The notes under the pieces are model-generated. The model did not search any database. It saw nothing but the letters and a program-made list of their open reading frames with translations, and had not been told where the DNA came from. DNA of 64,000 nt from an uncultured Croceitalea sp. (GTDB lineage: Bacteria; Bacteroidota; Bacteroidia; Flavobacteriales; Flavobacteriaceae): positions 1 through 64,000 of the forward strand of contig CANNDD010000007.1 in assembly GCA_947503285.1 (NCBI GenBank). Reading direction: 5' to 3'. This document shows, one piece after another, positions 1-64,000 of this stretch. A program made the position numbers and the translations under genes. Numbering within the stretch: position 1 is the first letter of the stretch; each line of letters begins with the position of its first letter.

Positions 1-1977
1 CACATAGCCATCGGTAGGCTGCCCCTCCACGTTGTCGGGGATGCCGTCATCGTCGGAATCGATGTCAAGGTGGTCGGGGATACCGTCGCCGTCACTGTCC
101 AAGGGGTCCGTCAAGGGATCACCGTCGCCGTCAGCGTTAGGGTCCTCCTCCGTATCCAGGATACCGTCGTTGTCGTCATCGATATCCGTGACGTCGGGTA
201 CACCGTCGCCGTCCGTATCGGGACCCTCGTCGTTGTCCGGGTCCAGGTAATCCGGCGTACCGTCATCGTCGGTATCGTCGTTGGTGGGGTCGCCGTCACC
301 GTTATCGTCCTCATCGGGCGTGTCGATACCGTCGCCGTCATCGTCAAGGTCCCTATAGTTGACGTCCTCGGTACCGTCCGTGTCGGGAAGGTCGTTCGCA
401 GGGTCGTCGATCTCATCGTTAACGTCGAAGCCGTCATCAACGTCACCGCCCTCGTAGCCATCGTCCAGGCCGTCACCGTCGGTGTCCTCGCCGGTAAACG
501 CCTGGTCGGGCTCACCGTCCTCGTTGAAGTCGTTGCCCTCGTTGTTGTCGGGTACCAGATCGTTGTCACTGTCATCGTCAAGGTAGTCAGGATTGTCAAT
601 ACCATCAGTATTATCAGGGTTTAATCCTTCAAAATCACCATTATCATAGGCATCATCCAAACCATCTCCATCTGAATCCTCACCAGTTGGGGGGATATAG
701 CCCTCGGTAGGCTGCCCCTCTACGTTGTCGGGGATGCCGTCGTTGTCTGAGTCGATGTCTACCCTATCTGGAAATCCGTCATTATCTGAATCTACGTCAT
801 CACTAAAAGTTGTCGTCTGCGGGTCGAGAAAGTTTTCTAAACAAGCAAACTGAATACCTGATTGCCTGACTATAGTTTGAAAATTGTCATTGGTCGATGT
901 CTGCACACCGAATCTAAAAACAAAGGTGGAAATGTCAACAAACTCCACTAATACATTTACGGATGGATTAGCACTTGAAATTCCATTGAACTCTTGCGTT
1001 CCCCCGTTTATTAAAAGGCCTCCAGAAGTATTACTTACCGAAACATCCGTTGGGTTATCAATGGTAAAACTGACAGGGGTATCGAATCTATTGAACTCTT
1101 GAAAACGTCCATTACCATCAACATCTATAAAACCAGCCACCAATTGTTCTAAAACCCTTGGGTTTATTGTTCCAGCGTCAACCAACGAAATCCTTAAATC
1201 CACAAATGGTCTTCTGACGTCATCAGTGAACTCAAATTGAATTTCAGGTTTGAAAAATTCTGGATCCACATTGTTTTGGTCCAATACATCTATTCTACCG
1301 TTTTGAATAGTCTCGATGCTAATCAAGGCATCAATTCCGGCACCAACATTTGTTATTCTAAATACGGAACCTTCTGTAAAACCATCTCCTGATTCTAAAA
1401 CTGGCGGGGTACTAAAATCTAGATTGGGCACGTTGGCACAATCCACTCCAGCACTTTGCGAGCTTGATTCCGTTTGATCTAGAATACCATCATTATCGGA
1501 GTCGATGTCCAAATAGTCCGCAACCAAATCCCCTTCAGTATCTACAGGAGTTAATCCTTCGCCTCCCCCCGGGGTACTTTCAAATGCATCGTCCAATCCA
1601 TTACGATCTTGGTCCATATCGGATGGCGTGATAATATTCAAGGCACTCTGAGCCTCAATATCATCGAAAATACCGTCATTGTCAGAATCCCTATCCAAAT
1701 AATTAGGTAGCCCATCGCTATCGGTATCGGTAGGGTTCGTAGTGGGATCATTATCCCCATCGGAATTATCGTCTTCGATAGTATCCAAAATACCATCACC
1801 ATCGTCATCAATATCAATATTGTCAGCGACACCATCGCCGTCAGTGTCGATAGTACTATTTAACGTAATCGATTCAGGATGGTCAAAGGAAGTTAATAAG
1901 AAGAGTGCAAAACTGAATATAAAAATGCAGCCCACAAATCTCCTTAGTAGGAGATTTGATAAAGTAAATTTTTCCAT
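1..1977 (-). CDS. Secreted thrombospondin type 3 repeat protein, N-terminal part (gene continues past the left edge)
   Basis: The frame is open for 659 codons from an ATG at 1977 to the window edge; I read it through and found no stop. The start gives a signal-like segment (basic residues, then GCIFIFSFALFLLTSF). It is followed by calcium-binding repeats of the form DxDGDGxxDxxDxDDDGDGIxD over about residues 45-160. A non-repetitive domain follows (about residues 175-390, beginning CANVPNLDF). A long second TSP3 block then runs to the edge. A unit of 231 codons is reused: the coding phrase SDxDGIPDNVEGQPT occurs near 1-66 and again near 694-759. TSP3 arrays are stiff Ca2+-binding stalks of cell-surface adhesins. 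In Bacteroidota such proteins usually end in a type 9 secretion tail, which would lie outside the window. The first 600 bases are much richer in G+C than the start of the gene. Confidence 0.88.
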   Translation of the reverse strand, partial: MEKFTLSNLLLRRFVGCIFIFSFALFLLTSFDHPESITLNSTIDTDGDGVADNIDIDDDGDGILDTIEDDNSDGDNDPTTNPTDTDSDGLPNYLDRDSDNDGIFDDIEAQSALNIITPSDMDQDRNGLDDAFESTPGGGEGLTPVDTEGDLVADYLDIDSDNDGILDQTESSSQSAGVDCANVPNLDFSTPPVLESGDGFTEGSVFRITNVGAGIDALISIETIQNGRIDVLDQNNVDPEFFKPEIQFEFTDDVRRPFVDLRISLVDAGTINPRVLEQLVAGFIDVDGNGRFQEFNRFDTPVSFTIDNPTDVSVSNTSGGLLINGGTQEFNGISSANPSVNVLVEFVDISTFVFRFGVQTSTNDNFQTIVRQSGIQFACLENFLDPQTTTFSDDVDSDNDGFPDRVDIDSDNDGIPDNVEGQPTEGYIPPTGEDSDGDGLDDAYDNGDFEGLNPDNTDGIDNPDYLDDDSDNDLVPDNNEGNDFNEDGEPDQAFTGEDTDGDGLDDGYEGGDVDDGFDVNDEIDDPANDLPDTDGTEDVNYRDLDDDGDGIDTPDEDDNGDGDPTNDDTDDDGTPDYLDPDNDEGPDTDGDGVPDVTDIDDDNDGILDTEEDPNADGDGDPLTDPLDSDGDGIPDHLDIDSDDDGIPDNVEGQPTDGYV

Positions 1978-2355
1978 AAATGATAGTTTTCTCTTTTAAA
2001 CTAATCACCATGGCGAAGTAGGCTTTTCGAACAGATTTTGGGCAATAATCAACTTTAGTCTACATATTTATTGAAAATCGGTAGATTATTTTGCATAGAT
2101 ACTTCTTATCTAGACAAACACCTATTTTACTCGACAAATGGTCAACTATTCAGCTTTCTAATATACGTTAATCTATCATCTATAGACTACGGTAGGTTAA
2201 AAAAAACTTAACGAAATTAAAGATAAAAATTTGTCATTTCATTCAAAATAACTCTTAATTTTCAATGATTTTGTTATATTAATTTTACTATTAGAAACCT
2301 TAGGCCATCTAGGCGCACTCCATATTTTTAACCTATTTTTGCCGAAATTTTGAAA
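1978..2355. other. Intergenic region between the divergent TSP3 gene and prfC
   Basis: This gap of about 380 bases must hold the promoters of two divergent genes. It is AT-rich and I see no ORF, RNA gene or strong hairpin in it. The only promoter-like word I would point to is a TATTTTTG (-7 consensus TAnnTTTG) just upstream of prfC. No matching box was recognised on the minus strand for the TSP3 gene. Confidence 0.5.
2334..2341 (+). promoter_or_regulatory. Candidate -7 element for prfC
   Basis: TATTTTTG fits the Bacteroidota -7 consensus TAnnTTTG and lies 14 bases before the prfC ATG, which would give a very short or absent leader. No clear -33 TTTG is seen at the usual distance, so this is a weak call. 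Confidence 0.3.
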
Positions 2356-3942
2356 ATGAATTTTGAAAAGGAAATCGCTCGCAGGAGAACATTCGGAATT
2401 ATTTCCCATCCTGATGCGGGTAAAACCACATTAACCGAAAAACTTCTACTGTTCGGTGGGGCAATTCAAGAAGCCGGAGCGGTAAAGAACAATAAGATAA
2501 AAAAATCGGCAACCAGTGATTTCATGGAGATTGAACGTCAGCGCGGAATCTCTGTAGCTACTTCCGTACTTGCCTTTATTTATAAGGATAAAAAAATCAA
2601 TATTCTTGATACACCAGGTCACAAAGATTTCGCAGAGGATACTTTTAGAACCTTAACCGCAGTAGATAGTGTAATCGTGGTTATCGATGTTGCGAAAGGC
2701 GTTGAAGAGCAGACGGAGAAATTGGTCGAAGTATGTCGAATGCGAAACATTCCTATAATCGTGTTCATTAACAAATTAGACCGGGAAGGAAAAGATGCTT
2801 TTGACCTTTTGGATGAAGTTGAGCAAAAATTAGGATTAACGGTCACACCATTGAGTTTTCCTATAGGTATGGGATATGACTTTAAGGGTATTTACAATAT
2901 CTATGAGAAAAACATCAATTTATTCAGTGGAAATAGCAAACAGAATATTGAAGAGACCATAGCCTTTAATGATATCGCGAATCCTGATTTAGAAAAAATC
3001 ATAGGAGAAAAAGCGGCTCAAGATCTAAGGGACAATTTAGAGTTGGTAAATGGCGTATATCCCTCTTTTGACAAGGAGGCTTATTTAGAGGGCAAACAAC
3101 AGCCCGTCTTTTTTGGATCTGCCTTGAACAACTTTGGCGTAAGGGAGTTGCTCGATTGTTTTGTCGAAATCGCCCCTACCCCAAAGTCTAAGATGGCAGA
3201 GGAACGGGAGGTAAAGTCGAATGAAAAAGATTTTTCAGGTTTTGTTTTTAAAATCCATGCCAATATGGACCCCAAACATCGAGATCGTTTGGCCTTTATA
3301 AAAATAGTCTCCGGTACTTTTGAACGAAATACCCCTTATCTGCATGTTAGACACGATAAGAAGTTAAAATTCTCTAGCCCGAATGCATTCTTCGCGGAAA
3401 AAAAAGAAATCGTTGATATATCATACCCTGGAGACATTGTTGGCCTGCATGATACGGGAAATTTTAAAATCGGGGATACCCTGACGGGTGGGGAAAAACT
3501 GAACTATAAAGGCATACCCAGTTTCTCCCCTGAACACTTCAGGTATATCAACAATGCCGATCCCATGAAGGCCAAACAATTGTATAAGGGAATTGATCAG
3601 TTAATGGATGAAGGTGTTGCACAGTTGTTCACCTTGGAACTTAATGGAAGAAAAGTAATCGGAACAGTAGGGGCATTGCAGTACGAAGTGATTCAGTATA
3701 GATTGGAACACGAATACGGGGCCAAATGTACCTATGAGAATTTTCCCGTTCACAAGGCCTGTTGGGTACAAGCCGAACAGAACAATGATGAATTCAAAGA
3801 ATTTAAGCGGATAAAGCAAAAATTTTTAGCTATTGACAAAAGGGGACAACTTGTTTTTCTGGCGGATTCCGCATTCTCACTTCAAATGACTCAACAAAAA
3901 TATCCTTCTGTAAAACTTCATTTTACCTCAGAATTTGAATAA
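2356..3942 (+). CDS. prfC: Peptide chain release factor 3 (RF3)
   Basis: This GTPase recycles RF1/RF2 from the ribosome after termination. The 528-residue length is normal for RF3. The G domain is at the N-terminus: P-loop SHPDAGKTT near residue 18, switch II DTPGHKDFAED near residue 87 and NKLD near residue 141. The segment after the P-loop (GAVKNNKIKKSATSDFMEIE, then RQRGISV) is typical of RF3 as opposed to EF-G. The ATG at 2356 is preferred over an upstream in-frame TTG at 2350, because the protein then begins MNFEKEIARRRTFGIISH as in relatives. It is monocistronic, with the next gene 100 bases downstream. Confidence 0.96.
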   Translation: MNFEKEIARRRTFGIISHPDAGKTTLTEKLLLFGGAIQEAGAVKNNKIKKSATSDFMEIERQRGISVATSVLAFIYKDKKINILDTPGHKDFAEDTFRTLTAVDSVIVVIDVAKGVEEQTEKLVEVCRMRNIPIIVFINKLDREGKDAFDLLDEVEQKLGLTVTPLSFPIGMGYDFKGIYNIYEKNINLFSGNSKQNIEETIAFNDIANPDLEKIIGEKAAQDLRDNLELVNGVYPSFDKEAYLEGKQQPVFFGSALNNFGVRELLDCFVEIAPTPKSKMAEEREVKSNEKDFSGFVFKIHANMDPKHRDRLAFIKIVSGTFERNTPYLHVRHDKKLKFSSPNAFFAEKKEIVDISYPGDIVGLHDTGNFKIGDTLTGGEKLNYKGIPSFSPEHFRYINNADPMKAKQLYKGIDQLMDEGVAQLFTLELNGRKVIGTVGALQYEVIQYRLEHEYGAKCTYENFPVHKACWVQAEQNNDEFKEFKRIKQKFLAIDKRGQLVFLADSAFSLQMTQQKYPSVKLHFTSEFE

Positions 3943-4042
3943 GTTGTTGAGTCCCGTTAATATTCCGTTTGTCGCTGACTGGATTAGTCAACCATTTCAT
4001 AGTTATTTTTTTTTGTAAATTACTGGTTCATAACCAATTAAT

Positions 4043-4486
4043 ATGAAAAATATGACAGCTTATTCGTCAAGCAAGCCACCAGTATGGTTTTGGGTAGTAG
4101 CCGGGATTGCGCTTTTATGGAATTTGTTCGGCCTATTCAACTTTTACATTTCAACATTCGATCAGGTCACTATTCTAGAAACTTTAAATCAAGAACAAAG
4201 GGAACTTTTTGAAGCGATGCCCATATGGGCCACTGTGGCTTTTGGCATTGCCACCATTGGAGGAGTCATAGCTACTCTCGGCCTCTTTATACGAAGGAAA
4301 TGGGCCAAGCAACTCTTCGTAATTTCACTGATAGCGATGGTGGTCCAGTTTGTGAATTGGCTTTTCATTCAAAAAGCCCCGGAGGTTTTCCCAAATTCGT
4401 ACACCATGCCAGTAGCGGTTGTCATCGTTGGAGTATTGCTCATTTTCTTCTGCAATAAAGCAATTCAAAAAGGTTGGTTACGCTAA
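4043..4486 (+). CDS. Small four-helix membrane protein, unknown function
   Basis: The product has 147 residues with four predicted membrane segments: near residues 14-35 (WFWVVAGIALLWNLFGLF), 60-84, 92-112 and 118-138. A basic RRKWAKQ loop lies between helices 2 and 3. There is no catalytic motif or signal peptidase site that I recognise. Small proteins of this type are widespread in Flavobacteriaceae and are sometimes labelled sugar transporter without evidence; I give no function. It stands alone, 100 bases after prfC, and ends just before a bidirectional terminator shared with the convergent DUF3467 gene. A second ATG at 4052 is possible. Confidence 0.8.
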   Translation: MKNMTAYSSSKPPVWFWVVAGIALLWNLFGLFNFYISTFDQVTILETLNQEQRELFEAMPIWATVAFGIATIGGVIATLGLFIRRKWAKQLFVISLIAMVVQFVNWLFIQKAPEVFPNSYTMPVAVVIVGVLLIFFCNKAIQKGWLR

Positions 4487-4506
4487 TAGCCGCAGCGTGA
4501 AGACAC

Positions 4507-4537
4507 AAAAAAGCCCTGATGAGAATCAGGGTTTTTT
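4507..4537. terminator. Bidirectional intrinsic terminator
   Basis: The stem CCCTGAT (4514-4520) pairs with ATCAGGG (4525-4531) around a GAGA loop. A-rich sequence precedes it and TTTTTT follows. Flanked this way it can end both the plus-strand membrane-protein gene and the minus-strand DUF3467 gene that converge here. Confidence 0.85.
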
Positions 4538-4539
4538 AC

Positions 4540-4851
4540 TTACGCTTCTCCCGTAGGACCAAAATTCAAAGGTATCGGAGGCTGCTCATAGTCCTTTATG
4601 TTACCATGGGCCTTTTCGAACCTATTCACATTATCGCTCAATGCTTTTAAAAACTTCTTCGCATGTTGAGGCGTCAAAACAATTCTACTTTTCACCTTTG
4701 CTTTGGGCGCCCCAGGCATCATACTAATAAAGTCGACTACAAATTCAGATACTGAATGGTTGATAATCGCCAAATTGGAATAAATGCCCTCAGCGGTTTT
4801 TTCATCCAATTCGATATTGATTTGCTTCTGCTTTTTATCTTGTTCAGACAT
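4540..4851 (-). CDS. DUF3467 domain protein
   Basis: This is a 103-residue soluble protein, recognised as DUF3467 by the pattern INIELDEKTAEGIYSNLAII, then SEFVVDFISMMPGAPKAKV and a RIVLTPQHAKKFLKAL block. The molecular function of the family is unknown. It lies directly downstream of rpoC in the same direction, an arrangement I recall as common in Bacteroidota, which suggests a link to transcription or to the rpoBC transcript. A hairpin sits between rpoC and this gene, so it may be expressed by read-through or from its own promoter. Confidence 0.9.
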   Translation of the reverse strand: MSEQDKKQKQINIELDEKTAEGIYSNLAIINHSVSEFVVDFISMMPGAPKAKVKSRIVLTPQHAKKFLKALSDNVNRFEKAHGNIKDYEQPPIPLNFGPTGEA

Positions 4852-4867
4852 AACTTACGATTTTATA

Positions 4868-4917
4868 TGAAAAAGGGCCAAAACCCGTTCGGCATACCCG
4901 AGCTATGGTTTTGACCC
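4868..4917 (-). terminator. Hairpin terminator or attenuator after rpoC
   Basis: On the minus strand the arm at 4907-4917 (GGGTCAAAACC) pairs with the arm at 4875-4885 (GGTTTTGGCCC) with one wobble, around a long loop. CTTTTTCAT follows the second arm. It lies 24-73 bases after the rpoC stop and probably ends or dampens the rpoBC transcript before the DUF3467 gene. Confidence 0.65.
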
Positions 4918-4940
4918 TCTATATTTAAAAGAATTTTTGT

Positions 4941-7900
4941 TTAAAACTTAAACTCCTCTTTACGAGCCATAATCTCATCATATTCTTCTTTAGAGCCAAC
5001 GATAATGCTGTCATAATCCCTCATACCAGTACCGGCTGGAATCTTATGACCTACAATAACGTTCTCTTTCAGACCTTCTAAAGTATCTACTTTGCCGCTT
5101 ACGGCAGCTTCGTTCAATACTTTTGTCGTCTCTTGGAAAGAAGCCGCAGAGATAAATGATTTTGTCTGCAAAGAAGCTCTCGTAATACCTTGAAGAATAG
5201 GTGTAGCGGTAGCTGCAACAGCATCCCTAGCAGTCACTACGTTCTTGTCGGCACGTTTCAGCAATGAGTTTTCATCCCGCAACTCCCTAGCAGTAATTAT
5301 CTGTCCTGCTTTCAAGTTTTCAGAATCTCCAGCATCTTCAACGACTTTCTTGCCAAAGATTTCATCATTTTCGCGAATGAAATCATCTTTATGCACCAAT
5401 TGGTTTTCCAAGAAAATCGTATCTCCGGCATCTTGAATACGTACTTTACGCATCATCTGCCTTACCACGACCTCAAAGTGCTTATCATTGATCTTCACTC
5501 CCTGTAAACGGTATACTTCTTGTACCTCATTGACCAAATACTGCTGCACAGCGGATGGTCCCTTGATCGCCAAAATATCCTCTGGGGTAATTGATCCATC
5601 TGAAAGGGGCATTCCTGCCCTTACGTAGTCATTCTCTTGAACCAGAATTTGATTCGAAAGTTTTACTAAGTACTTCTTGATTTCACCTAATTTAGATTCA
5701 ATGATGATCTCTCGGTTACCCCTTTTGATCTTTCCAAAAGAAACTACTCCATCGATTTCAGATACTACCGCTGGGTTCGAAGGATTACGTGCCTCAAATA
5801 ATTCGGTAACCCTTGGAAGACCTCCCGTAATATCACCTGCTTTTGCCGACTTACGTGGAATTTTGACCAAGGTTTTTCCCTCTTTGATTTTTTCACCATC
5901 ATCTACCATGATGTGCGAACCAACAGGTAAATTATATGAACGCAAAGTTTCACCCTTGGCATCTTGAATCAATAAAGTCGGTATCAACTTCTTATTCCTG
6001 GATTCTGAAATTACTTTTTCTTGAAAACCGGTCTGCTCGTCAATTTCAACTTGATATGTAATACCTTGTTCTATATTTTCATAGGCGATTTTACCTGTGA
6101 ACTCTGAAACGATAACACCATTGTATGGATCCCAAGAGCAGATTACCGCCCCTTTTTTGATTTTCGCCCCATTTTTGATGAACAGTTGCGAACCATATGG
6201 AATGTTATTGGTACTTAAGGTAATACCCGTTTTCTCATCAACAATCTTGATCTCAGAAGTTCTAGAAATGACAATAGTTGATTTGTCACCTTCACTATTC
6301 TCACCTACTACTGTTCTCAGATCCTCAATTTCAGCTACGCCATCAAATTTGGCCTCTAACTTACTCTCTTCAGAAATGTTGCCCGCGATACCACCCACGT
6401 GGAAGGTACGAAGTGTCAACTGTGTACCTGGCTCACCAATGGATTGCGCGGCAACCACACCAACGGCTTCGCCTCGTTGTACCATTTTATTGGTTGCGAG
6501 ATTACGTCCGTAACATTTCGAGCAAATTCCCTTAGGGGCCTCACAAGTAAGTGGGGAGCGAACTTCAACCTTATCGATTGGCGAAGCTTCAATCTTTTTA
6601 ACCTCGACTTCCGTAATCTGCTGGCCAGCTGCTACTAAAAGCTCTTCTGTTACTGGATTGTAGACATCATGCAACGAAACACGGCCAACAATACGTTCGC
6701 CCAGTGTTTCTACGATTTCCTCATTCTTCTTCAATGCTTGAACCTCAATACCACGTAAGGTCTCACAATCTTCAATATTGATGATGACGTCTTGTGAAAC
6801 ATCAACCAAACGTCTAGTCAAATATCCTGCATCTGCAGTTTTTAATGCTGTATCGGCAAGACCTTTACGCGCACCGTGGGTAGAAATAAAATACTCAAGA
6901 ATCGAAAGCCCTTCCTTAAAGTTGGAAAGAATCGGGTTTTCAATGATTTCACCACCCCCGGCAGTTGATTTTTTGGGTTTCGCCATCAATCCACGCATAC
7001 CGGTCAGCTGACGAATTTGTTCTTTAGAACCCCTTGCGCCTGAATCCAACATCATGTATACCGAGTTAAATCCTTGTTGATCTTCCCGTATACGTTTCAT
7101 AGCCAATTCCGTCAACATTGCATTCGTTGACGTCCAAACATCAATAACCTGATTGTAACGTTCGTTGTTGGTAATAAGACCCATATTATAATTGGCCATA
7201 ATACCATCAACTTGTCCGTTGGCATCGTCAATCATCTCTATTTTCTCTTTAGGAATAATAATATCACCTAAACTAAAAGACAATCCGCCCTTAAAGGCAA
7301 ATTGATATCCCATGGTCTTAATCTTATCCAAGAACTCAGCAGTTCTAGGCACATCGGTAACTGCAAGGATATCACCGATAATATTACGAAGTGCCTTCTT
7401 GTTCAATACTTGATTGATAAATCCGGCTTCTTCAGGTACATGGCTATTGAACAATACCCTACCAACGGTAGTTTGGATAATTTTGTTTACCAGCTCACCG
7501 TCATCATTAAAATCTTTTGCCCGTACTTTAATACTTGCATTCAAATCAACTTTCTTTTCATTGAAAGCGATTTCAACTTCTTCTGCCGAGTAAAATGTAA
7601 GTCCTTCTCCTTTTACAGGAACTTCTTTTGTAGATTTCCGTTCTTTGGTCATATAATATAGCCCCAAGACCATATCTTGTGATGGTACCGTTATCGGGGA
7701 ACCATTCGCTGGATTCAAGATATTTTGGGATGCCAACATCAGTAGTTGTGCCTCAAGGATAGCCTCTGGCCCTAACGGTAAATGAACCGCCATCTGGTCA
7801 CCATCAAAATCAGCATTGAACGCCGTACATGCCAAAGGGTGTAGGCGAATCGCCTTACCTTCTATCAATTTTGGCTGGAAGGCTTGAATACCCAAACGGT

Positions 7901-9239
7901 GAAGTGTAGGGGCCCTATTCAATAGTACGGGGTGCCCCTTCAAAACGTTTTCAAGAATATCCCAAACGACCGGCTCTTTTTTATCAATTATCTTTTTAGC
8001 CGATTTTACCGTTTTCACAATACCCCTTTCTATCAGTTTTCTGATAATGAAAGGCTTGTACAGTTCAGCGGCCATATCTTTTGGAAGTCCGCACTCGTAT
8101 AGGTTCATTTCAGGACCTACAACGATTACCGAACGTGCCGAATAATCGACCCGTTTACCTAAAAGGTTTTGACGAAAACGACCTTGCTTACCTTTCAATG
8201 AATCTGAAAGTGATTTTAAAGGCCTATTTGACTCCGTCTTAACGGCAGAAGCTTTTCTTGTATTATCGAACAAGGAATCAACCGATTCTTGAAGCATCCT
8301 TTTTTCATTTCGAAGGATAACTTCCGGTGCCTTTATTTCCATCAATCGCTTTAAACGATTGTTTCGAATGATTACCCTACGGTATAAATCGTTCAAATCG
8401 GAGGTGGCAAAACGACCCCCATCCAACGGAACCAACGGACGCAGTTCTGGTGGAATCACAGGCACCACCTTCATAATCATCCATTCTGGACGGTTTTCCC
8501 TATTATCTTGTGATTCACGTAATGCTTCTACGACCTGAAGTCTTTTCAAGGCTTCGGTTTTACGCTGCTTTGAAGTCTCTGTATTTGCTTTATGCCTCAA
8601 TTCGTAAGACAATTGCTCCAAATCAATCCTACCCAATAAATCAATCAAACATTCCGCACCCATTTTAGCGATAAACTTATTAGGGTCTGAATCTTCTAAA
8701 TATTGATTTTCAGCAGGTATTGATTCTAAAATATTCAAGTATTCCTCCTCGGTCAAGAAATCCATTTTATTGATTTCTTCCCCTTCCGGTCCTTTTGCGA
8801 CACCTGGTTGGATTACTACGTAACGCTCGTAGTAAATGATCATATCCAGTTTTTTGGAAGGAAGACCCAGTAAATACCCAATCTTATTTGGAAGCGAACG
8901 GAAATACCAAATATGTGCAACAGGTACGACCAAGTTGATATGGCCTACCCTATCACGACGAACTTTCTTTTCGGTTACCTCGACACCACAGCGATCACAA
9001 ACGATACCGCGATAGCGAATACGCTTGTATTTTCCGCAGGCACATTCATAATCCTTCACAGGACCGAAAATACGCTCACAGAACAATCCATCACGCTCTG
9101 GTTTGTGGGTTCTATAATTAATGGTTTCCGGTTTCAAAACCTCACCCCTTGATTCAGCCAAGATAGACTCTGGCGAAGCAAGACCGATTGAAATTTTATT
9201 AAACCTTTTTGGTGCGTTATTATCTTTTATTCTAGCCAT
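4941..9239 (-). CDS. rpoC: DNA-directed RNA polymerase beta' subunit
   Basis: This is the 1432-residue catalytic large subunit of RNA polymerase. The N-terminal zinc-binding domain has [20 protein letters not shown] near residues 66-85. The Mg2+-binding active-site loop [12 protein letters not shown] is near residue 480. The second zinc cluster (CETLRGIEV, then [16 protein letters not shown]) is near residues 820-910. The bridge-helix and trigger-loop region contains [19 protein letters not shown]. The length fits Bacteroidota beta', which carry their own insertions. It follows rpoB by 61 bases and is surely cotranscribed with it. The start ATG at 9239 gives [20 protein letters not shown]. 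Confidence 0.99.
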
Positions 9240-9300
9240 AATGCTATAAAGATGTAAATGTTAAAAATGTTCTCTTTAATATAGTTTCGCAACTATCGTA

Positions 9301-12300
9301 CTATTCTTCCAATCTAATATCCAAGCCCAAACCTTTAAGTTCGTGCATCAATACGTTGAAAGATTCTGGCAATCCAGGTTCTGGCATGGTCTCACCTTTT
9401 ACGATGGACTCGTAGGTCTTGGCCCTACCGATTACGTCATCTGATTTTACGGTCAAGATTTCGCGAAGGGTAGATGATGCTCCGTATGCTTCCAAGGCCC
9501 AAACCTCCATCTCACCAAATCGCTGACCACCAAATTGTGCTTTACCACCTAATGGTTGTTGCGTAATCAATGAGTAAGGTCCGATAGAACGTGCATGCAT
9601 CTTATCATCAACCATGTGGCCTAATTTCAACATGTAGATAATACCTACCGTTGCCGCTTGATCAAAACGTTCTCCTGTTCCACCATCGTAAAGATGGGTA
9701 TGTCCAAATCTCGGCACTCCTGCTTCGTCGGTCAAGGCGTTGATTTGGTCTAATGTTGCACCATCAAAAATTGGTGTTCCATACTTGCGACCTAATTTTT
9801 CACCAGCCCATCCAAGAACGGTCTCATAAATCTGACCGATGTTCATACGAGATGGTACACCTAATGGATTCAATACGATATCCACGGGGGTTCCATCTTC
9901 TAAGAAAGGCATATCTTCTTGACGTACAATACGTGCTACGATACCTTTATTACCGTGACGACCAGCCATTTTATCACCTACCTTCAACTTTCGTTTTTTG
10001 GCGATATAGACTTTAGCCAATTTCATGATTCCAGCTGGTAATTCATCACCCACTGAAATTGTGAACTTGTCCCTTCTCAAGCTTCCTTGAAGGTCGTTCA
10101 ATTTGATTTTATAATTGTGCAACAAATCAGCAACCTGCTGGTTTGTCTTGTCATCGGTTGTCCAACTTCCACTTACCAAATGTGCAAAATCGTCAACTGA
10201 ATTCAACATCTTAATAGTATACTTCTTACCTTTTGGAAGTACTTCTTCCCCTAAGTCGTTCATGACGCCTTGTGAGGTTTTTCCATTAACAAGCGTAAAA
10301 AGTTTTTCAACCAAGACATCTTTTAACTGTTGGAATTTCACTTCATATTCCAACTCCAACTTTGAGATGGCCTCTTTATCCTCTGAACGCTTGCGCTTGT
10401 CTTTGATAGAACGAGAGAACAACTTTTTATCGATGACAACACCACGTAATGATGGAGAGGCTTTTAATGAAGCATCTTTCACATCACCTGCCTTATCACC
10501 GAAAATAGCACGAAGTAATTTTTCTTCTGGTGTTGGATCCGATTCCCCTTTTGGGGTAATCTTACCAATTAAGATATCGCCAGGTTTCACTTCTGCACCA
10601 ATACGGATCATTCCGTTTTCATCCAAATCCTTGGTAGCTTCCTCTGATACATTAGGAATGTCATTGGTCAACTCTTCAGCACCCAGTTTGGTGTCCCTAA
10701 CCTCTAGTGCGTATTCATCAATGTGAATTGATGTAAAGATGTCTTCACGAACTACCTTCTCAGAGATTACGATGGCATCTTCAAAGTTATACCCTTTCCA
10801 AGGCATGAAAGCAACCTTCATGTTTCGACCTAAGGCCAGTTCCCCTTTCTCGGTGGCGTAACCTTCACAAAGTACCTGTCCCTTCTTAACCTTATCGCCT
10901 TTTTTAACAATTGGCTTTAGGTTGATACTGGTACCTTGGTTCGTTTTACGGAATTTTATCAAGTTATAGGTCTTGAAATCCTCTTCAAAACTCACCAACT
11001 TTTCCTCTTCCGTCCTACTGTACTTTACGGTTATTTTATGGGCGTCAACATAGTCGATGACCCCGTTTTCCTCAGCATTGATCAACACCCTTGAATCCGT
11101 TGCCACCTGACGCTCCAATCCGGTACCCACAATTGGGGACTGCGGACGTAATAATGGAACGGCCTGACGCATCATGTTCGATCCCATCAAAGCCCTGTTC
11201 GCATCATCATGTTCCAAGAAAGGAATCAAGGATGCCGAAATAGATGCAATTTGATTAGGAGCTACATCGGTATAATTTACTTCAGAAGGGTCCACTACCG
11301 GAAAATCACCTTCTTCACGTGCAATGACTTTATCATCTTGAATCTTTCCTTTCCCATCCATAGGGATGTTTGCTTGGGAAATCTTCATTCCTTCCTCTTC
11401 TTCTGCACTTAAGTATCTGAACTCTTTAGTATCTACAACCCCATTTTCAACCTTACGGTAAGGTGTTTCCAAGAAGCCCATCGGATTTACTTTCGCAAAT
11501 ACCGATAAAGAAGAAATCAAACCAATGTTCGGACCTTCAGGTGTTTCTATCGGACATAGGCGTCCGTAGTGGGTATAGTGAACATCACGAACCTCAAAAC
11601 CAGCCCTTTCACGTGAAAGACCACCTGGGCCAAGTGCCGAGAGTCTTCTCTTATGCGTTATCTCAGCCAATGGATTCGTTTGATCCATAAATTGTGATAA
11701 CTGGTTGGTACCAAAGAAAGAGTTGATTACGGAAGATAAGGTTTTCGCATTGATCAAATCAATAGGTGTAAATACCTCATTATCCCTAACGTTCATACGC
11801 TCACGAATTGTTCTGGCCATACGCGCCAAACCAACACCGAATTGCTGTGATAATTGTTCACCAACCGTTCTAACGCGACGGTTCGACAAGTGATCGATAT
11901 CATCAATCTCTGCTTTTGAATTGATCAATTCAATCAAATACTTGATGATGGTAATGATATCTTCTTTGGTCAAGACCTGTTTATCCATTCCGATATCAAG
12001 TCCTAACTTCTTGTTCATTCTGTAACGACCAACCTCACCTAGGTTGTAACGTTGATCTGAGAAGAACAATTTATCGATAATACCTCGTGCAGTTTCCTCA
12101 TCTGGCGGTTCTGCATTACGCAACTGGCGGTAAATATGCTCTACCGCTTCCTTTTCAGAATTCGTTGGGTCTTTTTGTAGGGTATTGTGAATAATGGCAT
12201 AGTCGGATTGTGCATTGTTCTCTTTATGCAAGAGAATCGTCTTCACATCGGCATCGATAATTTCATCAACATGCTCTTTCTCAAGAATGGTATCACGATC

Positions 12301-13110
12301 CAGAACGATTTCATTTCTTTCAATCGATACTACCTCGCCCGTATCCTCATCTACGAAATCTTCATGCCAAGTGTTCAAAACCCTGGCGGCCAACTTACGG
12401 CCCATCACTTTCTTAAGTGCGGCCTTAGAAACTTTAACTTCTTCAGAAAGGTCAAAAATTTCTAAAATATCTTTATCACGCTCAAATCCGATGGCACGGA
12501 AAAGCGTGGTTACCGGTAATTTTTTCTTTCTATCAATATAAGCGTACATCACCCCATTGATATCAGTTGCGAACTCAATCCAAGAGCCTTTGAAGGGTAT
12601 TACCCTAGCAGAGTATAGCTTGGTTCCATTGGCATGAAAGGATTGACCAAAGAAAACACCTGGTGAACGATGTAGCTGTGAAACGACTACACGCTCTGCA
12701 CCATTAATAACGAAAGTTCCACTTGGGGTCATATAAGGAATGGTACCCAAGTATACATCTTGCACGATTGTTTCAAAATCTTCGTGCTCAGGATCTGTAC
12801 AATATAATTTTAAACGTGCTTTTAGCGGAACACTATAAGTCAAGCCACGTTCAATACATTCTTGTATGGAATATCTTGGTGGATCTATAAAGTAATCTAG
12901 GAACTCTAGTACAAATTGGTTTCTGGTATCCGTTATTGGAAAGTTTTCCATGAAGGTATTGTACAAACCTTCGTTGCCTCTTTCGTCAGATTTAGTTTCA
13001 AGTTGAAAAAAGTCTTGAAAAGATTTAATCTGAATGTCCAAGAAATCCGGGTATTCCGGTATGTTCTTAGCGGATGCAAAATTTACTCTTTCAGTCTGAT
13101 TTGTGAACAT
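9301..13110 (-). CDS. rpoB: DNA-directed RNA polymerase beta subunit
   Basis: This 1269-residue subunit forms the polymerase core with beta'. Typical landmarks are present: the rifampicin-pocket segment ([20 protein letters not shown], then [13 protein letters not shown]), the [11 protein letters not shown] motif, the C-terminal [16 protein letters not shown] block and the terminal [20 protein letters not shown]. The rif region reads [20 protein letters not shown], the usual sensitive-type residues. It lies 128 bases downstream of rplL, in a gap that contains two hairpins, and directly before rpoC. Confidence 0.99.
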
Positions 13111-13148
13111 CTATGGACAAATTTTGATAGTGAATTCTCTTAGGGAAT

Positions 13149-13166
13149 GCATGTGCCATCACATGC
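13149..13166 (-). promoter_or_regulatory. Hairpin in the rplL-rpoB spacer
   Basis: GCATGTG (13149-13155) and CACATGC (13160-13166) form a perfect 7-bp stem with a 4-base loop about 40 bases before the rpoB ATG. It is the second of two hairpins in this spacer. It could shape rpoB translation or mark RNA processing; this is inference from position only. Confidence 0.5.
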
Positions 13167-13183
13167 TGCTATAAAAACAGGCT

Positions 13184-13213
13184 AAGGTCTAACCGTTTTT
13201 ACGGAAAGACCTT
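13184..13213 (-). terminator. Attenuator-like hairpin between rplL and rpoB
   Basis: The outer stem AAGGTCT/AGACCTT (13184-13190 with 13207-13213) plus the inner stem CCGT/ACGG (13193-13196 with 13201-13204) make a long imperfect hairpin. It is followed on the minus strand by CTGTTTTTAT, a weak U tract. Partial termination between the ribosomal protein genes and rpoBC is well known in other bacteria, and this position fits such a role. Confidence 0.55.
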
Positions 13214-13238
13214 AACCATAGTATCTATGTGGAAGCTC

Positions 13239-13619
13239 TTATTTAAGCTCAACTTCCGCTCCTGCTTCTTCCAAAGATTTTTTGATACCTTCTGCCTCAT
13301 CTTTAGAGACAGCTTCTTTAACAGCTTTTGGTGCGCTATCAACAATCTCTTTGGCATCTTTCAAGCCAAGACCTGTCAATTCTTTCACCAATTTTACTAC
13401 TGCCAATTTAGAACCACCAGCTGCTGTTAAGATTACATCAAATTCTGATTTCTCTTCAGCGGCCTCTTCACCACCGGCAGCTCCACCACCAGCAGCAACT
13501 GCCACAGCAGCGGCAGCAGGTTCGATACCATACTCTTCTTTTAAAATATCAGCCAATTCGTTTACCTCTTTTACGGTAAGGTTGACCAACTGTTCTGCAA
13601 AATCTTTTAAATCTGCCAT
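13239..13619 (-). CDS. rplL: Ribosomal protein bL12 (L7/L12)
   Basis: This is the 126-residue multimeric stalk protein of the large ribosomal subunit, which recruits translation factors. The N-terminal dimerisation helix ([20 protein letters not shown]) is followed by the Ala/Gly-rich hinge ([16 protein letters not shown], about residues 34-50). The C-terminal factor-binding domain includes [20 protein letters not shown] and ends AEVELK. It is 54 bases after rplJ, in the standard order rplK-rplA-rplJ-rplL-rpoB-rpoC. Confidence 0.98.
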
Positions 13620-13673
13620 TTTTCTATCGTTTAAATAAAATTTTTAAAATATAATTGTTTTAGTGCGTGCGTT

Positions 13674-14189
13674 TTATCTTTCAGACAATGTCTTAAGGAT
13701 ACCGGCTAACTTACCACCACCTGATTTAAGACCAGAAATAACGTTCTTGGCCGGTGATTGTAACAATCCGATAATATCTCCGATAACCTCTTCTTTTGAT
13801 TTGATATTCACCAAAGCATCCAAGTTCTCATCACCGATATAAACTGCCTCTTCAATAAAGGCACCCTTTAATAAGGGTTTATCTGATTTCTTTCTAAAGT
13901 TCTTGATAAGTTTTGCAGGAGCATTACCCGTTTCAGAAAGCATTAAAGAGGTATTACCCTTCAATACTTCAGGAAGTTCTCCAAACTCCTTATCAGAAGC
14001 TTCCATTGCTTTCGCTAGCAATGTATTTTTGACAACTGCAAGCTTAATATTTGCCTTGAAGCATGCCCTTCTTAAATTTGAAGTGGTCAATGCATCCAAC
14101 CCTGAAATATCTGCAAGATATATGTTTGGGTTATCGGCCAACTGTGCAGTCAAATCTTCAATTACAGTTGCTTTTTCTTCTCTTGTCAT
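13674..14189 (-). CDS. rplJ: Ribosomal protein uL10
   Basis: This 171-residue stalk base protein binds 23S rRNA and holds the L7/L12 dimers on its C-terminal helix. The N-terminus MTREEKATVIEDLTAQLADN and the segment AVVKNTLLAKAMEA (near residues 52-66) are characteristic. In many bacteria L10-L12 represses its own mRNA, and a leader site would lie in the short gap after rplA. Only 26 bases separate it from rplA, so the two are cotranscribed. Confidence 0.97.
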   Translation of the reverse strand: MTREEKATVIEDLTAQLADNPNIYLADISGLDALTTSNLRRACFKANIKLAVVKNTLLAKAMEASDKEFGELPEVLKGNTSLMLSETGNAPAKLIKNFRKKSDKPLLKGAFIEEAVYIGDENLDALVNIKSKEEVIGDIIGLLQSPAKNVISGLKSGGGKLAGILKTLSER

Positions 14190-14215
14190 TGTTATAATTT
14201 TAGACTACTCAGTAA

Positions 14216-14905
14216 TTAAACTGCTTTAGGGTCAAGTTGAATACTAGGACTCATCGTGCTTGACATGTGAACACTTTTCATGTAAACACCCTTAGCAGCG
14301 GTTGGCTTCAACTTATTCAAAGTTTCTAAAAGCTCTTTTGCATTACCCGCAATTTTATCGGCGGAAAATGACGCTTTACCAATAGCCGCATGCACGATTC
14401 CGGTCTTATCAACCTTAAAATCTATCTTACCAGCCTTCACATCGGACACTGCTTTCGCGACGTCCATTGTAACTGTACCTGTTTTTGGATTTGGCATTAA
14501 ACCCCTTGGTCCTAAAATTCTACCCAACGGTCCTAATTTACCCATTACGCTTGGCATCGTGATGATGACATCAACATCGGTCCAACCGCCTTTTATTTTA
14601 TCCAAATATTCATCCAACCCCACAAAATCGGCTCCAGCTTCTTTAGCCTCACCTTCTTTGTCTGGTGTCACCAATGCCAAAACTTTTACATCTTTACCAG
14701 TACCATGTGGCAACGTTACCACACCACGTACCATTTGATTCGCTTTTCTAGGGTCTACACCCAAACGAACAGCCAAATCAATTGATGCATCAAATTTCAC
14801 ATTGGTTATCTCTTTTACCAAAGCGGAGGCTTCATCAATAGTATACAATTTGTTACCATCGATTTTAGCGTGTGCCGCTTTTTGATTTTTAGTCAATCTT
14901 GCCAT
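14216..14905 (-). CDS. rplA: Ribosomal protein uL1
   Basis: This is the 229-residue protein of the mobile L1 stalk at the E site, which also acts as a translational repressor of the rplK-rplA mRNA in well-studied bacteria. Diagnostic segments are [25 protein letters not shown] near residues 46-70 and the family signature [16 protein letters not shown] near residues 131-146. It starts 19 bases after the rplK stop. Confidence 0.98.
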
Positions 14906-14924
14906 TTGAAATTGCTTTTAGATT

Positions 14925-15362
14925 TTAAAAAGGTCTTTTTCCCGCGACCTTTAATCCCATTGATCTAGCAGTACCTGCAACCATACTCATTGCAGATTCC
15001 ACCGTAAAAGCATTCAAATCGACCATTTTGTCTTCAGCGATTTGCTTTACTTGATCCCAGGAAACAGATCCATTCTTAACTCTGTTAGGTTCGCCTGATC
15101 CTTTTTTAATCTTCGCTGCTTCCAACAATTGAACTGCCGCTGGAGGTGTTTTAACGACAAACTCGAAAGATTTGTCTTTATATACCGTGATAACAACAGG
15201 CAAAACCTTGCCTTGTTTGTCCTGTGTACGCGCATTGAACTGCTTACAGAACTCCATGATGTTAACACCGGCAGCACCTAAGGCGGGTCCAACCGGTGGC
15301 GACGGATTCGCAGCACCTCCCCTAACTTGTAATTTAACTACCTTATCTACTTCTTTTGCCAT
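14925..15362 (-). CDS. rplK: Ribosomal protein uL11
   Basis: This 145-residue protein binds the GTPase-associated centre of 23S rRNA. The N-terminal domain has the proline-rich switch [20 protein letters not shown] near residues 19-38, which contacts elongation factors. The C-terminal rRNA-binding domain ends [16 protein letters not shown]. The gene is separated from nusG by 157 bases, so it may have its own promoter in addition to read-through from secE-nusG. Confidence 0.98.
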
Positions 15363-15519
15363 TGTTTTTGTTTAGATGAAAATGTGCTAATTGGAAGCAA
15401 CACAATTTCGATATATGTAACAGCTCTCATTTTTCAGATTGAAGATGTTAGATTCAAGACTTCAGACTTTGCCATTGTTAAGCAAAAGGTTGTCTTGGCT
15501 CTTATATCTTATATCTCAC
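15363..15519. other. nusG-rplK spacer with quasi-repetitive short words
   Basis: This 157-base gap contains loosely repeated words such as CTTATATCTTATATCTCACTT (15499-15519) and TTAGATTCAAGACTTCAGACTT. No ORF is convincing. No clean L1-binding mimic, terminator or TAnnTTTG promoter box was recognised. It looks like decayed simple-sequence material. Confidence 0.4.
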
Positions 15520-16071
15520 TTATACTTTTTCTACTTGCATATAGCTTAACTCCAATGGGGTCTTTCTTCCGAAAATCTTAACCATTACTTCAAGCTTACG
15601 CTTTTCCTCATTTATTTTTTCAACCGTACCGTTGAAACCATTAAAAGGCCCATCAATTACCTTTACCGTTTCACCAAGCACAAAAGGTATTGCGACACTA
15701 TCGGTATTTACGGCCAATTCGTCTACTTTACCCAACATTCTGTTGACCTCAGCCTTTCGTAATGGAACGGGATCCCCACCTTTGGTCTCCCCTAAAAAAC
15801 CGATTACATTAGTTATGGAACGTATAATATGAACCATTTCACCACCAAGATTGGCCTTGATCATAATATAGCCGGGGAAATACGTTCGTTCTTTACTGAT
15901 TTTTTTGCCATTTCTAATTTGAATCACCTTTTCAGTCGGCACCAAAACGTCTTCAAGATAATCGCCAAAACCATGTCTATCAACCTCACTCTCGATGTAG
16001 CCCTTGATCTTGTTTTCTTGACCACTTACGGCCCTAACTACATACCATTTCTTCTCCAATACCTCTGACAT
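15520..16071 (-). CDS. nusG: Transcription termination/antitermination protein NusG
   Basis: This 183-residue factor binds the RNA polymerase clamp, suppresses pausing and couples transcription to translation or Rho. The NGN domain carries KKWYVVRAVSGQENKIKGYI at residues 7-26 and FPGYIMIKANL near residue 64. The C-terminal KOW domain shows VIDGPFNGFNGTVEKINEEK near residues 137-156. It begins 5 bases after secE, with which it forms a tight pair. Confidence 0.97.
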   Translation of the reverse strand: MSEVLEKKWYVVRAVSGQENKIKGYIESEVDRHGFGDYLEDVLVPTEKVIQIRNGKKISKERTYFPGYIMIKANLGGEMVHIIRSITNVIGFLGETKGGDPVPLRKAEVNRMLGKVDELAVNTDSVAIPFVLGETVKVIDGPFNGFNGTVEKINEEKRKLEVMVKIFGRKTPLELSYMQVEKV

Positions 16072-16076
16072 CGCTC

Positions 16077-16265
16077 TTAACCTATTAAATTATCAAAGTA
16101 CAATTGAATCAACTTGCTAAAAGCAGAATCAACACCCCATGTTGCCAAAGCAAATAAAATTGAGAAAACAGCGACGATTACCATAAGGTTTGAAGCCTGC
16201 TCCCTGCTCAACCAGGTCACATTATTCTTAAGTTCTTCCCAAGATTCTTTAACGTATGTCAACAT
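16077..16265 (-). CDS. secE: Protein translocase subunit SecE
   Basis: This 62-residue single-span subunit stabilises SecY in the translocon. The protein begins MLTYVKESWEELKNNVTWLS, the conserved amphipathic helix, then has one membrane helix (LMVIVAVFSILFALATWGV). I chose the ATG at 16265 over the upstream in-frame start at 16322, because the extra residues are not family-like and 62 residues is the usual short SecE length in this phylum. It lies between tRNA-Trp and nusG as in other bacteria. Confidence 0.95.
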   Translation of the reverse strand: MLTYVKESWEELKNNVTWLSREQASNLMVIVAVFSILFALATWGVDSAFSKLIQLYFDNLIG

Positions 16266-16348
16266 AAAATCAATTTTAACTCTTAGCCTAGTTTTAAAAT
16301 CAGTCCAAATCTTGAACTGCAAACTATTCTTTTATCTATTCTTTTTCT

Positions 16349-16365
16349 GCACGGGCGGAGAGGCT
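16349..16365. repeat. Extra copy of the tRNA-Trp 3' tail
   Basis: GCACGGGCGGAGAGGCT at 16349-16365 is identical to 16437-16453, which is the acceptor and T-arm end of tRNA-Trp plus one base. The two copies are 88 bases apart, and a 71-base interval lies between them. The arrangement resembles an attachment-site duplication at a tRNA 3' end. Confidence 0.75.
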
Positions 16366-16436
16366 TCCTTTACTTCGACTGCGCTCAGCACAGGCTTTTC
16401 GCTCAGGATAAACTTCTCGCACTCTTCTTGTGCTTC
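16366..16436. repeat. Short element between duplicated tRNA-Trp tails
   Basis: The interval holds the word TTCGACTGCGCTCAG (16374-16388). It also holds a 21-base core at 16398-16418 (TTCGCTCAGGATAAACTTCT then C) that matches 20 of 21 positions of 18058-18078, beside tRNA-Gly. There is no coding potential. I interpret it as a tiny non-autonomous repeat element inserted at tRNA ends. Confidence 0.6.
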
Positions 16437-16437
16437 G

Positions 16438-16510
16438 CACGGGCGGAGAGGCTCGAACTCCCGACACCTGGTTTTGGAGACCAGTGCTCTACCAACTGAG
16501 CTACGCCCGT
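16438..16510 (-). tRNA. tRNA-Trp (anticodon CCA)
   Basis: The 73-nt cloverleaf has acceptor arms ACGGGCG and CGCCCGT with discriminator G, a D-arm GCTCAGTTGGTAGAGC, an anticodon stem CTGGT/ACCAG with loop CTCCAAA (anticodon CCA) and a T-arm with GTTCGAGCC. CCA is not encoded. It lies between tuf and secE, the classical place for tRNA-Trp, and is probably cut from the tuf-secE transcript. Confidence 0.96.
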
Positions 16511-16576
16511 TTATTTGGCGCCAGTATCCCAAAATCAAATTTAAGATAAGCTACCTCGCCACTATTTACACTGAAA

Positions 16577-16600
16577 GGTATCCGTCAACAGACGGACACC
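16577..16600. repeat. Palindromic hairpin between tuf and tRNA-Trp
   Basis: GGT-A-TCCGTC (16577-16586), an AACA loop and GACGGA-C-ACC (16591-16600) form a 9-pair stem with one mismatch, 31 bases after the tuf stop. No U tract follows on the minus strand, so it is more likely an intergenic palindrome or processing site than an intrinsic terminator. Confidence 0.5.
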
Positions 16601-16630
16601 CTTTAGCGTAAACTATGATTACAAATAGGA

Positions 16631-17818
16631 TTAATCTAAAATCTCGGTAACCTGACCAGCTCCAACTGTTCTACCACCCTCACGGATTGCGAAACGAAGA
16701 CCTACACTCAATGCAATAGGTTGGATCAAATCAACATTTATTGTCAAGTTATCACCTGGCATCACCATTTCAACTCCGTCAGGCAAACCAATATTACCAG
16801 TTACGTCAGTCGTTCTAACATAGAACTGAGGACGATAGTTATTGTGGAATGGTGTGTGACGACCACCTTCTTCTTTTTTCAAGATATAAACCTCAGCCTT
16901 AAACTTAGCATGTGGCTTAACAGAACCTGGCTTACAGATAACCATACCCCTTTTGATATCGCTCTTTTCGATACCTCTTAAAAGGATACCAACGTTATCA
17001 CCGGCCTCACCCCTGTCCAATATCTTACGAAACATCTCAACACCAGTAATCGTAGACGCCAATTTTTCAGCACCCATACCGATAATATCAACGGCATCAC
17101 CTGTATTGGCAACACCTGTTTCAATACGACCTGTCGCAACAGTACCACGACCTGTAATCGTAAATACATCTTCAACTGGCATTAAGAAGTCTTTATCAAC
17201 GTCCCTTTTAGGAAGCTCGATCCACTCATCAACAGCCGTCATCAATTCCATTACAGTGTCAACCCATTTTTGCTCCCCGTTCAAGGCACCAAGTGCAGAA
17301 CCAGAGATTACAGGTCCATTATCACCATCATACTCATAGAAAGAAAGCAATTCCCTTACTTCCATTTCAACAAGCTCTAAAAGCTCTTCATCGTCAACCA
17401 TGTCGACTTTATTCAAGAAAACAACAATTCTTGGAATACCGACCTGACGACCTAATAAGATGTGCTCACGAGTTTGGGGCATTGGACCATCAGTCGCAGC
17501 AACAACCAAAATAGCACCGTCCATTTGGGCAGCACCAGTAACCATGTTCTTCACATAATCCGCGTGACCAGGACAGTCAACGTGAGCGTAGTGACGGTTT
17601 TGTGTTTGGTACTCAACGTGTGATGTGTTAATAGTAATACCTCTTTCTTTTTCTTCAGGGGCATTGTCAATTGAGTCAAAGCTTCTCAACTCAGACAAAC
17701 CTGCGTTAGCCAATACTGTTGTAATAGCAGCAGTCAATGTAGTTTTACCGTGATCCACGTGTCCAATGGTACCAATATTTAAGTGCGGTTTGGAACGATC
17801 GAAAGTTTCCTTTGCCAT
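16631..17818 (-). CDS. tuf: Elongation factor Tu
   Basis: This 395-residue GTPase delivers aminoacyl-tRNA to the ribosome. The P-loop GHVDHGKTT is at residues 19-27, switch [14 protein letters not shown] is near residue 81 and NKVDMVDD is near residue 136. Domain 2 and 3 landmarks ([33 protein letters not shown] at the end) are intact. It sits inside a tRNA cluster (Thr upstream, Trp downstream), the common bacterial tuf context. Confidence 0.99.
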
Positions 17819-17866
17819 GTTAAAATAATTTAATCTTAGTTTATATTAGTGTACAAATCGTTTTTG

Positions 17867-17938
17867 AGCCAATGACGAGATTTGAACTCGTGACCTCTTC
17901 CTTACCAAGGAAACGCTCTACCCCTGAGCTACACCGGC
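17867..17938 (-). tRNA. tRNA-Thr (anticodon GGT)
   Basis: The 72-nt cloverleaf has acceptor GCCGGTG with CATTGGC (two G-U pairs) and discriminator T. The D-arm is GCTCAGGGGTAGAGC, the anticodon loop TTGGTAA reads GGT, and the T-arm contains GTTCAAATC. It lies 48 bases upstream of tuf in the same direction. Confidence 0.95.
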
Positions 17939-18027
17939 GTATTGTGTTCCAGGTTTAGAGTTTTAAAGTTGCAAGTTTTAGCTCACTAAACTTTCAACCT
18001 TTTTTCTTGAAACCTTAAACTTCAAGT

Positions 18028-18042
18028 TTTGAGCGGGAGACC
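18028..18042. repeat. Extra copy of the tRNA-Gly 3' tail
   Basis: TTTGAGCGGGAGACC at 18028-18042 is repeated exactly at 18107-18121, which covers the 3' acceptor end of tRNA-Gly and its discriminator. The copies are 79 bases apart. This repeats the arrangement seen downstream of tRNA-Trp. Confidence 0.72.
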
Positions 18043-18106
18043 AGGGTTTCCCTCGACTTCGCTCGGGATAAACTTCTCACCCGGAAACCGGATTCGGTGC
18101 TTATCA
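18043..18106. repeat. Short element between duplicated tRNA-Gly tails
   Basis: The interval contains the 21-base core at 18058-18078, which differs from the core beside tRNA-Trp at one position. The core is bracketed by a 7-bp inverted repeat, GGTTTCC (18045-18051) and GGAAACC (18083-18089). It carries no ORF. Sharing a core with the tRNA-Trp interval while copying a different tRNA tail suggests an element that inserts at tRNA ends. Confidence 0.6.
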
Positions 18107-18110
18107 TTTG

Positions 18111-18183
18111 AGCGGGAGACCGGGTTCGAACCGGCGACATTCAGCTTGGAAGGCTGACGCTCTACCAACTGAGCTACTCCCGC
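18111..18183 (-). tRNA. tRNA-Gly (anticodon TCC)
   Basis: The 73-nt cloverleaf has acceptor GCGGGAG with CTCCCGC, discriminator T, D-arm GCTCAGTTGGTAGAGC, anticodon stem TCAGC/GCTGA with loop CTTCCAA (anticodon TCC) and a T-arm with GTTCGAACC. It is the third tRNA of a four-tRNA run upstream of tuf. Confidence 0.96.
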
Positions 18184-18264
18184 AATTTTAACATCAAAAT
18201 TTCAACTAGGGTTCCAAAAGGGTTAAAAACCTCAAAAACCCAGAACGTTTTCCTTTTTACTGTG

Positions 18265-18346
<82 letters not shown>

Positions 18347-18370
18347 TTCCTTGATTTTCAGTAAATTATG

Positions 18371-18444
18371 AGCCGATGGAGGGACTCGAACCCACGACCT
18401 GCTGATTACAAATCAGCTGCTCTAGCCAGCTGAGCTACATCGGC
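18371..18444 (-). tRNA. tRNA-Thr (anticodon TGT)
   Basis: The 74-nt cloverleaf has acceptor GCCGATG with CATCGGC, discriminator T, D-arm GCTCAGCTGGCTAGAGC, anticodon stem GCTGA/TCAGC with loop TTTGTAA (anticodon TGT) and a T-arm with GTTCGAGTC. It is the first of the tRNA run, directly after the hpf terminator. Confidence 0.96.
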
Positions 18445-18463
18445 ATTTACCTACTTTTTACAC

Positions 18464-18491
18464 AAAAAAAAGCCCGTTATTTCTAACGGAC
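18464..18491 (-). terminator. Intrinsic terminator of hpf
   Basis: On the minus strand GTCCGTTA (18484-18491) pairs with TAACGGGC (18472-18479) through one G-U pair around a short loop. Eight T residues follow (A run at 18464-18471). It separates hpf from the tRNA/tuf transcript, so that transcript needs its own promoter near 18445-18463, or this terminator is leaky. Confidence 0.75.
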
Positions 18492-18544
18492 TGCAAATGT
18501 ATATATTTATTTATTTATTCAAAACAAATTGTGAAAAATTTTAA

Positions 18545-18847
18545 TCAAGCATGCGCCCTCATTTTTTCCTTCTTTTTCACTAACTGCCTTTCTAAAGAAC
18601 TACAGGCAGAATCGACTGCTTCTTCAAATGACTTACATTGTTTTTTTACAATAAATTTATCCCGTGGAACCTGCACTTTGATCTCTACTATCTTATTCTC
18701 CTTCTCACTGGTGTTCTCCACCTTAAGATAAACGTCTGAACTGATGACCTTATCATAGAAGGTTTCTAATTTATCCATTCGATTTTGAATAAAATCGATG
18801 AGTTTTCCGTCAGCAACAAAATTAACAGATTGTGCATTTACCTTCAT
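18545..18847 (-). CDS. hpf: Ribosome hibernation-promoting factor (HPF/YfiA family)
   Basis: This 100-residue protein binds the decoding region of idle ribosomes. It starts MKVNAQSVNFVADGKLIDFI and has the family pattern of a beta strand, a helix with DKLETFYDKVIS, and a strand KIVEIKVQVPRDKFIVK, then SFEEAVDSACSSLERQL, matching short HPF. An upstream in-frame start at 18895 would add 16 residues that do not fit the family, so the ATG at 18847 is preferred. It follows xerC by 54 bases. Confidence 0.93.
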   Translation of the reverse strand: MKVNAQSVNFVADGKLIDFIQNRMDKLETFYDKVISSDVYLKVENTSEKENKIVEIKVQVPRDKFIVKKQCKSFEEAVDSACSSLERQLVKKKEKMRAHA

Positions 18848-18901
18848 ATAATACCTTTTTTGGGTTCGAATACACGAACGGATTAAACAATACAAAGATT
18901 T

Positions 18902-19792
18902 TCAATCTTTGTTTCTTGGGTGGGCATTATGGTGTACCTTTTTTAGTTCAGCAATACTATTATGTGTGTATACTTGTGTAGATGCCAAACTAGAATGACC
19001 TAATAATTCTTTTACGGCATTTAAGTCTGCCCCCTTATTCAATAAATGCGTCGCAAAAGTATGCCTCAAAATATGTGGGCTCTTTTTGATTTTAAAAGAC
19101 ACCATACTAAGGTACTTATTTATAACCCTATATACAAGGGTTTCGTATATTTTGTGTCCAGATTTTGTAAGAAAAAGAAACGTATTGTCTTGTATACTAG
19201 GTAGGTCTGAACGATACTGCAAATATTTTTTTATTGCTTCGATAGTGATGGGCAAGACGGGAATTATTCGTTCTTTATTACGCTTTCCCAATACTTTTAG
19301 CGATGTTCGATTTAAACTAACACCTTCCAGCGTCAAGTTCACCAATTCTGCCCTTCGCATGCCGGTAGCGTACAAAAGTTCGATCAACAGTTTATCCCTT
19401 ACACCTTCAAAATCCTGTTCGAAGGGAATTTGTTGCAAAACTTTTTCCATTTCTTGTTCTGAAAAAGGAACTTCTATCTTTTTTTGTGTTTTTAGAGCTT
19501 TGTGTTTTACCAAAGGATTGGTTGCCCGCACACCGCTCTTCTGTAAAAACTTATAATAGGCTTTTAACGAAGCTATTTTTCTATTGATGGTTCTATTGGA
19601 CACCTTCTTATTTACCAGTGCAACTATCCAACTCCGTATAATGGTATAATCAACGGCATCGATGGTTTTTATTTGATATTCGGAAGAGCAAAATGAACTA
19701 AACCCAAGAATGTCATTTTTATAGGCATTAACAGTGTGCCTTGAATAATTTTTCTCTAAAGACAAATACGATATAAATGCATTTAATGACAT
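18902..19792 (-). CDS. xerC: Tyrosine recombinase XerC-like
   Basis: This 296-residue site-specific recombinase has an N-terminal SAM-like core-binding domain (residues 1-85, SLEKNYSRHTVNAYKNDILG). Its catalytic domain shows the conserved Arg in LLYATGMRRAELVNL (about residue 150), the HxxR box HILRHTFATHLL (near 245), LLGHSSLASTQ and the tyrosine in VYTH near residue 277. XerC with XerD resolves chromosome dimers at dif. The context rpsU-xerC-hpf-tRNA-tuf looks chromosomal and housekeeping rather than a phage integrase. TAACTTTG, a -7 match, lies at 19797-19804, only four bases before the ATG, and may be chance. Confidence 0.92.
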   Translation of the reverse strand: MSLNAFISYLSLEKNYSRHTVNAYKNDILGFSSFCSSEYQIKTIDAVDYTIIRSWIVALVNKKVSNRTINRKIASLKAYYKFLQKSGVRATNPLVKHKALKTQKKIEVPFSEQEMEKVLQQIPFEQDFEGVRDKLLIELLYATGMRRAELVNLTLEGVSLNRTSLKVLGKRNKERIIPVLPITIEAIKKYLQYRSDLPSIQDNTFLFLTKSGHKIYETLVYRVINKYLSMVSFKIKKSPHILRHTFATHLLNKGADLNAVKELLGHSSLASTQVYTHNSIAELKKVHHNAHPRNKD

Positions 19793-19905
19793 GGCCCAAA
19801 GTTACAAAGTAATGGTGATTCCATTTTTGTATGGACCAATATGAAGTAGCTGGAAGGTACCGTACTATGGAAGCTACAAATACGTCAAAACTATGAGAAT
19901 AAAAA

Positions 19906-19930
19906 AATCCTACCCGAAGCGGGTAGGATT
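19906..19930 (-). terminator. Intrinsic terminator of rpsU
   Basis: ATCCTACCC (19907-19915) and GGGTAGGAT (19921-19929) form a perfect 9-bp stem with a GAAGC loop. On the minus strand the stem is followed by seven T residues (A run at 19901-19907). It lies 27 bases after the rpsU stop and isolates rpsU from xerC. Confidence 0.9.
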
Positions 19931-19956
19931 TGTATATATCTTGAATCTTTAGGACC

Positions 19957-20151
19957 CTAAAGTTCTTCTTGGTCTCTTAGGCCTTGGATATACTGTGCCT
20001 TTTGAATTTCAGCCCTACGCTTTACTGAAGGTTTTGTAAACTGTTGGCGTTTGCGTAATTGACGCATTGTACCCGTTTTATCAAACTTTCGCTTAAAACG
20101 CTTTAAAGCCCTATCGATGTTTTCTCCTTCTTTTACTGGTATTATTAACAT
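19957..20151 (-). CDS. rpsU: Ribosomal protein bS21
   Basis: This 64-residue small-subunit protein sits close to the anti-Shine-Dalgarno end of 16S rRNA. The sequence MLIIPVKEGENIDRALKRFK, followed by FDKTGTMRQLRKRQQFTKPSVKRR, is typical. In Bacteroidota bS21 is reported to help hide the anti-SD sequence, consistent with the lack of SD motifs throughout this window. It has its own terminator downstream. Confidence 0.96.
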   Translation of the reverse strand: MLIIPVKEGENIDRALKRFKRKFDKTGTMRQLRKRQQFTKPSVKRRAEIQKAQYIQGLRDQEEL

Positions 20152-20270
20152 TGGCTACAACCTCCTCTCTTTAAAATTAACTACCTGTTTTATACAGGCG
20201 TGCAAATATACAAATGAATTTTCGCTAGAAAAGGGAAAATCCAATTTATTTTTATGTTCTAATAAAGGAT

Positions 20271-21440
20271 TTACTTTTTTGGGGCCTTGTATTCTTTCTT
20301 ATCGATTACTATTTTGGCGATTATCTCCCTTAAAATCTCTGAAGTACCGCCACCTATCGGACCTAATCTACTATCCCTCAGCAAACGCGCCATCGGATAA
20401 TCTTCGATGTACCCGTAGCCCCCTAAAAACTGTAAGCAGTGGTAAATTACCTCATCGGCCATTTTAGTTGACTTCAACTTTGATATCGTTGCTTCTTTTA
20501 CGGCATACGCTCCTTTATCGAGTTTTGCGACAACGCCGTAATTGTAGTTTTTACAAAGTTCCATTTCAGCATATAAGTCGACGAGACGATGTCTTAAAGC
20601 CTGATATTGATCTATCGATTTTCCGAAAGCCTCCCTTTCTGACATATATTGCAAGGTATATTCCAAGGCATACTCTGCCCTGGCATGCGCATTAATGCCC
20701 ATCACCAAGCGCTCGAGGGCAAATGCTTCCATGATAAACCCAAAACCGCTTCCTTCACTGCCCATTAGATTGGCTACTGGTACCTCTACGTTATCAAAGG
20801 CAAGTTCTGCCGTATCTGAAGCCCGCCAACCCAGCTTGTTCAATTTATTGGCTGAAACTCCTTTACTATTTCGGTCTACAATAAACAAACTGATGCCTTT
20901 ATTACCTACCGTAGGATCTGTTTTAGCTGCCAAGATGATATAGTCACCATAAACGCCATTCGTGATAAAAGTCTTCGAACCATTAACGATATAGAAATCA
21001 CCTTTACGCACGGCTGTAGTTCGCATACCGGCGACATCACTTCCACCAAACGGCTCCGTTACCCCAAGACAACCTATTTTTTCGCCATGTACACTTGGTA
21101 TGAGATAAGCTTCTTTCTGTTGCACGCTGGCATTCTTGTTCAAATGGGTCATGGCCAAATAGACGTGGGCCCAAATTGCGGCAGCGAAACCTCCTGAATT
21201 TATGTTCTGGAGTTCCTCCAGAAATATGGCCGTGTAGAAAAGATCAAGCCCCAATCCATCATGGGACTCTGGAGTAGCCAAACCGAAATAACCCATCTCG
21301 GCGAACTTTGTCCAAATAAACCGTTCAATAGTACCTGTTTCTTCCCATTTTTCAATATGGGGGACAACTTCTTTTTGTAAAAAATCTTTTAGGCTTTCCC
21401 TAAAAAGATGATGTTCTTCAGTGAAGTACATGCCAATCAT
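20271..21440 (-). CDS. Acyl-CoA dehydrogenase
   Basis: This 389-residue FAD enzyme performs the first dehydrogenation of acyl-CoA or a related CoA thioester. The three standard regions are present: the N-terminal helical domain (FTEEHHLFRESLKDFLQKEV), the middle domain with the flavin-contact motif GCLGVTEPFGGSDVAGMRTT near residues 127-146, and the C-terminal helical domain with QFLGGYGYIEDYPMARLLRD and GPIGGGTSEILREI. That last stretch usually holds the catalytic base or its neighbours. Substrate range cannot be read from the sequence; glutaryl-CoA-like or medium-chain types are possible. An ATG at 21431 (MYFTEEHH) is an equally good start. It lies 10 bases after the HhH gene. Confidence 0.92.
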   Translation of the reverse strand: MIGMYFTEEHHLFRESLKDFLQKEVVPHIEKWEETGTIERFIWTKFAEMGYFGLATPESHDGLGLDLFYTAIFLEELQNINSGGFAAAIWAHVYLAMTHLNKNASVQQKEAYLIPSVHGEKIGCLGVTEPFGGSDVAGMRTTAVRKGDFYIVNGSKTFITNGVYGDYIILAAKTDPTVGNKGISLFIVDRNSKGVSANKLNKLGWRASDTAELAFDNVEVPVANLMGSEGSGFGFIMEAFALERLVMGINAHARAEYALEYTLQYMSEREAFGKSIDQYQALRHRLVDLYAEMELCKNYNYGVVAKLDKGAYAVKEATISKLKSTKMADEVIYHCLQFLGGYGYIEDYPMARLLRDSRLGPIGGGTSEILREIIAKIVIDKKEYKAPKK

Positions 21441-21450
21441 AGCTACTTTA

Positions 21451-22326
21451 TTAAAATGACAAATATAGGGCTATTCTGTCTAGTTTGTCAGTTGGAAAAC
21501 CTTCAATCAGCTTCAATTCGTCAATGGAATTTATTCTACCGTTATGCTCCCTAAATTCAATTATCTTATCGGCAACTTTGTAGGGAATATATACCAATTC
21601 CGAAATTTCGGATATGCTCGCCGCATTGATATCGATCGTTTTGATTTGAGGTCGGTTCAACACTTGAAACCTTTTTAAGGCCCTATCCGCCACTTCCACC
21701 TTCAATCCATAAACATCATAAAGCTGTTCGTTGATTAAAAAACCACCTAACCTATCCCTGAATTTTATAATTCTTGTAGAGAGCTTATCGCCAATGCCGT
21801 TGATGATTTTCAGGTCTTCGGCCGAAATCGAATTCAGGTCACGAACCGTTGCGATTTTGGCATAAGCCCCGGAATTTTGATTGGCTTTCGGAGTGTTACC
21901 TTGGTTTTGGGTCCATTCCGGAAATCTAAAAAACGGAGACAAAACCTTTAAAAGGGAATCTGATATTTTAGTTACCCCTTGAAACTGTATGGCCGAATTG
22001 ACATACGAACCTGTTTCTCGAAAAACGTGTAGCCGATCAATTTCAATTGGGGCCATTCCTAGGATATAGCCTTTATAATCTGTAATAAAATTAGGGTTGA
22101 AGGGATAAATTTTAATGGAATCCTTTTGGGCTGATACTTGCTTCAGACTATCGATTGTGGCTTGTTGAATACTGTCGAAGAAAACAATACCCCCATTTTC
22201 ATATGGTGTCTGGTATTTGACAGTATAATAAATGACCTGAAGCACGATGATGGTCAGTAATAAAAAGAAAATCCCACTCCGTTCCCTTTTATTGAACTTG
22301 AAGTGGGATTTAATTTTTTTAAGCAA
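21451..22326 (-). CDS. Membrane-anchored helix-hairpin-helix (ComEA-like) protein
   Basis: The product has 291 residues. It has a short basic N-terminus and one membrane helix (GIFFLLLTIIVLQVIYYTV, about residues 18-36), then an extracytoplasmic region with two HhH blocks. These are DLNSISAEDLKIINGIGDKL with STRIIKFRDRLGGF (about 160-195), and IDINAASISEISELVYIPYK with VADKIIEFREHNG (about 228-265). Such repeats bind DNA backbone and resemble the competence protein ComEA, so a DNA-uptake role is possible but not shown. The start appears to be a TTG at 22326: a stop lies five codons upstream and no ATG precedes the membrane helix. It is 13 bases downstream of the alanine symporter gene. Confidence 0.8.
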   Translation of the reverse strand: MLKKIKSHFKFNKRERSGIFFLLLTIIVLQVIYYTVKYQTPYENGGIVFFDSIQQATIDSLKQVSAQKDSIKIYPFNPNFITDYKGYILGMAPIEIDRLHVFRETGSYVNSAIQFQGVTKISDSLLKVLSPFFRFPEWTQNQGNTPKANQNSGAYAKIATVRDLNSISAEDLKIINGIGDKLSTRIIKFRDRLGGFLINEQLYDVYGLKVEVADRALKRFQVLNRPQIKTIDINAASISEISELVYIPYKVADKIIEFREHNGRINSIDELKLIEGFPTDKLDRIALYLSF

Positions 22327-22339
22327 ATCTGTATATTGA

Positions 22340-23944
22340 TTAGGAATAAGCTTTCTTTATCGCATCCAAATACCTTTTAAGCTGTTTTTTAACCTCTGGG
22401 AATAAAAAGTATAGTCCTATCATATTAGGAAATACCATGGCAAAAATCATGGCATCTGAAAATGCCCAAATAGAATCCATACTTGCCGCAGCTCCTATTA
22501 CAACAAAAGTCAAGAAAAGCATTTTGTAGGCCAAATCCGTTTTCTTTCCGCGGCCAAAAAGATATTTCCATGACTGTAGGCCGTAGTATGACCATGATAT
22601 CATAGTAGAAACCGCGAATAACACTACAGCCACGGTTAAGAATATTTTAGAATAAGGAATATACTCTGCGAATGCTTTTGAAGTAATGCCTGCTCCCTCG
22701 AAGGCTTCTCCATCGATAAAGACAACCCCAGAACCATCACCCCCGTACTCAAAGAAACCACCAAAATTAAATATTACAATTACCAAAGCCGTCATGGTAC
22801 AGATCACCACGGTATCTATAAATGGTTCTAAGAGTGCAACCAAACCTTCTGAAGCAGAATACTTTGTTTTTACCGCCGAGTGTGCGATTGAAGCAGAACC
22901 TGCCCCGGCCTCATTTGAAAATGCAGCCCTTCTAAAGCCTACCAATAATACCCCTATTACGCCACCGACCCCTATTGCAGTAGGGTTAAATGCCTCAGAT
23001 ACTATTAAACCTATTGCATCATCTATTAAAGAAAAATTACTGAAAATGATATATAAGCAACATAATATATATATCAATGCCATAAAAGGGACGACCTTTT
23101 CAGTAACCGAAGCAATCCTCTTTATTCCCCCAATAATGATGATTCCGACGACGATAGCCAAGACCAAGCCTACAATGGCACCTGCTGCGGTACTTTCCCA
23201 TCCGAATAGCTCTTTTATGACAATGGTCGCCTGATTGGATTGTGCGGCGTTACCACCACCGAAAGACCCCCCTATGCAAAAGAAGGCAAATAAGGCGGCA
23301 GCGACTTTGCCCAAGTTTTTAAAACCTTTTGATTTAAGACCTTTGCTTATGTAATACATTGGTCCACCATAAACCGTACCATCTTCACCGACATCACGAT
23401 ATTGTACACCTAAGGTACATTCCACAAATTTGGTAGACATTCCTAGCAATCCACAAACGATCATCCAAAAGGTCGCACCAGGTCCCCCTAGGGCTATGGC
23501 CAAGGCAACCCCCGCGATATTACCATTACCGACCGTTCCGGATACTGCAGTAGCCAATGCCTGAAAATGACTGACCTCCCCTTCTTCACTTTCATCACGG
23601 ATCGTATCTGGGATATCACCGTCATCAGTCATATGAAGCTCAACTTTTTCCAAACCGTATTTCTCTACTTCCTCATACTTTCCGCGAACCACGTTGATTG
23701 CAGTCCAAAAATGCCTAATGTTCGGAAATCCAAAATAAAGCGTGAAGAACAGTGCACTTCCCACCAACAAAATAAGCACGAAGGGCGTACCTGCAATCTC
23801 GAAAAAAATGACGCTTTCAAAGAAAGAGGAAATAGGCTGAAAGGCTCGATCTATCTTTTGGTCCAGACCCAATTCCGTGGTGTCTTGGGCAAATGAAAAT
23901 ATCGGGATCAAAAAAGATAAAAACGTAAGAAGTCTATACTTCAT
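22340..23944 (-). CDS. Sodium:alanine symporter family protein (AGCS)
   Basis: This 534-residue multispan inner-membrane amino acid/Na+ carrier is longer than the usual 450-500 residues because of an N-terminal signal-like leader (MKYRLLTFLSFLIPIFSFAQ). AGCS landmarks include FQALATAVSGTVGNGNIAGVALAIALGGPGATFWM near residues 127-161, TLGVQYRDVGEDGTVYGGPMYY near 177-198, and AFSNEAGAGSASIAHSAVKT near 342-361. About ten hydrophobic helices follow. The likely substrate is alanine, glycine or serine with Na+, fitting a marine habitat. Confidence 0.94.
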   Translation of the reverse strand: MKYRLLTFLSFLIPIFSFAQDTTELGLDQKIDRAFQPISSFFESVIFFEIAGTPFVLILLVGSALFFTLYFGFPNIRHFWTAINVVRGKYEEVEKYGLEKVELHMTDDGDIPDTIRDESEEGEVSHFQALATAVSGTVGNGNIAGVALAIALGGPGATFWMIVCGLLGMSTKFVECTLGVQYRDVGEDGTVYGGPMYYISKGLKSKGFKNLGKVAAALFAFFCIGGSFGGGNAAQSNQATIVIKELFGWESTAAGAIVGLVLAIVVGIIIIGGIKRIASVTEKVVPFMALIYILCCLYIIFSNFSLIDDAIGLIVSEAFNPTAIGVGGVIGVLLVGFRRAAFSNEAGAGSASIAHSAVKTKYSASEGLVALLEPFIDTVVICTMTALVIVIFNFGGFFEYGGDGSGVVFIDGEAFEGAGITSKAFAEYIPYSKIFLTVAVVLFAVSTMISWSYYGLQSWKYLFGRGKKTDLAYKMLFLTFVVIGAAASMDSIWAFSDAMIFAMVFPNMIGLYFLFPEVKKQLKRYLDAIKKAYS

Positions 23945-24029
23945 AACTTATTGTTTGGTTTTGTTAATTTGATGTAAAGCTGACAATATCCTAAAAAAAA
24001 TTAATGCAATCAAATTTATTGGTGGTTAA

Positions 24030-25037
24030 CTAATCTAGTTGAAACATTTGATTGAGCTTATCGATCTGTTCTGGTCTACCCAAAACAATGACCTTACCCT
24101 TAGGCTGCAGTTCAAGATCAGCTTCGGGATTAATGATGTAATTTCCATTAGGCTCAATATAACCTATAATGGTACAACCGGTTTTTCGCCTTAAATCCAA
24201 ATCCCGAATGGATTTATAATTAAGGGCCCCTTTAAAATCTTCAATTTCGACCTCTTCGAGATTCGTGGTATGCTTGCCTTCCATGGATAATTTATCCATG
24301 AATGTGATTAAATCTGGCATTACGACCAGTGAAGCCATATGATCGCCCCCGATTTTATCAGGCATAATGACCTTATTGGCACCGGCAAATTGCAACTTTT
24401 TAACCGAGGTCGCTTGTGACGCCCTGCTTATGATGAACAGTTTGTCATTCAATTGTCTTGCCGAAAGTACTACGAAAAGGTTGACGGCATCATCTGGTAG
24501 TGCGGTCACCAAGTATTGCGCATTTTCTATACCCGCCTCCAACAAGACATCATCCTCATTGACGTCGCCCTCTATAAACAGTACATTGTCTTCATGCGAT
24601 TCAATCAGTTCTTTGTCTTTTTCAATAACCACGAAAGGTTTTTTATAGGCCATTAATCGTTCTGTGGCTTGTTGGCCATTTCTTCCATAACCACAGACTA
24701 TTACATGATTTGACAGATTTTTGACCTTATTCCTCACCCTTTTTTTCTTTAGAAGCTGCAACGAATTCTTACTCAAAATATATTCTGATATGACCGAAAT
24801 GGCAAAACCGAATATGAATACACTACTAATAATTAAAAATACGGTAAAAATCTGTGCATTCGAGTCCAATGGGCGAACTTCGGCGAAACCTACGGTTGTT
24901 ACCGTAATGATCGTCATGTAAACGGACTCCACCCACGAAAAATTGGCAATCAAGCGGTAACCAAATACACCAACCAAAAACACAATGAACATTAAGGTAA
25001 GTGCAATTGCAATTTTTGAACGAAAGAGTTTATACAT
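24030..25037 (-). CDS. Potassium channel with RCK (TrkA-N/TrkA-C) domains
   Basis: This 335-residue inner-membrane channel has two membrane helices flanking a pore loop with the selectivity-filter-like TVTTVGFAE (about residues 45-53; TVGF rather than TVGYG). The RCK domain follows, with a nucleotide-binding Rossmann motif VIVCGYGRNGQQATERL near residues 112-128 and a C-terminal TrkA-C domain ending LGRPEQIDKLNQMFQLD. Proteins of this MthK/Kch type are gated by ligands bound to the RCK ring. Helix 2 is followed by a basic linker LLKKKRVRNKVKN. It starts a run with the pspC-like and DUF2851 genes (gaps of 3 and 8 bases). Confidence 0.9.
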   Translation of the reverse strand: MYKLFRSKIAIALTLMFIVFLVGVFGYRLIANFSWVESVYMTIITVTTVGFAEVRPLDSNAQIFTVFLIISSVFIFGFAISVISEYILSKNSLQLLKKKRVRNKVKNLSNHVIVCGYGRNGQQATERLMAYKKPFVVIEKDKELIESHEDNVLFIEGDVNEDDVLLEAGIENAQYLVTALPDDAVNLFVVLSARQLNDKLFIISRASQATSVKKLQFAGANKVIMPDKIGGDHMASLVVMPDLITFMDKLSMEGKHTTNLEEVEIEDFKGALNYKSIRDLDLRRKTGCTIIGYIEPNGNYIINPEADLELQPKGKVIVLGRPEQIDKLNQMFQLD

Positions 25038-25040
25038 AAA

Positions 25041-25268
25041 TCACAAATCAAATACTGAAGTTCGTTTGGTATACACCAAATCTTTGATTTTTAACCAGAA
25101 AGCGATAAAAAGGTACAGTGCAAACCCGAAACCCAAAGTCGCAAAGGTTAAATAGATAAATGTAGTTCGTACTACCCTGGCCCTAATACCCAAACGTTCT
25201 GCAATTCGGCGGCATACCTCAAAACCCCTCTTTTGAAAATAATACAGTAAATCGTAAATCCAGCGCAT
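25041..25268 (-). CDS. PspC-domain small membrane protein
   Basis: The product has 75 residues. It resembles the PspC domain (phage-shock protein C family): a basic helix with GFEVCRRIAERLGIRARVVR, then a hydrophobic span TTFIYLTFATLGFGFALYLFIAFWL. I use the ATG at 25268; a TTG two codons earlier is less likely. It is 3 bases from the K+ channel gene and 8 from the DUF2851 gene, so the three are likely one transcript. A role in envelope stress is only suggested by the family name. Confidence 0.75.
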   Translation of the reverse strand: MRWIYDLLYYFQKRGFEVCRRIAERLGIRARVVRTTFIYLTFATLGFGFALYLFIAFWLKIKDLVYTKRTSVFDL

Positions 25269-25276
25269 ATTCAAAA

Positions 25277-26560
25277 TTAGCCATTCTTATTCAATAGTGC
25301 GGTACCAATCTTACAGCGCAAACATTGGTTCTTTGAACAATATTCGTTGTATAGCTGTAATCTTGACTGGCTTTCGAAAGCGTTTTTCGTTGTTGTATCA
25401 ATTTCATCAAACTTTGATATGATGTTATTCTTTTCAGGACCTAACGCCATGGCCAGACCCAATAACAATCCCTCATCCATTTTTCCATGTATCTTTTGGT
25501 AGGCAAACTTTAGGGGTATTATGGTATTGATGAGCAATAAATCAATAAAGCTTTTTGTCAATCGCTTTTTTGAGGATTTGGATACTTTTCCAAAGGTGTA
25601 GTGATCTCTCCAATAATCACTGGTCTCAGCGTGAAAAATAGTGTACATGGCCCCTAAGTCATCTACTTGTACCACCTTGCTGAAAAGGCTTTCATTGGAT
25701 GCATACAAATTTGCAAATTGTGACAACCGTATAGTAGGAAAATTGTTAGGTCGTAAACCAAAGAAATCGGGTTTTTGCACGCTTTCGTTTCGTAGTAGAA
25801 ACTTTGCCTTTTGAAAAGCATATTCTTTTTGAAGTTTATCATAATAAGCATCCCCATCATGCTTGATATCGAACAATCGTGCTTGACCTAGTAAAACACT
25901 CTCTAAGGCAAAAACATCGTTCCCCAGTTTTCTGATGACGCTAAAATCAGTTGCTTCGGCAATACACCTAAAGGCCTCTCCATTGACCTTTAAACCGAAA
26001 TTCTTCAATAATAGCTTGAACAACACCGCTTCCCAATCATTTTTAGATGCTTTCAACAAATCAAAAATCAACTTGGATTTTTGTTCGAGACGTTCTATGT
26101 AAAGTCGCTCAGCCCAATTGGCCCTTAAAAAACCATCTACCGAAGCAAGGTCTTTCTCGCAATTGATAAACGTTCTTTTTGAATTGTAAAGTAGTTTGCG
26201 ATAGTGGTCTAGAAATGATGTTGCTATTAAGTTCTTTAGCGTCAAGGTGGGTATTTCAGTTTTGTCTTTTCGAAAAACGGCTACGTCATCTTCCCAAACC
26301 ACATGAAGAATGACATTATCATAATTGGAATCCGTTTCATGGCCGTGTGCATACCAATCTGAAGATTTTAAATGCATCTCTACATTACCGGCCCAAACTT
26401 GACCTGCAATAACTAGCTTTGCGTTAAAAAAGTCTGGGCCGGTATTTTGATTATGCAACCCAAGGTTCTGAATTACTATTGGTTCACCCGATGTTGTGGT
26501 TAATTCTTCGTGTTGTAATTTATTGGTCTTCCAAATAAAATGCAATAGGTCTTCACGCAT
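25277..26560 (-). CDS. DUF2851 family protein
   Basis: This 427-residue soluble protein is recognised as DUF2851 from its N-terminus (MREDLLHFIWKTNKLQHEEL), the block NTGPDFFNAKLVIAGQVWAG and VEMHLKSSDWYAHGHETDSN with YDNVILHVVW. The C-terminus has a CSKNQCLRCKIG motif with three Cys in ten residues, possibly a metal site. The family is largely confined to Bacteroidota and its activity is unknown. The conserved His/Asp-rich N-terminal half looks nuclease-like to me, but that is only an impression. Confidence 0.88.
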   Translation of the reverse strand: MREDLLHFIWKTNKLQHEELTTTSGEPIVIQNLGLHNQNTGPDFFNAKLVIAGQVWAGNVEMHLKSSDWYAHGHETDSNYDNVILHVVWEDDVAVFRKDKTEIPTLTLKNLIATSFLDHYRKLLYNSKRTFINCEKDLASVDGFLRANWAERLYIERLEQKSKLIFDLLKASKNDWEAVLFKLLLKNFGLKVNGEAFRCIAEATDFSVIRKLGNDVFALESVLLGQARLFDIKHDGDAYYDKLQKEYAFQKAKFLLRNESVQKPDFFGLRPNNFPTIRLSQFANLYASNESLFSKVVQVDDLGAMYTIFHAETSDYWRDHYTFGKVSKSSKKRLTKSFIDLLLINTIIPLKFAYQKIHGKMDEGLLLGLAMALGPEKNNIISKFDEIDTTTKNAFESQSRLQLYNEYCSKNQCLRCKIGTALLNKNG

Positions 26561-26581
26561 TTCACTAAGGTAAAGAAATGA

Positions 26582-27094
26582 TCACCAATTTCCGGCATAA
26601 CCTAAATCGCCATTGGTATTACGTGCCAGAAAACTACGCTTGACTTGATTTATTTGACGAATATGCAGGTAATCGTGGGCAAGCCAATTTTCTAGAAAAT
26701 CTAGGGCACTTAAGTTACCCAAGTCTTTATTATCGATGGTATTGCTCCATTGCGGGTCTATCAAACCTTTTAACCAGTTGATGGAAATACGTCTTTCGGT
26801 TAAAAATCGATTGACCGCTTCATGATAATTTTGTTGGGAATACTTGCGCGATATTGGCCATAGTTGAGGGCTAATCGACTTTAGTGGAAGGTCTGGGGTT
26901 TCTAAGGTATGTTTTACCCTTGTTCTAAAATCTTCTACCTCTTCATCGGCCAAATGGCAGACAATTTCAAGAAGGCTCCATTTTTTGGGGTCTTCTTTAT
27001 GATTTGACAGTTCTAAGGGAACGCTGGCCAACAGCGACTCAAAAACCAAGGCATTCGTGCCAAGCTCTTTTACGATGACGTCTGAAAAACCCAT
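26582..27094 (-). CDS. DinB-family protein
   Basis: This 170-residue four-helix-bundle protein is of the DinB/YfiT type. Candidate metal-binding histidines sit in LLEIVCHLADEEVEDFRTRV (near residue 47) and in ENWLAHDYLHIRQIN (near 138-145). These superfamily members include thiol transferases and many of unknown role. Its ATG overlaps the rhodanese stop by one base (TAATG), so the two genes are translationally coupled. Confidence 0.85.
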   Translation of the reverse strand: MGFSDVIVKELGTNALVFESLLASVPLELSNHKEDPKKWSLLEIVCHLADEEVEDFRTRVKHTLETPDLPLKSISPQLWPISRKYSQQNYHEAVNRFLTERRISINWLKGLIDPQWSNTIDNKDLGNLSALDFLENWLAHDYLHIRQINQVKRSFLARNTNGDLGYAGNW

Positions 27095-27402
27095 TAATTG
27101 GTTGTTTCACCTTCCCAGCTCATGAACCCGCCTTCAAGGTTAAATGCATTTTCTATACCTATACTGTTCAGTATTGCACAGGCTTGACCACTTCTATTGC
27201 CAGAGCGGCAGTAAACGTAATAATTTTTGGTCTTGTCCAATTTTTCGATTTCATCAATAAAACCTTGACCCAGATAAATATCTACGTGGGTTGCATTGGG
27301 TATATAACCCTCTTCCACTTCTTCGGGCGTTCTTACATCTAAAATGACGGCGTTATCATCTTTGTTAAGTTGTTCCGTCCACTCTTCTTGGCTTAAATCC
27401 AT
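27094..27402 (-). CDS. Rhodanese-like domain protein
   Basis: This 102-residue single rhodanese domain begins MDLSQEEWTEQLNKDDNAVI and has DVRTPEEVEEGYIPNATHVD. The active-site loop YCRSGNRS carries the sulfur-accepting Cys at about residue 68. It probably carries persulfide sulfur in the cytoplasm. I use the ATG at 27402; the frame is open to 27498, but that extension overlaps the upstream gene's terminator and is not domain-like. It is coupled to the DinB gene by a one-base overlap. Confidence 0.9.
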   Translation of the reverse strand: MDLSQEEWTEQLNKDDNAVILDVRTPEEVEEGYIPNATHVDIYLGQGFIDEIEKLDKTKNYYVYCRSGNRSGQACAILNSIGIENAFNLEGGFMSWEGETTN

Positions 27403-27434
27403 CTTTGTTATCAAATTAAGTTTGTCAAAAATAA

Positions 27435-27459
27435 AAGTCCGGAGCAATACTCCGGACTT
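27435..27459 (-). terminator. Intrinsic terminator after the thioredoxin-family gene
   Basis: AAGTCCGGAG (27435-27444) and CTCCGGACTT (27450-27459) give a perfect 10-bp stem with a five-base loop. On the minus strand TTTATTTTTG follows. It lies 21 bases after the end of the minus-strand gene at 27480 and upstream of the rhodanese gene. Confidence 0.9.
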
Positions 27460-27479
27460 AAAACTATAAATTTTACGTT

Positions 27480-28097
27480 TTAAACTTTTATAGAGCACCC
27501 AATTGCTTTTGTCAAGGTCAGCTCAATTTCCTTTCCTGCCAACATCGCGTCAACAGCATTCTCAACATATTTATCCTCCACTTGTGATGCATCTTGATAG
27601 TTATCATCAATGGCACCGATATAACGTACTATGTTACCTTTATCCGTGCGCTGCAACAAATACACATGTGGTGTTTTGGTAGCCCCATATTTCGGATAGA
27701 CCTTTTGGCCTTCATCAAATAAATAAGGAAATGTGAATCCTTTTTCCTTTGCCCTGATCTTCATGGCATCAAAGCTATCGCCGGGCTTAATACTTGGGTT
27801 ATTCGGATTTATGGCTATAACAGGAACACCCTGGGTTTTGTATTTCTCATCCAAAGCAATTATCCTATCCTCATAAGCTATGGCATACGGGCAGGTATTG
27901 CAAGTGAAAATTACCAGAAATCCTTTGGCGTTATCGTAGTCCGCTAAAGAAACCATTTTCCCATCAGTGTTTTTCAATGAAAAATCATCGGCAATAGCAC
28001 CGATTCCATAGCCTTTTATAGTATTATTTTCAATTGATGTGAAAGCTGTCAAGCTTAAGATAAGTACAAATGCACCCATTACTTTTCCAATTCCCAT
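27480..28097 (-). CDS. Exported thioredoxin-family (peroxiredoxin-like) protein
   Basis: This 205-residue protein has an N-terminal signal peptide (MGIGKVMGAFVLILSLTAFT) and a thioredoxin fold of the AhpC/TSA-like type: IADDFSLKNTDGKMVSLADY, then VIFTCNTCPYAIAYEDRI with a CxxC pair at residues 66 and 69. VIAINPNNPSIKPGDSFD and a cis-Pro region KTPHVYLL follow. It resembles periplasmic thioredoxin-family proteins of Bacteroidota and probably acts on disulfides or thiols outside the cytoplasm. It follows the TlpA-like gene by 7 bases, so they form a redox pair. Confidence 0.87.
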   Translation of the reverse strand: MGIGKVMGAFVLILSLTAFTSIENNTIKGYGIGAIADDFSLKNTDGKMVSLADYDNAKGFLVIFTCNTCPYAIAYEDRIIALDEKYKTQGVPVIAINPNNPSIKPGDSFDAMKIRAKEKGFTFPYLFDEGQKVYPKYGATKTPHVYLLQRTDKGNIVRYIGAIDDNYQDASQVEDKYVENAVDAMLAGKEIELTLTKAIGCSIKV

Positions 28098-28104
28098 AGT
28101 AGTA

Positions 28105-28653
28105 TTATTTAATGAACTTCAACAATTCCTTATTCAATTCGTCGTAGGTAAAACCGTGCGGATAAAAAGCTCTTTTACCTTTGTTATATATTAAGGTAGC
28201 TGGTATGCCCCCTTCCCAGTCATTGTCGATTTGAGGAATCCAATCGTTCATCTTTGGATCGTCTAAAATCACGACCTGTCCCTTTAATTTTTTTTCTTTA
28301 ACAAAGGGAACCAATCTTTTCTTCCACATTGATGGCATATCAAGGCTCACCAAAATCATTTCGACATTATTTGATTTTTGTTCTGCAAAGGTTTTCTCAA
28401 AAGCAGGAAGCTCTTCAATACAAGGTTTGCACCATGTAGCCCAAAAATTCACAATGTAAGTCTTATCATCTTGTTGATGCAATAATGGTTTTAACCCTTC
28501 ATAATCATATATCGTAAAAGGTACTTCGCTTTTTGAGCTCACAGCAACCTCGGCAGGGGTAACCTTTTCATTGAACTCCTCGGCTTTTTTACCGCTTGGT
28601 CCACAACTGTAGATTGATATCATCACAATGATAAGAGGCAACAAACGCTTCAT
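28105..28653 (-). CDS. TlpA-like thioredoxin lipoprotein
   Basis: This 182-residue lipoprotein has lipobox Cys17 (SIYSC) and a TlpA/ResA-type thioredoxin domain with the redox motif WCKPC (Cys75 and Cys78) in YIVNFWATWCKPCIEELPAF. A conserved cis-Pro comes later in GGIPATLIYNKG. It is likely a membrane-anchored periplasmic reductant, for example for cytochrome maturation or other disulfides. It is the first gene of a two-gene unit with the downstream thioredoxin-family protein. Confidence 0.9.
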   Translation of the reverse strand: MKRLLPLIIVMISIYSCGPSGKKAEEFNEKVTPAEVAVSSKSEVPFTIYDYEGLKPLLHQQDDKTYIVNFWATWCKPCIEELPAFEKTFAEQKSNNVEMILVSLDMPSMWKKRLVPFVKEKKLKGQVVILDDPKMNDWIPQIDNDWEGGIPATLIYNKGKRAFYPHGFTYDELNKELLKFIK

Positions 28654-28754
28654 GGTATCGAATTAGCAAGTAAAATTAACCAATGTGGTATCCTTGAATT
28701 TGGTTTTAACAAAAAATTAGCGGTTGTAACTGGTTTAAAGAAGAAGGTATCCAA

Positions 28755-28771
28755 TATATTTGTATATACAA
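28755..28771 (+). promoter_or_regulatory. marR promoter -7 box overlapped by a palindromic operator candidate
   Basis: TATATTTG (28755-28762) is a perfect TAnnTTTG -7 box. TTGTATATACAA (28760-28771) is a perfect 12-base palindrome that overlaps its end and covers the expected transcription start, 14 bases before the MarR ATG. MarR proteins commonly repress their own promoters through such palindromes. Confidence 0.55.
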
Positions 28772-28784
28772 TTGTTGTAATAAC

Positions 28785-29231
28785 ATGAATGTTGAGCAAA
28801 TCATAAAAACCACAAAACCCATTCCGTTGGCGACCAGAACGATCATTCATTTGTCTTTGGTCAATAGTAAACTGAACGAGGCCATGGGAAACGCGCTTAA
28901 ACCATTTGAAGTTTCATTGCAACAGTTTAACGTACTTCGAATTTTAAGGGGCCTAAGAGGGGAACCAGCAAATTTATCAACTTTAAATGAACGAATGGTC
29001 GCAAAAATGAGCAATACTACTCGTTTGGTCGACAAATTGCTTCTCAAAGAATTCGTGAAACGTGAAATATGTGAAACCAATCGAAGAAAAATCGAAATAT
29101 TCATCACACCTGAAGGGGAAAGAGCTTTGACCTTGATGGATGATGCGATAAAAAATGCAGAACAACAGGTGACACAAAATTTTTCGACAAAAGAACTCAA
29201 TGAATTAAACCAATTATTAGATAAATTTTAA
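28785..29231 (+). CDS. MarR-family transcriptional regulator
   Basis: This 148-residue winged-helix dimeric repressor has a dimerisation helix at the N-terminus, then the DNA-binding region with SLQQFNVLRILRGLRGEPAN (near residues 45-64). The recognition helix ERMVAKMSNTTRLVDKLLLK (near 69-88) and wing REICETNRRKIEIFITPEGE follow. It is followed by a nitroreductase gene after one base, so it likely controls that gene and itself in response to a redox-active or aromatic ligand. A palindrome over its own promoter supports autoregulation. It is divergent from the tlpA-like gene. Confidence 0.92.
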   Translation: MNVEQIIKTTKPIPLATRTIIHLSLVNSKLNEAMGNALKPFEVSLQQFNVLRILRGLRGEPANLSTLNERMVAKMSNTTRLVDKLLLKEFVKREICETNRRKIEIFITPEGERALTLMDDAIKNAEQQVTQNFSTKELNELNQLLDKF

Positions 29232-29232
29232 T

Positions 29233-29865
29233 ATGAACAACATCCTAGAAAACAGAACTTGGCGATATGCAACTAAAAAGTTCGATAGTACCAAGAAGGT
29301 TTCCGCAGAAGATTTAGAGTCACTTCTTGAAGCGACCAGGTTAAGTGCATCATCATACGGATTGCAACCCTATCACGTATTTGTGGTTACAGACCAAGCT
29401 TTAAAGGAGCAACTACGCGCAGTATCTTGGGGACAATCGCAAATTACCGATGCTTCCCATATTATCGTTTTTGCCCATAAAACCGATTTTGGTTCGGAAT
29501 TAATAGATACGTATCTGGAAAATGTTTCTGAAACCAGAAACATTCCGGCCGAAAGCCTAAAAGGATATGGGGATTTTATGAAATCAAAATTATTGGACCT
29601 TTCGACCGATAGTAAGGCAAATTGGACCGCAAAACAGACCTATCTCGCTTTAGGTAATGTAATGCAGGCGGCGGCTGAACTAAAAATCGACACCTGCCCT
29701 ATGGAAGGCTTTGAGGCCGAGAAATACAACGAAATCCTTGAATTGTCTGAAAAAAATCTTAGCGTATCGGTGGTATTGCCTATCGGATACCGCTCTGCTG
29801 AAGACGATACGCAACATTATGCAAAAGTTCGTCAGTCAAAAGAAGAATTATTTACACATATATAA
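29233..29865 (+). CDS. Nitroreductase-family NAD(P)H oxidoreductase (NfsB-like)
   Basis: This 210-residue FMN enzyme has family features: RTWRYATKKFDSTKKVSAED at the N-terminus, RLSASSYGLQPYHVFVVTD near residues 36-54 (FMN-binding Ser/Ser region), AKQTYLALGNVMQAAAELKI with DTCPMEGFEAEKY near 132-164, and VVLPIGYRSAEDD near 180. It reduces quinones or nitroaromatics in the cytoplasm. It lies one base after the MarR gene stop, a regulator-target arrangement. Confidence 0.9.
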   Translation: MNNILENRTWRYATKKFDSTKKVSAEDLESLLEATRLSASSYGLQPYHVFVVTDQALKEQLRAVSWGQSQITDASHIIVFAHKTDFGSELIDTYLENVSETRNIPAESLKGYGDFMKSKLLDLSTDSKANWTAKQTYLALGNVMQAAAELKIDTCPMEGFEAEKYNEILELSEKNLSVSVVLPIGYRSAEDDTQHYAKVRQSKEELFTHI

Positions 29866-29904
29866 ATCATTAAACAATTACAAACAGAAAACAATTTTAA
29901 AATC

Positions 29905-30480
29905 ATGAAAAAGAACATTTTAAGTTTAGCATTGGCCTTGGCAGTCGGATTCGCAGCAACTGCCAACAAAGTCGACGATGACAAAAAAGAAGTAAAAACC
30001 GATGCTAGCTCCGTTACTTGGAAGGCGTACAAAGTAACCGGTTCACATACAGGTACGATCAATTTGAAATCAGGTGCCCTTATGTTCGATGGCGACAAAT
30101 TGACCGGTGGTGAGTTTGTCGTAGATATGACAACCATCAACACAACTGACCTTTCTGGAAAATCCAAAAGTGATCTAGATGGCCATTTACATTCTGATGA
30201 TTTCTTTTCAACAGCTTCAAACCCTACTTCAAATTTGGTTTTTACCAATGTGAAGTCTTCTGGTAAGAATTCATATGAAGTAACCGGGGATTTGACCATT
30301 AAGGGAATCACTAAACCAGTGACTTTTGATGTTTCGGTTTATGGTAGCAAGGCAACTGCAACGTTGAAGGTGGACAGAACCAACTACGATGTAAAATATG
30401 GTTCAGGAAGCTTCTTCGACAATTTGGGGGACAAAACGATATACGACGAGTTTGATCTAGTGGTCGATTTAGAATTCTAA
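29905..30480 (+). CDS. YceI-family periplasmic protein
   Basis: This 191-residue secreted lipocalin-like barrel has a signal peptide MKKNILSLALALAVGFAATA. Typical YceI sequence includes SSVTWKAYKVTGSHTGTINL, then LTGGEFVVDMTTINTTDLSG, GHLHSDDFFSTASNPTSNLV and KPVTFDVSVYG. The family binds isoprenoid-like lipids. It is 39 bases after the nitroreductase gene, so MarR control may extend to it. A strong terminator follows. Confidence 0.93.
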   Translation: MKKNILSLALALAVGFAATANKVDDDKKEVKTDASSVTWKAYKVTGSHTGTINLKSGALMFDGDKLTGGEFVVDMTTINTTDLSGKSKSDLDGHLHSDDFFSTASNPTSNLVFTNVKSSGKNSYEVTGDLTIKGITKPVTFDVSVYGSKATATLKVDRTNYDVKYGSGSFFDNLGDKTIYDEFDLVVDLEF

Positions 30481-30510
30481 TCCAACTACATAGTGAAAAA
30501 GAAAAGGGGA

Positions 30511-30541
30511 ATATCCTGCTATTTAAGCAGGATATTTTTTT
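30511..30541 (+). terminator. Intrinsic terminator after the YceI gene
   Basis: ATATCCTGCT (30511-30520) and AGCAGGATAT (30526-30535) form a perfect 10-bp stem with loop ATTTA, followed by TTTTTT. It closes the marR-nitroreductase-yceI unit just before the trp operon promoter. Confidence 0.92.
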
Positions 30542-30556
30542 ATTATCAATCTTTAA

Positions 30557-30587
30557 TTTGAAAGTTTCGATTTGATTTCTATATTTG
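30557..30587 (+). promoter_or_regulatory. trp operon promoter
   Basis: TTTG (30557-30560), a 19-base spacer and TATATTTG (30580-30587) match the Bacteroidota promoter pattern TTTG and TAnnTTTG. The expected start is within a few bases of the leader-peptide ATG at 30593, so the leader mRNA would be nearly leaderless. Confidence 0.75.
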
Positions 30588-30592
30588 AACCA

Positions 30593-30646
30593 ATGAAAAC
30601 AATGAACAAAACTTGGTGGTGGAACAACTTACGTCGAAATTCGTGA
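30593..30646 (+). CDS. trpL: trp operon leader peptide
   Basis: This 17-residue peptide, MKTMNKTWWWNNLRRNS, contains three consecutive Trp codons (30614-30622) and ends with TGA at 30644-30646. It lies between the trp promoter and a terminator hairpin directly before trpE. This is the signature of ribosome-mediated attenuation: low Trp-tRNA stalls the ribosome at the TGG run and favours read-through. A second ATG at 30602 could also start the peptide. Confidence 0.85.
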   Translation: MKTMNKTWWWNNLRRNS

Positions 30647-30675
30647 GCTAGTCCTACTATTCCCAATTCATATAA

Positions 30676-30708
30676 AAGGCTTGTCATCACGACAAGCCTT
30701 AATTTTTT
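30676..30708 (+). terminator. trp attenuator (terminator hairpin)
   Basis: AAGGCTTGTC (30676-30685) pairs perfectly with GACAAGCCTT (30691-30700) around ATCAC, followed by AATTTTTT. It ends 14 bases before the trpE ATG and 54 bases after the TGG run ends. A competing antiterminator was not clear by eye; GTGAGCT at the leader stop can form a weak G-U-rich pairing with GGCTTGT. Confidence 0.85.
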
Positions 30709-30721
30709 GAATCAATTTGAA

Positions 30722-32119
30722 ATGACATATCAATTAGAAACACACTACAAAAAAATACTTGCCGACACCATTACACCGGTCAGTGTCTATCTCAAGATAA
30801 GGGACAAGTATCCCAACAGCATTTTGTTGGAGAGTAGTGATTATCATGCCAATGACAACAGTTTTTCATACATCTGCTGCAATCCTATTGCTTCAATTAA
30901 AGTTGAGAATGAGATAATTACCAAAGAATTTCCGGATGGTATCAAGCAAGAAATCGAAATTACCGACACTGTCGATGTAATTCAAGAAATGGATGCGTTC
31001 AGAAAACAATTTTCAGTGGAAGACCAAGAGTTCAAATTCATTACCAACGGTCTTTTCGGCTTTATGGCCTATGATGCCGTGCGGTATTTCGAAGATGTAT
31101 CTATTTCGAAAAAAGAAAATTCCCTTACCATACCCGATATGTTCTATGCAGTTTATCAGAACATCATTGCTATAAATCATTTTAAGAATGAAGCTTATAT
31201 TTTCGCCCATTGTTTTGAAAGTGAAAATAATATTCCGCAACTGGAACAGGTTTTGAACGTTCGAAGTTTCGCCTCTTATAATTTCTCAAAAGACGGAACC
31301 GTAAAAACGAATTTAGAAGATGAGGCGTTTAAAGAACACGTGGCCTTGGCCAAAAAACATTGCCAGCGCGGTGACGTGTTTCAATTGGTACTCTCGAGAA
31401 GGTTTTCACAACGATTTAAAGGTGATGAATTTAATGTGTATCGCGCCTTACGCTCTATAAACCCTTCTCCCTATCTCTTTTTCTTCGATTATGGTGATTT
31501 TAAGATTTTTGGAAGCTCCCCAGAGGCACAGCTTGTCGTCAAAGATGGTAAGGCAGAGATCCACCCGATCGCTGGCACCTATAAGCGTACTGGAAATGAT
31601 GAAAAAGATGCTGAACTGGCCATAAAATTGGCCGAAGACGAGAAGGAGAACAGCGAACATGTCATGCTGGTCGATCTGGCGCGTAATGACCTTAGTAGAA
31701 ATGGAAACTTGGTCAATGTGGAAACCTATCGAGAAGTACAATACTTCTCGCATGTGATTCATTTGGTCTCAAAGGTTACCGGAATGAAAAAACCGGACAT
31801 TTCCACTTTAAAAATTGTAGCGGATACGTTTCCGGCAGGCACATTAAGCGGTGCCCCCAAGCATATGGCCATGCAACTTATAGAAAAGTATGAAAAAACC
31901 AGTCGTGGATATTATGGTGGAGCTATTGGCTTTATGGATTTTAAAGGCAATTTCAACCATGCCATTATGATCCGAACGTTTTTGAGCAAAAACCATGAAC
32001 TTCATTTTCAAGCTGGAGCAGGGCTGGTAGCCGCTTCAAACGCCAATGATGAATTACAGGAAACCTACAACAAACTTGGCGCTTTGAACAAAGCACTTGA
32101 AATTGCAGAAACCATCTAA
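30722..32119 (+). CDS. trpE: Anthranilate synthase component I
   Basis: This 465-residue chorismate-using enzyme makes anthranilate with TrpG. The chorismate-binding C-terminal domain shows FQLVLSRRFSQRF near residue 223, SPSPYLFFFDYGDFKIFGSSPE-type sequence near 250 (here NPSPYLFFF), HPIAGTYKRTGNDEKDAELA near 287, and DTFPAGTLSGAPKHMAMQLI near 372. The feedback-site segment LLESSDYHANDNSFSY near the N-terminus keeps the LLES motif, so Trp inhibition is expected. The ATG at 30722 is chosen over a TTG at 30707 that would begin inside the attenuator U tract. Confidence 0.96.
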   Translation: MTYQLETHYKKILADTITPVSVYLKIRDKYPNSILLESSDYHANDNSFSYICCNPIASIKVENEIITKEFPDGIKQEIEITDTVDVIQEMDAFRKQFSVEDQEFKFITNGLFGFMAYDAVRYFEDVSISKKENSLTIPDMFYAVYQNIIAINHFKNEAYIFAHCFESENNIPQLEQVLNVRSFASYNFSKDGTVKTNLEDEAFKEHVALAKKHCQRGDVFQLVLSRRFSQRFKGDEFNVYRALRSINPSPYLFFFDYGDFKIFGSSPEAQLVVKDGKAEIHPIAGTYKRTGNDEKDAELAIKLAEDEKENSEHVMLVDLARNDLSRNGNLVNVETYREVQYFSHVIHLVSKVTGMKKPDISTLKIVADTFPAGTLSGAPKHMAMQLIEKYEKTSRGYYGGAIGFMDFKGNFNHAIMIRTFLSKNHELHFQAGAGLVAASNANDELQETYNKLGALNKALEIAETI

Positions 32120-32189
32120 AGCCTCCTTACCTCCAATAGGGGGAAAAGATAAATTATGAAGAAAGAAGAAACCAGATCTACCGAAAATT

Positions 32190-32206
32190 CCTCCCCATTG
32201 GGGAGG
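32190..32206. repeat. GC-rich palindrome at the 5' end of trpG
   Basis: CCTCCCC (32190-32196), ATT and GGGGAGG (32200-32206) form a 7-bp palindrome followed by CCAGGTGGGG. A looser CCTCC/GGGGG version lies at 32130-32143 just after the trpE stop. It stands out from the AT-rich surroundings and looks like an inserted intergenic repeat. Confidence 0.6.
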
Positions 32207-32224
32207 CCAGGTGGGGCCATATTA

Positions 32225-32788
32225 ATGATAGACAATTACGATAGTTTCACTTTTAACTTAGTGCACTATCTAGAAGATCTTGATCGTGAAGTTATTGTCA
32301 AACGTAACGACCAATTAACCGTAGAAGAGGTCGATGCCTTTGACGAAATTGTGCTTTCCCCAGGACCTGGAATACCCGATGAGGCAGGGTTGTTAAAAGA
32401 GATCATTAAAACCTATGGGCCCACCAAACGAATTTTTGGGGTATGCCTCGGGCAACAAGCTATTGGAGAAGTATATGGCGGTAGCTTGATTAACCTGGAT
32501 CAGGTGTATCACGGAGTGGCTACTTCCATAACTATTGAGATTGAAGATTATATTTTTCAAGGATTGCCCAAGAAAATCGAAGTAGGTCGATACCATTCTT
32601 GGGTGGTAAATTCAAATTTACCAGAAGCCTTAGAGGCAACCTCCTTTGATGGAAACAGGCAAGTAATGTCGTTACGCCACAAAGAATTTGATATTAGGGC
32701 GGTACAGTTTCACCCAGAATCGGTTTTAACCCCGGAAGGCAAACAAATACTTAAAAACTGGCTGGAGGCTAAACCCAAGAGTGATTGA
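32225..32788 (+). CDS. trpG: Anthranilate synthase component II (glutamine amidotransferase)
   Basis: This 187-residue glutaminase supplies ammonia to TrpE. The class I amidotransferase nucleophile lies in RIFGVCLGQQAIGE (Cys near residue 77), with the oxyanion region SPGPGIPDEAG near 50 and the catalytic His/Glu in AVQFHPESVLTPEG near 161-174. The ATG at 32225 gives MIDNYDSFTFNLVHYL, the usual TrpG start. The frame is open to an ATG at 32156, but the 23 extra residues (SSPLGRPGGA and neighbours) are the translation of a GC-rich palindromic repeat. It is second in the operon. Confidence 0.95.
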   Translation: MIDNYDSFTFNLVHYLEDLDREVIVKRNDQLTVEEVDAFDEIVLSPGPGIPDEAGLLKEIIKTYGPTKRIFGVCLGQQAIGEVYGGSLINLDQVYHGVATSITIEIEDYIFQGLPKKIEVGRYHSWVVNSNLPEALEATSFDGNRQVMSLRHKEFDIRAVQFHPESVLTPEGKQILKNWLEAKPKSD

Positions 32789-32850
32789 TTAGTAAGGGGT
32801 AATTAATAACATCTAACTACTCATTACTAACAACTAAAGACTATTTTACA

Positions 32851-33846
32851 ATGAAAGAAATACTAAACAGGCTTATTAATCACGAAATCCTTGAAAAAGA
32901 GGATGCCAAACAAATTCTGGTCAATATTGCCAAAGGGGATTACAACACGAGTCAAATCGCTGCATTTTTAACGGTATATATGATGCGCAGCATTACCATT
33001 GAAGAGCTCGAGGGTTTTCGAGACGCGCTTTTAGAACTCTGTTTGGCCGTTGATCTTTCAGAATATAACCCTGTTGATCTCTGTGGTACCGGTGGGGATG
33101 GAAAAGATACTTTCAATATTTCTACTTTGGCCTCTTTTGTGACCGCAGGTACAGGTGTGAAAGTGACCAAGCATGGTAATTATGGGGTCTCTTCAAAATG
33201 CGGTAGTAGCAATGTGATGGAGTTTTTGGGAATCAAATTCAGTAATGAAGCTGATTTCCTCAAAAAGTCAATTGATGAAACCGGCATTTGTGTTTTACAT
33301 GCACCCCTGTTCCATCCCGCCATGAAAAATGTTGCCCCCATTCGAAGGGAATTAACGGTTAAAACCTTCTTTAATATGTTGGGACCTATGGTGAATCCAG
33401 CGTTTCCAAAAAATCAAATGGTCGGGGTGTTTAATTTAGAATTGGCACGGATGTATGGTTACCTCTATCAAAACACCAACAAAAACTTTACGGTACTACA
33501 TGCATTGGATGGATATGATGAAATCAGCCTAACAGGCGACACCAAGACCATTTCAAATGGTTCTGAAGGTATTATCAAGCCCTCCGATTTTGGAATTGAT
33601 CCCATATCTGAAAATGAGATTATTGGCGGGGACGATGTCGCTGATTCGGCCCAAATATTTATGAATGTACTGAATGGAAAAGGTTCGGAAGCACAAAATA
33701 ATGTGGTTTGTGCCAATGCAGGTGTTGCCATTGCAACGGTTAAAAATACCACCCCAAAAGCAGGATTTGAACTGGCAAAGGAATCTTTGTTAGGTGGAAA
33801 AGGATTGATGGCATTGAAAAAATTGCAGGAATTGAGTAAGAACTAA
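32851..33846 (+). CDS. trpD: Anthranilate phosphoribosyltransferase
   Basis: This 331-residue enzyme transfers phosphoribose from PRPP to anthranilate. The PRPP-binding motif DLCGTGGDGKDTFNISTLAS (near residues 76-95) is intact. It is followed by KHGNYGVSSKCGSSNVMEFLG near 110 and the anthranilate-site HAPLFHPAMKNVAPIRRELTVKTFFNMLGPMVNP near 148-181. It follows trpG after 62 bases that contain quasi-repeated TAACTACTCATTACTAAC-like words. Confidence 0.97.
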   Translation: MKEILNRLINHEILEKEDAKQILVNIAKGDYNTSQIAAFLTVYMMRSITIEELEGFRDALLELCLAVDLSEYNPVDLCGTGGDGKDTFNISTLASFVTAGTGVKVTKHGNYGVSSKCGSSNVMEFLGIKFSNEADFLKKSIDETGICVLHAPLFHPAMKNVAPIRRELTVKTFFNMLGPMVNPAFPKNQMVGVFNLELARMYGYLYQNTNKNFTVLHALDGYDEISLTGDTKTISNGSEGIIKPSDFGIDPISENEIIGGDDVADSAQIFMNVLNGKGSEAQNNVVCANAGVAIATVKNTTPKAGFELAKESLLGGKGLMALKKLQELSKN

Positions 33847-33861
33847 TAATAAAACATCATT

Positions 33862-33876
33862 CTGAGCGCAGTTGAA
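33862..33876. repeat. Short dispersed repeat word between trpD and trpC
   Basis: The reverse complement of 33862-33876 reads TTCAACTGCGCTCAG, one base different from TTCGACTGCGCTCAG at 16374-16388 beside tRNA-Trp. It lies in the 86-base trpD-trpC gap, again at an operon boundary. It looks like half of a dispersed palindromic repeat. Confidence 0.5.
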
Positions 33877-33932
33877 GGCAATAGAACACGAATTCAATAG
33901 ATTCCTTCACTTCATTCTCAATATCGAATAAA

Positions 33933-34715
33933 ATGAACATACTAGATAAAATAGTAGCTGACAAGCGTAAGGAGGTGGATTTAAAAAAGTCCATCCTCCC
34001 CATCTCGCAATTTGAAAACTTTTCCCTTTTTGATAGAAAAGGAGCCTCCTTGGCCCAACTATTGAGGAAAAGTTCAACAGGTATTATTGCCGAACATAAA
34101 CGTCGCTCTCCATCGAAAAAGACCATTAATCAAAATACCAACGTTGGGCAAGTAGCCAAAGGGTATCAAAATGCAGGGGTTTGTGGCATGAGCGTTCTGA
34201 CCGACATCAAATATTTTGGTGGATCAATTGAAGATCTCGTATTGGCAAGGGCTTCAGTAAGCATGCCCTTACTACGCAAAGAATTCATCATTGACGAATA
34301 CCAATTGATAGAGGCAAAAGCATATGGTGCTGACGTGATTTTGTTGATTGCCGCGGTATTGACAAAAGAGAAAATCAAAACATTTTCAGAACTGGCAAAA
34401 AGTCTGGGCTTAGATGTTTTGTTAGAGGTTCATAATGAAGAAGAGTTGCAAAAATCCCTGATGCCTAGTTTAGATATGTTAGGGGTCAATAATCGAGATC
34501 TTAAAACCTTCGAAGTTAACTTAGAAACCAGCAAGAAGCTGGCAAGCTTGATTCCTGAAGATTTCGTAAAAGTTTCAGAGAGTGGCATTAGCGCTGTGGA
34601 AGCTATCAAAGATTTAAAAGGGTATGGATACCAAGGTTTTTTGATTGGAGAGAATTTTATGAAAACTGAAAATCCAGGAAAAAGCGCCAAAGCGTTTATA
34701 GATAACCTAAAATGA
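33933..34715 (+). CDS. trpC: Indole-3-glycerol phosphate synthase
   Basis: This 260-residue TIM-barrel enzyme closes the indole ring. It starts MNILDKIVADKRKEVDLKKS, with the catalytic Lys region IIAEHKRRSPSKKTI near residue 50, PLLRKEFIIDEYQLIEAKAYGADVILLIAA near 110-140 and the phosphate-binding loop KVSESGIS near 212, then GFLIGENFMK. It is a separate gene from trpF here, unlike the fused trpCF of enterics. It follows trpD by 86 bases. Confidence 0.96.
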   Translation: MNILDKIVADKRKEVDLKKSILPISQFENFSLFDRKGASLAQLLRKSSTGIIAEHKRRSPSKKTINQNTNVGQVAKGYQNAGVCGMSVLTDIKYFGGSIEDLVLARASVSMPLLRKEFIIDEYQLIEAKAYGADVILLIAAVLTKEKIKTFSELAKSLGLDVLLEVHNEEELQKSLMPSLDMLGVNNRDLKTFEVNLETSKKLASLIPEDFVKVSESGISAVEAIKDLKGYGYQGFLIGENFMKTENPGKSAKAFIDNLK

Positions 34716-34778
34716 ATAACCAGAAGTAATGATTTTCCTTTGAGGAAAAGATTGCTTCACGATGTGGGCAATAAGGCT

Positions 34779-35426
34779 ATGAAATTAAAGGTATGCGGAA
34801 TGAAATACAATCCCAAAGCGGTTGCTACCTTGCAGCCTGATTATTTGGGTTTTATATTCTGGGAAAAATCAGCCCGTTACTTTGACGGTCAAATTCCTCC
34901 GCTTCCACTTGGAACAAAAAAAATAGGGGTCTTTGTCAATGCTTCGTTAGCAGAGGTTTTGGAAAAAGTCAAAAAGTATCATTTAAATGGGGTACAGCTA
35001 CACGGTCAAGAAAGTCCGGAATATTGCAAAAACTTAAAAAAAGCTTTGATTGATGAAGTCTCGACTGCATTCGACCTCATAATCATCAAAGTCTTTTCTA
35101 TAAAAGATACGTTTGATTTTAATGTGCTCGAGCCTTTTGAAGAGTTCTGCGATTATTATTTATTTGATACCAAAGGAAAACTTCCTGGTGGAAATGGCTA
35201 TACTTTTGATTGGTCCGTTTTAAAGGATTATCCTTCTACAAAACCTTATTTTTTAAGTGGTGGTATAAGACTGAACGAAGCCGATGCCCTTCATGAGTTC
35301 TCAAAAAGACCGGAATCACGGTATTGCCATGCCATTGATGTAAATAGTGGTTTTGAATCAAGACCGGGATTCAAAAAAATTGATGAATTGGAAAAGTTTA
35401 AACATTTATTAACTGACAAAGAATGA
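34779..35426 (+). CDS. trpF: Phosphoribosylanthranilate isomerase
   Basis: This 215-residue TIM-barrel isomerase has a catalytic Cys in KVCGMKYNP near residue 5, then PDYLGFIFWEKSARYF, VQLHGQESPEYC near 76-87, the general acid Asp in FDTKGKLPGGNG near 128 and FLSGGIRLNEA near 156-166. The ATG at 34779 (MKLKVCGMKYN) is preferred to a TTG at 34740. That TTG sits next to a small hairpin (TTTTCCT/AGGAAAA, 34733-34749) in the trpC-trpF gap. Its stop overlaps the trpB start (ATGA), coupling the two. Confidence 0.95.
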   Translation: MKLKVCGMKYNPKAVATLQPDYLGFIFWEKSARYFDGQIPPLPLGTKKIGVFVNASLAEVLEKVKKYHLNGVQLHGQESPEYCKNLKKALIDEVSTAFDLIIIKVFSIKDTFDFNVLEPFEEFCDYYLFDTKGKLPGGNGYTFDWSVLKDYPSTKPYFLSGGIRLNEADALHEFSKRPESRYCHAIDVNSGFESRPGFKKIDELEKFKHLLTDKE

Positions 35427-36604
35427 CCTATCACGCAAACGAAAAAGGGTATTATGGTGAATTCGGGGGTGCATTTATTCCTGAAATGCTGTATCCCAAT
35501 GTAGAAGAGTTACGACGGAACTATTTGGATATTATGTATGAGGATTCTTTTCAAAAAGAATTCCATGGTTTACTTAAAGACTATGTCGGCAGGCCTTCCC
35601 CACTTTATTTCGCCAAGCGCCTCTCTGAAAAGCATGGCACGAAAGTTTATCTCAAACGAGAGGACTTAAATCATACTGGGGCCCACAAGGTCAATAATAC
35701 CATTGGGCAAATATTGATGGCAAAAAGATTGGGCAAGACCCGCATTATCGCCGAGACCGGGGCAGGTCAACATGGTGTGGCGACTGCAACGGTCTGCGCC
35801 CTTATGGGTATGGAATGCATTGTATATATGGGTGAAATCGATATCGCCCGTCAGGCACCAAACGTTGCACGTATGAAAATGTTGGGGGCTTCGGTTCGAC
35901 CCGCACTTTCGGGTAGCCGAACCTTAAAAGATGCGACCAACGAAGCCATACGGGATTGGATAAACAATCCGGTCGACACCCACTATATTATCGGTTCGGC
36001 CATTGGCCCACACCCCTACCCCGATATGGTCACTCGATTTCAGTCGGTCATCTCTGAAGAAATCAAATGGCAGTTAAAAGGGAAAGAAGGTCGTGAGAAC
36101 CCTGATTATGTGGTCGCCTGTATTGGTGGTGGTAGCAATGCTGCTGGAACGTACCATCATTTTTTAGAGGAACCCAACGTAGGTATTATCGCCGTCGAAG
36201 CTGCAGGAAAAGGTGTGGAAACCGGTGAAAGCGCAGCTACTTCTGCCCTTGGTAAAGTTGGTATCATCCATGGTTGTAAGACCATGTTGATGCAAACGCC
36301 AGACGGACAAATAACCGAGCCGTATTCCATTTCTGCTGGGTTGGACTATCCGGGGGTGGGGCCTATGCATTCGCATTTATATAAATCTGGCCGTGCCGAG
36401 TTTTACTCCGCTACCGATGATGAGGCGATGACCGCCGGATTGGAACTTTCACAATTGGAGGGTATTATTCCGGCCATTGAAACTGGCCATGCCTTCGCTA
36501 TTTTTCAGCATAAAAAATTCAAACCGGATGATGTCGTCGTGATCAGCTTATCAGGTCGTGGTGATAAAGATTTGCAGACGTATATTGATTATTTTAAACT
36601 TTAG
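35423..36604 (+). CDS. trpB: Tryptophan synthase beta chain
   Basis: This 393-residue PLP enzyme joins indole with serine. The PLP Lys lies in KREDLNHTGAHKVNNTIGQI (Lys near residue 87), with ETGAGQHGVATATVCALMG near 109-127, the phosphate-binding CIGGGSNAAGTYHHF near 231 and SAGLDYPGVGP near 301. It is translationally coupled to trpF through ATGA. A 423-base gap containing the IR-bounded element separates it from trpA, its partner subunit, which is normally adjacent or overlapping. Confidence 0.98.
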   Translation: MTYHANEKGYYGEFGGAFIPEMLYPNVEELRRNYLDIMYEDSFQKEFHGLLKDYVGRPSPLYFAKRLSEKHGTKVYLKREDLNHTGAHKVNNTIGQILMAKRLGKTRIIAETGAGQHGVATATVCALMGMECIVYMGEIDIARQAPNVARMKMLGASVRPALSGSRTLKDATNEAIRDWINNPVDTHYIIGSAIGPHPYPDMVTRFQSVISEEIKWQLKGKEGRENPDYVVACIGGGSNAAGTYHHFLEEPNVGIIAVEAAGKGVETGESAATSALGKVGIIHGCKTMLMQTPDGQITEPYSISAGLDYPGVGPMHSHLYKSGRAEFYSATDDEAMTAGLELSQLEGIIPAIETGHAFAIFQHKKFKPDDVVVISLSGRGDKDLQTYIDYFKL

Positions 36605-36613
36605 ATTGTTTTT

Positions 36614-36637
36614 GTCATTCCCGCGTAGGCGGGAATC
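36614..36637. repeat. Left palindromic inverted repeat of the GIY-YIG unit
   Basis: ATTCCCGC (36617-36624) and GCGGGAAT (36629-36636) form an 8-bp stem with a GTAG loop, with GTC before and C after. The whole 24-mer recurs inverted at 36994-37017. In RNA it would be a stable hairpin directly after trpB. Confidence 0.9.
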
Positions 36638-36664
36638 CTATAAAATGATTGCGATTCCAATTAA

Positions 36665-36941
36665 ATGGAAAATTATTATACATACTGACCAACAAAAATC
36701 ATACAGTATTGTATGTTGGAATGACAAATAATCTAAAGCTGAGATTACAACAACACCAATCAAAACAAAACAAAACAAAGGATTTACAAAAAAATATAAT
36801 GTTCATAAATTGGTATACTTTGAAAAAATAACATATGTGAACAATGCCATCAAAAGAGAAAAGCAAATAAAACACTGGAATCGGCAATGGAAAGAGAATT
36901 TAATTAATGATATGAATCCGGACTGGGAAAATCTTTCTTAG
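36665..36941 (+). pseudogene. GIY-YIG nuclease-domain gene, broken by two frameshifts
   Basis: Joining three frames gives a small GIY-YIG protein of about 90 residues of the YhbQ/UPF0213 kind. It reads MENYY, then YILTNKNHTVLYVGMTNNLK (YIL and YVG in place of GIY and YIG), the conserved Arg in LRLQQHQSKQ, then GFTKKYNVHKLVYFEKITYV with NNAIKREKQIKHWNRQWK (metal-site Glu in KREKQ) and the end DMNPDWENLS. Frame breaks lie near 36676-36683 (the ATG frame meets TGA at 36686-36688) and in the CAAAA-repeat at about 36762-36780. Catalytic residues survive, so decay is recent or the breaks are sequence errors. Confidence 0.8.
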
Positions 36942-36993
36942 ATGTTGGAAGAAGGGCCTTAAATTTTAAAAAATCATAAGAACACATTAAAAA

Positions 36994-37017
36994 GATTCCC
37001 GCCTACGCGGGAATGAC
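36994..37017. repeat. Right palindromic inverted repeat of the GIY-YIG unit
   Basis: This is the exact reverse complement of 36614-36637, with stem ATTCCCGC and GCGGGAAT around a CTAC loop. It contains an in-frame ATG (37013) upstream of the real trpA start, so it can alter how trpA translation begins. Confidence 0.9.
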
Positions 37018-37027
37018 AGATAATATA

Positions 37028-37789
37028 ATGAACAGAATTAACCAAAAATTACAAGAGGACAAAAAACTCCTCTCCATATATTTCACTGCTGGATATCCAA
37101 AACTAAACGACACGATAAAAATCATTCAAGATTTAGAAAAAAACGGCGTTGATATGATTGAAATCGGGTTGCCTTTTAGTGATCCTTTAGCAGACGGGCC
37201 GACCATACAAGGCAGTTCAACAGCTGCCCTAAAAAATGGAATGACCACGGAAAAACTATTTGACCAATTAAAGGACATTCGCAAAACGGTTTCCATTCCT
37301 TTGATTGTTATGGGCTATTTTAATCCGATGTTGCAATATGGTGTGGAAGCATTTTGCGCCAAATGCCATGAAATCGGTATTGATGGTATTATTATGCCTG
37401 ACCTTCCATTAGCTATTTATCAAGAAGACTACCAAGCCATTTTTGAAAAAAATGGGCTTATCAATATATTTTTAATCACTCCCCAAACCAGTGAAGAACG
37501 TATTCGACAAATTGACGCAGCTTCTGACGGATTTATCTACATGGTCAGTTCGGCCAGTGTAACGGGATCAAAATCAGGTTTTGGAAATGAGCAAACAACC
37601 TATTTTGAGCGCATTGCCAAAATGGGTTTAAGCAACCCACAGATCGTAGGTTTTGGCATCAAAGACCAAGAAACCTTTCAACAGGCCACCAAAATGACAA
37701 AAGGGGCTATTATTGGTTCTGCTTTTATTAAATTTATAACCGAAAAGGGAATTGGTGATATTGACGGGTTTATTAATAAAATCCGGTAA
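37028..37789 (+). CDS. trpA: Tryptophan synthase alpha chain
   Basis: This 253-residue TIM barrel cleaves indole-3-glycerol phosphate. The catalytic Glu lies in DMIEIGLPFSDPLADGPTIQ (near residues 45-64). VMGYFNPMLQYG is near 98, GIIMPDLPLAIYQEDY is near 122 and GFIYMVSSASVTGSKSG near 172 holds the phosphate loop start. The ATG at 37028 gives MNRINQKLQEDKKLLS, the usual start. An ATG at 37013 lies inside the palindromic repeat and would add five non-family residues. It is the last gene of the trp operon, detached from trpB by the GIY-YIG unit. Confidence 0.96.
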   Translation: MNRINQKLQEDKKLLSIYFTAGYPKLNDTIKIIQDLEKNGVDMIEIGLPFSDPLADGPTIQGSSTAALKNGMTTEKLFDQLKDIRKTVSIPLIVMGYFNPMLQYGVEAFCAKCHEIGIDGIIMPDLPLAIYQEDYQAIFEKNGLINIFLITPQTSEERIRQIDAASDGFIYMVSSASVTGSKSGFGNEQTTYFERIAKMGLSNPQIVGFGIKDQETFQQATKMTKGAIIGSAFIKFITEKGIGDIDGFINKIR

Positions 37790-37801
37790 CATCCAATAGC
37801 A

Positions 37802-39565
37802 CTAATATCCCATGTTTTGTATTATATTGGGGTTAGTATTGATTTCACTCTGTGGTATCGGCCAAACATACTTATGTGGTGCAAATTCTTTGGCCAAATC
37901 AGGATTTCTTAAATTAAAGTCTTCGATGACCGCAGAGAGTAGTTCATTTCTGATTAAATCATCTTTGTAACTTCCTTCAAAACAAAGCTCTTTTCTACGT
38001 TGCTCCAGAATTGCGGAAAGAAATTCATCTTGGTTCAATCCATTTTCTAATTGAAAATCATTTGAGGTGTGTGACCTATCTATAACCTGGTTGACTAATT
38101 CGTAAGCCCTTGCTGTAGGTCCATTAACAGCATTTTCAGCCTCTGCCAACATCAAAAGAACGTCTGCGTACCGCATATAAGGAAAATCTTCAGAAGACCT
38201 ATACTGTGAAGGTGTCATAGTAACATCACCGATATACTTCAGTGGTCTCCAGTCAGCAGTATTGGTTGCATCCATTGCAAGACCATTTTGCACGGTGAAA
38301 GGAGCTACATTGGAATAAAACCTTTTATCTTCTATAGCTAAAGGAAAAGTGACGGGGTTTTGGACGTTAGCCTCATTGAGAAAAAATTCTCGTATAAATT
38401 TTGGATCCAATAATAAATAGTCTTGTAAGGAATAACCCAATGGACCCCAAAATACCCCAACGTTTCCATCTCCTTGTTCTTCCGTAACATCGAAGTCAAT
38501 TGAAAAGATTACTTCAGTGTTACCTGATTCGTTGTCAACATTGAATATGTTGGAATAGTTTGCTTCCAAATTAAATTGATTCAAAACTTTCTCAAACTGT
38601 AAGGCTGCGAGGTTATACTTTTCACTGTCCAGCTCAGGAAAACCCGCTAAGTACATGTAAAAACGTCCTAAAAGTATTTGAGCTGCTTGAATGGAAGCAA
38701 CTTTCGACGTAGTATAATTTTCTAAATTGATTTCCGCAAACACGAGATCTTCTTCTATCAAATCAATAAGACCAGCCCTATTCTGTAAAAAGGGGACATC
38801 TAAACTAGTGTTGCTGACCAAAACAGGATTACCATAGAGTTTTAATAAATTAAAATATAAAAGTGCTCGTAAAAATCTAAACTCGGCTTGCACTAAATTC
38901 TCTTCTTTACCTACGTTTGAAGTGTATTCCCCATTTGTAATTGCCTCAAGCCCCACATTGGTATTTCTAATACTTCTGTAATGAATTGCCCAAACTTCAT
39001 TGATAATACTATTAGAGGGTTCAAAAATATATCTATCTAAAGAAAAAAGCGTTGAGGGTGATGTGTTATTCACATATGCTATATCGGCTCCAATATCACC
39101 CCAATACATTGAATAACCTCCTAGGTCAAACAAGAAAGCATCTCTTAACTTAGCATATGTATCAGCTAATAAAAAGTCAATATCAAGGTCAGCTTCTTCA
39201 ATAGGCTGCGGTCCGTCAAGAAGTTCGACGCTCAACGTTTCAGTCTCATTTTCAACAATGACCACATCATCAAAAACAATAGTAACACCTTCTACATAGA
39301 ACTCAGAACTAGTGGATAACTCTACTAGTACACTATATGTACCTATTTCAAGGTTTTGGAAACTGGCTATTCCACTGGCATCTGTAAGAACCGTTCTACC
39401 ATTTGGCATTATTATAACGCTGGCATTCGGTTCTGGAGACCCGTTTGGCTTTCTAACGGACACTAATAAGTTTCCCGATGCAGTAGTATCCGAGGTATCA
39501 TCTGAACCACAACTAGAAAGTACTACGATAATAAAAAGAACCAGCATTTTAAAAATATTGTTCAT
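37802..39565 (-). CDS. SusD/RagB-family outer-membrane lipoprotein with N-terminal regulatory-like domain
   Basis: The product has 587 residues. It has a lipobox in IIVVLSSCGSDD (Cys near residue 19). Next comes a carboxypeptidase-regulatory/CNA-B-like sandwich domain (GNLLVSVRKPNGSPEPNASV to GTYSVLVE, about 31-85). The SusD part follows: FRFLRALLYFNLLKLYGNPV near residue 233, AQILLGRFYMYLAG near 290, DFPYMRYADVLLMLAEAENA near 462 and EQRRKELCFEGSYKDDLIRN near 525, ending WPIPQSEINTNPNIIQNMGY. SusD proteins bind glycans or other nutrients with a SusC TonB-dependent partner. No SusC gene lies on either side here. Confidence 0.9.
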   Translation of the reverse strand: MNNIFKMLVLFIIVVLSSCGSDDTSDTTASGNLLVSVRKPNGSPEPNASVIIMPNGRTVLTDASGIASFQNLEIGTYSVLVELSTSSEFYVEGVTIVFDDVVIVENETETLSVELLDGPQPIEEADLDIDFLLADTYAKLRDAFLFDLGGYSMYWGDIGADIAYVNNTSPSTLFSLDRYIFEPSNSIINEVWAIHYRSIRNTNVGLEAITNGEYTSNVGKEENLVQAEFRFLRALLYFNLLKLYGNPVLVSNTSLDVPFLQNRAGLIDLIEEDLVFAEINLENYTTSKVASIQAAQILLGRFYMYLAGFPELDSEKYNLAALQFEKVLNQFNLEANYSNIFNVDNESGNTEVIFSIDFDVTEEQGDGNVGVFWGPLGYSLQDYLLLDPKFIREFFLNEANVQNPVTFPLAIEDKRFYSNVAPFTVQNGLAMDATNTADWRPLKYIGDVTMTPSQYRSSEDFPYMRYADVLLMLAEAENAVNGPTARAYELVNQVIDRSHTSNDFQLENGLNQDEFLSAILEQRRKELCFEGSYKDDLIRNELLSAVIEDFNLRNPDLAKEFAPHKYVWPIPQSEINTNPNIIQNMGY

Positions 39566-39911
39566 CAAGCATTTTGATTTTTAGATTGAATCATTAAAAC
39601 ATAATTGGTAGAAGAGCTTTTTAAAACTACATACAAAACCAATTATGGAAAATTATATTGTGATCTTGGCAACAATATACCATCTCTAATTCGACTATTG
39701 GTGCGACGACAAGTCTTCTATACAAATGCCAAAATATATAAAATACTTTATAACTACTCATTCACCAAAAATGAGAGTATTGAAATTAGTTAATTTACAT
39801 TCTAGTTGGGAATGGGTATACATTGAAATTTAGATAAATTTCATCAACAACTTTAATATAAAATTTTAATACATTTAACTATCTTACTTCTTTTAATCTA
39901 TCAAGTAAAGT
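39566..39911. other. Divergent intergenic region, susD-like / M20 peptidase
   Basis: The gap of about 345 AT-rich bases must hold two divergent promoters. A 62-codon plus-strand frame (39605-39793) has no family-like sequence and I do not call it a gene. No clean TAnnTTTG box, hairpin or repeat was recognised. Confidence 0.4.
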
Positions 39912-41402
39912 ATGAAAAAACTGCTCGCATTTATTTTATTGTTCTCAATCAAAGTTAGTGCACAAGATTCGACATTGCTAAAATCACAAGTGGCGAAATC
40001 AATAACAGAGCTTCGTGATTTTGTTGCCATTCCCAATGATGCCTTGAACGGTGATGCTATCGCGGACAACTTGATTTGGCTCAAGAAAAATTTTAATGCC
40101 AGGGGATTTAATACTACCGAACTGGAAACTGAAAACCACCCCTTGTTCTTTGCTGCGCTTCCTATGGAAGACACGAAACCTACCATACTTTTCTATATGC
40201 ATTTTGATGGCCAATCCGTAGATTCAAGCAAATGGAACCAAGAAAACCCGTATCAAACCGTATTGAAAAAACCCGTTGATGGTGGCTATGAAACCATGGA
40301 TTTTGAAGCTTTGAATGATGACATTGATTACAACTGGAGGCTTTTTGGTCGTTCTACATCTGATGATAAGGGACCCATCATCATGTTTTTGAACGCTATC
40401 GATCTTTTACAAAAGGAGGAAATAAAATTGCCCTTTAACGTAAAGGTCATATTAGATGGTGAAGAAGAGAAAAGTAGTAAACCACTGCCCAAGGCAGTAA
40501 AACAGTATCGAGAACTTCTTGAGGCGGATTTTTTGTTGATTGCCGATGGCCCCATACATTCTTCTGAAAAGCCAACTGTTGTCTATGGCTGTCGTGGCAT
40601 CACCACCCTCTCAATAACAACACATGGCCCTGCCAAACCACAACATAGTGGTCATTACGGTAATTACGCACCAAACCCAGGATTTCAATTGGCACAACTA
40701 TTGGCAACGATGAAAGACAAAGAGGGTCGTGTATTGATAAAAGGGTATTATGATGGTATCAGTTTGGGTGAACCCGTTCAAAATATCTTAAGAAGCGTCC
40801 CGGATGACGCCGTGTCCATTGCGGAAAAATTGCAATTCAAAACCGCTGAAAAAGTAGGTGCCTTCTATCAAGAGTCACTGCAGTACCCAAGTTTGAACAT
40901 ACGTGGTCTAGGATCCGGATGGATTGGTAAAAAAGCCCGAACCATTGTGCCTGAAAGTGCCACAGCTGAATTGGATTTACGTTTAGTGCCGGAATCAGAT
41001 GGCACACGATTGAAAAAATTAGTTAAAGATCATATCGTAAAACAAGGTTTTACGGTTCTAGAAGATATACCTTCAAAAGAAGAACGCTTACGATACGATA
41101 AGATTATAACCCTTACCGAGGGAAGCGTCACGGATGCTTTCAGAACCAATCTAGACAACGAATACGGTACTTTTTTGGTCAACACCTTACAAAAGGCATT
41201 CAACGATGACGTAGTACAAATTCGAATCATGGGAGGTACCGTGCCAATAGCCCCTTTTATCAACGAACTAAAAATACCGGCATTCGTAGTGCCCATGGTC
41301 AACCCTGACAATAATCAACACAGCCCGAACGAGAATTTAAAGATCGGACAGCTGGCTTACGGAATCAAGGCCTTTTATCAGATTTTAAAAACGGAAAAGT
41401 AA
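39912..41402 (+). CDS. Secreted M20-family metallopeptidase
   Basis: This 496-residue protein has a signal peptide MKKLLAFILLFSIKVSAQ. M20 zinc-site features are present: FYMHFDGQSVD near residue 96 (His, then Asp), GRSTSDDKGPIIMFLNA near 146 (the bridging Asp), VILDGEEEKSSKPLP near 178 (Glu-Glu) and a late HSPNENLKIGQ near 472. The dimerisation domain includes GLGSGWIGKKARTIVPESATAELDLRLVP near 332-360. It probably trims dipeptides or peptide ends in the periplasm. It is monocistronic by spacing. Confidence 0.92.
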   Translation: MKKLLAFILLFSIKVSAQDSTLLKSQVAKSITELRDFVAIPNDALNGDAIADNLIWLKKNFNARGFNTTELETENHPLFFAALPMEDTKPTILFYMHFDGQSVDSSKWNQENPYQTVLKKPVDGGYETMDFEALNDDIDYNWRLFGRSTSDDKGPIIMFLNAIDLLQKEEIKLPFNVKVILDGEEEKSSKPLPKAVKQYRELLEADFLLIADGPIHSSEKPTVVYGCRGITTLSITTHGPAKPQHSGHYGNYAPNPGFQLAQLLATMKDKEGRVLIKGYYDGISLGEPVQNILRSVPDDAVSIAEKLQFKTAEKVGAFYQESLQYPSLNIRGLGSGWIGKKARTIVPESATAELDLRLVPESDGTRLKKLVKDHIVKQGFTVLEDIPSKEERLRYDKIITLTEGSVTDAFRTNLDNEYGTFLVNTLQKAFNDDVVQIRIMGGTVPIAPFINELKIPAFVVPMVNPDNNQHSPNENLKIGQLAYGIKAFYQILKTEK

Positions 41403-41626
41403 TTACTCGATACTAGTGGTGTCTGGGTCCAATAAGACCATTCTGAATTGGATTATCTCAAACAAAAAGCGCGATAAACGGTAAAAATTATCGATTTAAA
41501 TTTTCATTTTACCTTTGATTTTCAGGTTTTTCACCCAATGAACGATTAAAAAACCGCTTTACCTTATTTTGATTTAAAGGGATACCTGACGGTAGTAATT
41601 TTATCGTACCAAATGTTACCCAAATC

Positions 41627-42052
41627 ATGAAATACCCTACTATTATCATTGACGATTCGTCAATTCAACGCTTGGCGACTACCTTTTTGGTAAAAAATCA
41701 TCCCAAATTAGATTTGATCGGTGCTTTCGACAATCCGTTCGAGGGTGTCAAGGCCATCTACGACCATAAAGCGGAAATTGTTTTTCTAGACGTGCTAATG
41801 GATAAGGTTGATGCCTTTGAAATTTTAGATAGCATAGAAGTCAATGCAGCCATTATCATGAACTCCACTTGGTCTAAATTCGCAATGCCGGCTTATGATT
41901 ACGGAATCAACGATTTTTTGACAAAACCCATATCAAAAAAGCGCTTTGAGCAATCCGTGGCAAAAATCATTGAAAGATTAGAACTGAAAAAAAATGCCGA
42001 AAGACCTATTAAAACCTTTCCGTTTTCTGAAGCGCTATCTGAATTTCCATAG
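41627..42052 (+). CDS. Stand-alone response regulator receiver protein
   Basis: This 141-residue single REC domain is complete: acidic pair D9-D10, phosphoacceptor D55 (IVFLDVLMDK), Ser80/Thr81 (MNSTWSKF) and Lys100 in DFLTKPISKKRF. No output domain follows, and the C-terminal 25 residues are polar. No histidine kinase gene is next to it, so the partner is elsewhere. It may resemble the receiver part of LytR-type regulators. It converges with ppc, with only two bases between the ends. Confidence 0.88.
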   Translation: MKYPTIIIDDSSIQRLATTFLVKNHPKLDLIGAFDNPFEGVKAIYDHKAEIVFLDVLMDKVDAFEILDSIEVNAAIIMNSTWSKFAMPAYDYGINDFLTKPISKKRFEQSVAKIIERLELKKNAERPIKTFPFSEALSEFP

Positions 42053-42054
42053 TT

Positions 42055-44601
42055 TTACGCCGAGTTTCTACTGGCATTGATATTGCCATATAAAGATCTT
42101 GTTACGATTTTCTCATACAACGCTTTGTATTTAGACTCTTGTGTTATATGGTATAAGGCGTTCTGCTGTATGACCAATAGGGGCAATACGATTTTCTCCC
42201 TTATTTTGATCGACTCTCGGGAGACTTCTTCATTTTCCATTAAAATCTTATGACCTGATATTTCAAGCAACATCTTTTCAGAAAGCAGGCATTCATCATG
42301 AAGGATATTCCAAAACTCACCGAACTCTTGGTCTTCTTTTAAATAACCGGTCAAATTAAAATTGGTTTTGGCTAGCGACATCATGCTATTGTGCATCAAA
42401 GCCCTAAAGAAAGGTACTTCTTTATACAAACTTTCCACTTCACTTATACGTCCTTCATTTTTAAATTTTTGAATGGCACTACCGAGGCCAAAATAACCTG
42501 GTACATTCTGCTTTAGCTGACTCCACGAACCAACGAAAGAAATGGCCCGTAAATCAGATAAGGTCAATTGGGCCTTGTTCCCCCTTTTTCCGGGGCGACT
42601 ACCAATATTGGCTTGGGCATAGTATTTTAAGGTACTACGATGCTCTAAATAAGGGATAAACTTATCATGCCGTTTTAAGGAATCGTACTTCGCAAAACTC
42701 AACTCTGACAATTCTTCTATGAGATCTCGTTGTATTTTTGAAATCGTATGTTCTTCTCCAAAAAGGTTATTGCTCAAACCGGCGGTCAACAATTGTTCGG
42801 CATTATGGATAAACTGCTCTTTAGTACCATAGGTACTTGTAATCGTTTGCCCCTGTATGGTCAATTGAATTTCGTGATTGGCAACATCTTTGGTCTGCGC
42901 TGCGTAAAAACGATGTGTTTTTCCCCCGCCCCGTGCCGGTGGGCCTCCCCTACCGTCAAAGAACATCACTTTTATACCGTTTTTTTCACAAACCCCGCTA
43001 AGGGTTTCCTTGGTTTTTAGAATAGACCAATTGGCTTTCAGATAGCCTCCGTCCTTCGTACCATCTGAAAAGCCCAGCATAATGGTATGGGCATCGGCCC
43101 TACGCCTTAGATGTGCACGATATTTAGGTGTATCAAACAGGGTCTGCATTACTTCTTCTGAAGCATCCATACCCTTCATGGTCTCGAATAATGGAATAAT
43201 ATCAAACGTAATTTCCTCTTCTTTCCATCCACACCAACGAAATAATCCAAAGACGAATAAAACGGAATAAATATCTTCTGAATTACTTATGATATATCGA
43301 TTACAGCCCTGTTCCCCATTCTTGGCTTGAATATCCTTTAATTGTTTGATATTCTTTATCGTATCTCTTACAATATCAATATCGAATTCATCGTCTTGCA
43401 AATTGAAATCCTTATTCAAAAGGTTGTCCAACAATTCGTCATCGCTAAGTTCTGAAAGGTCGCCCTTGATGATTCCTTTTTGCCTCAATATCGTCTCAAC
43501 TACTAAATGATGCTTACTATGGTCTTGGCGTATATCCAGAGCCGCAAAGTGCGTCTTAAAAATATGCACCTTGTCAATTAGCTGGTTCAAATCGTCAAGG
43601 TATAGGGAGTGGTATTCAGAGACCAAAATGGCCTTCGCCTCTTCCAATTTTTCAATAATCTCATCATAGCCTATTACAAAGTTTTCTTGAAACATGGCCT
43701 TATAGAGCTTGATGTTCAGCTCATTGATGGGAGACTGTAGCCCTTTAAACGTCAACTTTTTTCGCAAAACCTTAAGTTCATTATAATAGCACTTCATCAA
43801 GGTCAATCGCAATTCATCGGCTACTTGATTCGTGATGTTTGCCGTAACAAATGGGTTTCCATCTCGATCGCCTCCTGGCCAAAAACCAAGTTTGATGATA
43901 TTATAGTTATCAAAATTGGCATCACGGATATTCTTTTTGACATATTGAAATAATTCCCCAATAGCATTGTAATAGGTGTTACGGAGTATGTGGATGATAT
44001 TCTTTGCTTCATCCAATGGGGTCGGTTTCTTCGCGTTGATCAAAGAGGTCAGTCCCAATTGTTGCATGGTCAAATCAATATCATCAATACGGTTTTCATC
44101 TATCAATGCCCTTAGTTCAGCGATGATATCCAATACCGCTGGTGTATAAAACTGGGTAGGGTGGGCAGTAAGTACGATTCGGGCACTAAAGGTAGAAAGC
44201 TTTTTCGCGATCTTATCCCAATTTTTGCTTCGGTTTACCAATTCAAAATAATCATTGATCGATAATGAATTGGTATACTCCTGTAGTTTAGGAAAAGCAG
44301 CATCTTCGACACTATCGTAAAGTACTACCTGACGTTCGACATACTGGATTATTCGAAACATGAAATCTAGCCGTTCACTTTCAGCATTCATTTCAGTGAA
44401 ATTGGCAAAAAAGGTATCCAAGATTTCTTGGGGCTTTTTACCTTGTTGTAAGCCCTTTTCACAATGGTCGAAAAGCAATGGCACCAACATACCGACATTT
44501 TCCATATCGGCATAGGGCAAGCTCAAAAACAAGCTGTTGTAAATATTGAACTTATTGGTAACCGACTTTTTGAATTCCGTTAAACGTTTTGACTGCTGCA
44601 T
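42055..44601 (-). CDS. ppc: Phosphoenolpyruvate carboxylase
   Basis: This 848-residue anaplerotic enzyme makes oxaloacetate from PEP and bicarbonate. The catalytic His147 lies in LTAHPTQFYTPAVLD. Active-site segments LGFWPGGDRDGNPFVT (near residue 237), MLGFSDGTKDGGYL and the mobile loop FFDGRGGPPARGGGKTHRFY (near 548-567) are intact, as is YYAQANIGSRPGKRG. It is a shorter, divergent PEPC than the enteric 880-residue form, and its C-terminus ends NINASRNSA, not the usual NTG. Allosteric control cannot be judged from the sequence. Confidence 0.93.
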   Translation of the reverse strand: MQQSKRLTEFKKSVTNKFNIYNSLFLSLPYADMENVGMLVPLLFDHCEKGLQQGKKPQEILDTFFANFTEMNAESERLDFMFRIIQYVERQVVLYDSVEDAAFPKLQEYTNSLSINDYFELVNRSKNWDKIAKKLSTFSARIVLTAHPTQFYTPAVLDIIAELRALIDENRIDDIDLTMQQLGLTSLINAKKPTPLDEAKNIIHILRNTYYNAIGELFQYVKKNIRDANFDNYNIIKLGFWPGGDRDGNPFVTANITNQVADELRLTLMKCYYNELKVLRKKLTFKGLQSPINELNIKLYKAMFQENFVIGYDEIIEKLEEAKAILVSEYHSLYLDDLNQLIDKVHIFKTHFAALDIRQDHSKHHLVVETILRQKGIIKGDLSELSDDELLDNLLNKDFNLQDDEFDIDIVRDTIKNIKQLKDIQAKNGEQGCNRYIISNSEDIYSVLFVFGLFRWCGWKEEEITFDIIPLFETMKGMDASEEVMQTLFDTPKYRAHLRRRADAHTIMLGFSDGTKDGGYLKANWSILKTKETLSGVCEKNGIKVMFFDGRGGPPARGGGKTHRFYAAQTKDVANHEIQLTIQGQTITSTYGTKEQFIHNAEQLLTAGLSNNLFGEEHTISKIQRDLIEELSELSFAKYDSLKRHDKFIPYLEHRSTLKYYAQANIGSRPGKRGNKAQLTLSDLRAISFVGSWSQLKQNVPGYFGLGSAIQKFKNEGRISEVESLYKEVPFFRALMHNSMMSLAKTNFNLTGYLKEDQEFGEFWNILHDECLLSEKMLLEISGHKILMENEEVSRESIKIREKIVLPLLVIQQNALYHITQESKYKALYEKIVTRSLYGNINASRNSA

Positions 44602-44739
44602 CTGAAAAATTTACCTGTTGAATAGTGCATTAAAATTCGAGTGAATACAAAGATGGTCATAAAAAAGAAATCAAATATGAAATTTAGGTCAAATCACATA
44701 TTTCTAAAACCTATTACGAAAACATAACAAGTGTAACCT

Positions 44740-45405
44740 TTATTCCATAAAATGTTGACGGTATTGCAACACCCTAAAATCAAAGGTATTGAAAGCCGCA
44801 TTCTTACTTTTCAGTTCTTTATAGCGTGGTAAGCTACCTACTGCCCTGTTCGCGGCTCCTGAAGGTGCCGTAAGGGAGACCGTTTTGATATACCGGCCGG
44901 TTTCTGGGTGTTTGAATTGATGGATTCTAGGCACTTCATCTGAAAGCACACCGAAATGTATGTCTTTTGTCCTCAATTGTTTCCTAAAAAAATACTCTGG
45001 GCCATTTTTACTGTTTCCCCCGGTGAAAAGCAAGGTGTCTACAGTGTCATATTGGGCTAGGTAAGCTAGAATATCGCGAAGTTCAACGTGTTGCATGCCC
45101 AGGTCAGAAGCGTCTATTTTGTCACGTTGGGCACGTTCAACGATATCACAAATACCGATACCTTGATCCTTCAAAAAGGCCTTTCGTTCTTGAATGGCTT
45201 TCTCGGTGGTGGTGTAAGTCAAGTCTAAACCAAATATTTCATCCAAAATTTTCCAGAGCTGTCCATCACGGCTACCATAACAAAAATCCACATCACCATC
45301 CTTGAACGCACCGGTCGTAAATCTAGGTGGTGGCAAGGTACCCACAATGAGCTTTTTGACCCCCTCAAACAAAAAGGGGGGATAGGGATGTTGGTGTAAA
45401 AACAT
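44740..45405 (-). CDS. Uracil-DNA glycosylase superfamily protein
   Basis: This 221-residue protein shows N-terminal KKLIVGTLPPPRFTTGAFKD, reminiscent of motif 1 of the UDG superfamily (GTxPS-type), FCYGSRDGQLWKILDEIFG near residue 41, GIGICDIVERAQRDKIDAS near 77 and a late TAPSGAANRAVG in the leucine-loop position. It likely removes damaged bases (uracil, hypoxanthine or similar); the exact substrate is unknown. It follows the broken PLDc_N/TPR gene with a one-base overlap. Confidence 0.75.
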   Translation of the reverse strand: MFLHQHPYPPFLFEGVKKLIVGTLPPPRFTTGAFKDGDVDFCYGSRDGQLWKILDEIFGLDLTYTTTEKAIQERKAFLKDQGIGICDIVERAQRDKIDASDLGMQHVELRDILAYLAQYDTVDTLLFTGGNSKNGPEYFFRKQLRTKDIHFGVLSDEVPRIHQFKHPETGRYIKTVSLTAPSGAANRAVGSLPRYKELKSKNAAFNTFDFRVLQYRQHFME

Positions 45406-46130
45406 TATACCTGCACTGCTAATTCCTCTTTAGCCTTTTTTATAATATGACGATGCGTACTTAAACTCTGTCTTGACATACTTTCAAATTCCTTAATAAG
45501 TTCTTGATAGACCAACATTGCGGCCTCTTTCTTTTCGTTACGATTTAAAAATCTGGCTAGCTCAAGTCTTTCCGTAAAATAATTGTAAGGCGCATCGAAG
45601 GCCCTTAACTCATTTTCGGCATCATCTGCCCTTTCTCGTTTCTCCAAAACCATTCCGTGCAAAAGAGAGGCCTTTGATTTTTTTTAAAACGTAAGATATT
45701 TTTTATCTTATTTGCATACCTAATAGACTCCTCAAATTTGAGGAAAAATAATGGGCTTCCTGCAATTTTGAAATTACATAAAATCATCTTTGAAATTATC
45801 CCTTAGTACGGTGTCATAGTGTTCAATAACTTTTTCATAGATTTTTTCATCTAAATACGCATCTGCCAATCTAACCCTATTTTCAAAGGATTCTGAAAAT
45901 CGCAACTGTTTTTCCAAATCTTTGACCCTTTTCGAAGGGCTGATGACGGATAGGAGTTCTTCTTGCACTTTTTCAATATCCCTTTTTTGAATCACATCAA
46001 CAAAAAGATACAGCAGTGAACCAATAAAAGGCAAAAAAATAATTGCCAATATCCAATAATGGTTGTTTCTGTTTGAATAGCAATGATATACACAATAGGC
46101 CTGCAGGGCAATGCTCAAATAATAGAACAT
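45405..46130 (-). pseudogene. PLDc_N-anchored TPR protein gene, disrupted by three frameshifts
   Basis: Three consecutive reading frames join into one protein of about 240 residues. The first has two membrane helices of the PLDc_N type (MFYYLSIALQAYCVYHCYSN and HYWILAIIFLPFIGSLLYLF), then TPR-like helices (FENRVRLADAYLDEKIYEKV). The middle reads YVISKLQEAHYFSSNL, then EESIRYANKIKNILRF. The last gives HGMVLEKRERADDAENELRA with NYFTERLELARFLNRNEKKE and ends AKEELAVQV. Frame breaks fall at an A4 run (45780-45783), within CCTCAAATTTGAGG (45730-45743) and at a T8 run (45678-45685). Either the gene is decaying or these are homopolymer sequencing errors. Confidence 0.8.
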
Positions 46131-46225
46131 GCCCCCAAAATAGCATAATCCAGTTTAATCATGATGAAATCTTTAAGCAATTCAAAGCACTTTCGTATCT
46201 TGAGGCTAAAGAAAAATTACAGATT

Positions 46226-46360
46226 ATGGGTAGAGGGGATATCAAAACAAAACGGGGCAAGATTGCCAATAAGTCATACGGTGCCAGAAGAAAGCGTAAA
46301 ATAAAAAAGCGCATCGCCGTAGAGGATAAAATTGCAATTGAAAAAGTAAAAAAGGCCTAG
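46226..46360 (+). CDS. Ribosomal protein bTHX
   Basis: This 44-residue, very basic protein begins MGRGDIKTKRGKIANKSYGA, then RRKRKIKKR, matching the bTHX (THX) pattern MGxGDxKTxRGKI..SYG. It sits in the 30S head in Thermus and is common in Bacteroidota. The reading frame is open upstream to 46043, but the ATG at 46226 gives the family start. It converges with the lipoprotein gene, whose end overlaps its last four bases. Confidence 0.85.
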   Translation: MGRGDIKTKRGKIANKSYGARRKRKIKKRIAVEDKIAIEKVKKA

Positions 46361-46719
46361 TCTATCTTAAAGTCCAATTCTATCGCACCTTCTTCGTTTA
46401 TACTGATCTCATAGGTATACAACCCTATAGGCAAAGGGTCTAAATCTTGTTGCTCTGGGGTAAAATCAAAATTTGCCGAATCGGTCTCAACCCGAAAAGG
46501 CATCGCCTGAAAGGCTTCTTCATATTCAAGATATTCTGAGAAACCGTCAACATCAACGTTTTCGTAGAACAAACTATCCGCAATTACTTCGACCAGGTTA
46601 AAATTAAGGTTACTATTGTTTTTGATCCTGATATTTGCAGTTGTCAAATCGTCGTCCCTATCCGTACATGCCCATACGGCTGCAAAAATAAAGGCCAAAG
46701 ACAGCATTGTTTTTTTCAT
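46357..46719 (-). CDS. Small lipoprotein, unknown function
   Basis: The product has 120 residues, with a lipobox FAAVWAC (Cys18) after a hydrophobic signal. A mature beta-rich acidic domain follows (TTANIRIKNNSNLNFNLVEV, then LPIGLYTYEISINEEGAIEL). No family is recognised; the pattern of a short C/DRDDD linker and one Ig-like domain is common among Bacteroidota surface lipoproteins. It is monocistronic. Confidence 0.75.
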   Translation of the reverse strand: MKKTMLSLAFIFAAVWACTDRDDDLTTANIRIKNNSNLNFNLVEVIADSLFYENVDVDGFSEYLEYEEAFQAMPFRVETDSANFDFTPEQQDLDPLPIGLYTYEISINEEGAIELDFKID

Positions 46720-46776
46720 AGTTCACGCACTTGAAACGAGTTCTTTATAAAAGAACGTGATTAAGCGCAGTTTATT

Positions 46777-47538
46777 CTATCTAATAAATACGGGTTGATG
46801 TTCTTTCAGGGTATGTTCTTGGCTGAAAACATAATCATCGTAATCAAAACCCTTGATATCATCTAAATTCTGGGCATCGGTGTCAAGAATATAGCGCACC
46901 ATCGAACCTCGTGCTTTCTTTGCAAAGAAACTTATGATTTTGAGCTTATCGTTTTTCCAGTCTTTGAATATTGGTGTAATTACTGGGACTTTTAATGCTT
47001 TTTCATCAATGACCCCAAAATATTCATTGCTTGCCAAATTTAGAAAGGGTTCCCCTTCTTCAAGTTCATTGTTCAAAAAAGTGGTGACCTCTTTTTTCCA
47101 AAACTCATAAAGGTTTTTCTTGCGGCCCACCTTCAGTTGTGTACCCATCTCTAAACGATAGGGTTGCATTAAGTCAAAGGGCTTTAGCACACCGTACAAT
47201 CCCGATAAGATCCGTAAAGTATCTTCGAGATGCCCTAGGCGTTCTTCAGGTAGGGTATACGCATCCAACCCTTGATATACGTCACCGTTGAAGGCATAAA
47301 CCGCCTGACGTGCATTTTCTGGATGAAAAGGAGTTGAAAATTGTTGGTTACGTTCCCAGTTTAACTGTGCCAGGTTGTCGGAAATGGACATCAATTCAGA
47401 CAGCGCCTTGGGTTTTTTTTTCGCCAAGACCTTATTTAATTTTTCAGCAGCTTCCAAAAAATACGGTTGGGTAAATCTATCCGTAGGTAGTTTGCTTTCA
47501 AAGTCAAGTGATTTAGCAGGGGAAATAACAATTTTCAT
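46777..47538 (-). CDS. yaaA: YaaA-family peroxide stress protein
   Basis: This 253-residue protein starts [20 protein letters not shown], with the conserved helix [20 protein letters not shown] near residue 49, [19 protein letters not shown] near 75, [25 protein letters not shown] near 108-132 and [16 protein letters not shown] near 203. YaaA lowers free iron and limits oxidative DNA damage in E. coli, and its fold binds DNA. It lies 95 bases downstream of the pseudouridine synthase gene, in the same direction. Confidence 0.93.
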
Positions 47539-47633
47539 TGCTTACAAGTTTTATCCAAAAATAAGACCAATTTTGATAAGACCGTAGCAGTTTCAAATGA
47601 AGTTCATCAATCTGGGCATTGGTAAAACTTATA

Positions 47634-48659
47634 CTAGTTGGAATGTCTAGCATAACTTCGCCATTTTTCAATACCCGCGGCCATGTCGTTCGGCAACTCA
47701 GAATCAAATCGCATCGATTGCCCTGTCAGAGGATGCTTAAAGCCTAATGTTTTGGCATGTAACGCCTGTCTTGGAAGTATCTTAAAGGCATTGTCCACAA
47801 ATTGTTTATACTTGGTAAAGGTAGTTCCCTTCAATATTTTATCACCTCCGTAACGTTCATCATTGAACAAGGTATGTCCGATATGTTTCATATGAACCCG
47901 TATTTGGTGTGTACGGCCGGTCTCTAATTTACAGGATACCAAGGTAACATAACCCAAGCGCTCTATAACCTTGTAATGTGTTATTGCCTCCTTACCTACC
48001 CCCTCTTCTTCAAAAACGGCCATTTGCAGCCTATTTTTAGGATGTCTAGCCAAATTGCCCGCTATGGTACCCTGATCAAGTTCCATATTTCCCCAGACCA
48101 AAGCTACATATTCGCGTTCACTGGTCTTTTCAAAAAACTGTTTGGCCAAGTAGGTCATGGCTGCCTCGGTTTTGGCGACAACCAGTAATCCTGAGGTATC
48201 CTTATCGATACGGTGTACCAAACCTGGTCGCATAGAGCTGTTATTCGGCAAATTATCAAAATGGTAGACCAATGCATTTATCAATGTGCCTGAGTAATTA
48301 CCATGACCGGGGTGCACGACCATTCCGGCAGGTTTGTTCACCACCAATAATACCTCATCTTCATAAACGATATCCAAGGGTATGTCTTCAGGGGTCAATA
48401 ACAACTCATAAGGGGGGTGTTCGAAAAGAACCTTAACCTCATCACCGGCCTTGACCTTGTAGTTCTGTTTTACAATTTGATCATTGACCCAGATATTGCC
48501 ATCTTTTGCTGCTTTTTGAATTTTATTGCGTGTGGCATTCTCAATAAAATTCATTAAAAACTTGTCTACCCTAAGTGGTTCTTGTCCTTTTGAGGCCACA
48601 AATCTGTAATGTTCAAAAAGGTCGTCTTGTGAAAAGTCTGGGTTCTCGGGGTTATCCAT
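47634..48659 (-). CDS. rluD: RluA/RluD-family pseudouridine synthase
   Basis: This 341-residue enzyme has an N-terminal S4 RNA-binding domain (LRVDKFLMNFIENATRNKIQ near residue 27, NYKVKAGDEVKV near 65) and a catalytic domain. The active-site Asp is in LVHRIDKDTSGLLVVAKTEA near residue 148. Typical later motifs are GRTHQIRVHMKHIGHTLFND near 248 and FPRQALHAKTLGF-like (here LPRQALHAKTLGF). By architecture it matches RluD, which modifies the helix 69 loop of 23S rRNA; the exact target is inferred. Its ATG overlaps the PASTA gene stop by one base (TAATG). Confidence 0.92.
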   Translation of the reverse strand: MDNPENPDFSQDDLFEHYRFVASKGQEPLRVDKFLMNFIENATRNKIQKAAKDGNIWVNDQIVKQNYKVKAGDEVKVLFEHPPYELLLTPEDIPLDIVYEDEVLLVVNKPAGMVVHPGHGNYSGTLINALVYHFDNLPNNSSMRPGLVHRIDKDTSGLLVVAKTEAAMTYLAKQFFEKTSEREYVALVWGNMELDQGTIAGNLARHPKNRLQMAVFEEEGVGKEAITHYKVIERLGYVTLVSCKLETGRTHQIRVHMKHIGHTLFNDERYGGDKILKGTTFTKYKQFVDNAFKILPRQALHAKTLGFKHPLTGQSMRFDSELPNDMAAGIEKWRSYARHSN

Positions 48660-49246
48660 TAGTTAGAATCCGCTTTAATGCGCGCACTATTGGGTATTTT
48701 TCCATTGCCACAAATAAGTTCCACCTTTGAGGTCTTTGGAAGTTTGTCCCCTGGTTTTACGTATTTGCCCTTAAATTTCATTTGGTATACCATGTCTTTA
48801 CCGATCTCATCGATATAAGTCACTCTTTGCACGTCTAAACCGACCGCCCTCAGCATGGAAGAAGCATTACGCTGGGTGACTTGAATGATATCGGGTACCG
48901 TAATTTTCTTGTATCCAGAAGGATTTACCGTAAAATAAATCTTTCTATTGTCTTTGACCTTTGTACCGGCAACGGGATTTTGATCCAGAATCGAGAACCT
49001 CGGATAATCTGGATTATAATTCGTGGAATCCAAGACCTCATATCGCAATCCCGTTTCTTCGGCGATCTTACGCATTTCTTGAACCGATAGTTTCGAAAAA
49101 TCAGGTACCTCAACGAACTCACCATGATTCGTAGTGCTCTTTAGCCATTGCAATGTAATTATACACAACACAATAACGACAACCAAGGCTAGGCCCAACT
49201 GCACTAAAAAGGTTTTACTTTTTAAAAAATCAAAAAAATCTCTCAT
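48659..49246 (-). CDS. PASTA-domain membrane protein
   Basis: The product has 195 residues: a membrane anchor (TFLVQLGLALVVVIVLCIIT, about 10-31) followed by two or three PASTA repeats (VEVPDFSKLSVQEMRKIAEE, ITVPDIIQVTQRNASSMLRA, then a degenerate third). There is no kinase or penicillin-binding domain. PASTA repeats bind muropeptides or beta-lactams and guide division enzymes. It is coupled to rluD and divergent from ddl, a cell-wall gene. I use the ATG at 49246; a GTG just upstream (49249) is also possible. A -7 match on the minus strand lies at 49265-49272. Confidence 0.88.
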   Translation of the reverse strand: MRDFFDFLKSKTFLVQLGLALVVVIVLCIITLQWLKSTTNHGEFVEVPDFSKLSVQEMRKIAEETGLRYEVLDSTNYNPDYPRFSILDQNPVAGTKVKDNRKIYFTVNPSGYKKITVPDIIQVTQRNASSMLRAVGLDVQRVTYIDEIGKDMVYQMKFKGKYVKPGDKLPKTSKVELICGNGKIPNSARIKADSN

Positions 49247-49321
49247 CACTAGTAGTTATCTCGACAAATATAGAAAAACGGCCCTTTTTTAGTTACTTTG
49301 CCATCAACTGATTTGAAGTCA

Positions 49322-50299
49322 ATGAAAAAAAATGTTGCCATTATCATGGGTGGTTACTCAAGCGAGTATGCTATTTCATTAAAAAGTGGGGCCGTAGTCA
49401 AAAAGCATTTGAAAGATAGTAGGTATCATTGTTACGGTATCGTAATAAGCGAAAAAGAATGGGTACATTCAAATGACGACGGTGAACGCTACCCTGTCAA
49501 TAAACATGATTTTAGTATTACCGTTAAAGGTCAGAAAATAATCTTTGATTGCGTTTTTAACGCGATTCATGGTACGCCAGGGGAAGACGGGCTTTTGCAG
49601 GCCTATTTTGGGTTATTGAATATTCCGCAAACCTCATGTGATCACTATCAGGCAGCACTTACGTTCAATAAAAGGGATTTTCTCAGTGCTATCAAACCAT
49701 ATGGAATCAAATCCGCTACTTCCTACTTTCTAAATTATGGTGATAAAATTGATGGTGATGAAATTATCGATACCGTAGGTCTACCTTGTTTTGTAAAGGC
49801 CAATAGGGCGGGTAGTAGTTTCGGAATCTCAAAGGTCTACCAACAGCAAGACTTGAAAGATGCGATCGACAAGGCATTCGCAGAGGATGATGAAATCATT
49901 ATAGAATCTTTTTTAGACGGAACGGAAGTCTCCGTTGGTGTTATTAGGTATAAAGGTAACATTACGGTATTACCGATGACCGAGATTGTAAGTGAGAATG
50001 ATTTTTTCGATTACGAGGCAAAATATCAAGGTAAGTCACAAGAAATCACTCCAGCTCGTATTACAAGTGCCCAAGAACAAAAGGTAGCCGCAATCGCCAA
50101 GAACATTTACGAAAAACTTAAAATGAAGGGATTTACCCGCAGTGAGTTCATACTTGTTGAAGATGAACCCTATATTCTTGAAATGAATACCACCCCCGGC
50201 TTAACCGAGGAAAGCATTTTGCCGCAACAAGCAAAATCTTATGGGCTCGATATGCAACAACTATTTGAAAGTGCGATTGAAGAAGCCCTCAACAAATAA
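49322..50299 (+). CDS. ddl: D-alanine--D-alanine ligase
   Basis: This 325-residue ATP-grasp enzyme makes the D-Ala-D-Ala dipeptide of peptidoglycan. The N-terminal domain starts KKNVAIIMGGYSSEYAISLK, with FNAIHGTPGEDGLLQAYFGL near residue 81, the ATP-binding CFVKANRAGSSFGISKV near 155 and the metal-binding end LEMNTTPGLTEESILPQQA near 283. The ATG at 49322 is used because the upstream in-frame start at 49298 adds unrelated residues. It is followed by coaD after 34 bases. Confidence 0.96.
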   Translation: MKKNVAIIMGGYSSEYAISLKSGAVVKKHLKDSRYHCYGIVISEKEWVHSNDDGERYPVNKHDFSITVKGQKIIFDCVFNAIHGTPGEDGLLQAYFGLLNIPQTSCDHYQAALTFNKRDFLSAIKPYGIKSATSYFLNYGDKIDGDEIIDTVGLPCFVKANRAGSSFGISKVYQQQDLKDAIDKAFAEDDEIIIESFLDGTEVSVGVIRYKGNITVLPMTEIVSENDFFDYEAKYQGKSQEITPARITSAQEQKVAAIAKNIYEKLKMKGFTRSEFILVEDEPYILEMNTTPGLTEESILPQQAKSYGLDMQQLFESAIEEALNK

Positions 50300-50333
50300 T
50301 TATGCTTATTTTTAAACAAAGCCAAACGATTTG

Positions 50334-50792
50334 ATGAGACGTGCTATTTTTCCAGGTTCTTTTGATCCCCTTACCCTCGGACATTACGATATTATCGAAA
50401 GAGGAATCACTTTATTCGATGAGCTGGTTATCGCTATCGGCATAAACGCCGAAAAAAAGTATATGTTCCCTTTAGAAGAACGAACAAAATTCATCGAACG
50501 GGCCTTTGCCAACGAACCAAAGATAAAAGTGGTTACCTATAAGGGGTTGACGGTTGATTTTTGTAAAGAGATAAATGCAGACTTTATCTTAAGGGGGCTT
50601 CGAAACCCAGGGGATTTTGAATTCGAGAAGGCCATCGCACATACCAATCGAAAGCTTTCAGAAATCGAAACCGTGTTTTTGCTCACATCCTCAGGCAAAT
50701 CATACATAAGTTCGTCAATCGTACGCGATGTTATCAGAAACGGGGGTGATTATACCGGCTTGGTACCTGAAACCGTTAAGGTAAGTAGGTAA
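50334..50792 (+). CDS. coaD: Phosphopantetheine adenylyltransferase
   Basis: This 152-residue enzyme performs the fourth step of CoA synthesis. It starts MRRAIFPGSFDPLTLGHYDI, with the nucleotidyltransferase HxGH motif (LGHYD, with T-L-G-H at residues 15-18), ADFILRGLRNPGDFEFE near 83-99 and the ISSSIVR motif near 126-132. The ATG at 50334 is preferred over the adjacent TTG at 50331. It probably shares a transcript with ddl. Confidence 0.97.
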   Translation: MRRAIFPGSFDPLTLGHYDIIERGITLFDELVIAIGINAEKKYMFPLEERTKFIERAFANEPKIKVVTYKGLTVDFCKEINADFILRGLRNPGDFEFEKAIAHTNRKLSEIETVFLLTSSGKSYISSSIVRDVIRNGGDYTGLVPETVKVSR

Positions 50793-50973
50793 TCGGGTAC
50801 TATTTTCACTCTAAAACGGGGTATGGACCAATCGTAAATAGCCATCCAAAACCCCAGATCAAATAAAAACCACATTTTTTGGGGAATTCACAACATATAC
50901 TTTTTTTTGTAGTTATATACTTACATTTTTGTTAGAAATTATTTATTTAAGAACCCCAAATCTTAAACTGATT

Positions 50974-52818
50974 TTGAAAACGAACATCCTCAACACCAAC
51001 GCCTACACCATTAAACAGTTGCCCAATGCCATTGCCTTTGTAGACAGAAACTTAAAATTGAACTGCGCCTCAGATGAGTGGGCCGCCTTTTTCAACCTTG
51101 ATTATCATATGGCTATCGGTAAACAGTTATTTGATGTTATTGATGAATCAAACTACAGCTGGCGTGAACCTTTAGTAAGTACTTTGGAAGGAAATACGGA
51201 ATGCTTTCTTCAAACAACGTTAACTGGTAACGGCATAGAAAAATGGTTTGAGTTGAGCACCAAGCCTTGGTATAATGAAGAAGAAAATATTATTGGTGCC
51301 ATTATTCAAGTGGAAGATGTGTCCAACCGCGTTCTTATGGACCTCAAATTTCAAAAACTTGAAAACCTTCTAAGAGATCAATCTGAAATATCAAAAGTAG
51401 GCACTTGGGAGTATGATCTAGACTCCGAACGAATAGAATGGTCGGCCATGACCAAAAAAATACATGAGGTTCCCCATGATTTCCAGCCCAGTATTGATAA
51501 GGCAATCAACTTTTACAAACAGGGGCATGACCGCAATACCATATCGATGTTGGTGCACAATTGTATTGAAAAAGGGGAAACATGGAACACCAAACTAAAA
51601 ATAGTGACCGCCAAAGCAAACGAGCGTTGGGTCTTAGCAGCAGGAAAACCGTTCTACAAAGACGGTAAGATCTCAAGGCTGATCGGTACTTTTCAAGATA
51701 TAACCGAAGATGTCGAGGCTGAAAATAAAATAATCGAAAATGAGAAATTATTAAGAACACTCATAGACAACATTCCCCTGAACATTTTCATAAAGGACAA
51801 AGATTCTAAAAAGGTCTTGGTCAACAAGGCCGAATGTGATTACCTGGGAGTTTCCAATCCGCAAGAAATCATCGGGAAAACCGATTACGACCTCTATGAT
51901 AAAGATGTGGCGGATATTTCAAGGCATGAAGACGTTCATGTCATGAAAACCCAGAAACCCATTCTAAAAAAACGAACCATCAATGTCAAAAAAGATGGTA
52001 GTTCAACATCTTTTCTAACTTCTAAGATACCTTTTGTAAACGCTGACGGACGAAGCAAGGGAGTCATAGGTATCAGTATGGACATTTCTGATGTCATTCA
52101 AAAAGAGGATCAACTCAGAAACCTGATCAATGTAACGGCAATACAAAATAAGAAGCTTATCAATTTCGCACATATCGTGTCACATAACCTAAGGTCACAT
52201 ACCGCGAATTTTTCGATGCTATTAGACTTTTTAGTAAACGAAAAAGAAGCATCAGAACGAAAACGAATTATGGATATGCTCTTGCATGCTTCTGACAATC
52301 TGATGGATACCTTAGAGAATTTAAATGAGGTAGTCGATATTAGTACCGACGTAAATCTTGAGAAAAAATCACTCAATCTCAATGAAAACATTACTAAAGT
52401 ACAGCAGAACCTATCTGCATTCCTACATCAGAACAACGTTCAGATCAACAACAACATTGCTGATACGGTCAATGTAAAGGCCGTACCCGCGTACATGGAA
52501 AGTATTATTTTGAACTTGGTCACCAATGCCGTAAAGTACAGACACCCCGACCGCAACCCAAGTATCGTACTGTCCGCTAAAAAGAAAGAAGATATTACCA
52601 TCTTCTGTATTCAAGACAATGGCCTGGGTATTGATTTGGATAAGTACGGCCAAAAACTATTCGGCATGTACAAGACCTTTCATAATAATAAAGATGCCAG
52701 GGGCATAGGTCTTTATATCGTAAAAAACCAAATCGAGGCCATGGGTGGTAACATAACCGTTAAAAGCGAAGTAGAAAAAGGTTCTACATTTAGTGTGTAT
52801 TTTAATGACAAAGATTAA
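50974..52818 (+). CDS. PAS-domain sensor histidine kinase
   Basis: This kinase of about 614 residues has no transmembrane segment. Three PAS-like domains come first (LPNAIAFVDRNLKLNCASDE; ISKVGTWEYDLDSERIEWSA; LIDNIPLNIFIKDKDSKKVL). The H box FAHIVSHNLRSHTANF follows, with the likely phospho-His near residue 404. Then comes an HATPase with N box NLVTNAVKYRHP, G box DNGLGIDLDKYGQKLFGMYK and GIGLYIVKNQIEAMGG. No ATG precedes the first PAS domain, so a TTG start is likely (50974; the frame is open back to another TTG at 50929). It overlaps the next receiver gene by 14 bases, forming a cytosolic two-component pair. Confidence 0.88.
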   Translation: MKTNILNTNAYTIKQLPNAIAFVDRNLKLNCASDEWAAFFNLDYHMAIGKQLFDVIDESNYSWREPLVSTLEGNTECFLQTTLTGNGIEKWFELSTKPWYNEEENIIGAIIQVEDVSNRVLMDLKFQKLENLLRDQSEISKVGTWEYDLDSERIEWSAMTKKIHEVPHDFQPSIDKAINFYKQGHDRNTISMLVHNCIEKGETWNTKLKIVTAKANERWVLAAGKPFYKDGKISRLIGTFQDITEDVEAENKIIENEKLLRTLIDNIPLNIFIKDKDSKKVLVNKAECDYLGVSNPQEIIGKTDYDLYDKDVADISRHEDVHVMKTQKPILKKRTINVKKDGSSTSFLTSKIPFVNADGRSKGVIGISMDISDVIQKEDQLRNLINVTAIQNKKLINFAHIVSHNLRSHTANFSMLLDFLVNEKEASERKRIMDMLLHASDNLMDTLENLNEVVDISTDVNLEKKSLNLNENITKVQQNLSAFLHQNNVQINNNIADTVNVKAVPAYMESIILNLVTNAVKYRHPDRNPSIVLSAKKKEDITIFCIQDNGLGIDLDKYGQKLFGMYKTFHNNKDARGIGLYIVKNQIEAMGGNITVKSEVEKGSTFSVYFNDKD

Positions 52819-53218
52819 TTCCATATACGTTATAGACGATGATGCCATCACACTTTTTGGTGTAAAAAAGATTTTGGCCAAAACCATTGATTGCGATTCC
52901 GTTTCTGAATTCCATAACGGACAAACCGCATTGAATGCCTTGATACATGCCATGGAAAATGGTTTTGAAGTACCCGATCTTATTTTTCTGGACATCAATA
53001 TGCCCATTATGGATGGCTGGGAGTTTTTAGAGGAATTTTTGCGACTTCCGATAGATAAAAAAATCATTATCAATATATTGACTTCGTCTATTGACCCTTC
53101 TGATTTGAGAAGATGGCATTATTACAAAGACCGCACAGATCACTTGGTCATTTTCAAGAACAAACCTATTTTTTCGATTGATTTGTGTGATATTCTGCGG
53201 ACCCATATGGCATCTTGA
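52805..53218 (+). CDS. Single-domain response regulator paired with the PAS kinase
   Basis: This 137-residue CheY-like receiver has acidic residues D11-D13 (YVIDDD), phosphoacceptor D63 in LIFLDINMPIMDGWEF, a Thr/Ser switch in INILTSSIDPSD and the conserved Lys in VIFKNKPIFS. No DNA-binding or enzymatic output is present. It starts inside the last codons of the kinase gene (14-base overlap), so the two are coupled. It must act by protein contact or pass the phosphate on. The GTG at 52793 is a less likely start. Confidence 0.9.
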   Translation: MTKINSIYVIDDDAITLFGVKKILAKTIDCDSVSEFHNGQTALNALIHAMENGFEVPDLIFLDINMPIMDGWEFLEEFLRLPIDKKIIINILTSSIDPSDLRRWHYYKDRTDHLVIFKNKPIFSIDLCDILRTHMAS

Positions 53219-53281
53219 ACGTTAATTACTTTATTTTTGGGACATTGTTTTGAAAGTAATTAATAGACATCGATACCGGTC

Positions 53282-55054
53282 ATGCGATTTTTCCTTAGCT
53301 TTTTTGCCTTTATATTCTTGATATCCTGCGAAACGGCCATTGATACAAAACAGGATGATTTTCAAATTGCCTTTGAAAAATCTGACGGTACAAAGACGGC
53401 CACTTACGAGGAAGTCATTGATTTTTACTTGCGTTTGGCTAAAAATCACCCCGAAATCAACGTACAAACGTTGGGCAGTACCGACAGCGGACATCCATTA
53501 CATTTGGTGACGTTCAATCCTGAAAGCGATTTTAATTTTCAAAAACTCACGAAAACCAAGACCATTGTTCTTGTAAACAATGGCATCCATCCCGGTGAAA
53601 GTGATGGAATAGATGCAACGATGCTTTTGTTCCGCGATTTGGTGGAACAGAAAATAAGTGCGCAAAAAAACGTGGTACTTGTGACGATTCCTGTTTATAA
53701 CATTGGAGGTATGTTGAACAGAAATTCAACAACAAGAACCAATCAAAATGGTCCAGAGGCGTATGGTTTTAGGGGGAATGCAAAGAACTATGACCTCAAT
53801 CGGGATTTTATCAAGGCTGATACCAAAAATGCACGAACATTCGCTGAGATCTTTCATTTGGTCTCCCCAGATATCTTTATTGACAATCATGTAAGTAATG
53901 GCGCCGATTATCAATACACCTTAACACATCTTTTTACGCAACATAACAAACTTGGTGGGGATTTAGGGCATTACCTACATACTGAAATGATGCCCAAGCT
54001 GGAGCAAAATCTTTCAAAAGCAAATTGGGATATTACCCCCTATGTCAATGTGTTCAATAGCCCTCCTGAGGCAGGTTTCACCCAATTTGTTGACCACCCC
54101 AGGTACTCTACGGGGTATACTACATTATGGAACACCTTAGGAATGATGGTCGAAACCCATATGTTGAAACCATACGAAAAACGGGTACATGGCACCTATG
54201 AACTAATGAAACAACTACTGTTCATAGCCGAAAAAGACCATCATAAAATCAAACAACTTAGAACAAAGGCTGCCGAAGCAATTGCAAACAGGCGAACCTA
54301 TAACCTGAACTGGGCAGTAGATACCACTAAAAACGCTACCCTTAGATTTAAAGGCTTTAAGGTTGATACCCTTGTGAGTGGGGTAACAGGCTTTCCACGA
54401 TTAAAATATGATACTTCGCGACCTTTCGAAAAAGAAACCATTTATAACAATTACTTTTTACCCAAAGATACCGTTACCATACCCGAAGCGTACCTCTTAA
54501 AAAAGGCCTGGATAGAAATTGCAGACCGAATGGCCATGAACAACATTGCCTTTTACGAACTTGAAACGGACACCGTTTTAACCGTTGAAGCATACCGAAT
54601 CGCAACATATTCAACAAGGTCAAAAGCTTATGAAGGGCATTACCTGCATTATGATACCGGCGTTGATAAAGATTTAAGGCAGGTTCATTTTGATAAAGGG
54701 GACTATATCATCCCTACCAGTCAACCTGGTATGCGTTACATATTGGAAACGTTGGAACCACAGGCACCTGATTCGTTCTTCAATTGGAATTTCTTCGACA
54801 CCATTTTACAGCAGAAAGAAGGTTTTTCCCCTTACGTTTTTGAGGATATCGCATTGAAATTACTGGAAGAAAACGAACCGTTAAGAAATCGTTTTTTATT
54901 AAAAAAACAAGAAGAGCAAAAGTTTGCCGAAAATTGGTACGCCCAGTTGAATTGGATATATCAAAACTCTCCCCATTACGAAGCTGCACATGTACAATAT
55001 CCCGTTTATAGGATTTTAAAAGGAAGCGAAGCGGCTTCAATGGTTGAAAACTGA
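53282..55054 (+). CDS. M14-family zinc carboxypeptidase lipoprotein
   Basis: The product has 590 residues, with a lipobox FIFLISC (Cys16). The M14 zinc site has His103 and Glu106 in NNGIHPGESDGIDATMLL, an upstream SGHPLHLVTF strand and a likely third His ligand in SPDIFIDNHVSNGADYQYTL near residue 200. The long C-terminal part is an all-beta extension seen in Bacteroidota M14 proteins. It probably degrades peptides at the cell surface or in the periplasm. The 3' end overlaps the convergent NUDIX gene by 18 bases. Confidence 0.9.
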   Translation: MRFFLSFFAFIFLISCETAIDTKQDDFQIAFEKSDGTKTATYEEVIDFYLRLAKNHPEINVQTLGSTDSGHPLHLVTFNPESDFNFQKLTKTKTIVLVNNGIHPGESDGIDATMLLFRDLVEQKISAQKNVVLVTIPVYNIGGMLNRNSTTRTNQNGPEAYGFRGNAKNYDLNRDFIKADTKNARTFAEIFHLVSPDIFIDNHVSNGADYQYTLTHLFTQHNKLGGDLGHYLHTEMMPKLEQNLSKANWDITPYVNVFNSPPEAGFTQFVDHPRYSTGYTTLWNTLGMMVETHMLKPYEKRVHGTYELMKQLLFIAEKDHHKIKQLRTKAAEAIANRRTYNLNWAVDTTKNATLRFKGFKVDTLVSGVTGFPRLKYDTSRPFEKETIYNNYFLPKDTVTIPEAYLLKKAWIEIADRMAMNNIAFYELETDTVLTVEAYRIATYSTRSKAYEGHYLHYDTGVDKDLRQVHFDKGDYIIPTSQPGMRYILETLEPQAPDSFFNWNFFDTILQQKEGFSPYVFEDIALKLLEENEPLRNRFLLKKQEEQKFAENWYAQLNWIYQNSPHYEAAHVQYPVYRILKGSEAASMVEN

Positions 55055-55639
55055 ATCGCCTTCAAACAAGATCTTGATATTGAAATACGATTTTTTTAGG
55101 GCTTTCTTTATTTTCTTAGGGCCCTTCCACTTTACTCTGGTTATACCTTCATCCTCTTGTGCGACCAATGCACCATTGTATGAGGTATCCATGGTAAACC
55201 AAAACACCTTTTTCAATTTGTATTTGCCCCCTCTTTTGAAGATATGATAAGTGGTTCTCAAATATTTATCGATTACAAGGCCTTTCACCCCTGTCTCTTC
55301 CTCTACCTCGCGAATAGCTGCATCCTCAATGGATTCCCCTTTGTCCAACTTACCTTTTGGAAGGTCCCATTTCTTATTTCGAAAAATGAACAGTACTTTC
55401 CCCTTTTTATTTCTAACCAAGCCACCAGCAGCAACGACTATTGGTATTTTACTACTGAACTTTTCAAGAATTTGTTCACTAGGGTCGTAAATGTAAGCTT
55501 CTGAGAGAAGGTTTTTTGAAAGCGATGTTATGGCATAATCAATGGCATTATCATCCATTAAAAAGACATTGCCAACGCTATTATCGGGTTTTTCATTTGT
55601 CAATATCAGCGGTGATTCATTAACAAAAACTTTATACAT
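55037..55639 (-). CDS. NUDIX hydrolase
   Basis: This 200-residue protein has an N-terminal 65-residue extension and a NUDIX domain with the box GKLDKGESIEDAAIREVEEE followed by TGV (about residues 106-128), so the catalytic Glu cluster REVEEE is intact. It hydrolyses a nucleoside diphosphate linked to an unknown moiety. I use the ATG at 55639 (MYKVFVNESPLILTNEKPDN). The frame is open further upstream but would run through pyrE. Its start is 7 bases from the divergent pyrE start. Confidence 0.9.
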   Translation of the reverse strand: MYKVFVNESPLILTNEKPDNSVGNVFLMDDNAIDYAITSLSKNLLSEAYIYDPSEQILEKFSSKIPIVVAAGGLVRNKKGKVLFIFRNKKWDLPKGKLDKGESIEDAAIREVEEETGVKGLVIDKYLRTTYHIFKRGGKYKLKKVFWFTMDTSYNGALVAQEDEGITRVKWKGPKKIKKALKKSYFNIKILFEGDSVFNH

Positions 55640-55642
55640 TTG
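55635..55642 (+). promoter_or_regulatory. Candidate pyrE -7 element overlapping the NUDIX start codon
   Basis: TACATTTG fits TAnnTTTG exactly and lies 5 bases before the pyrE ATG, overlapping the NUDIX ATG (55637-55639). A start at the usual distance would make pyrE leaderless. No -33 box at the right spacing was found, so this is tentative. Confidence 0.4.
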
Positions 55643-55646
55643 CGCA

Positions 55647-56291
55647 ATGATTTTAGACACGAACAGCGCCAATAAAACTGCGGAGCTATTGCTGCAAATT
55701 AATGCAATTAAGTTGAATCCTGAAAATCCCTTCACATGGGCGTCTGGATGGAAATCACCAATTTATTGTGACAACAGGATTATCCTTTCCTATCCTACGA
55801 TTAGAAATTATGTTAGGGAGGCCATGGCCAAACAAGTAGAACAATTGTATGGCAAACCTGATGTTATCGCCGGTGTTGCGACTGGGGCGATAGGTATAGG
55901 TATTTTAGTTGCCGAGGTATTGGGCCTACCTTTTGTTTATGTCAGGCCCGAGCCTAAATCGCATGGTAGAAAAAATCAAATTGAAGGCCATTTAGAGGCA
56001 GGCAAGACCGTGGTAGTCATAGAAGACTTGATAAGTACGGGAAAGAGCAGCCTTAACGCCGTTCAAGCGTTAAGGGAAGCAGGTGCCGATGTAAAAGGAA
56101 TGATAGCCATTTTCACCTATGGTTTTACCGTGGCCTCACAAAATTTCGAAGCCAATGGTATTCCGTTGCATACCCTAAGTGATTATAGGCATCTTATAGC
56201 ACAGGCCTCACAAACCAATTATATCAAAGAAACCCAACAACAAACCTTATTGCAGTGGAGGGAAGCCCCCCAGCAATGGAAACCTGAATAA
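55647..56291 (+). CDS. pyrE: Orotate phosphoribosyltransferase
   Basis: This 214-residue pyrimidine-pathway enzyme forms OMP from orotate and PRPP. The protein begins MILDTNSANKTAELLLQINA, has FTWASGWKSPIYCDNRIILS (near residue 29), VAGVATGAIGIGILVAEVLG near 73, PEPKSHGRKNQIEGHL near 100 and the PRPP-binding VVVIEDLISTGKSSLNAV near 119-136. The ATG at 55647 gives the family length. The next gene (SRPBCC) begins one base after its stop. Confidence 0.96.
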   Translation: MILDTNSANKTAELLLQINAIKLNPENPFTWASGWKSPIYCDNRIILSYPTIRNYVREAMAKQVEQLYGKPDVIAGVATGAIGIGILVAEVLGLPFVYVRPEPKSHGRKNQIEGHLEAGKTVVVIEDLISTGKSSLNAVQALREAGADVKGMIAIFTYGFTVASQNFEANGIPLHTLSDYRHLIAQASQTNYIKETQQQTLLQWREAPQQWKPE

Positions 56292-56292
56292 T

Positions 56293-56688
56293 ATGCATAT
56301 TGAAGTTGCCAAAAAGATAGTGGAAAAAAGTGATAAAGAAGTTTTTGATTTTTTAATCGACATCAAAAATTTTGAGGTATTAATGCCAGAGAACATCGAT
56401 AAATTTGAAGTTCTCGACGAGAACACGTTTAAATTTGCATTGAAAGGTATGCCCGAGATTATTTTGAGGCTCAAAGAACAACATGAGTATGATAAAATCG
56501 TATTAGGCGCGGCAAGTGACAAGCTTCCTTTTACCTTGACCGCCAACATCACACCCGTAACAGGAAAACAGTCTGAAGTCGGTCTAAGTTTCGAAGGGAA
56601 ATTCAATACCATGATGGCTATGATGATCAAAAGCCCGATAACCAATTTCATGGAAACCTTGAGCAAGAACATGGATAAGATTGCTTAG
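56293..56688 (+). CDS. SRPBCC-superfamily protein
   Basis: This 131-residue small helix-grip protein reads MHIEVAKKIVEKSDKEVFDF, then LIDIKNFEVLMPENIDKFEV, a beta sheet and a long C-terminal helix (MIKSPITNFMETLSKNMDKI). The START-like fold binds hydrophobic ligands; the ligand is unknown. It follows pyrE with one base between stop and ATG, so they are cotranscribed, an arrangement I recall from other Flavobacteriaceae. It overlaps the convergent birA end by four bases. Confidence 0.85.
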   Translation: MHIEVAKKIVEKSDKEVFDFLIDIKNFEVLMPENIDKFEVLDENTFKFALKGMPEIILRLKEQHEYDKIVLGAASDKLPFTLTANITPVTGKQSEVGLSFEGKFNTMMAMMIKSPITNFMETLSKNMDKIA

Positions 56689-57416
56689 TACAACAGTCTT
56701 ATTTCCTTTTGTGCGAATTCTTCAAAACCTGAAAGCCTTGACTGAACAATAAGTTTTCCCGCTTTGTTTATATCCCTGATATAACCTGAAAAGGAGGTGC
56801 CGTCATTCCGCGTGAAAGTGGAAAGCTCGTCTTTTCTGAACAAAACTTCGCCATACTCATTTTTTAGGATACTCCATGAGATATCATTAAGACGGTGCAA
56901 CTCTTTTTTAATCTTTGCCACGATTTGAATCAAAAGCCCGTCAAGATCACTATCATTGCCCAAAAGTAGTTTTAACGAGCTCACTTTTTTTAATTTACCA
57001 AAATCGGTCTGGTTTACATTTAAACCGATGCCTATTATCGTATTTTTAATGGTGGCACCCTGTACTATATTTTCTATGAGAATCCCACAAATTTTTTGAT
57101 TACCTGACATAATGTCGTTAGGCCATTTAATGCTTAACCCTGGTACTTTCAATACTTTTAATGTCTTATATATTGCCAATGAAACCAAACAATTCAGAAA
57201 GACTTGTTGGGTAGGGTCAAAACCTTCGAAAACCTTCAAAATACTGAATGTCAAATTTTTACCTTTTTCAGAAGTCCATTCGGTGCCCATTTGCCCCCTA
57301 CCCTTGAGTTGTGCTTTGGCGCTGACTATCGTATAATCGGACATATCATCTTTTGACAATAGTGCCTTTAAATAGGTATTGGTAGACTCCGTGGCATCAA
57401 GTTTGATTATATGCAT
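56685..57416 (-). CDS. birA: Biotin--[acetyl-CoA-carboxylase] ligase
   Basis: This 243-residue ligase attaches biotin to carrier proteins. It begins MHIIKLDATESTNTYLKALL, with the biotin/ATP motif KGRGQMGTEWTSEKGKNLTFS near residues 41-61, the substrate Lys in GLSIKWPNDIMSGNQKICGILIE near 95-117 and a C-terminal SH3-like domain (GTSFSGYIRDINKAGKLIVQ). It lacks an N-terminal helix-turn-helix, so it is a ligase only, not a repressor. The ATG at 57416 is used; the frame is open to 57473 without family-like sequence. It is divergent from rsfS. Confidence 0.95.
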   Translation of the reverse strand: MHIIKLDATESTNTYLKALLSKDDMSDYTIVSAKAQLKGRGQMGTEWTSEKGKNLTFSILKVFEGFDPTQQVFLNCLVSLAIYKTLKVLKVPGLSIKWPNDIMSGNQKICGILIENIVQGATIKNTIIGIGLNVNQTDFGKLKKVSSLKLLLGNDSDLDGLLIQIVAKIKKELHRLNDISWSILKNEYGEVLFRKDELSTFTRNDGTSFSGYIRDINKAGKLIVQSRLSGFEEFAQKEIRLLY

Positions 57417-57481
57417 GGTATGGCGTGAAAAACACATTGAATGTAATGTTAAATACTGGGCGCAACAAAACAAAAAAGTAA

Positions 57482-57489
57482 TAACTTTG
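57482..57489 (+). promoter_or_regulatory. Candidate -7 element for rsfS-ftsH
   Basis: TAACTTTG matches TAnnTTTG and lies 21 bases before the rsfS ATG, a distance giving a leader of roughly 14-17 bases. No good -33 element was seen in the preceding A-rich stretch, so confidence is moderate. Confidence 0.4.
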
Positions 57490-57509
57490 CAGAAACCTAA
57501 AATTTTTGA

Positions 57510-57887
57510 ATGCAGAAAAACAAAGCTAGCGCAGATGAGCTTATAACCTTAATATTATCGGGAATAGAAGAAGTAAAAGGTGTAGATATCAATCTACTTG
57601 ATTTAAGGGAAATAGAGAATACCGTCTGTGACTACTTCATCATCTGTAACGGTACGTCGAATACACACGTCAATGCAATTGTATCTTCCATTCAAAAAAC
57701 CGTAAGTAAAGCAATCAAAGACAAACCTTGGCATGTAGAAGGCTCAGAAAACGCAGAATGGGTCTTGATGGATTATGTCAATGTAGTCGTTCATGTATTT
57801 CAAAAACATATTAGGGAGTTCTACGATATCGAAGGACTTTGGGGAGATGCCAAAGTAACTATGGTAGAGAGCAGTTATAACAACTAA
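57510..57887 (+). CDS. rsfS: Ribosomal silencing factor RsfS
   Basis: This 125-residue RsfS/Iojap protein binds uL14 and blocks subunit joining under starvation. It starts MQKNKASADELITLILSGIE; the core has VDINLLDLREIENTVCDYFI, CNGTSNTHVNAIVSSIQ, PWHVEGSENAEWVLMDYVNVVVHVF near residues 78-102 and REFYDIEGLWGDA near 107. It is three bases upstream of ftsH, in the order birA (divergent)-rsfS-ftsH. Confidence 0.95.
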   Translation: MQKNKASADELITLILSGIEEVKGVDINLLDLREIENTVCDYFIICNGTSNTHVNAIVSSIQKTVSKAIKDKPWHVEGSENAEWVLMDYVNVVVHVFQKHIREFYDIEGLWGDAKVTMVESSYNN

Positions 57888-57890
57888 AAA

Positions 57891-59879
57891 ATGGCAAAAG
57901 AAAACAATTCAAATACCCCCAAGAAACCACGTTTTAATTCATGGTGGATTTACGGCATTATCATCGCTTTGATCTTAGGATTCCAATTTTTTGGGAGCAG
58001 TAGTTTTTCAAGCACAAAGAAAACAACGACTTCCGAACTTCAAGAATACCTTAGAAATGGGGATATCGCAAAAATATTGATCTATACCAATGTACGACAG
58101 GCAAAAGTCTTTTTGACCAATGAGGCCCTGCAAAAAGATGTGCATCGTGAAGTAGCCGACAAACCGTTGATCCCTTCTACGGGAATGGTACCGCAATATA
58201 TTTTAGACTTCGGCGATCTACAGAATTTCGAAGACGAGATAAAGAATATCAAGAAAGACAATAACCTAGATACGATTGTTGATTTTGATACGGAATCCAA
58301 TGTACTCGGTGATTTATTGCTCTCCCTTCTACCATTTGCGTTGATCATAGGTATTTGGATTTATTTAATGAGAAGAATGTCCGGTGGCGCCGGTGGTGGT
58401 GCTGGTGGGCAAATTTTCAACATAGGGAAATCAAAGGCAAAGCTGTTCGATGAGAAAACCGATACCAGAACTTCTTTCAAAGACGTGGCCGGTTTGGAAG
58501 GTGCGAAGGAAGAGATCCAAGAAATCGTGGAATTCCTTAAAAATCCTGATAAATATACCTCCCTCGGGGGTAAAATACCCAAAGGTGCCTTATTGGTAGG
58601 CCCCCCAGGAACAGGTAAAACCTTGTTGGCGAAAGCCGTGGCCGGCGAAGCAAAAGTACCTTTCTTTTCACTTTCTGGCTCTGACTTTGTAGAAATGTTC
58701 GTTGGGGTCGGTGCCTCTAGGGTACGTGACCTATTCAAGCAGGCCAAGGATAAATCACCTGCCATTATTTTTATCGATGAAATTGATGCAATCGGCAGGG
58801 CCAGGGGTAAAAATAATTTTACCGGGTCGAACGATGAACGGGAGAATACCTTGAACCAGCTGTTGACCGAAATGGATGGTTTTGGAACGAATACCAATGT
58901 CATTGTATTGGCAGCCACCAACCGAGCAGACGTTTTGGATAAAGCTTTAATGCGGGCCGGTCGTTTTGATAGACAAATTTATGTTGACCTACCTGACATA
59001 AGGGAGCGAAAAGAAATTTTTGAGGTGCACCTAAGACCTATTAAGACCTCTGAGACCCTAGATTTGGATTTTCTCGCCAAACAAACCCCAGGCTTCTCAG
59101 GGGCCGATATCGCCAACGTCTGTAATGAAGCAGCCTTGATAGCAGCTAGAAAAGAAAAGAAAGCGGTAAGCAAGCAAGATTTTTTAGATGCCGTAGATCG
59201 AATTGTTGGTGGACTTGAGAAGAAAAATAAGATCATAACCCAAGAGGAGAAAAAGACCATCGCCTTTCATGAGGCTGGGCACGCAACGGTAAGTTGGATG
59301 TTGGAACATGCCGCTCCTTTGGTAAAAGTAACGATTGTGCCAAGAGGGCAATCACTAGGTGCTGCTTGGTATTTACCCGAAGAACGATTAATTGTACGCC
59401 CGGATCAAATGTTAGACGAGATGTGTGCCACTATGGGTGGTAGGGCAGCTGAAAAGGTAATATTCGACAAAATATCGACGGGTGCCCTGAGCGACCTCGA
59501 AAAGGTTACCAAGCAAGCCCGTGCCATGGTTACCATTTACGGTTTGAACGAAGAATTGGGCAACATTACCTATTATGATTCTTCAGGACAAAACGAGTAC
59601 GGTTTTTCAAAACCCTACAGCGAGGAAACCGCGCAGAAAATCGATGAGGAAATTTCTAAGATCATTGAAAAGCAATATCTACGGGCTATTAGCTTACTGG
59701 AAGAAAATAAGGATAAACTGACTTCTTTAGCAGAAAGGCTACTAGACAAAGAAGTTATCTTCAAAGATGATCTAGAGAAAATTTTTGGCAAACGCCCATT
59801 TGCAAAAGACAATGAAGAAGAAGAACAAGAGGCCACGGCAACCGTAGCTTCTGAAAATGAAGAAGGGGAAAGCAAGTAG
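57891..59879 (+). CDS. ftsH: ATP-dependent zinc metalloprotease FtsH
   Basis: This 662-residue membrane AAA+ protease degrades membrane and regulatory proteins. Two membrane helices (about 21-37 and 145-165) flank a periplasmic domain. The AAA module has Walker A GPPGTGKT near residue 237, Walker B IIFIDEIDAIG near 296 and the second region of homology NVIVLAATNRADVLDKALMRAGRFDRQ. The zinc site HEAGHA is near residue 460, with the third ligand region downstream. The acidic C-tail (NEEEEQEATATVASENEEGE) is typical of the phylum. It shares a transcript with rsfS and probably the LUD gene. Confidence 0.97.
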   Translation: MAKENNSNTPKKPRFNSWWIYGIIIALILGFQFFGSSSFSSTKKTTTSELQEYLRNGDIAKILIYTNVRQAKVFLTNEALQKDVHREVADKPLIPSTGMVPQYILDFGDLQNFEDEIKNIKKDNNLDTIVDFDTESNVLGDLLLSLLPFALIIGIWIYLMRRMSGGAGGGAGGQIFNIGKSKAKLFDEKTDTRTSFKDVAGLEGAKEEIQEIVEFLKNPDKYTSLGGKIPKGALLVGPPGTGKTLLAKAVAGEAKVPFFSLSGSDFVEMFVGVGASRVRDLFKQAKDKSPAIIFIDEIDAIGRARGKNNFTGSNDERENTLNQLLTEMDGFGTNTNVIVLAATNRADVLDKALMRAGRFDRQIYVDLPDIRERKEIFEVHLRPIKTSETLDLDFLAKQTPGFSGADIANVCNEAALIAARKEKKAVSKQDFLDAVDRIVGGLEKKNKIITQEEKKTIAFHEAGHATVSWMLEHAAPLVKVTIVPRGQSLGAAWYLPEERLIVRPDQMLDEMCATMGGRAAEKVIFDKISTGALSDLEKVTKQARAMVTIYGLNEELGNITYYDSSGQNEYGFSKPYSEETAQKIDEEISKIIEKQYLRAISLLEENKDKLTSLAERLLDKEVIFKDDLEKIFGKRPFAKDNEEEEQEATATVASENEEGESK

Positions 59880-59931
59880 GTATTTTTCTTAAGAATGGGA
59901 TAAATGGTCTTATTTTCGATGGTTATGGTTT

Positions 59932-60540
59932 ATGGGCGTATTTGGTAAACTTTTCGGTGGCGGTAAAAAGGTTTCGAAGGAAACTTCCGAAACTCGTGGG
60001 GAGCATATGCCCGACTTGAAAATTCCGGTAGACGAGAAGTTCACGATTTACTTCAAAAAGAATGGTGGCAAATTCATTTATTGCGAAGACTTCAATGAGG
60101 TTTCACAAGCGCTTCAAAATATAATTTCAGAGAATAACTGGCAAAACCAAGCATTCTACACCCTTGATAAACGTATCAATGAAAAGTTCGCGACGGAAAA
60201 AATCGCATTTACCGATAAGGTAAAGGATAGTGATATCTTTTTCACCACATGCGAACATCTAATTGCACACAATGGTTCTATCTTGGTTTGTTCGCATCAA
60301 ATAAAGGAACGGAAGCTCAATGACCTTCCTTCAAATCTAATCGTGTTTGCCACTACAAGTCAATTGGTGGAATCTATTAGTGAGGCTTTAAAAATTATCA
60401 AGAAAAAATATCCAAGGGAAATTCCTGATAATATTACAACGTTGAAACATTTTGAATTGACCAACGAAAATAAAAATGACTTTCTTTCATACGGTAGTGC
60501 ATCAAAAAATGTATATCTTTTGTTGCTAGAAGACTACTGA
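59932..60540 (+). CDS. LUD-domain (LutC/YkgG-like) protein
   Basis: The product has 202 residues. A basic glycine-rich N-terminus (MGVFGKLFGGGKKVSKETSE) is followed by a LUD domain: FTIYFKKNGGKFIYCEDFNE, then FFTTCEHLIAHNGSILVCSH near residue 103 and LNDLPSNLIVFATTSQLVES near 127. LUD proteins are linked to lactate utilisation complexes, but this stand-alone form lies between ftsH and cdsA and its role there is unknown. It is 52 bases after ftsH and 4 bases before cdsA. Confidence 0.85.
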   Translation: MGVFGKLFGGGKKVSKETSETRGEHMPDLKIPVDEKFTIYFKKNGGKFIYCEDFNEVSQALQNIISENNWQNQAFYTLDKRINEKFATEKIAFTDKVKDSDIFFTTCEHLIAHNGSILVCSHQIKERKLNDLPSNLIVFATTSQLVESISEALKIIKKKYPREIPDNITTLKHFELTNENKNDFLSYGSASKNVYLLLLEDY

Positions 60541-60544
60541 TCCC

Positions 60545-61348
60545 ATGAAAGAACTCTTGAAGCGTTCACTTACAGGCATTGTATACGTAGTATTATTGTT
60601 GTCTACCGCCTATTTGAATTCTGACGCGTTCGATTTTTTGTTCATGGCCTTTGGTTTGGGCTGCCTTTATGAATACAAGCGTATCGTTGGTATCAAGGGC
60701 TATTATATTTTTATAGCTTACCTCGCCTTATGGTGGGCCTATATCTATCTTATACGTACAGAACTCCCTGTGCTCATATTATTGGGCATTACCTTAATAA
60801 TAGACCTGGTTTTATTGCTTTTCCTTTTCTTAAAACTAAAGCAAGGCCTTTCTAAAATTCAATTATACCTAACCGGTATTTTTTATATTTCGGGTGGATT
60901 CATTTTTTTGACAATGATACCCTACAACGATAATGAGTTTGCCAAGTTTTTGATCATGGGGATTTTTATTTTGATATGGGTTAGTGACAGCTTTGCCTAT
61001 TTGGTTGGTAAGTCTATTGGCAAAACCAAACTATTTCCGTCCATTTCACCTAAAAAAACCGTTGAAGGTTCAGTTGGGGGTCTTATTTTTGCATTATTGA
61101 CGGCATACTTTTTGGCAAAATATGAACCTAGGATCGATTTGACCCAATGGCTCATACTCGCCTTGGTAATCGTTTTTTTCGGAGCATTGGGAGACTTATT
61201 ACAGTCTAAATTCAAAAGAATAGCTGGGGTAAAGGATAGCGGGGCAATACTACCTGGCCACGGCGGAATCTGGGATAGATTGGACAGCTTGATCTTTGCG
61301 GCACCGTTTGCCTATTTTACTTTAAAATTATTTTTTTATGTTTCATAG
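60545..61348 (+). CDS. cdsA: Phosphatidate cytidylyltransferase
   Basis: This 267-residue inner-membrane enzyme makes CDP-diacylglycerol. About seven hydrophobic helices are seen. The C-terminal signature is present: SDSFAYLVGKSIGKTKLFPSISPKKTVEGSVGG near residues 147-179, then GDLLQSKFKRIAGVKDSGAILPGHGGIWDRLDS near 218-250, with the catalytic Asp residues. It overlaps psd by 11 bases, so the phospholipid genes are coupled. Confidence 0.96.
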   Translation: MKELLKRSLTGIVYVVLLLSTAYLNSDAFDFLFMAFGLGCLYEYKRIVGIKGYYIFIAYLALWWAYIYLIRTELPVLILLGITLIIDLVLLLFLFLKLKQGLSKIQLYLTGIFYISGGFIFLTMIPYNDNEFAKFLIMGIFILIWVSDSFAYLVGKSIGKTKLFPSISPKKTVEGSVGGLIFALLTAYFLAKYEPRIDLTQWLILALVIVFFGALGDLLQSKFKRIAGVKDSGAILPGHGGIWDRLDSLIFAAPFAYFTLKLFFYVS

Positions 61349-62003
61349 AGAAGGACAACATATAATTCTTACCACTTTTTTCATAGTAGTAGCCATAATT
61401 ATCGGGGCTCAGTTTTATATTGAATTGGAATGGCTGAGATTGGGACTTCAAATTCTGGCCCTTCTTATTTTGGTCCTTATCCTACAATTTTTCAGAAACC
61501 CCAAGCGACCTGTTACCCCCCATTTTGACGAGATCCTTGCACCCGTCGATGGCAAGGTAGTTGTCATAGAAGAAGTGGAGGAAACCGAGTACTTTAAAGA
61601 AAAAAGAAGACAGGTATCTATTTTTATGTCACCGATAAATGTTCATGTAACCCGCTATGCGGCCAGTGGAACCATTACCTATTCAAAATATCACCCTGGT
61701 AAATACTTGGTTGCTTGGCACCCAAAATCGAGTACTGAAAATGAACGCACTACCGTTGTCATACATACCCCGAAGTTCGGTGAGATCTTATACCGGCAAA
61801 TCGCAGGGGCAATGGCGCGCAGGATTGTCAACTATGCCGAAGAAGGTGAACAAGTCGTACAAGGGGAAGACGCCGGATTTATAAAATTTGGATCTCGAGT
61901 TGATTTGTTCCTCCCATTAGAGAGTAAGGTCTGTGTGTCGTTAAACCAAAAAGTGACCGGGGCCAAAACCTGTATCGCTATGCTTGGCAAAAAAAATGAC
62001 TGA
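61338..62003 (+). CDS. psd: Phosphatidylserine decarboxylase family protein
   Basis: This 221-residue self-processing pyruvoyl enzyme converts phosphatidylserine to phosphatidylethanolamine. Two N-terminal membrane helices (TFFIVVAIIIGAQFYIEL, LGLQILALLILVLILQFF) precede the catalytic part: ILAPVDGKVVVIEEV near 67, FMSPINVHVTRYAASGTI near 96-113 and the cleavage site FIKFGSRVDLFLP near 184, with Gly-Ser as the processing bond. It is the short, archaeal-like Psd type. It overlaps cdsA (11 bases) and the acyl-CoA-binding gene (8 bases). No pssA gene is seen in the window. Confidence 0.94.
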   Translation: MFHREGQHIILTTFFIVVAIIIGAQFYIELEWLRLGLQILALLILVLILQFFRNPKRPVTPHFDEILAPVDGKVVVIEEVEETEYFKEKRRQVSIFMSPINVHVTRYAASGTITYSKYHPGKYLVAWHPKSSTENERTTVVIHTPKFGEILYRQIAGAMARRIVNYAEEGEQVVQGEDAGFIKFGSRVDLFLPLESKVCVSLNQKVTGAKTCIAMLGKKND

Positions 62004-62262
62004 TAAGGATTTACATAATAAATTTGAGGAAGCAGTGAAACTTGTAAATGATTTTACCGAACCACTGCCCGCCGACCTTCTTTTAAAACTATATGCTTAT
62101 TATAAAATTGCAAATAAAAACTACAGCAATCCCGGCAGTAAAACCCCATTGATCAATGCCTTTAAGGCAAATGCCCTTATTCAAGCGCAGCATATTGGTA
62201 GAAAACAGGCAATGAAAAAGTATATTGAATTGGTCGCTAAGGAAATCAAGGAATCCGATTAA
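61996..62262 (+). CDS. Acyl-CoA-binding protein (ACBP)
   Basis: This 88-residue four-helix ACBP fold begins MTDKDLHNKFEEAVKLVNDF, with LPADLLLKLYAYYKIANKNY near residues 26-45 (the acyl-CoA Tyr/Lys positions) and ALIQAQHIGRKQAMKKYIEL near 60-80. ACBP binds long-chain acyl-CoA and is typical of eukaryotes but known in some Bacteroidota. It starts within the last codons of psd (8-base overlap), linking acyl-CoA handling to phospholipid synthesis. The 3' end overlaps the convergent hydroxylase gene by 17 bases. A TTG at 61984 is not needed as start. Confidence 0.92.
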   Translation: MTDKDLHNKFEEAVKLVNDFTEPLPADLLLKLYAYYKIANKNYSNPGSKTPLINAFKANALIQAQHIGRKQAMKKYIELVAKEIKESD

Positions 62263-63523
62263 TTGTGGTATCTGGCGATTCCTTATCCTCTTTCATCGTA
62301 AAATAAATGCCACCAAGAATAGTGATCATAAAGTAGCACGAAACCAAGATACTTCCAAAAGACCAAAGTCCATTTATACCGAACCAATCGCCAGTACCAA
62401 GAATCAAGGCAATACCTAGAATACCTCGAAAAACCTCAATCCCGACGGCATACCCTTTTTTATCCATTAAGGTGGTGTAGCCATAAATCCCTACAAACAC
62501 AAAAGCTCCAAATTGCAATAGCCCGGCAAGACCGATTTCTGAATAATTATAAAACATGTAAAGCATCAAGAACGTATTGAATAAAAGTTGAAAAACAGCA
62601 TATACTTTTAAGGCAAAAGATGCTTCTGGCCTATATTTTTTAAAATGATACACATTATCAATACCGTGAACTGGATACTTCTTTACAACATCTTGCGGAC
62701 GCCAACCGGTGGGCATAAACCATATTCGTAATTTATCATACCAACTGGTTGTACGCCAAGCATCCTTACAAAGCCGCCATACATGCTGAAAATTAATTAG
62801 AATAGGATTCCACGTGTTGGCGGGTTTCAGCACCCCATATCTTGGCGGAACTGTCGGTAATTCTTCTTGAAACGTTCCGAAAATCCTATCCCAAACACAT
62901 AAAATCTGGCCTAAGTTCTTATCAATATACTCGGAATTGATGGCATGATGAACCCGATGTTGCGAGGGCGTAACAATGATATACTCCAGCCAACCCATCT
63001 TACCAATATGTTGGGTATGATACCAAAATTGGGCAAATAAATGTATTGGGGCCAAAATAGCGATTACTTCATTTGGCACTCCTAAAATTGCGGCAGGTAA
63101 CAATAACAAGGCAAAATAACCCACCAAATTCGAGATGGATTGTCGTAAAGCACAGGCTAAATTAAATTCTTCACTACTGTGGTGAATTACATGTTGGTTC
63201 CAAAAAATATTGACGTGATGATTTAGCCTATGGTTCCAATATCCGGCAAAATCAATGGCTAAGAAGGCCAATATCCAGACTGGCCAGGTCGCTTTCAACT
63301 CAAAAATGGAGAAAACCCCCAATAAAACTGGATAACTGACCAAAACCAAAACCAATCCCAATGAATCTTTGATAATATTCGTTAAACCTGAACTTAGGCT
63401 GCTAACGGTATCCATAACGTTATGTTTCTGGTCTTTAACAAAATGACCGTATAGCACTTCTAGCAGTACTAGACCGGTAAAGAAAGGAATGGCATAAACA
63501 AGGGCTTTAGCATAGGTTTCCAT
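62246..63523 (-). CDS. Sterol desaturase / fatty acid hydroxylase family protein
   Basis: This 425-residue membrane di-iron enzyme has the His clusters in order: HRLNHH (near residue 98), HVIHHS (near 110), an intervening HTQHIG near 170 and HRVHH near 188. Six or more hydrophobic spans are present, and the C-terminal third (after about 300) is a second membrane block that ordinary family members lack. The reaction is probably hydroxylation or ether cleavage of a lipid; alkylglycerol monooxygenase-like enzymes have this layout. It follows the Gfo/Idh gene by 11 bases. Confidence 0.88.
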   Translation of the reverse strand: METYAKALVYAIPFFTGLVLLEVLYGHFVKDQKHNVMDTVSSLSSGLTNIIKDSLGLVLVLVSYPVLLGVFSIFELKATWPVWILAFLAIDFAGYWNHRLNHHVNIFWNQHVIHHSSEEFNLACALRQSISNLVGYFALLLLPAAILGVPNEVIAILAPIHLFAQFWYHTQHIGKMGWLEYIIVTPSQHRVHHAINSEYIDKNLGQILCVWDRIFGTFQEELPTVPPRYGVLKPANTWNPILINFQHVWRLCKDAWRTTSWYDKLRIWFMPTGWRPQDVVKKYPVHGIDNVYHFKKYRPEASFALKVYAVFQLLFNTFLMLYMFYNYSEIGLAGLLQFGAFVFVGIYGYTTLMDKKGYAVGIEVFRGILGIALILGTGDWFGINGLWSFGSILVSCYFMITILGGIYFTMKEDKESPDTTINRIP

Positions 63524-63534
63524 AGAACCAAAAA

Positions 63535-64000
63535 TTACTCAATAATTTGCAATGGTGCTGTCCCTTTCCAATTTCCCCTTGTAAAATCAGGAAAAGGTTG
63601 CGGGGCACCCCCACTGGCAACAGAACGCTCGCTCAAGGGAGCTACCGCACTCCAAAAACAACCTTCATAAACATTTTGATCTAAGGGTAGGCCTTGCTGC
63701 AGGCATTCTACAATGCGATATACCATAATACCATCCATACCGCCATGACCACTTCCCTTAGCAGCTTTATTCAATCGTTTATATAAAGGATGATCGTATT
63801 TTTCATACAGTTTTTGCAATTTTCCCCCTTGTACCCAAGAATGGTGGTCTTTGGTAATACCTTCAATCCCACCTTCTAAAGCAACCCTAGTCGGAAAACC
63901 TGCCAAGACACCTTTAGTGCCTTGTATTAAATTCAATCGCGAGTAGGGCCTGGGGCTTGTTTCATCCCATTGCACCATTATGGTTTTGCCCATTTGGGTT
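63535..64000 (-). CDS. Gfo/Idh/MocA-family oxidoreductase, GH109-like, C-terminal part (starts beyond the right edge)
   Basis: The frame is open at the right edge, upstream of an internal Met at 63993, so the gene begins outside the window. The visible C-terminal 155 residues have GKTIMVQWDETSPRPYSRLN, then LIQGTKGVLAGFP, GHGGMDGIMVYRIVECLQQG and LPLDQNVYEGCFWSAVAPLS, followed by SGGAPQPFPDFTRGNWKG. This is the substrate-binding half of NAD-dependent enzymes of the GH109 (alpha-N-acetylgalactosaminidase-like) type. Substrate assignment is by resemblance only. Confidence 0.85.
   Translation of the reverse strand, partial: TQMGKTIMVQWDETSPRPYSRLNLIQGTKGVLAGFPTRVALEGGIEGITKDHHSWVQGGKLQKLYEKYDHPLYKRLNKAAKGSGHGGMDGIMVYRIVECLQQGLPLDQNVYEGCFWSAVAPLSERSVASGGAPQPFPDFTRGNWKGTAPLQIIE

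Follow-up and report, generated by a model that had tools for sequence, protein, structure and literature searches.

Small GIY-YIG nuclease genes lie between matching CGTC-type palindromes and may mobilise these bacterial repeats

Many small GIY-YIG nuclease genes of bacteria are bracketed by matching palindromes. This match is seen even between paralogues within one genome, and the sites are polymorphic. The arrangement repeats the pattern known from RAYT transposases and GTAG REPs (inverted REPs, specific pairing, gene-free copies, polymorphism), and we therefore favour the GIY-YIG proteins as the probable mobilisers of the CGTC REPs, that is, as RAYT-like "REPtrons" built on an unrelated nuclease. 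The unit from which this analysis starts lies in the window, the whole stretch of 64,000 nucleotides analysed from an uncultured Croceitalea sp. (genome G000). It is apparently a member, now broken, of a widespread element class.

Background

The CGTC superfamily is one of two superfamilies of REPs, and it was described in 2013, in the part of the paper available to us, as one that apparently lacks "a dedicated transposase" (Di Nocera 2013, PMC3733652). Tag variants of the CGTC REPs are TGTC and CCTC. The CGTC-1 REPs have a CGTC or TGTC tag, a stem of 8 or 9 that starts with AT, a loop of 4 or 5 and a tail that is mostly CCA, and they occur predominantly as head-to-head (HH) dimers with the tags outside (PMC3733652). 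They include dRS3 of Neisseria and RPE-6 of Rickettsia conorii, and A. lipoferum, S. meliloti and the Neisseriae are among the hosts of CGTC REPs (PMC3733652). The GTAG REPs are held to be moved by RAYTs (PMC3733652).

In the open PubMed Central papers we found no link of GIY-YIG proteins to REPs, RAYT, REPIN, dRS3 or miniature inverted repeats, and none of UPF0213/COG2827 to palindromes. The terms "repetitive extragenic palindrom" and GIY-YIG met there only in a gene-table listing, and a 2021 REPIN paper has no mention of Neisseria, CGTC or GIY. A prior description outside the open PubMed Central papers is possible.

Results

The unit between trpB and trpA

The unit is located between the ORFs of trpB (35423 to 36604, forward strand) and trpA (37028 to 37789, forward strand). 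The first-pass annotation had described exact inverted ends, each a palindrome in itself, around an insert at this junction, and this is confirmed. The ends are exact reverse complements over 24 nt (36614-36637 and 36994-37017), or over 25 nt with the adjoining T/A (36613-36637 and 36994-37018), and each contains the 20-nt palindrome ATTCCCGC-GTAG-GCGGGAAT. From the trpB TAG to the unit there are 9 nt, and from its end to the trpA ATG at 37028 likewise 9 nt; the first-pass annotation had given 9 and 10. An alternative in-frame trpA ATG at 37013 falls within the right palindrome. Inverted 16-mer pairs no more than 800 bp apart occur at only two places in the 64-kb window, this unit and 50452/50892. 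Direct repeats of a GTCGCCGTC pattern are present at the start of the window (4-780).

The left palindrome (36613 to 36637, forward strand) is composed of an unpaired TGTC tag, the 8-bp stem ATTCCCGC/GCGGGAAT, the loop GTAG and the tail CCT. The right palindrome (36994 to 37018, reverse strand) is its inverted copy, again with an unpaired TGTC tag and with the tail CTT. The tags of both ends face outward, which makes the pair an HH dimer. The TGTC tag, the 8-bp stem starting with AT and the 4-nt loop are those of the CGTC-1 definition (PMC3733652), and the two tails are near CCA, not identical to it. The palindrome is repetitive and forms HH dimers, but its copy number is low: G000 (4.34 Mb in 29 contigs) has 5 sites of the ATTCCCGC palindrome, which are two HH pairs and one single, namely the window pair, a gene-free pair with a short spacer at C2:231603-231681, and the single copy. 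The pattern is thus far from the thousands of sites that the first-pass annotation had named as evidence against its reading. The reversed pattern, used as a control, has 0 matches in G000 and 0 in 149 genomes of the family. The palindrome is not of a new kind; it fits the published CGTC-1 type, which it resembles (dRS3, RPE-6) in its TGTC/CGTC tag, 8-bp AT-stem, 4-nt loop, short unpaired tail and HH dimers. The published elements were described as apparently without a dedicated transposase; here a GIY-YIG gene lies inside the dimer.

This gene is present in two pieces on the forward strand. The 5' part (36649 to 36831, frame 1) contains the GIY and YIG motifs, and its stretch 36649-36828 matches the PF01541 profile at 40.6 bits (cut-off 22.6). 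The 3' part (36774 to 36941, shifted frame) is 60% identical to the intact paralogue P0001, scores 21.9 bits, slightly below the same cut-off, and terminates in ...NPDWENLS-stop. The enclosed GIY-YIG gene reported earlier is therefore real as to its family, but this copy is broken by a frameshift at an AAAAC repeat. The assembly being a draft, the frameshift may be a sequencing error.

The enzyme

The protein is of the UPF0213 type, for which we take COG2827 to be the COG. Like the members of that group it has PF01541 as its single domain in about 100 aa (61.9 bits for P0001; 40.6 and 21.9 for the pieces in the window). The nearest solved relative is 1zg2, the UPF0213 protein BH0048, and the likeness is one of both sequence and fold. 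A structure model of a Kordia member (L179) has a mean pLDDT of 96.6, and its best PDB matches are BH0048, EF2693, Slx1, UvrC and I-TevI, none at E<0.001 (best 0.02, probability 1.00). Alignments of the GIY-YIG proteins have invariant Y, Y, G, R, E and N columns. The Tyr, Arg, Glu and Asn columns are presumably the catalytic residues, as in I-TevI.

Other GIY-YIG genes and palindromes of the genome

The PF01541 profile matches G000 at 14 places. Small GIY-YIG genes with different inverted palindromes are found at L001 (26-nt pair), at L002 (30-nt pair) and, with a weaker 14-nt pair, at L003. The tags at L001 point toward the gene, opposite to those of the window unit. Of the 11 copies of a TCGAGCGNAGTCGA core in the genome, the two on the flanks of L001 have GGAG and the two on those of L002 have GCAG. 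No inverted pair of at least 12 nt was found in the scan around the genes L005-L010 and L012-L014. Three of these (L008, L009 and L012) are consecutive matches at a contig end (C10:193-1147), one of them with stops, and the second and third each adjoin, before or after, an identical AAACCCCGCAAGTAGCGGGGTTT hairpin.

All 12 exact matches of GTCATTCCTGCNNNNGCAGGAATC in G000 lie at C4:326815-329055 and surround the intact paralogue (L004, C4:327766-328062), as an array of twelve ATTCCTGC palindromes in the same direction on both sides of it, alternating with GATTCCAAAACAAGTTTGGAATGAC-like partners.

Association of GIY-YIG genes with tagged palindromes across bacteria

A tblastn survey of plasmids with the intact paralogue matched 34 records, 24 from Rhizobium, Sphingobium, Sinorhizobium or Shinella and the rest including Azospirillum lipoferum and Neisseria. 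Twelve plasmid loci were examined. Inverted tagged palindromes bracket the gene in five (L105, L108, L110, L113, L114), and at L109 tagged palindromes are present on both sides in the same direction. Tagged palindromes stand only upstream of the gene at L107 and only downstream of it at L106. None is present at L104 or L112, and L111 and L115 have only unconvincing hairpins.

The survey of genome contigs covered the best 80 of 571 confirmed relatives, 77 of them with full flanks. Among these 77 loci, tagged palindromes occur within 400 nt on both sides of the gene in 36, in HH orientation in 30 and on at least one side in 50. Random placements in the same loci gave 6 both-sided, 2 HH and 64 at least one-sided cases in 1540, and mechanically called control ORFs were both-sided within 400 nt in 3 of 441. 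The distance from the gene to each REP, and from the end of the upstream palindrome to the gene, is often about 20 nt. The both-sided loci span contigs of Proteobacteria, Bacteroidota, Armatimonadota, Nitrospirota and CPR, many of which are metagenome bins whose assignment can be wrong. In the same sample of the best 80 of 571, 27 of the 77 loci, for example copies from Mesorhizobium and Caulobacter, are free of tagged palindromes over the 400 nt to each side. Contigs that IMG/VR classes as viral also carry GIY-YIG genes flanked by CGTC palindromes (L093, L098-L101).

REPs are intergenic, and related species may share both gene and palindrome, so a coincidence of position or of ancestry has to be considered. 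Within 130 nt, both-sided palindromes accompany 26 of the 77 GIY-YIG loci (best 80 of 571) against 2 of 505 other ORFs, and 1 of 207 when the control ORFs are at most 600 bp.

Hairpins were also sought without any tag requirement at 221 loci (one of 222 was dropped). Within 130 nt, they flank the gene on both sides at 112 loci and on at least one side at 163. The both-sided cases are 55 of 111 in the family, 40 of 80 on genome contigs (the best 80 of 571), 8 of 12 on plasmids and 9 of 18 on viral contigs. Control ORFs, taken from the genome-contig loci only, were both-sided in 17 of 514 and at least one-sided in 148 of 514. The stem is immediately preceded by GTC in 154 of the 275 nearest hairpins (for the genome-contig set, best 80 of 571, in 60 of 101) and in 12 of 165 controls. 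The commonest combinations of stem and loop are 8/4, 8/5 and 9/5, and the commonest tail is CCA. The GTC, the stems of 8 and 9 and the CCA tail thus recover the CGTC REP definition without its having been an input. In one protein group (L227, L228, L231, L253, L254) the palindrome tags are mostly TTTC instead of GTC.

Two procedures were abandoned. A cross-locus null for inverted repeats (arms with a score of at least 15: 11 of 30 loci, 84 of 870 cross pairs) was inflated by the sharing of one palindrome family among loci, and random placements, ORF controls and within-genome shuffles took its place. A loose regular expression for the GIY-YIG motif missed even the known gene.

The type of palindrome follows the type of protein

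The upstream and downstream palindromes of one gene have a similarity of 0.794, against 0.525 in shuffled pairs with a maximum of 0.567 in 500 (n=112). Protein identity is correlated with palindrome similarity (Mantel 0.44, n=163), and none of 500 permutations exceeded 0.10. Among the family loci, 78 have a palindrome, and their Mantel value is 0.59. When palindromes were exchanged only between paralogues within a genome (20 genomes, 53 loci), the value was 0.228 +/- 0.053 with a maximum of 0.458, and 0 of 2000 such shuffles reached 0.59. On a protein tree of 116 tips, 11 changes of loop class (4 or 5) are needed; shuffled classes need 38.5 on average and at least 29 in 500. Both loop classes occur within one genome in six genomes.

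Within-genome shuffles hold host ancestry fixed. Chance or shared ancestry is contradicted by these shuffles together with the ORF controls and is hardly credible. The first-pass annotation had called the nuclease gene a passenger. It looks rather like the cognate partner of its palindromes, the type of palindrome tracking the type of protein.

The pairing is visible between close paralogues. Two GIY-YIG proteins of one genome (G051), 74% identical, have ATTCCTGCGCAGGCAGGAAT and ATTCCGCACTTGATGCGGAAT, respectively, each on both sides of its gene; one set is of the ATTCCTGC type and the other of the ATTCCGC type. Five columns separate 11 proteins of the ATTCCTGC type from 5 of the ATTCCGC type: two in a KxWxR motif (KKWKR versus KNWNR), one each at positions 57 and 88, and a fifth at the ragged N-terminus. 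These columns may reflect one ancestral split. Near-identical dispersed copies of whole units were not seen; the closest same-genome paralogues among the loci examined are 81% identical.

Palindromes in the family genomes and the Y1 transposases

The ATTCCTGC palindrome is carried by 42 of the 149 family genomes. Of the 15 genomes that have an L004-like gene 13 carry it, as do 29 of the 134 that have none (p=1e-6, uncorrected for genome size and phylogeny; the class is defined by a score above 115 bits, a cut set after the score list was seen). Any P0001 match at 1e-12 is a weaker predictor than this closer class (31 of 75 against 11 of 74, p=0.0005, also uncorrected for size and phylogeny). 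By contrast, the palindrome occurs in 18 of 59 genomes with Y1_Tnp and in 24 of 90 without (p=0.71, genome size and phylogeny uncorrected). In the family genomes, then, the palindrome goes with the matching GIY-YIG gene and not with Y1/RAYT transposases.

These counts bear on the suggestion that RAYT (Y1) transposases move the CGTC palindromes as well, with the GIY-YIG gene as a passenger. RAYTs are, after all, the enzymes held to move the GTAG REPs (PMC3733652), and G000 has one Y1_Tnp gene. This sole match (L055, C9:101438-101686) is bracketed by its own palindromes GCTACCGCC/AGTTTGCAACT, which on reading by eye are of the GTAG and not the CGTC type, and it is apparently a GTAG-type REPtron in the same genome as the window unit. 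In the available part of Di Nocera 2013 (PMC3733652) no tyrosine transposase gene flanked by CGTC REPs is reported. A passenger gene would also leave the match of palindrome and protein unexplained. With the p value of 0.71 this makes movement by RAYTs very improbable.

Many palindromes are far from any GIY-YIG gene. Eleven of the 42 palindrome-bearing genomes have no P0001 match at 1e-12, and one of these eleven (G103) carries 12 and 10 palindromes of the two types, yet no close GIY-YIG gene. A listed GIY-YIG gene is found within 500 nt of only 2 of the 23 palindromes of G051 and of none of the 15 of G117. This slightly raises the weight of homing, discussed below.

Polymorphic sites

The first-pass annotation had asked for junctions of trpB and trpA that lack the unit, and these exist. 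Among eight genomes of the genus, the window unit is present in G000, a different unit in G005, and neither in six, which have no tagged palindrome and no gene at the junction. In the G005 unit the GIY-YIG gene is another one, is intact and has CTGAACTTGTTTCAG-type palindromes on both sides. Palindromes of this type also bracket a relative of that gene in another genus (L083).

Comparable sites occur in Sphingobium and Azospirillum. Of 6 Sphingobium strains compared over 50 kb, 3 have a palindrome-gene-palindrome unit of 381 bp. At that spot two strains without it, TYG64 and TYG74 (imperfect), have one palindrome with a tag at each end, which looks like the outer halves of the two joined together, and other sequence stands there in TYG72 and in an additional strain, TYG65. 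A unit of Azospirillum lipoferum stands between sufB and sufC and splits them; three relatives, with 95.6-97.6% identity in the matched parts, have the two genes without it. No target-site duplication is evident in the six Sphingobium regions of 50 kb or in Azospirillum, where the alignments are too diverged at the junctions, and the compared sites caught no transposition event. Derivation of the short dimers from gene units by internal deletion was considered and set aside: ten dimers and nine units, compared by eye, have no obvious shared spacer.

The palindromes could serve as control elements of the GIY-YIG gene, as terminators or as an operator bound by the enzyme, rather than as mobile ends. 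The upstream palindrome often ends about 20 nt ahead of the gene, and hairpins can act in RNA. The same palindromes nevertheless occur elsewhere without a gene, in dimers and singly, and close relatives differ in whether they have a whole unit. We regard a purely regulatory role as very improbable.

Discussion

We propose an element class that consists of a head-to-head CGTC REP dimer whose spacer contains the gene of a single-domain GIY-YIG protein of about 90-100 aa (UPF0213/COG2827 type). Its proposed scope is contigs of Proteobacteria, Bacteroidota, CPR, Armatimonadota and Nitrospirota. The nuclease would recognise its own type of palindrome by tag and hairpin, and would spread such palindromes, sometimes together with its own gene, into intergenic sites. 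Cutting at the tag or the palindrome may drive the copying. The nuclease would thus have the role for the CGTC REPs that the RAYT tyrosine transposase has for the GTAG REPs. In G000, the product of the intact gene at C4:327766-328062 could also act on the broken unit of the window. The earlier notion of a unit of repeats and GIY-YIG gene distinct from the RAYT/REP system is upheld by the association across phyla, while its mobility by the GIY-YIG enzyme is what we infer.

The likeness to RAYTs and REPtrons lies in repeat-specific enzymes and in an enzyme gene between inverted REPs that are also found alone and as gene-free dimers. The difference lies in the enzyme and the tag. A REPtron has the gene of an HUH tyrosine transposase (Y1) between REPs tagged GTAG; here the gene is for the unrelated GIY-YIG protein (PF01541), the tag in the window unit is TGTC, and the palindromes are statistically independent of Y1_Tnp genes. 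MITEs and REPINs are similar as short inverted pairs without a gene. The ends here are themselves palindromes, as are those of REPINs, and no target-site duplication is evident at the diverged junctions compared.

The main rival to mobilisation by the GIY-YIG enzyme is homing, in which a free-standing GIY-YIG endonuclease gene enters CGTC REP dimers that already exist and the REPs owe their spread to another agent. The GIY-YIG fold is a classic one among homing enzymes, which cut the uninterrupted site only (PMC1564403, in the part available). The free-standing GIY-YIG homing endonucleases resemble the present proteins as lone nuclease genes amid host genes. For those of the phage Seg type we know of no flanking repeats. 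Several observations sit well with homing: the gene is in the spacer of the dimer, often about 20 nt from each REP; matching of palindrome and protein is expected here as well; the two gene-less Sphingobium strains have a single double-tagged palindrome at the site; and many REP-bearing genomes have no close GIY-YIG gene. Other observations do not. The 12 exact palindromes of the ATTCCTGC type in G000 cluster at one GIY-YIG gene, more like a local amplification than a population of dispersed targets, the presence of the palindrome rises with that of the matching gene in the family genomes, and none of the ten gene-free dimers has an obviously matching spacer. Homing is on balance unlikely, and clearly less so than the regulatory or RAYT alternatives.

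Conclusions

The GIY-YIG proteins are candidates for the missing enzyme of the CGTC REP superfamily. Whether the single-domain GIY-YIG proteins are a separate class of transposition enzymes, with a readable protein-to-hairpin code that would explain the CGTC superfamily including dRS3 and RPE-6, is in our estimate evenly poised. The matched set of enzymes and palindromes, with several specificities in single genomes, makes the question testable in vitro. If the reading is true, a GIY-YIG enzyme would be added to the ways in which bacterial genomes gain repeats, a large family of small nucleases would have a role, and a compact set would be at hand in which to study the recognition of DNA hairpins by proteins of about 90 residues.
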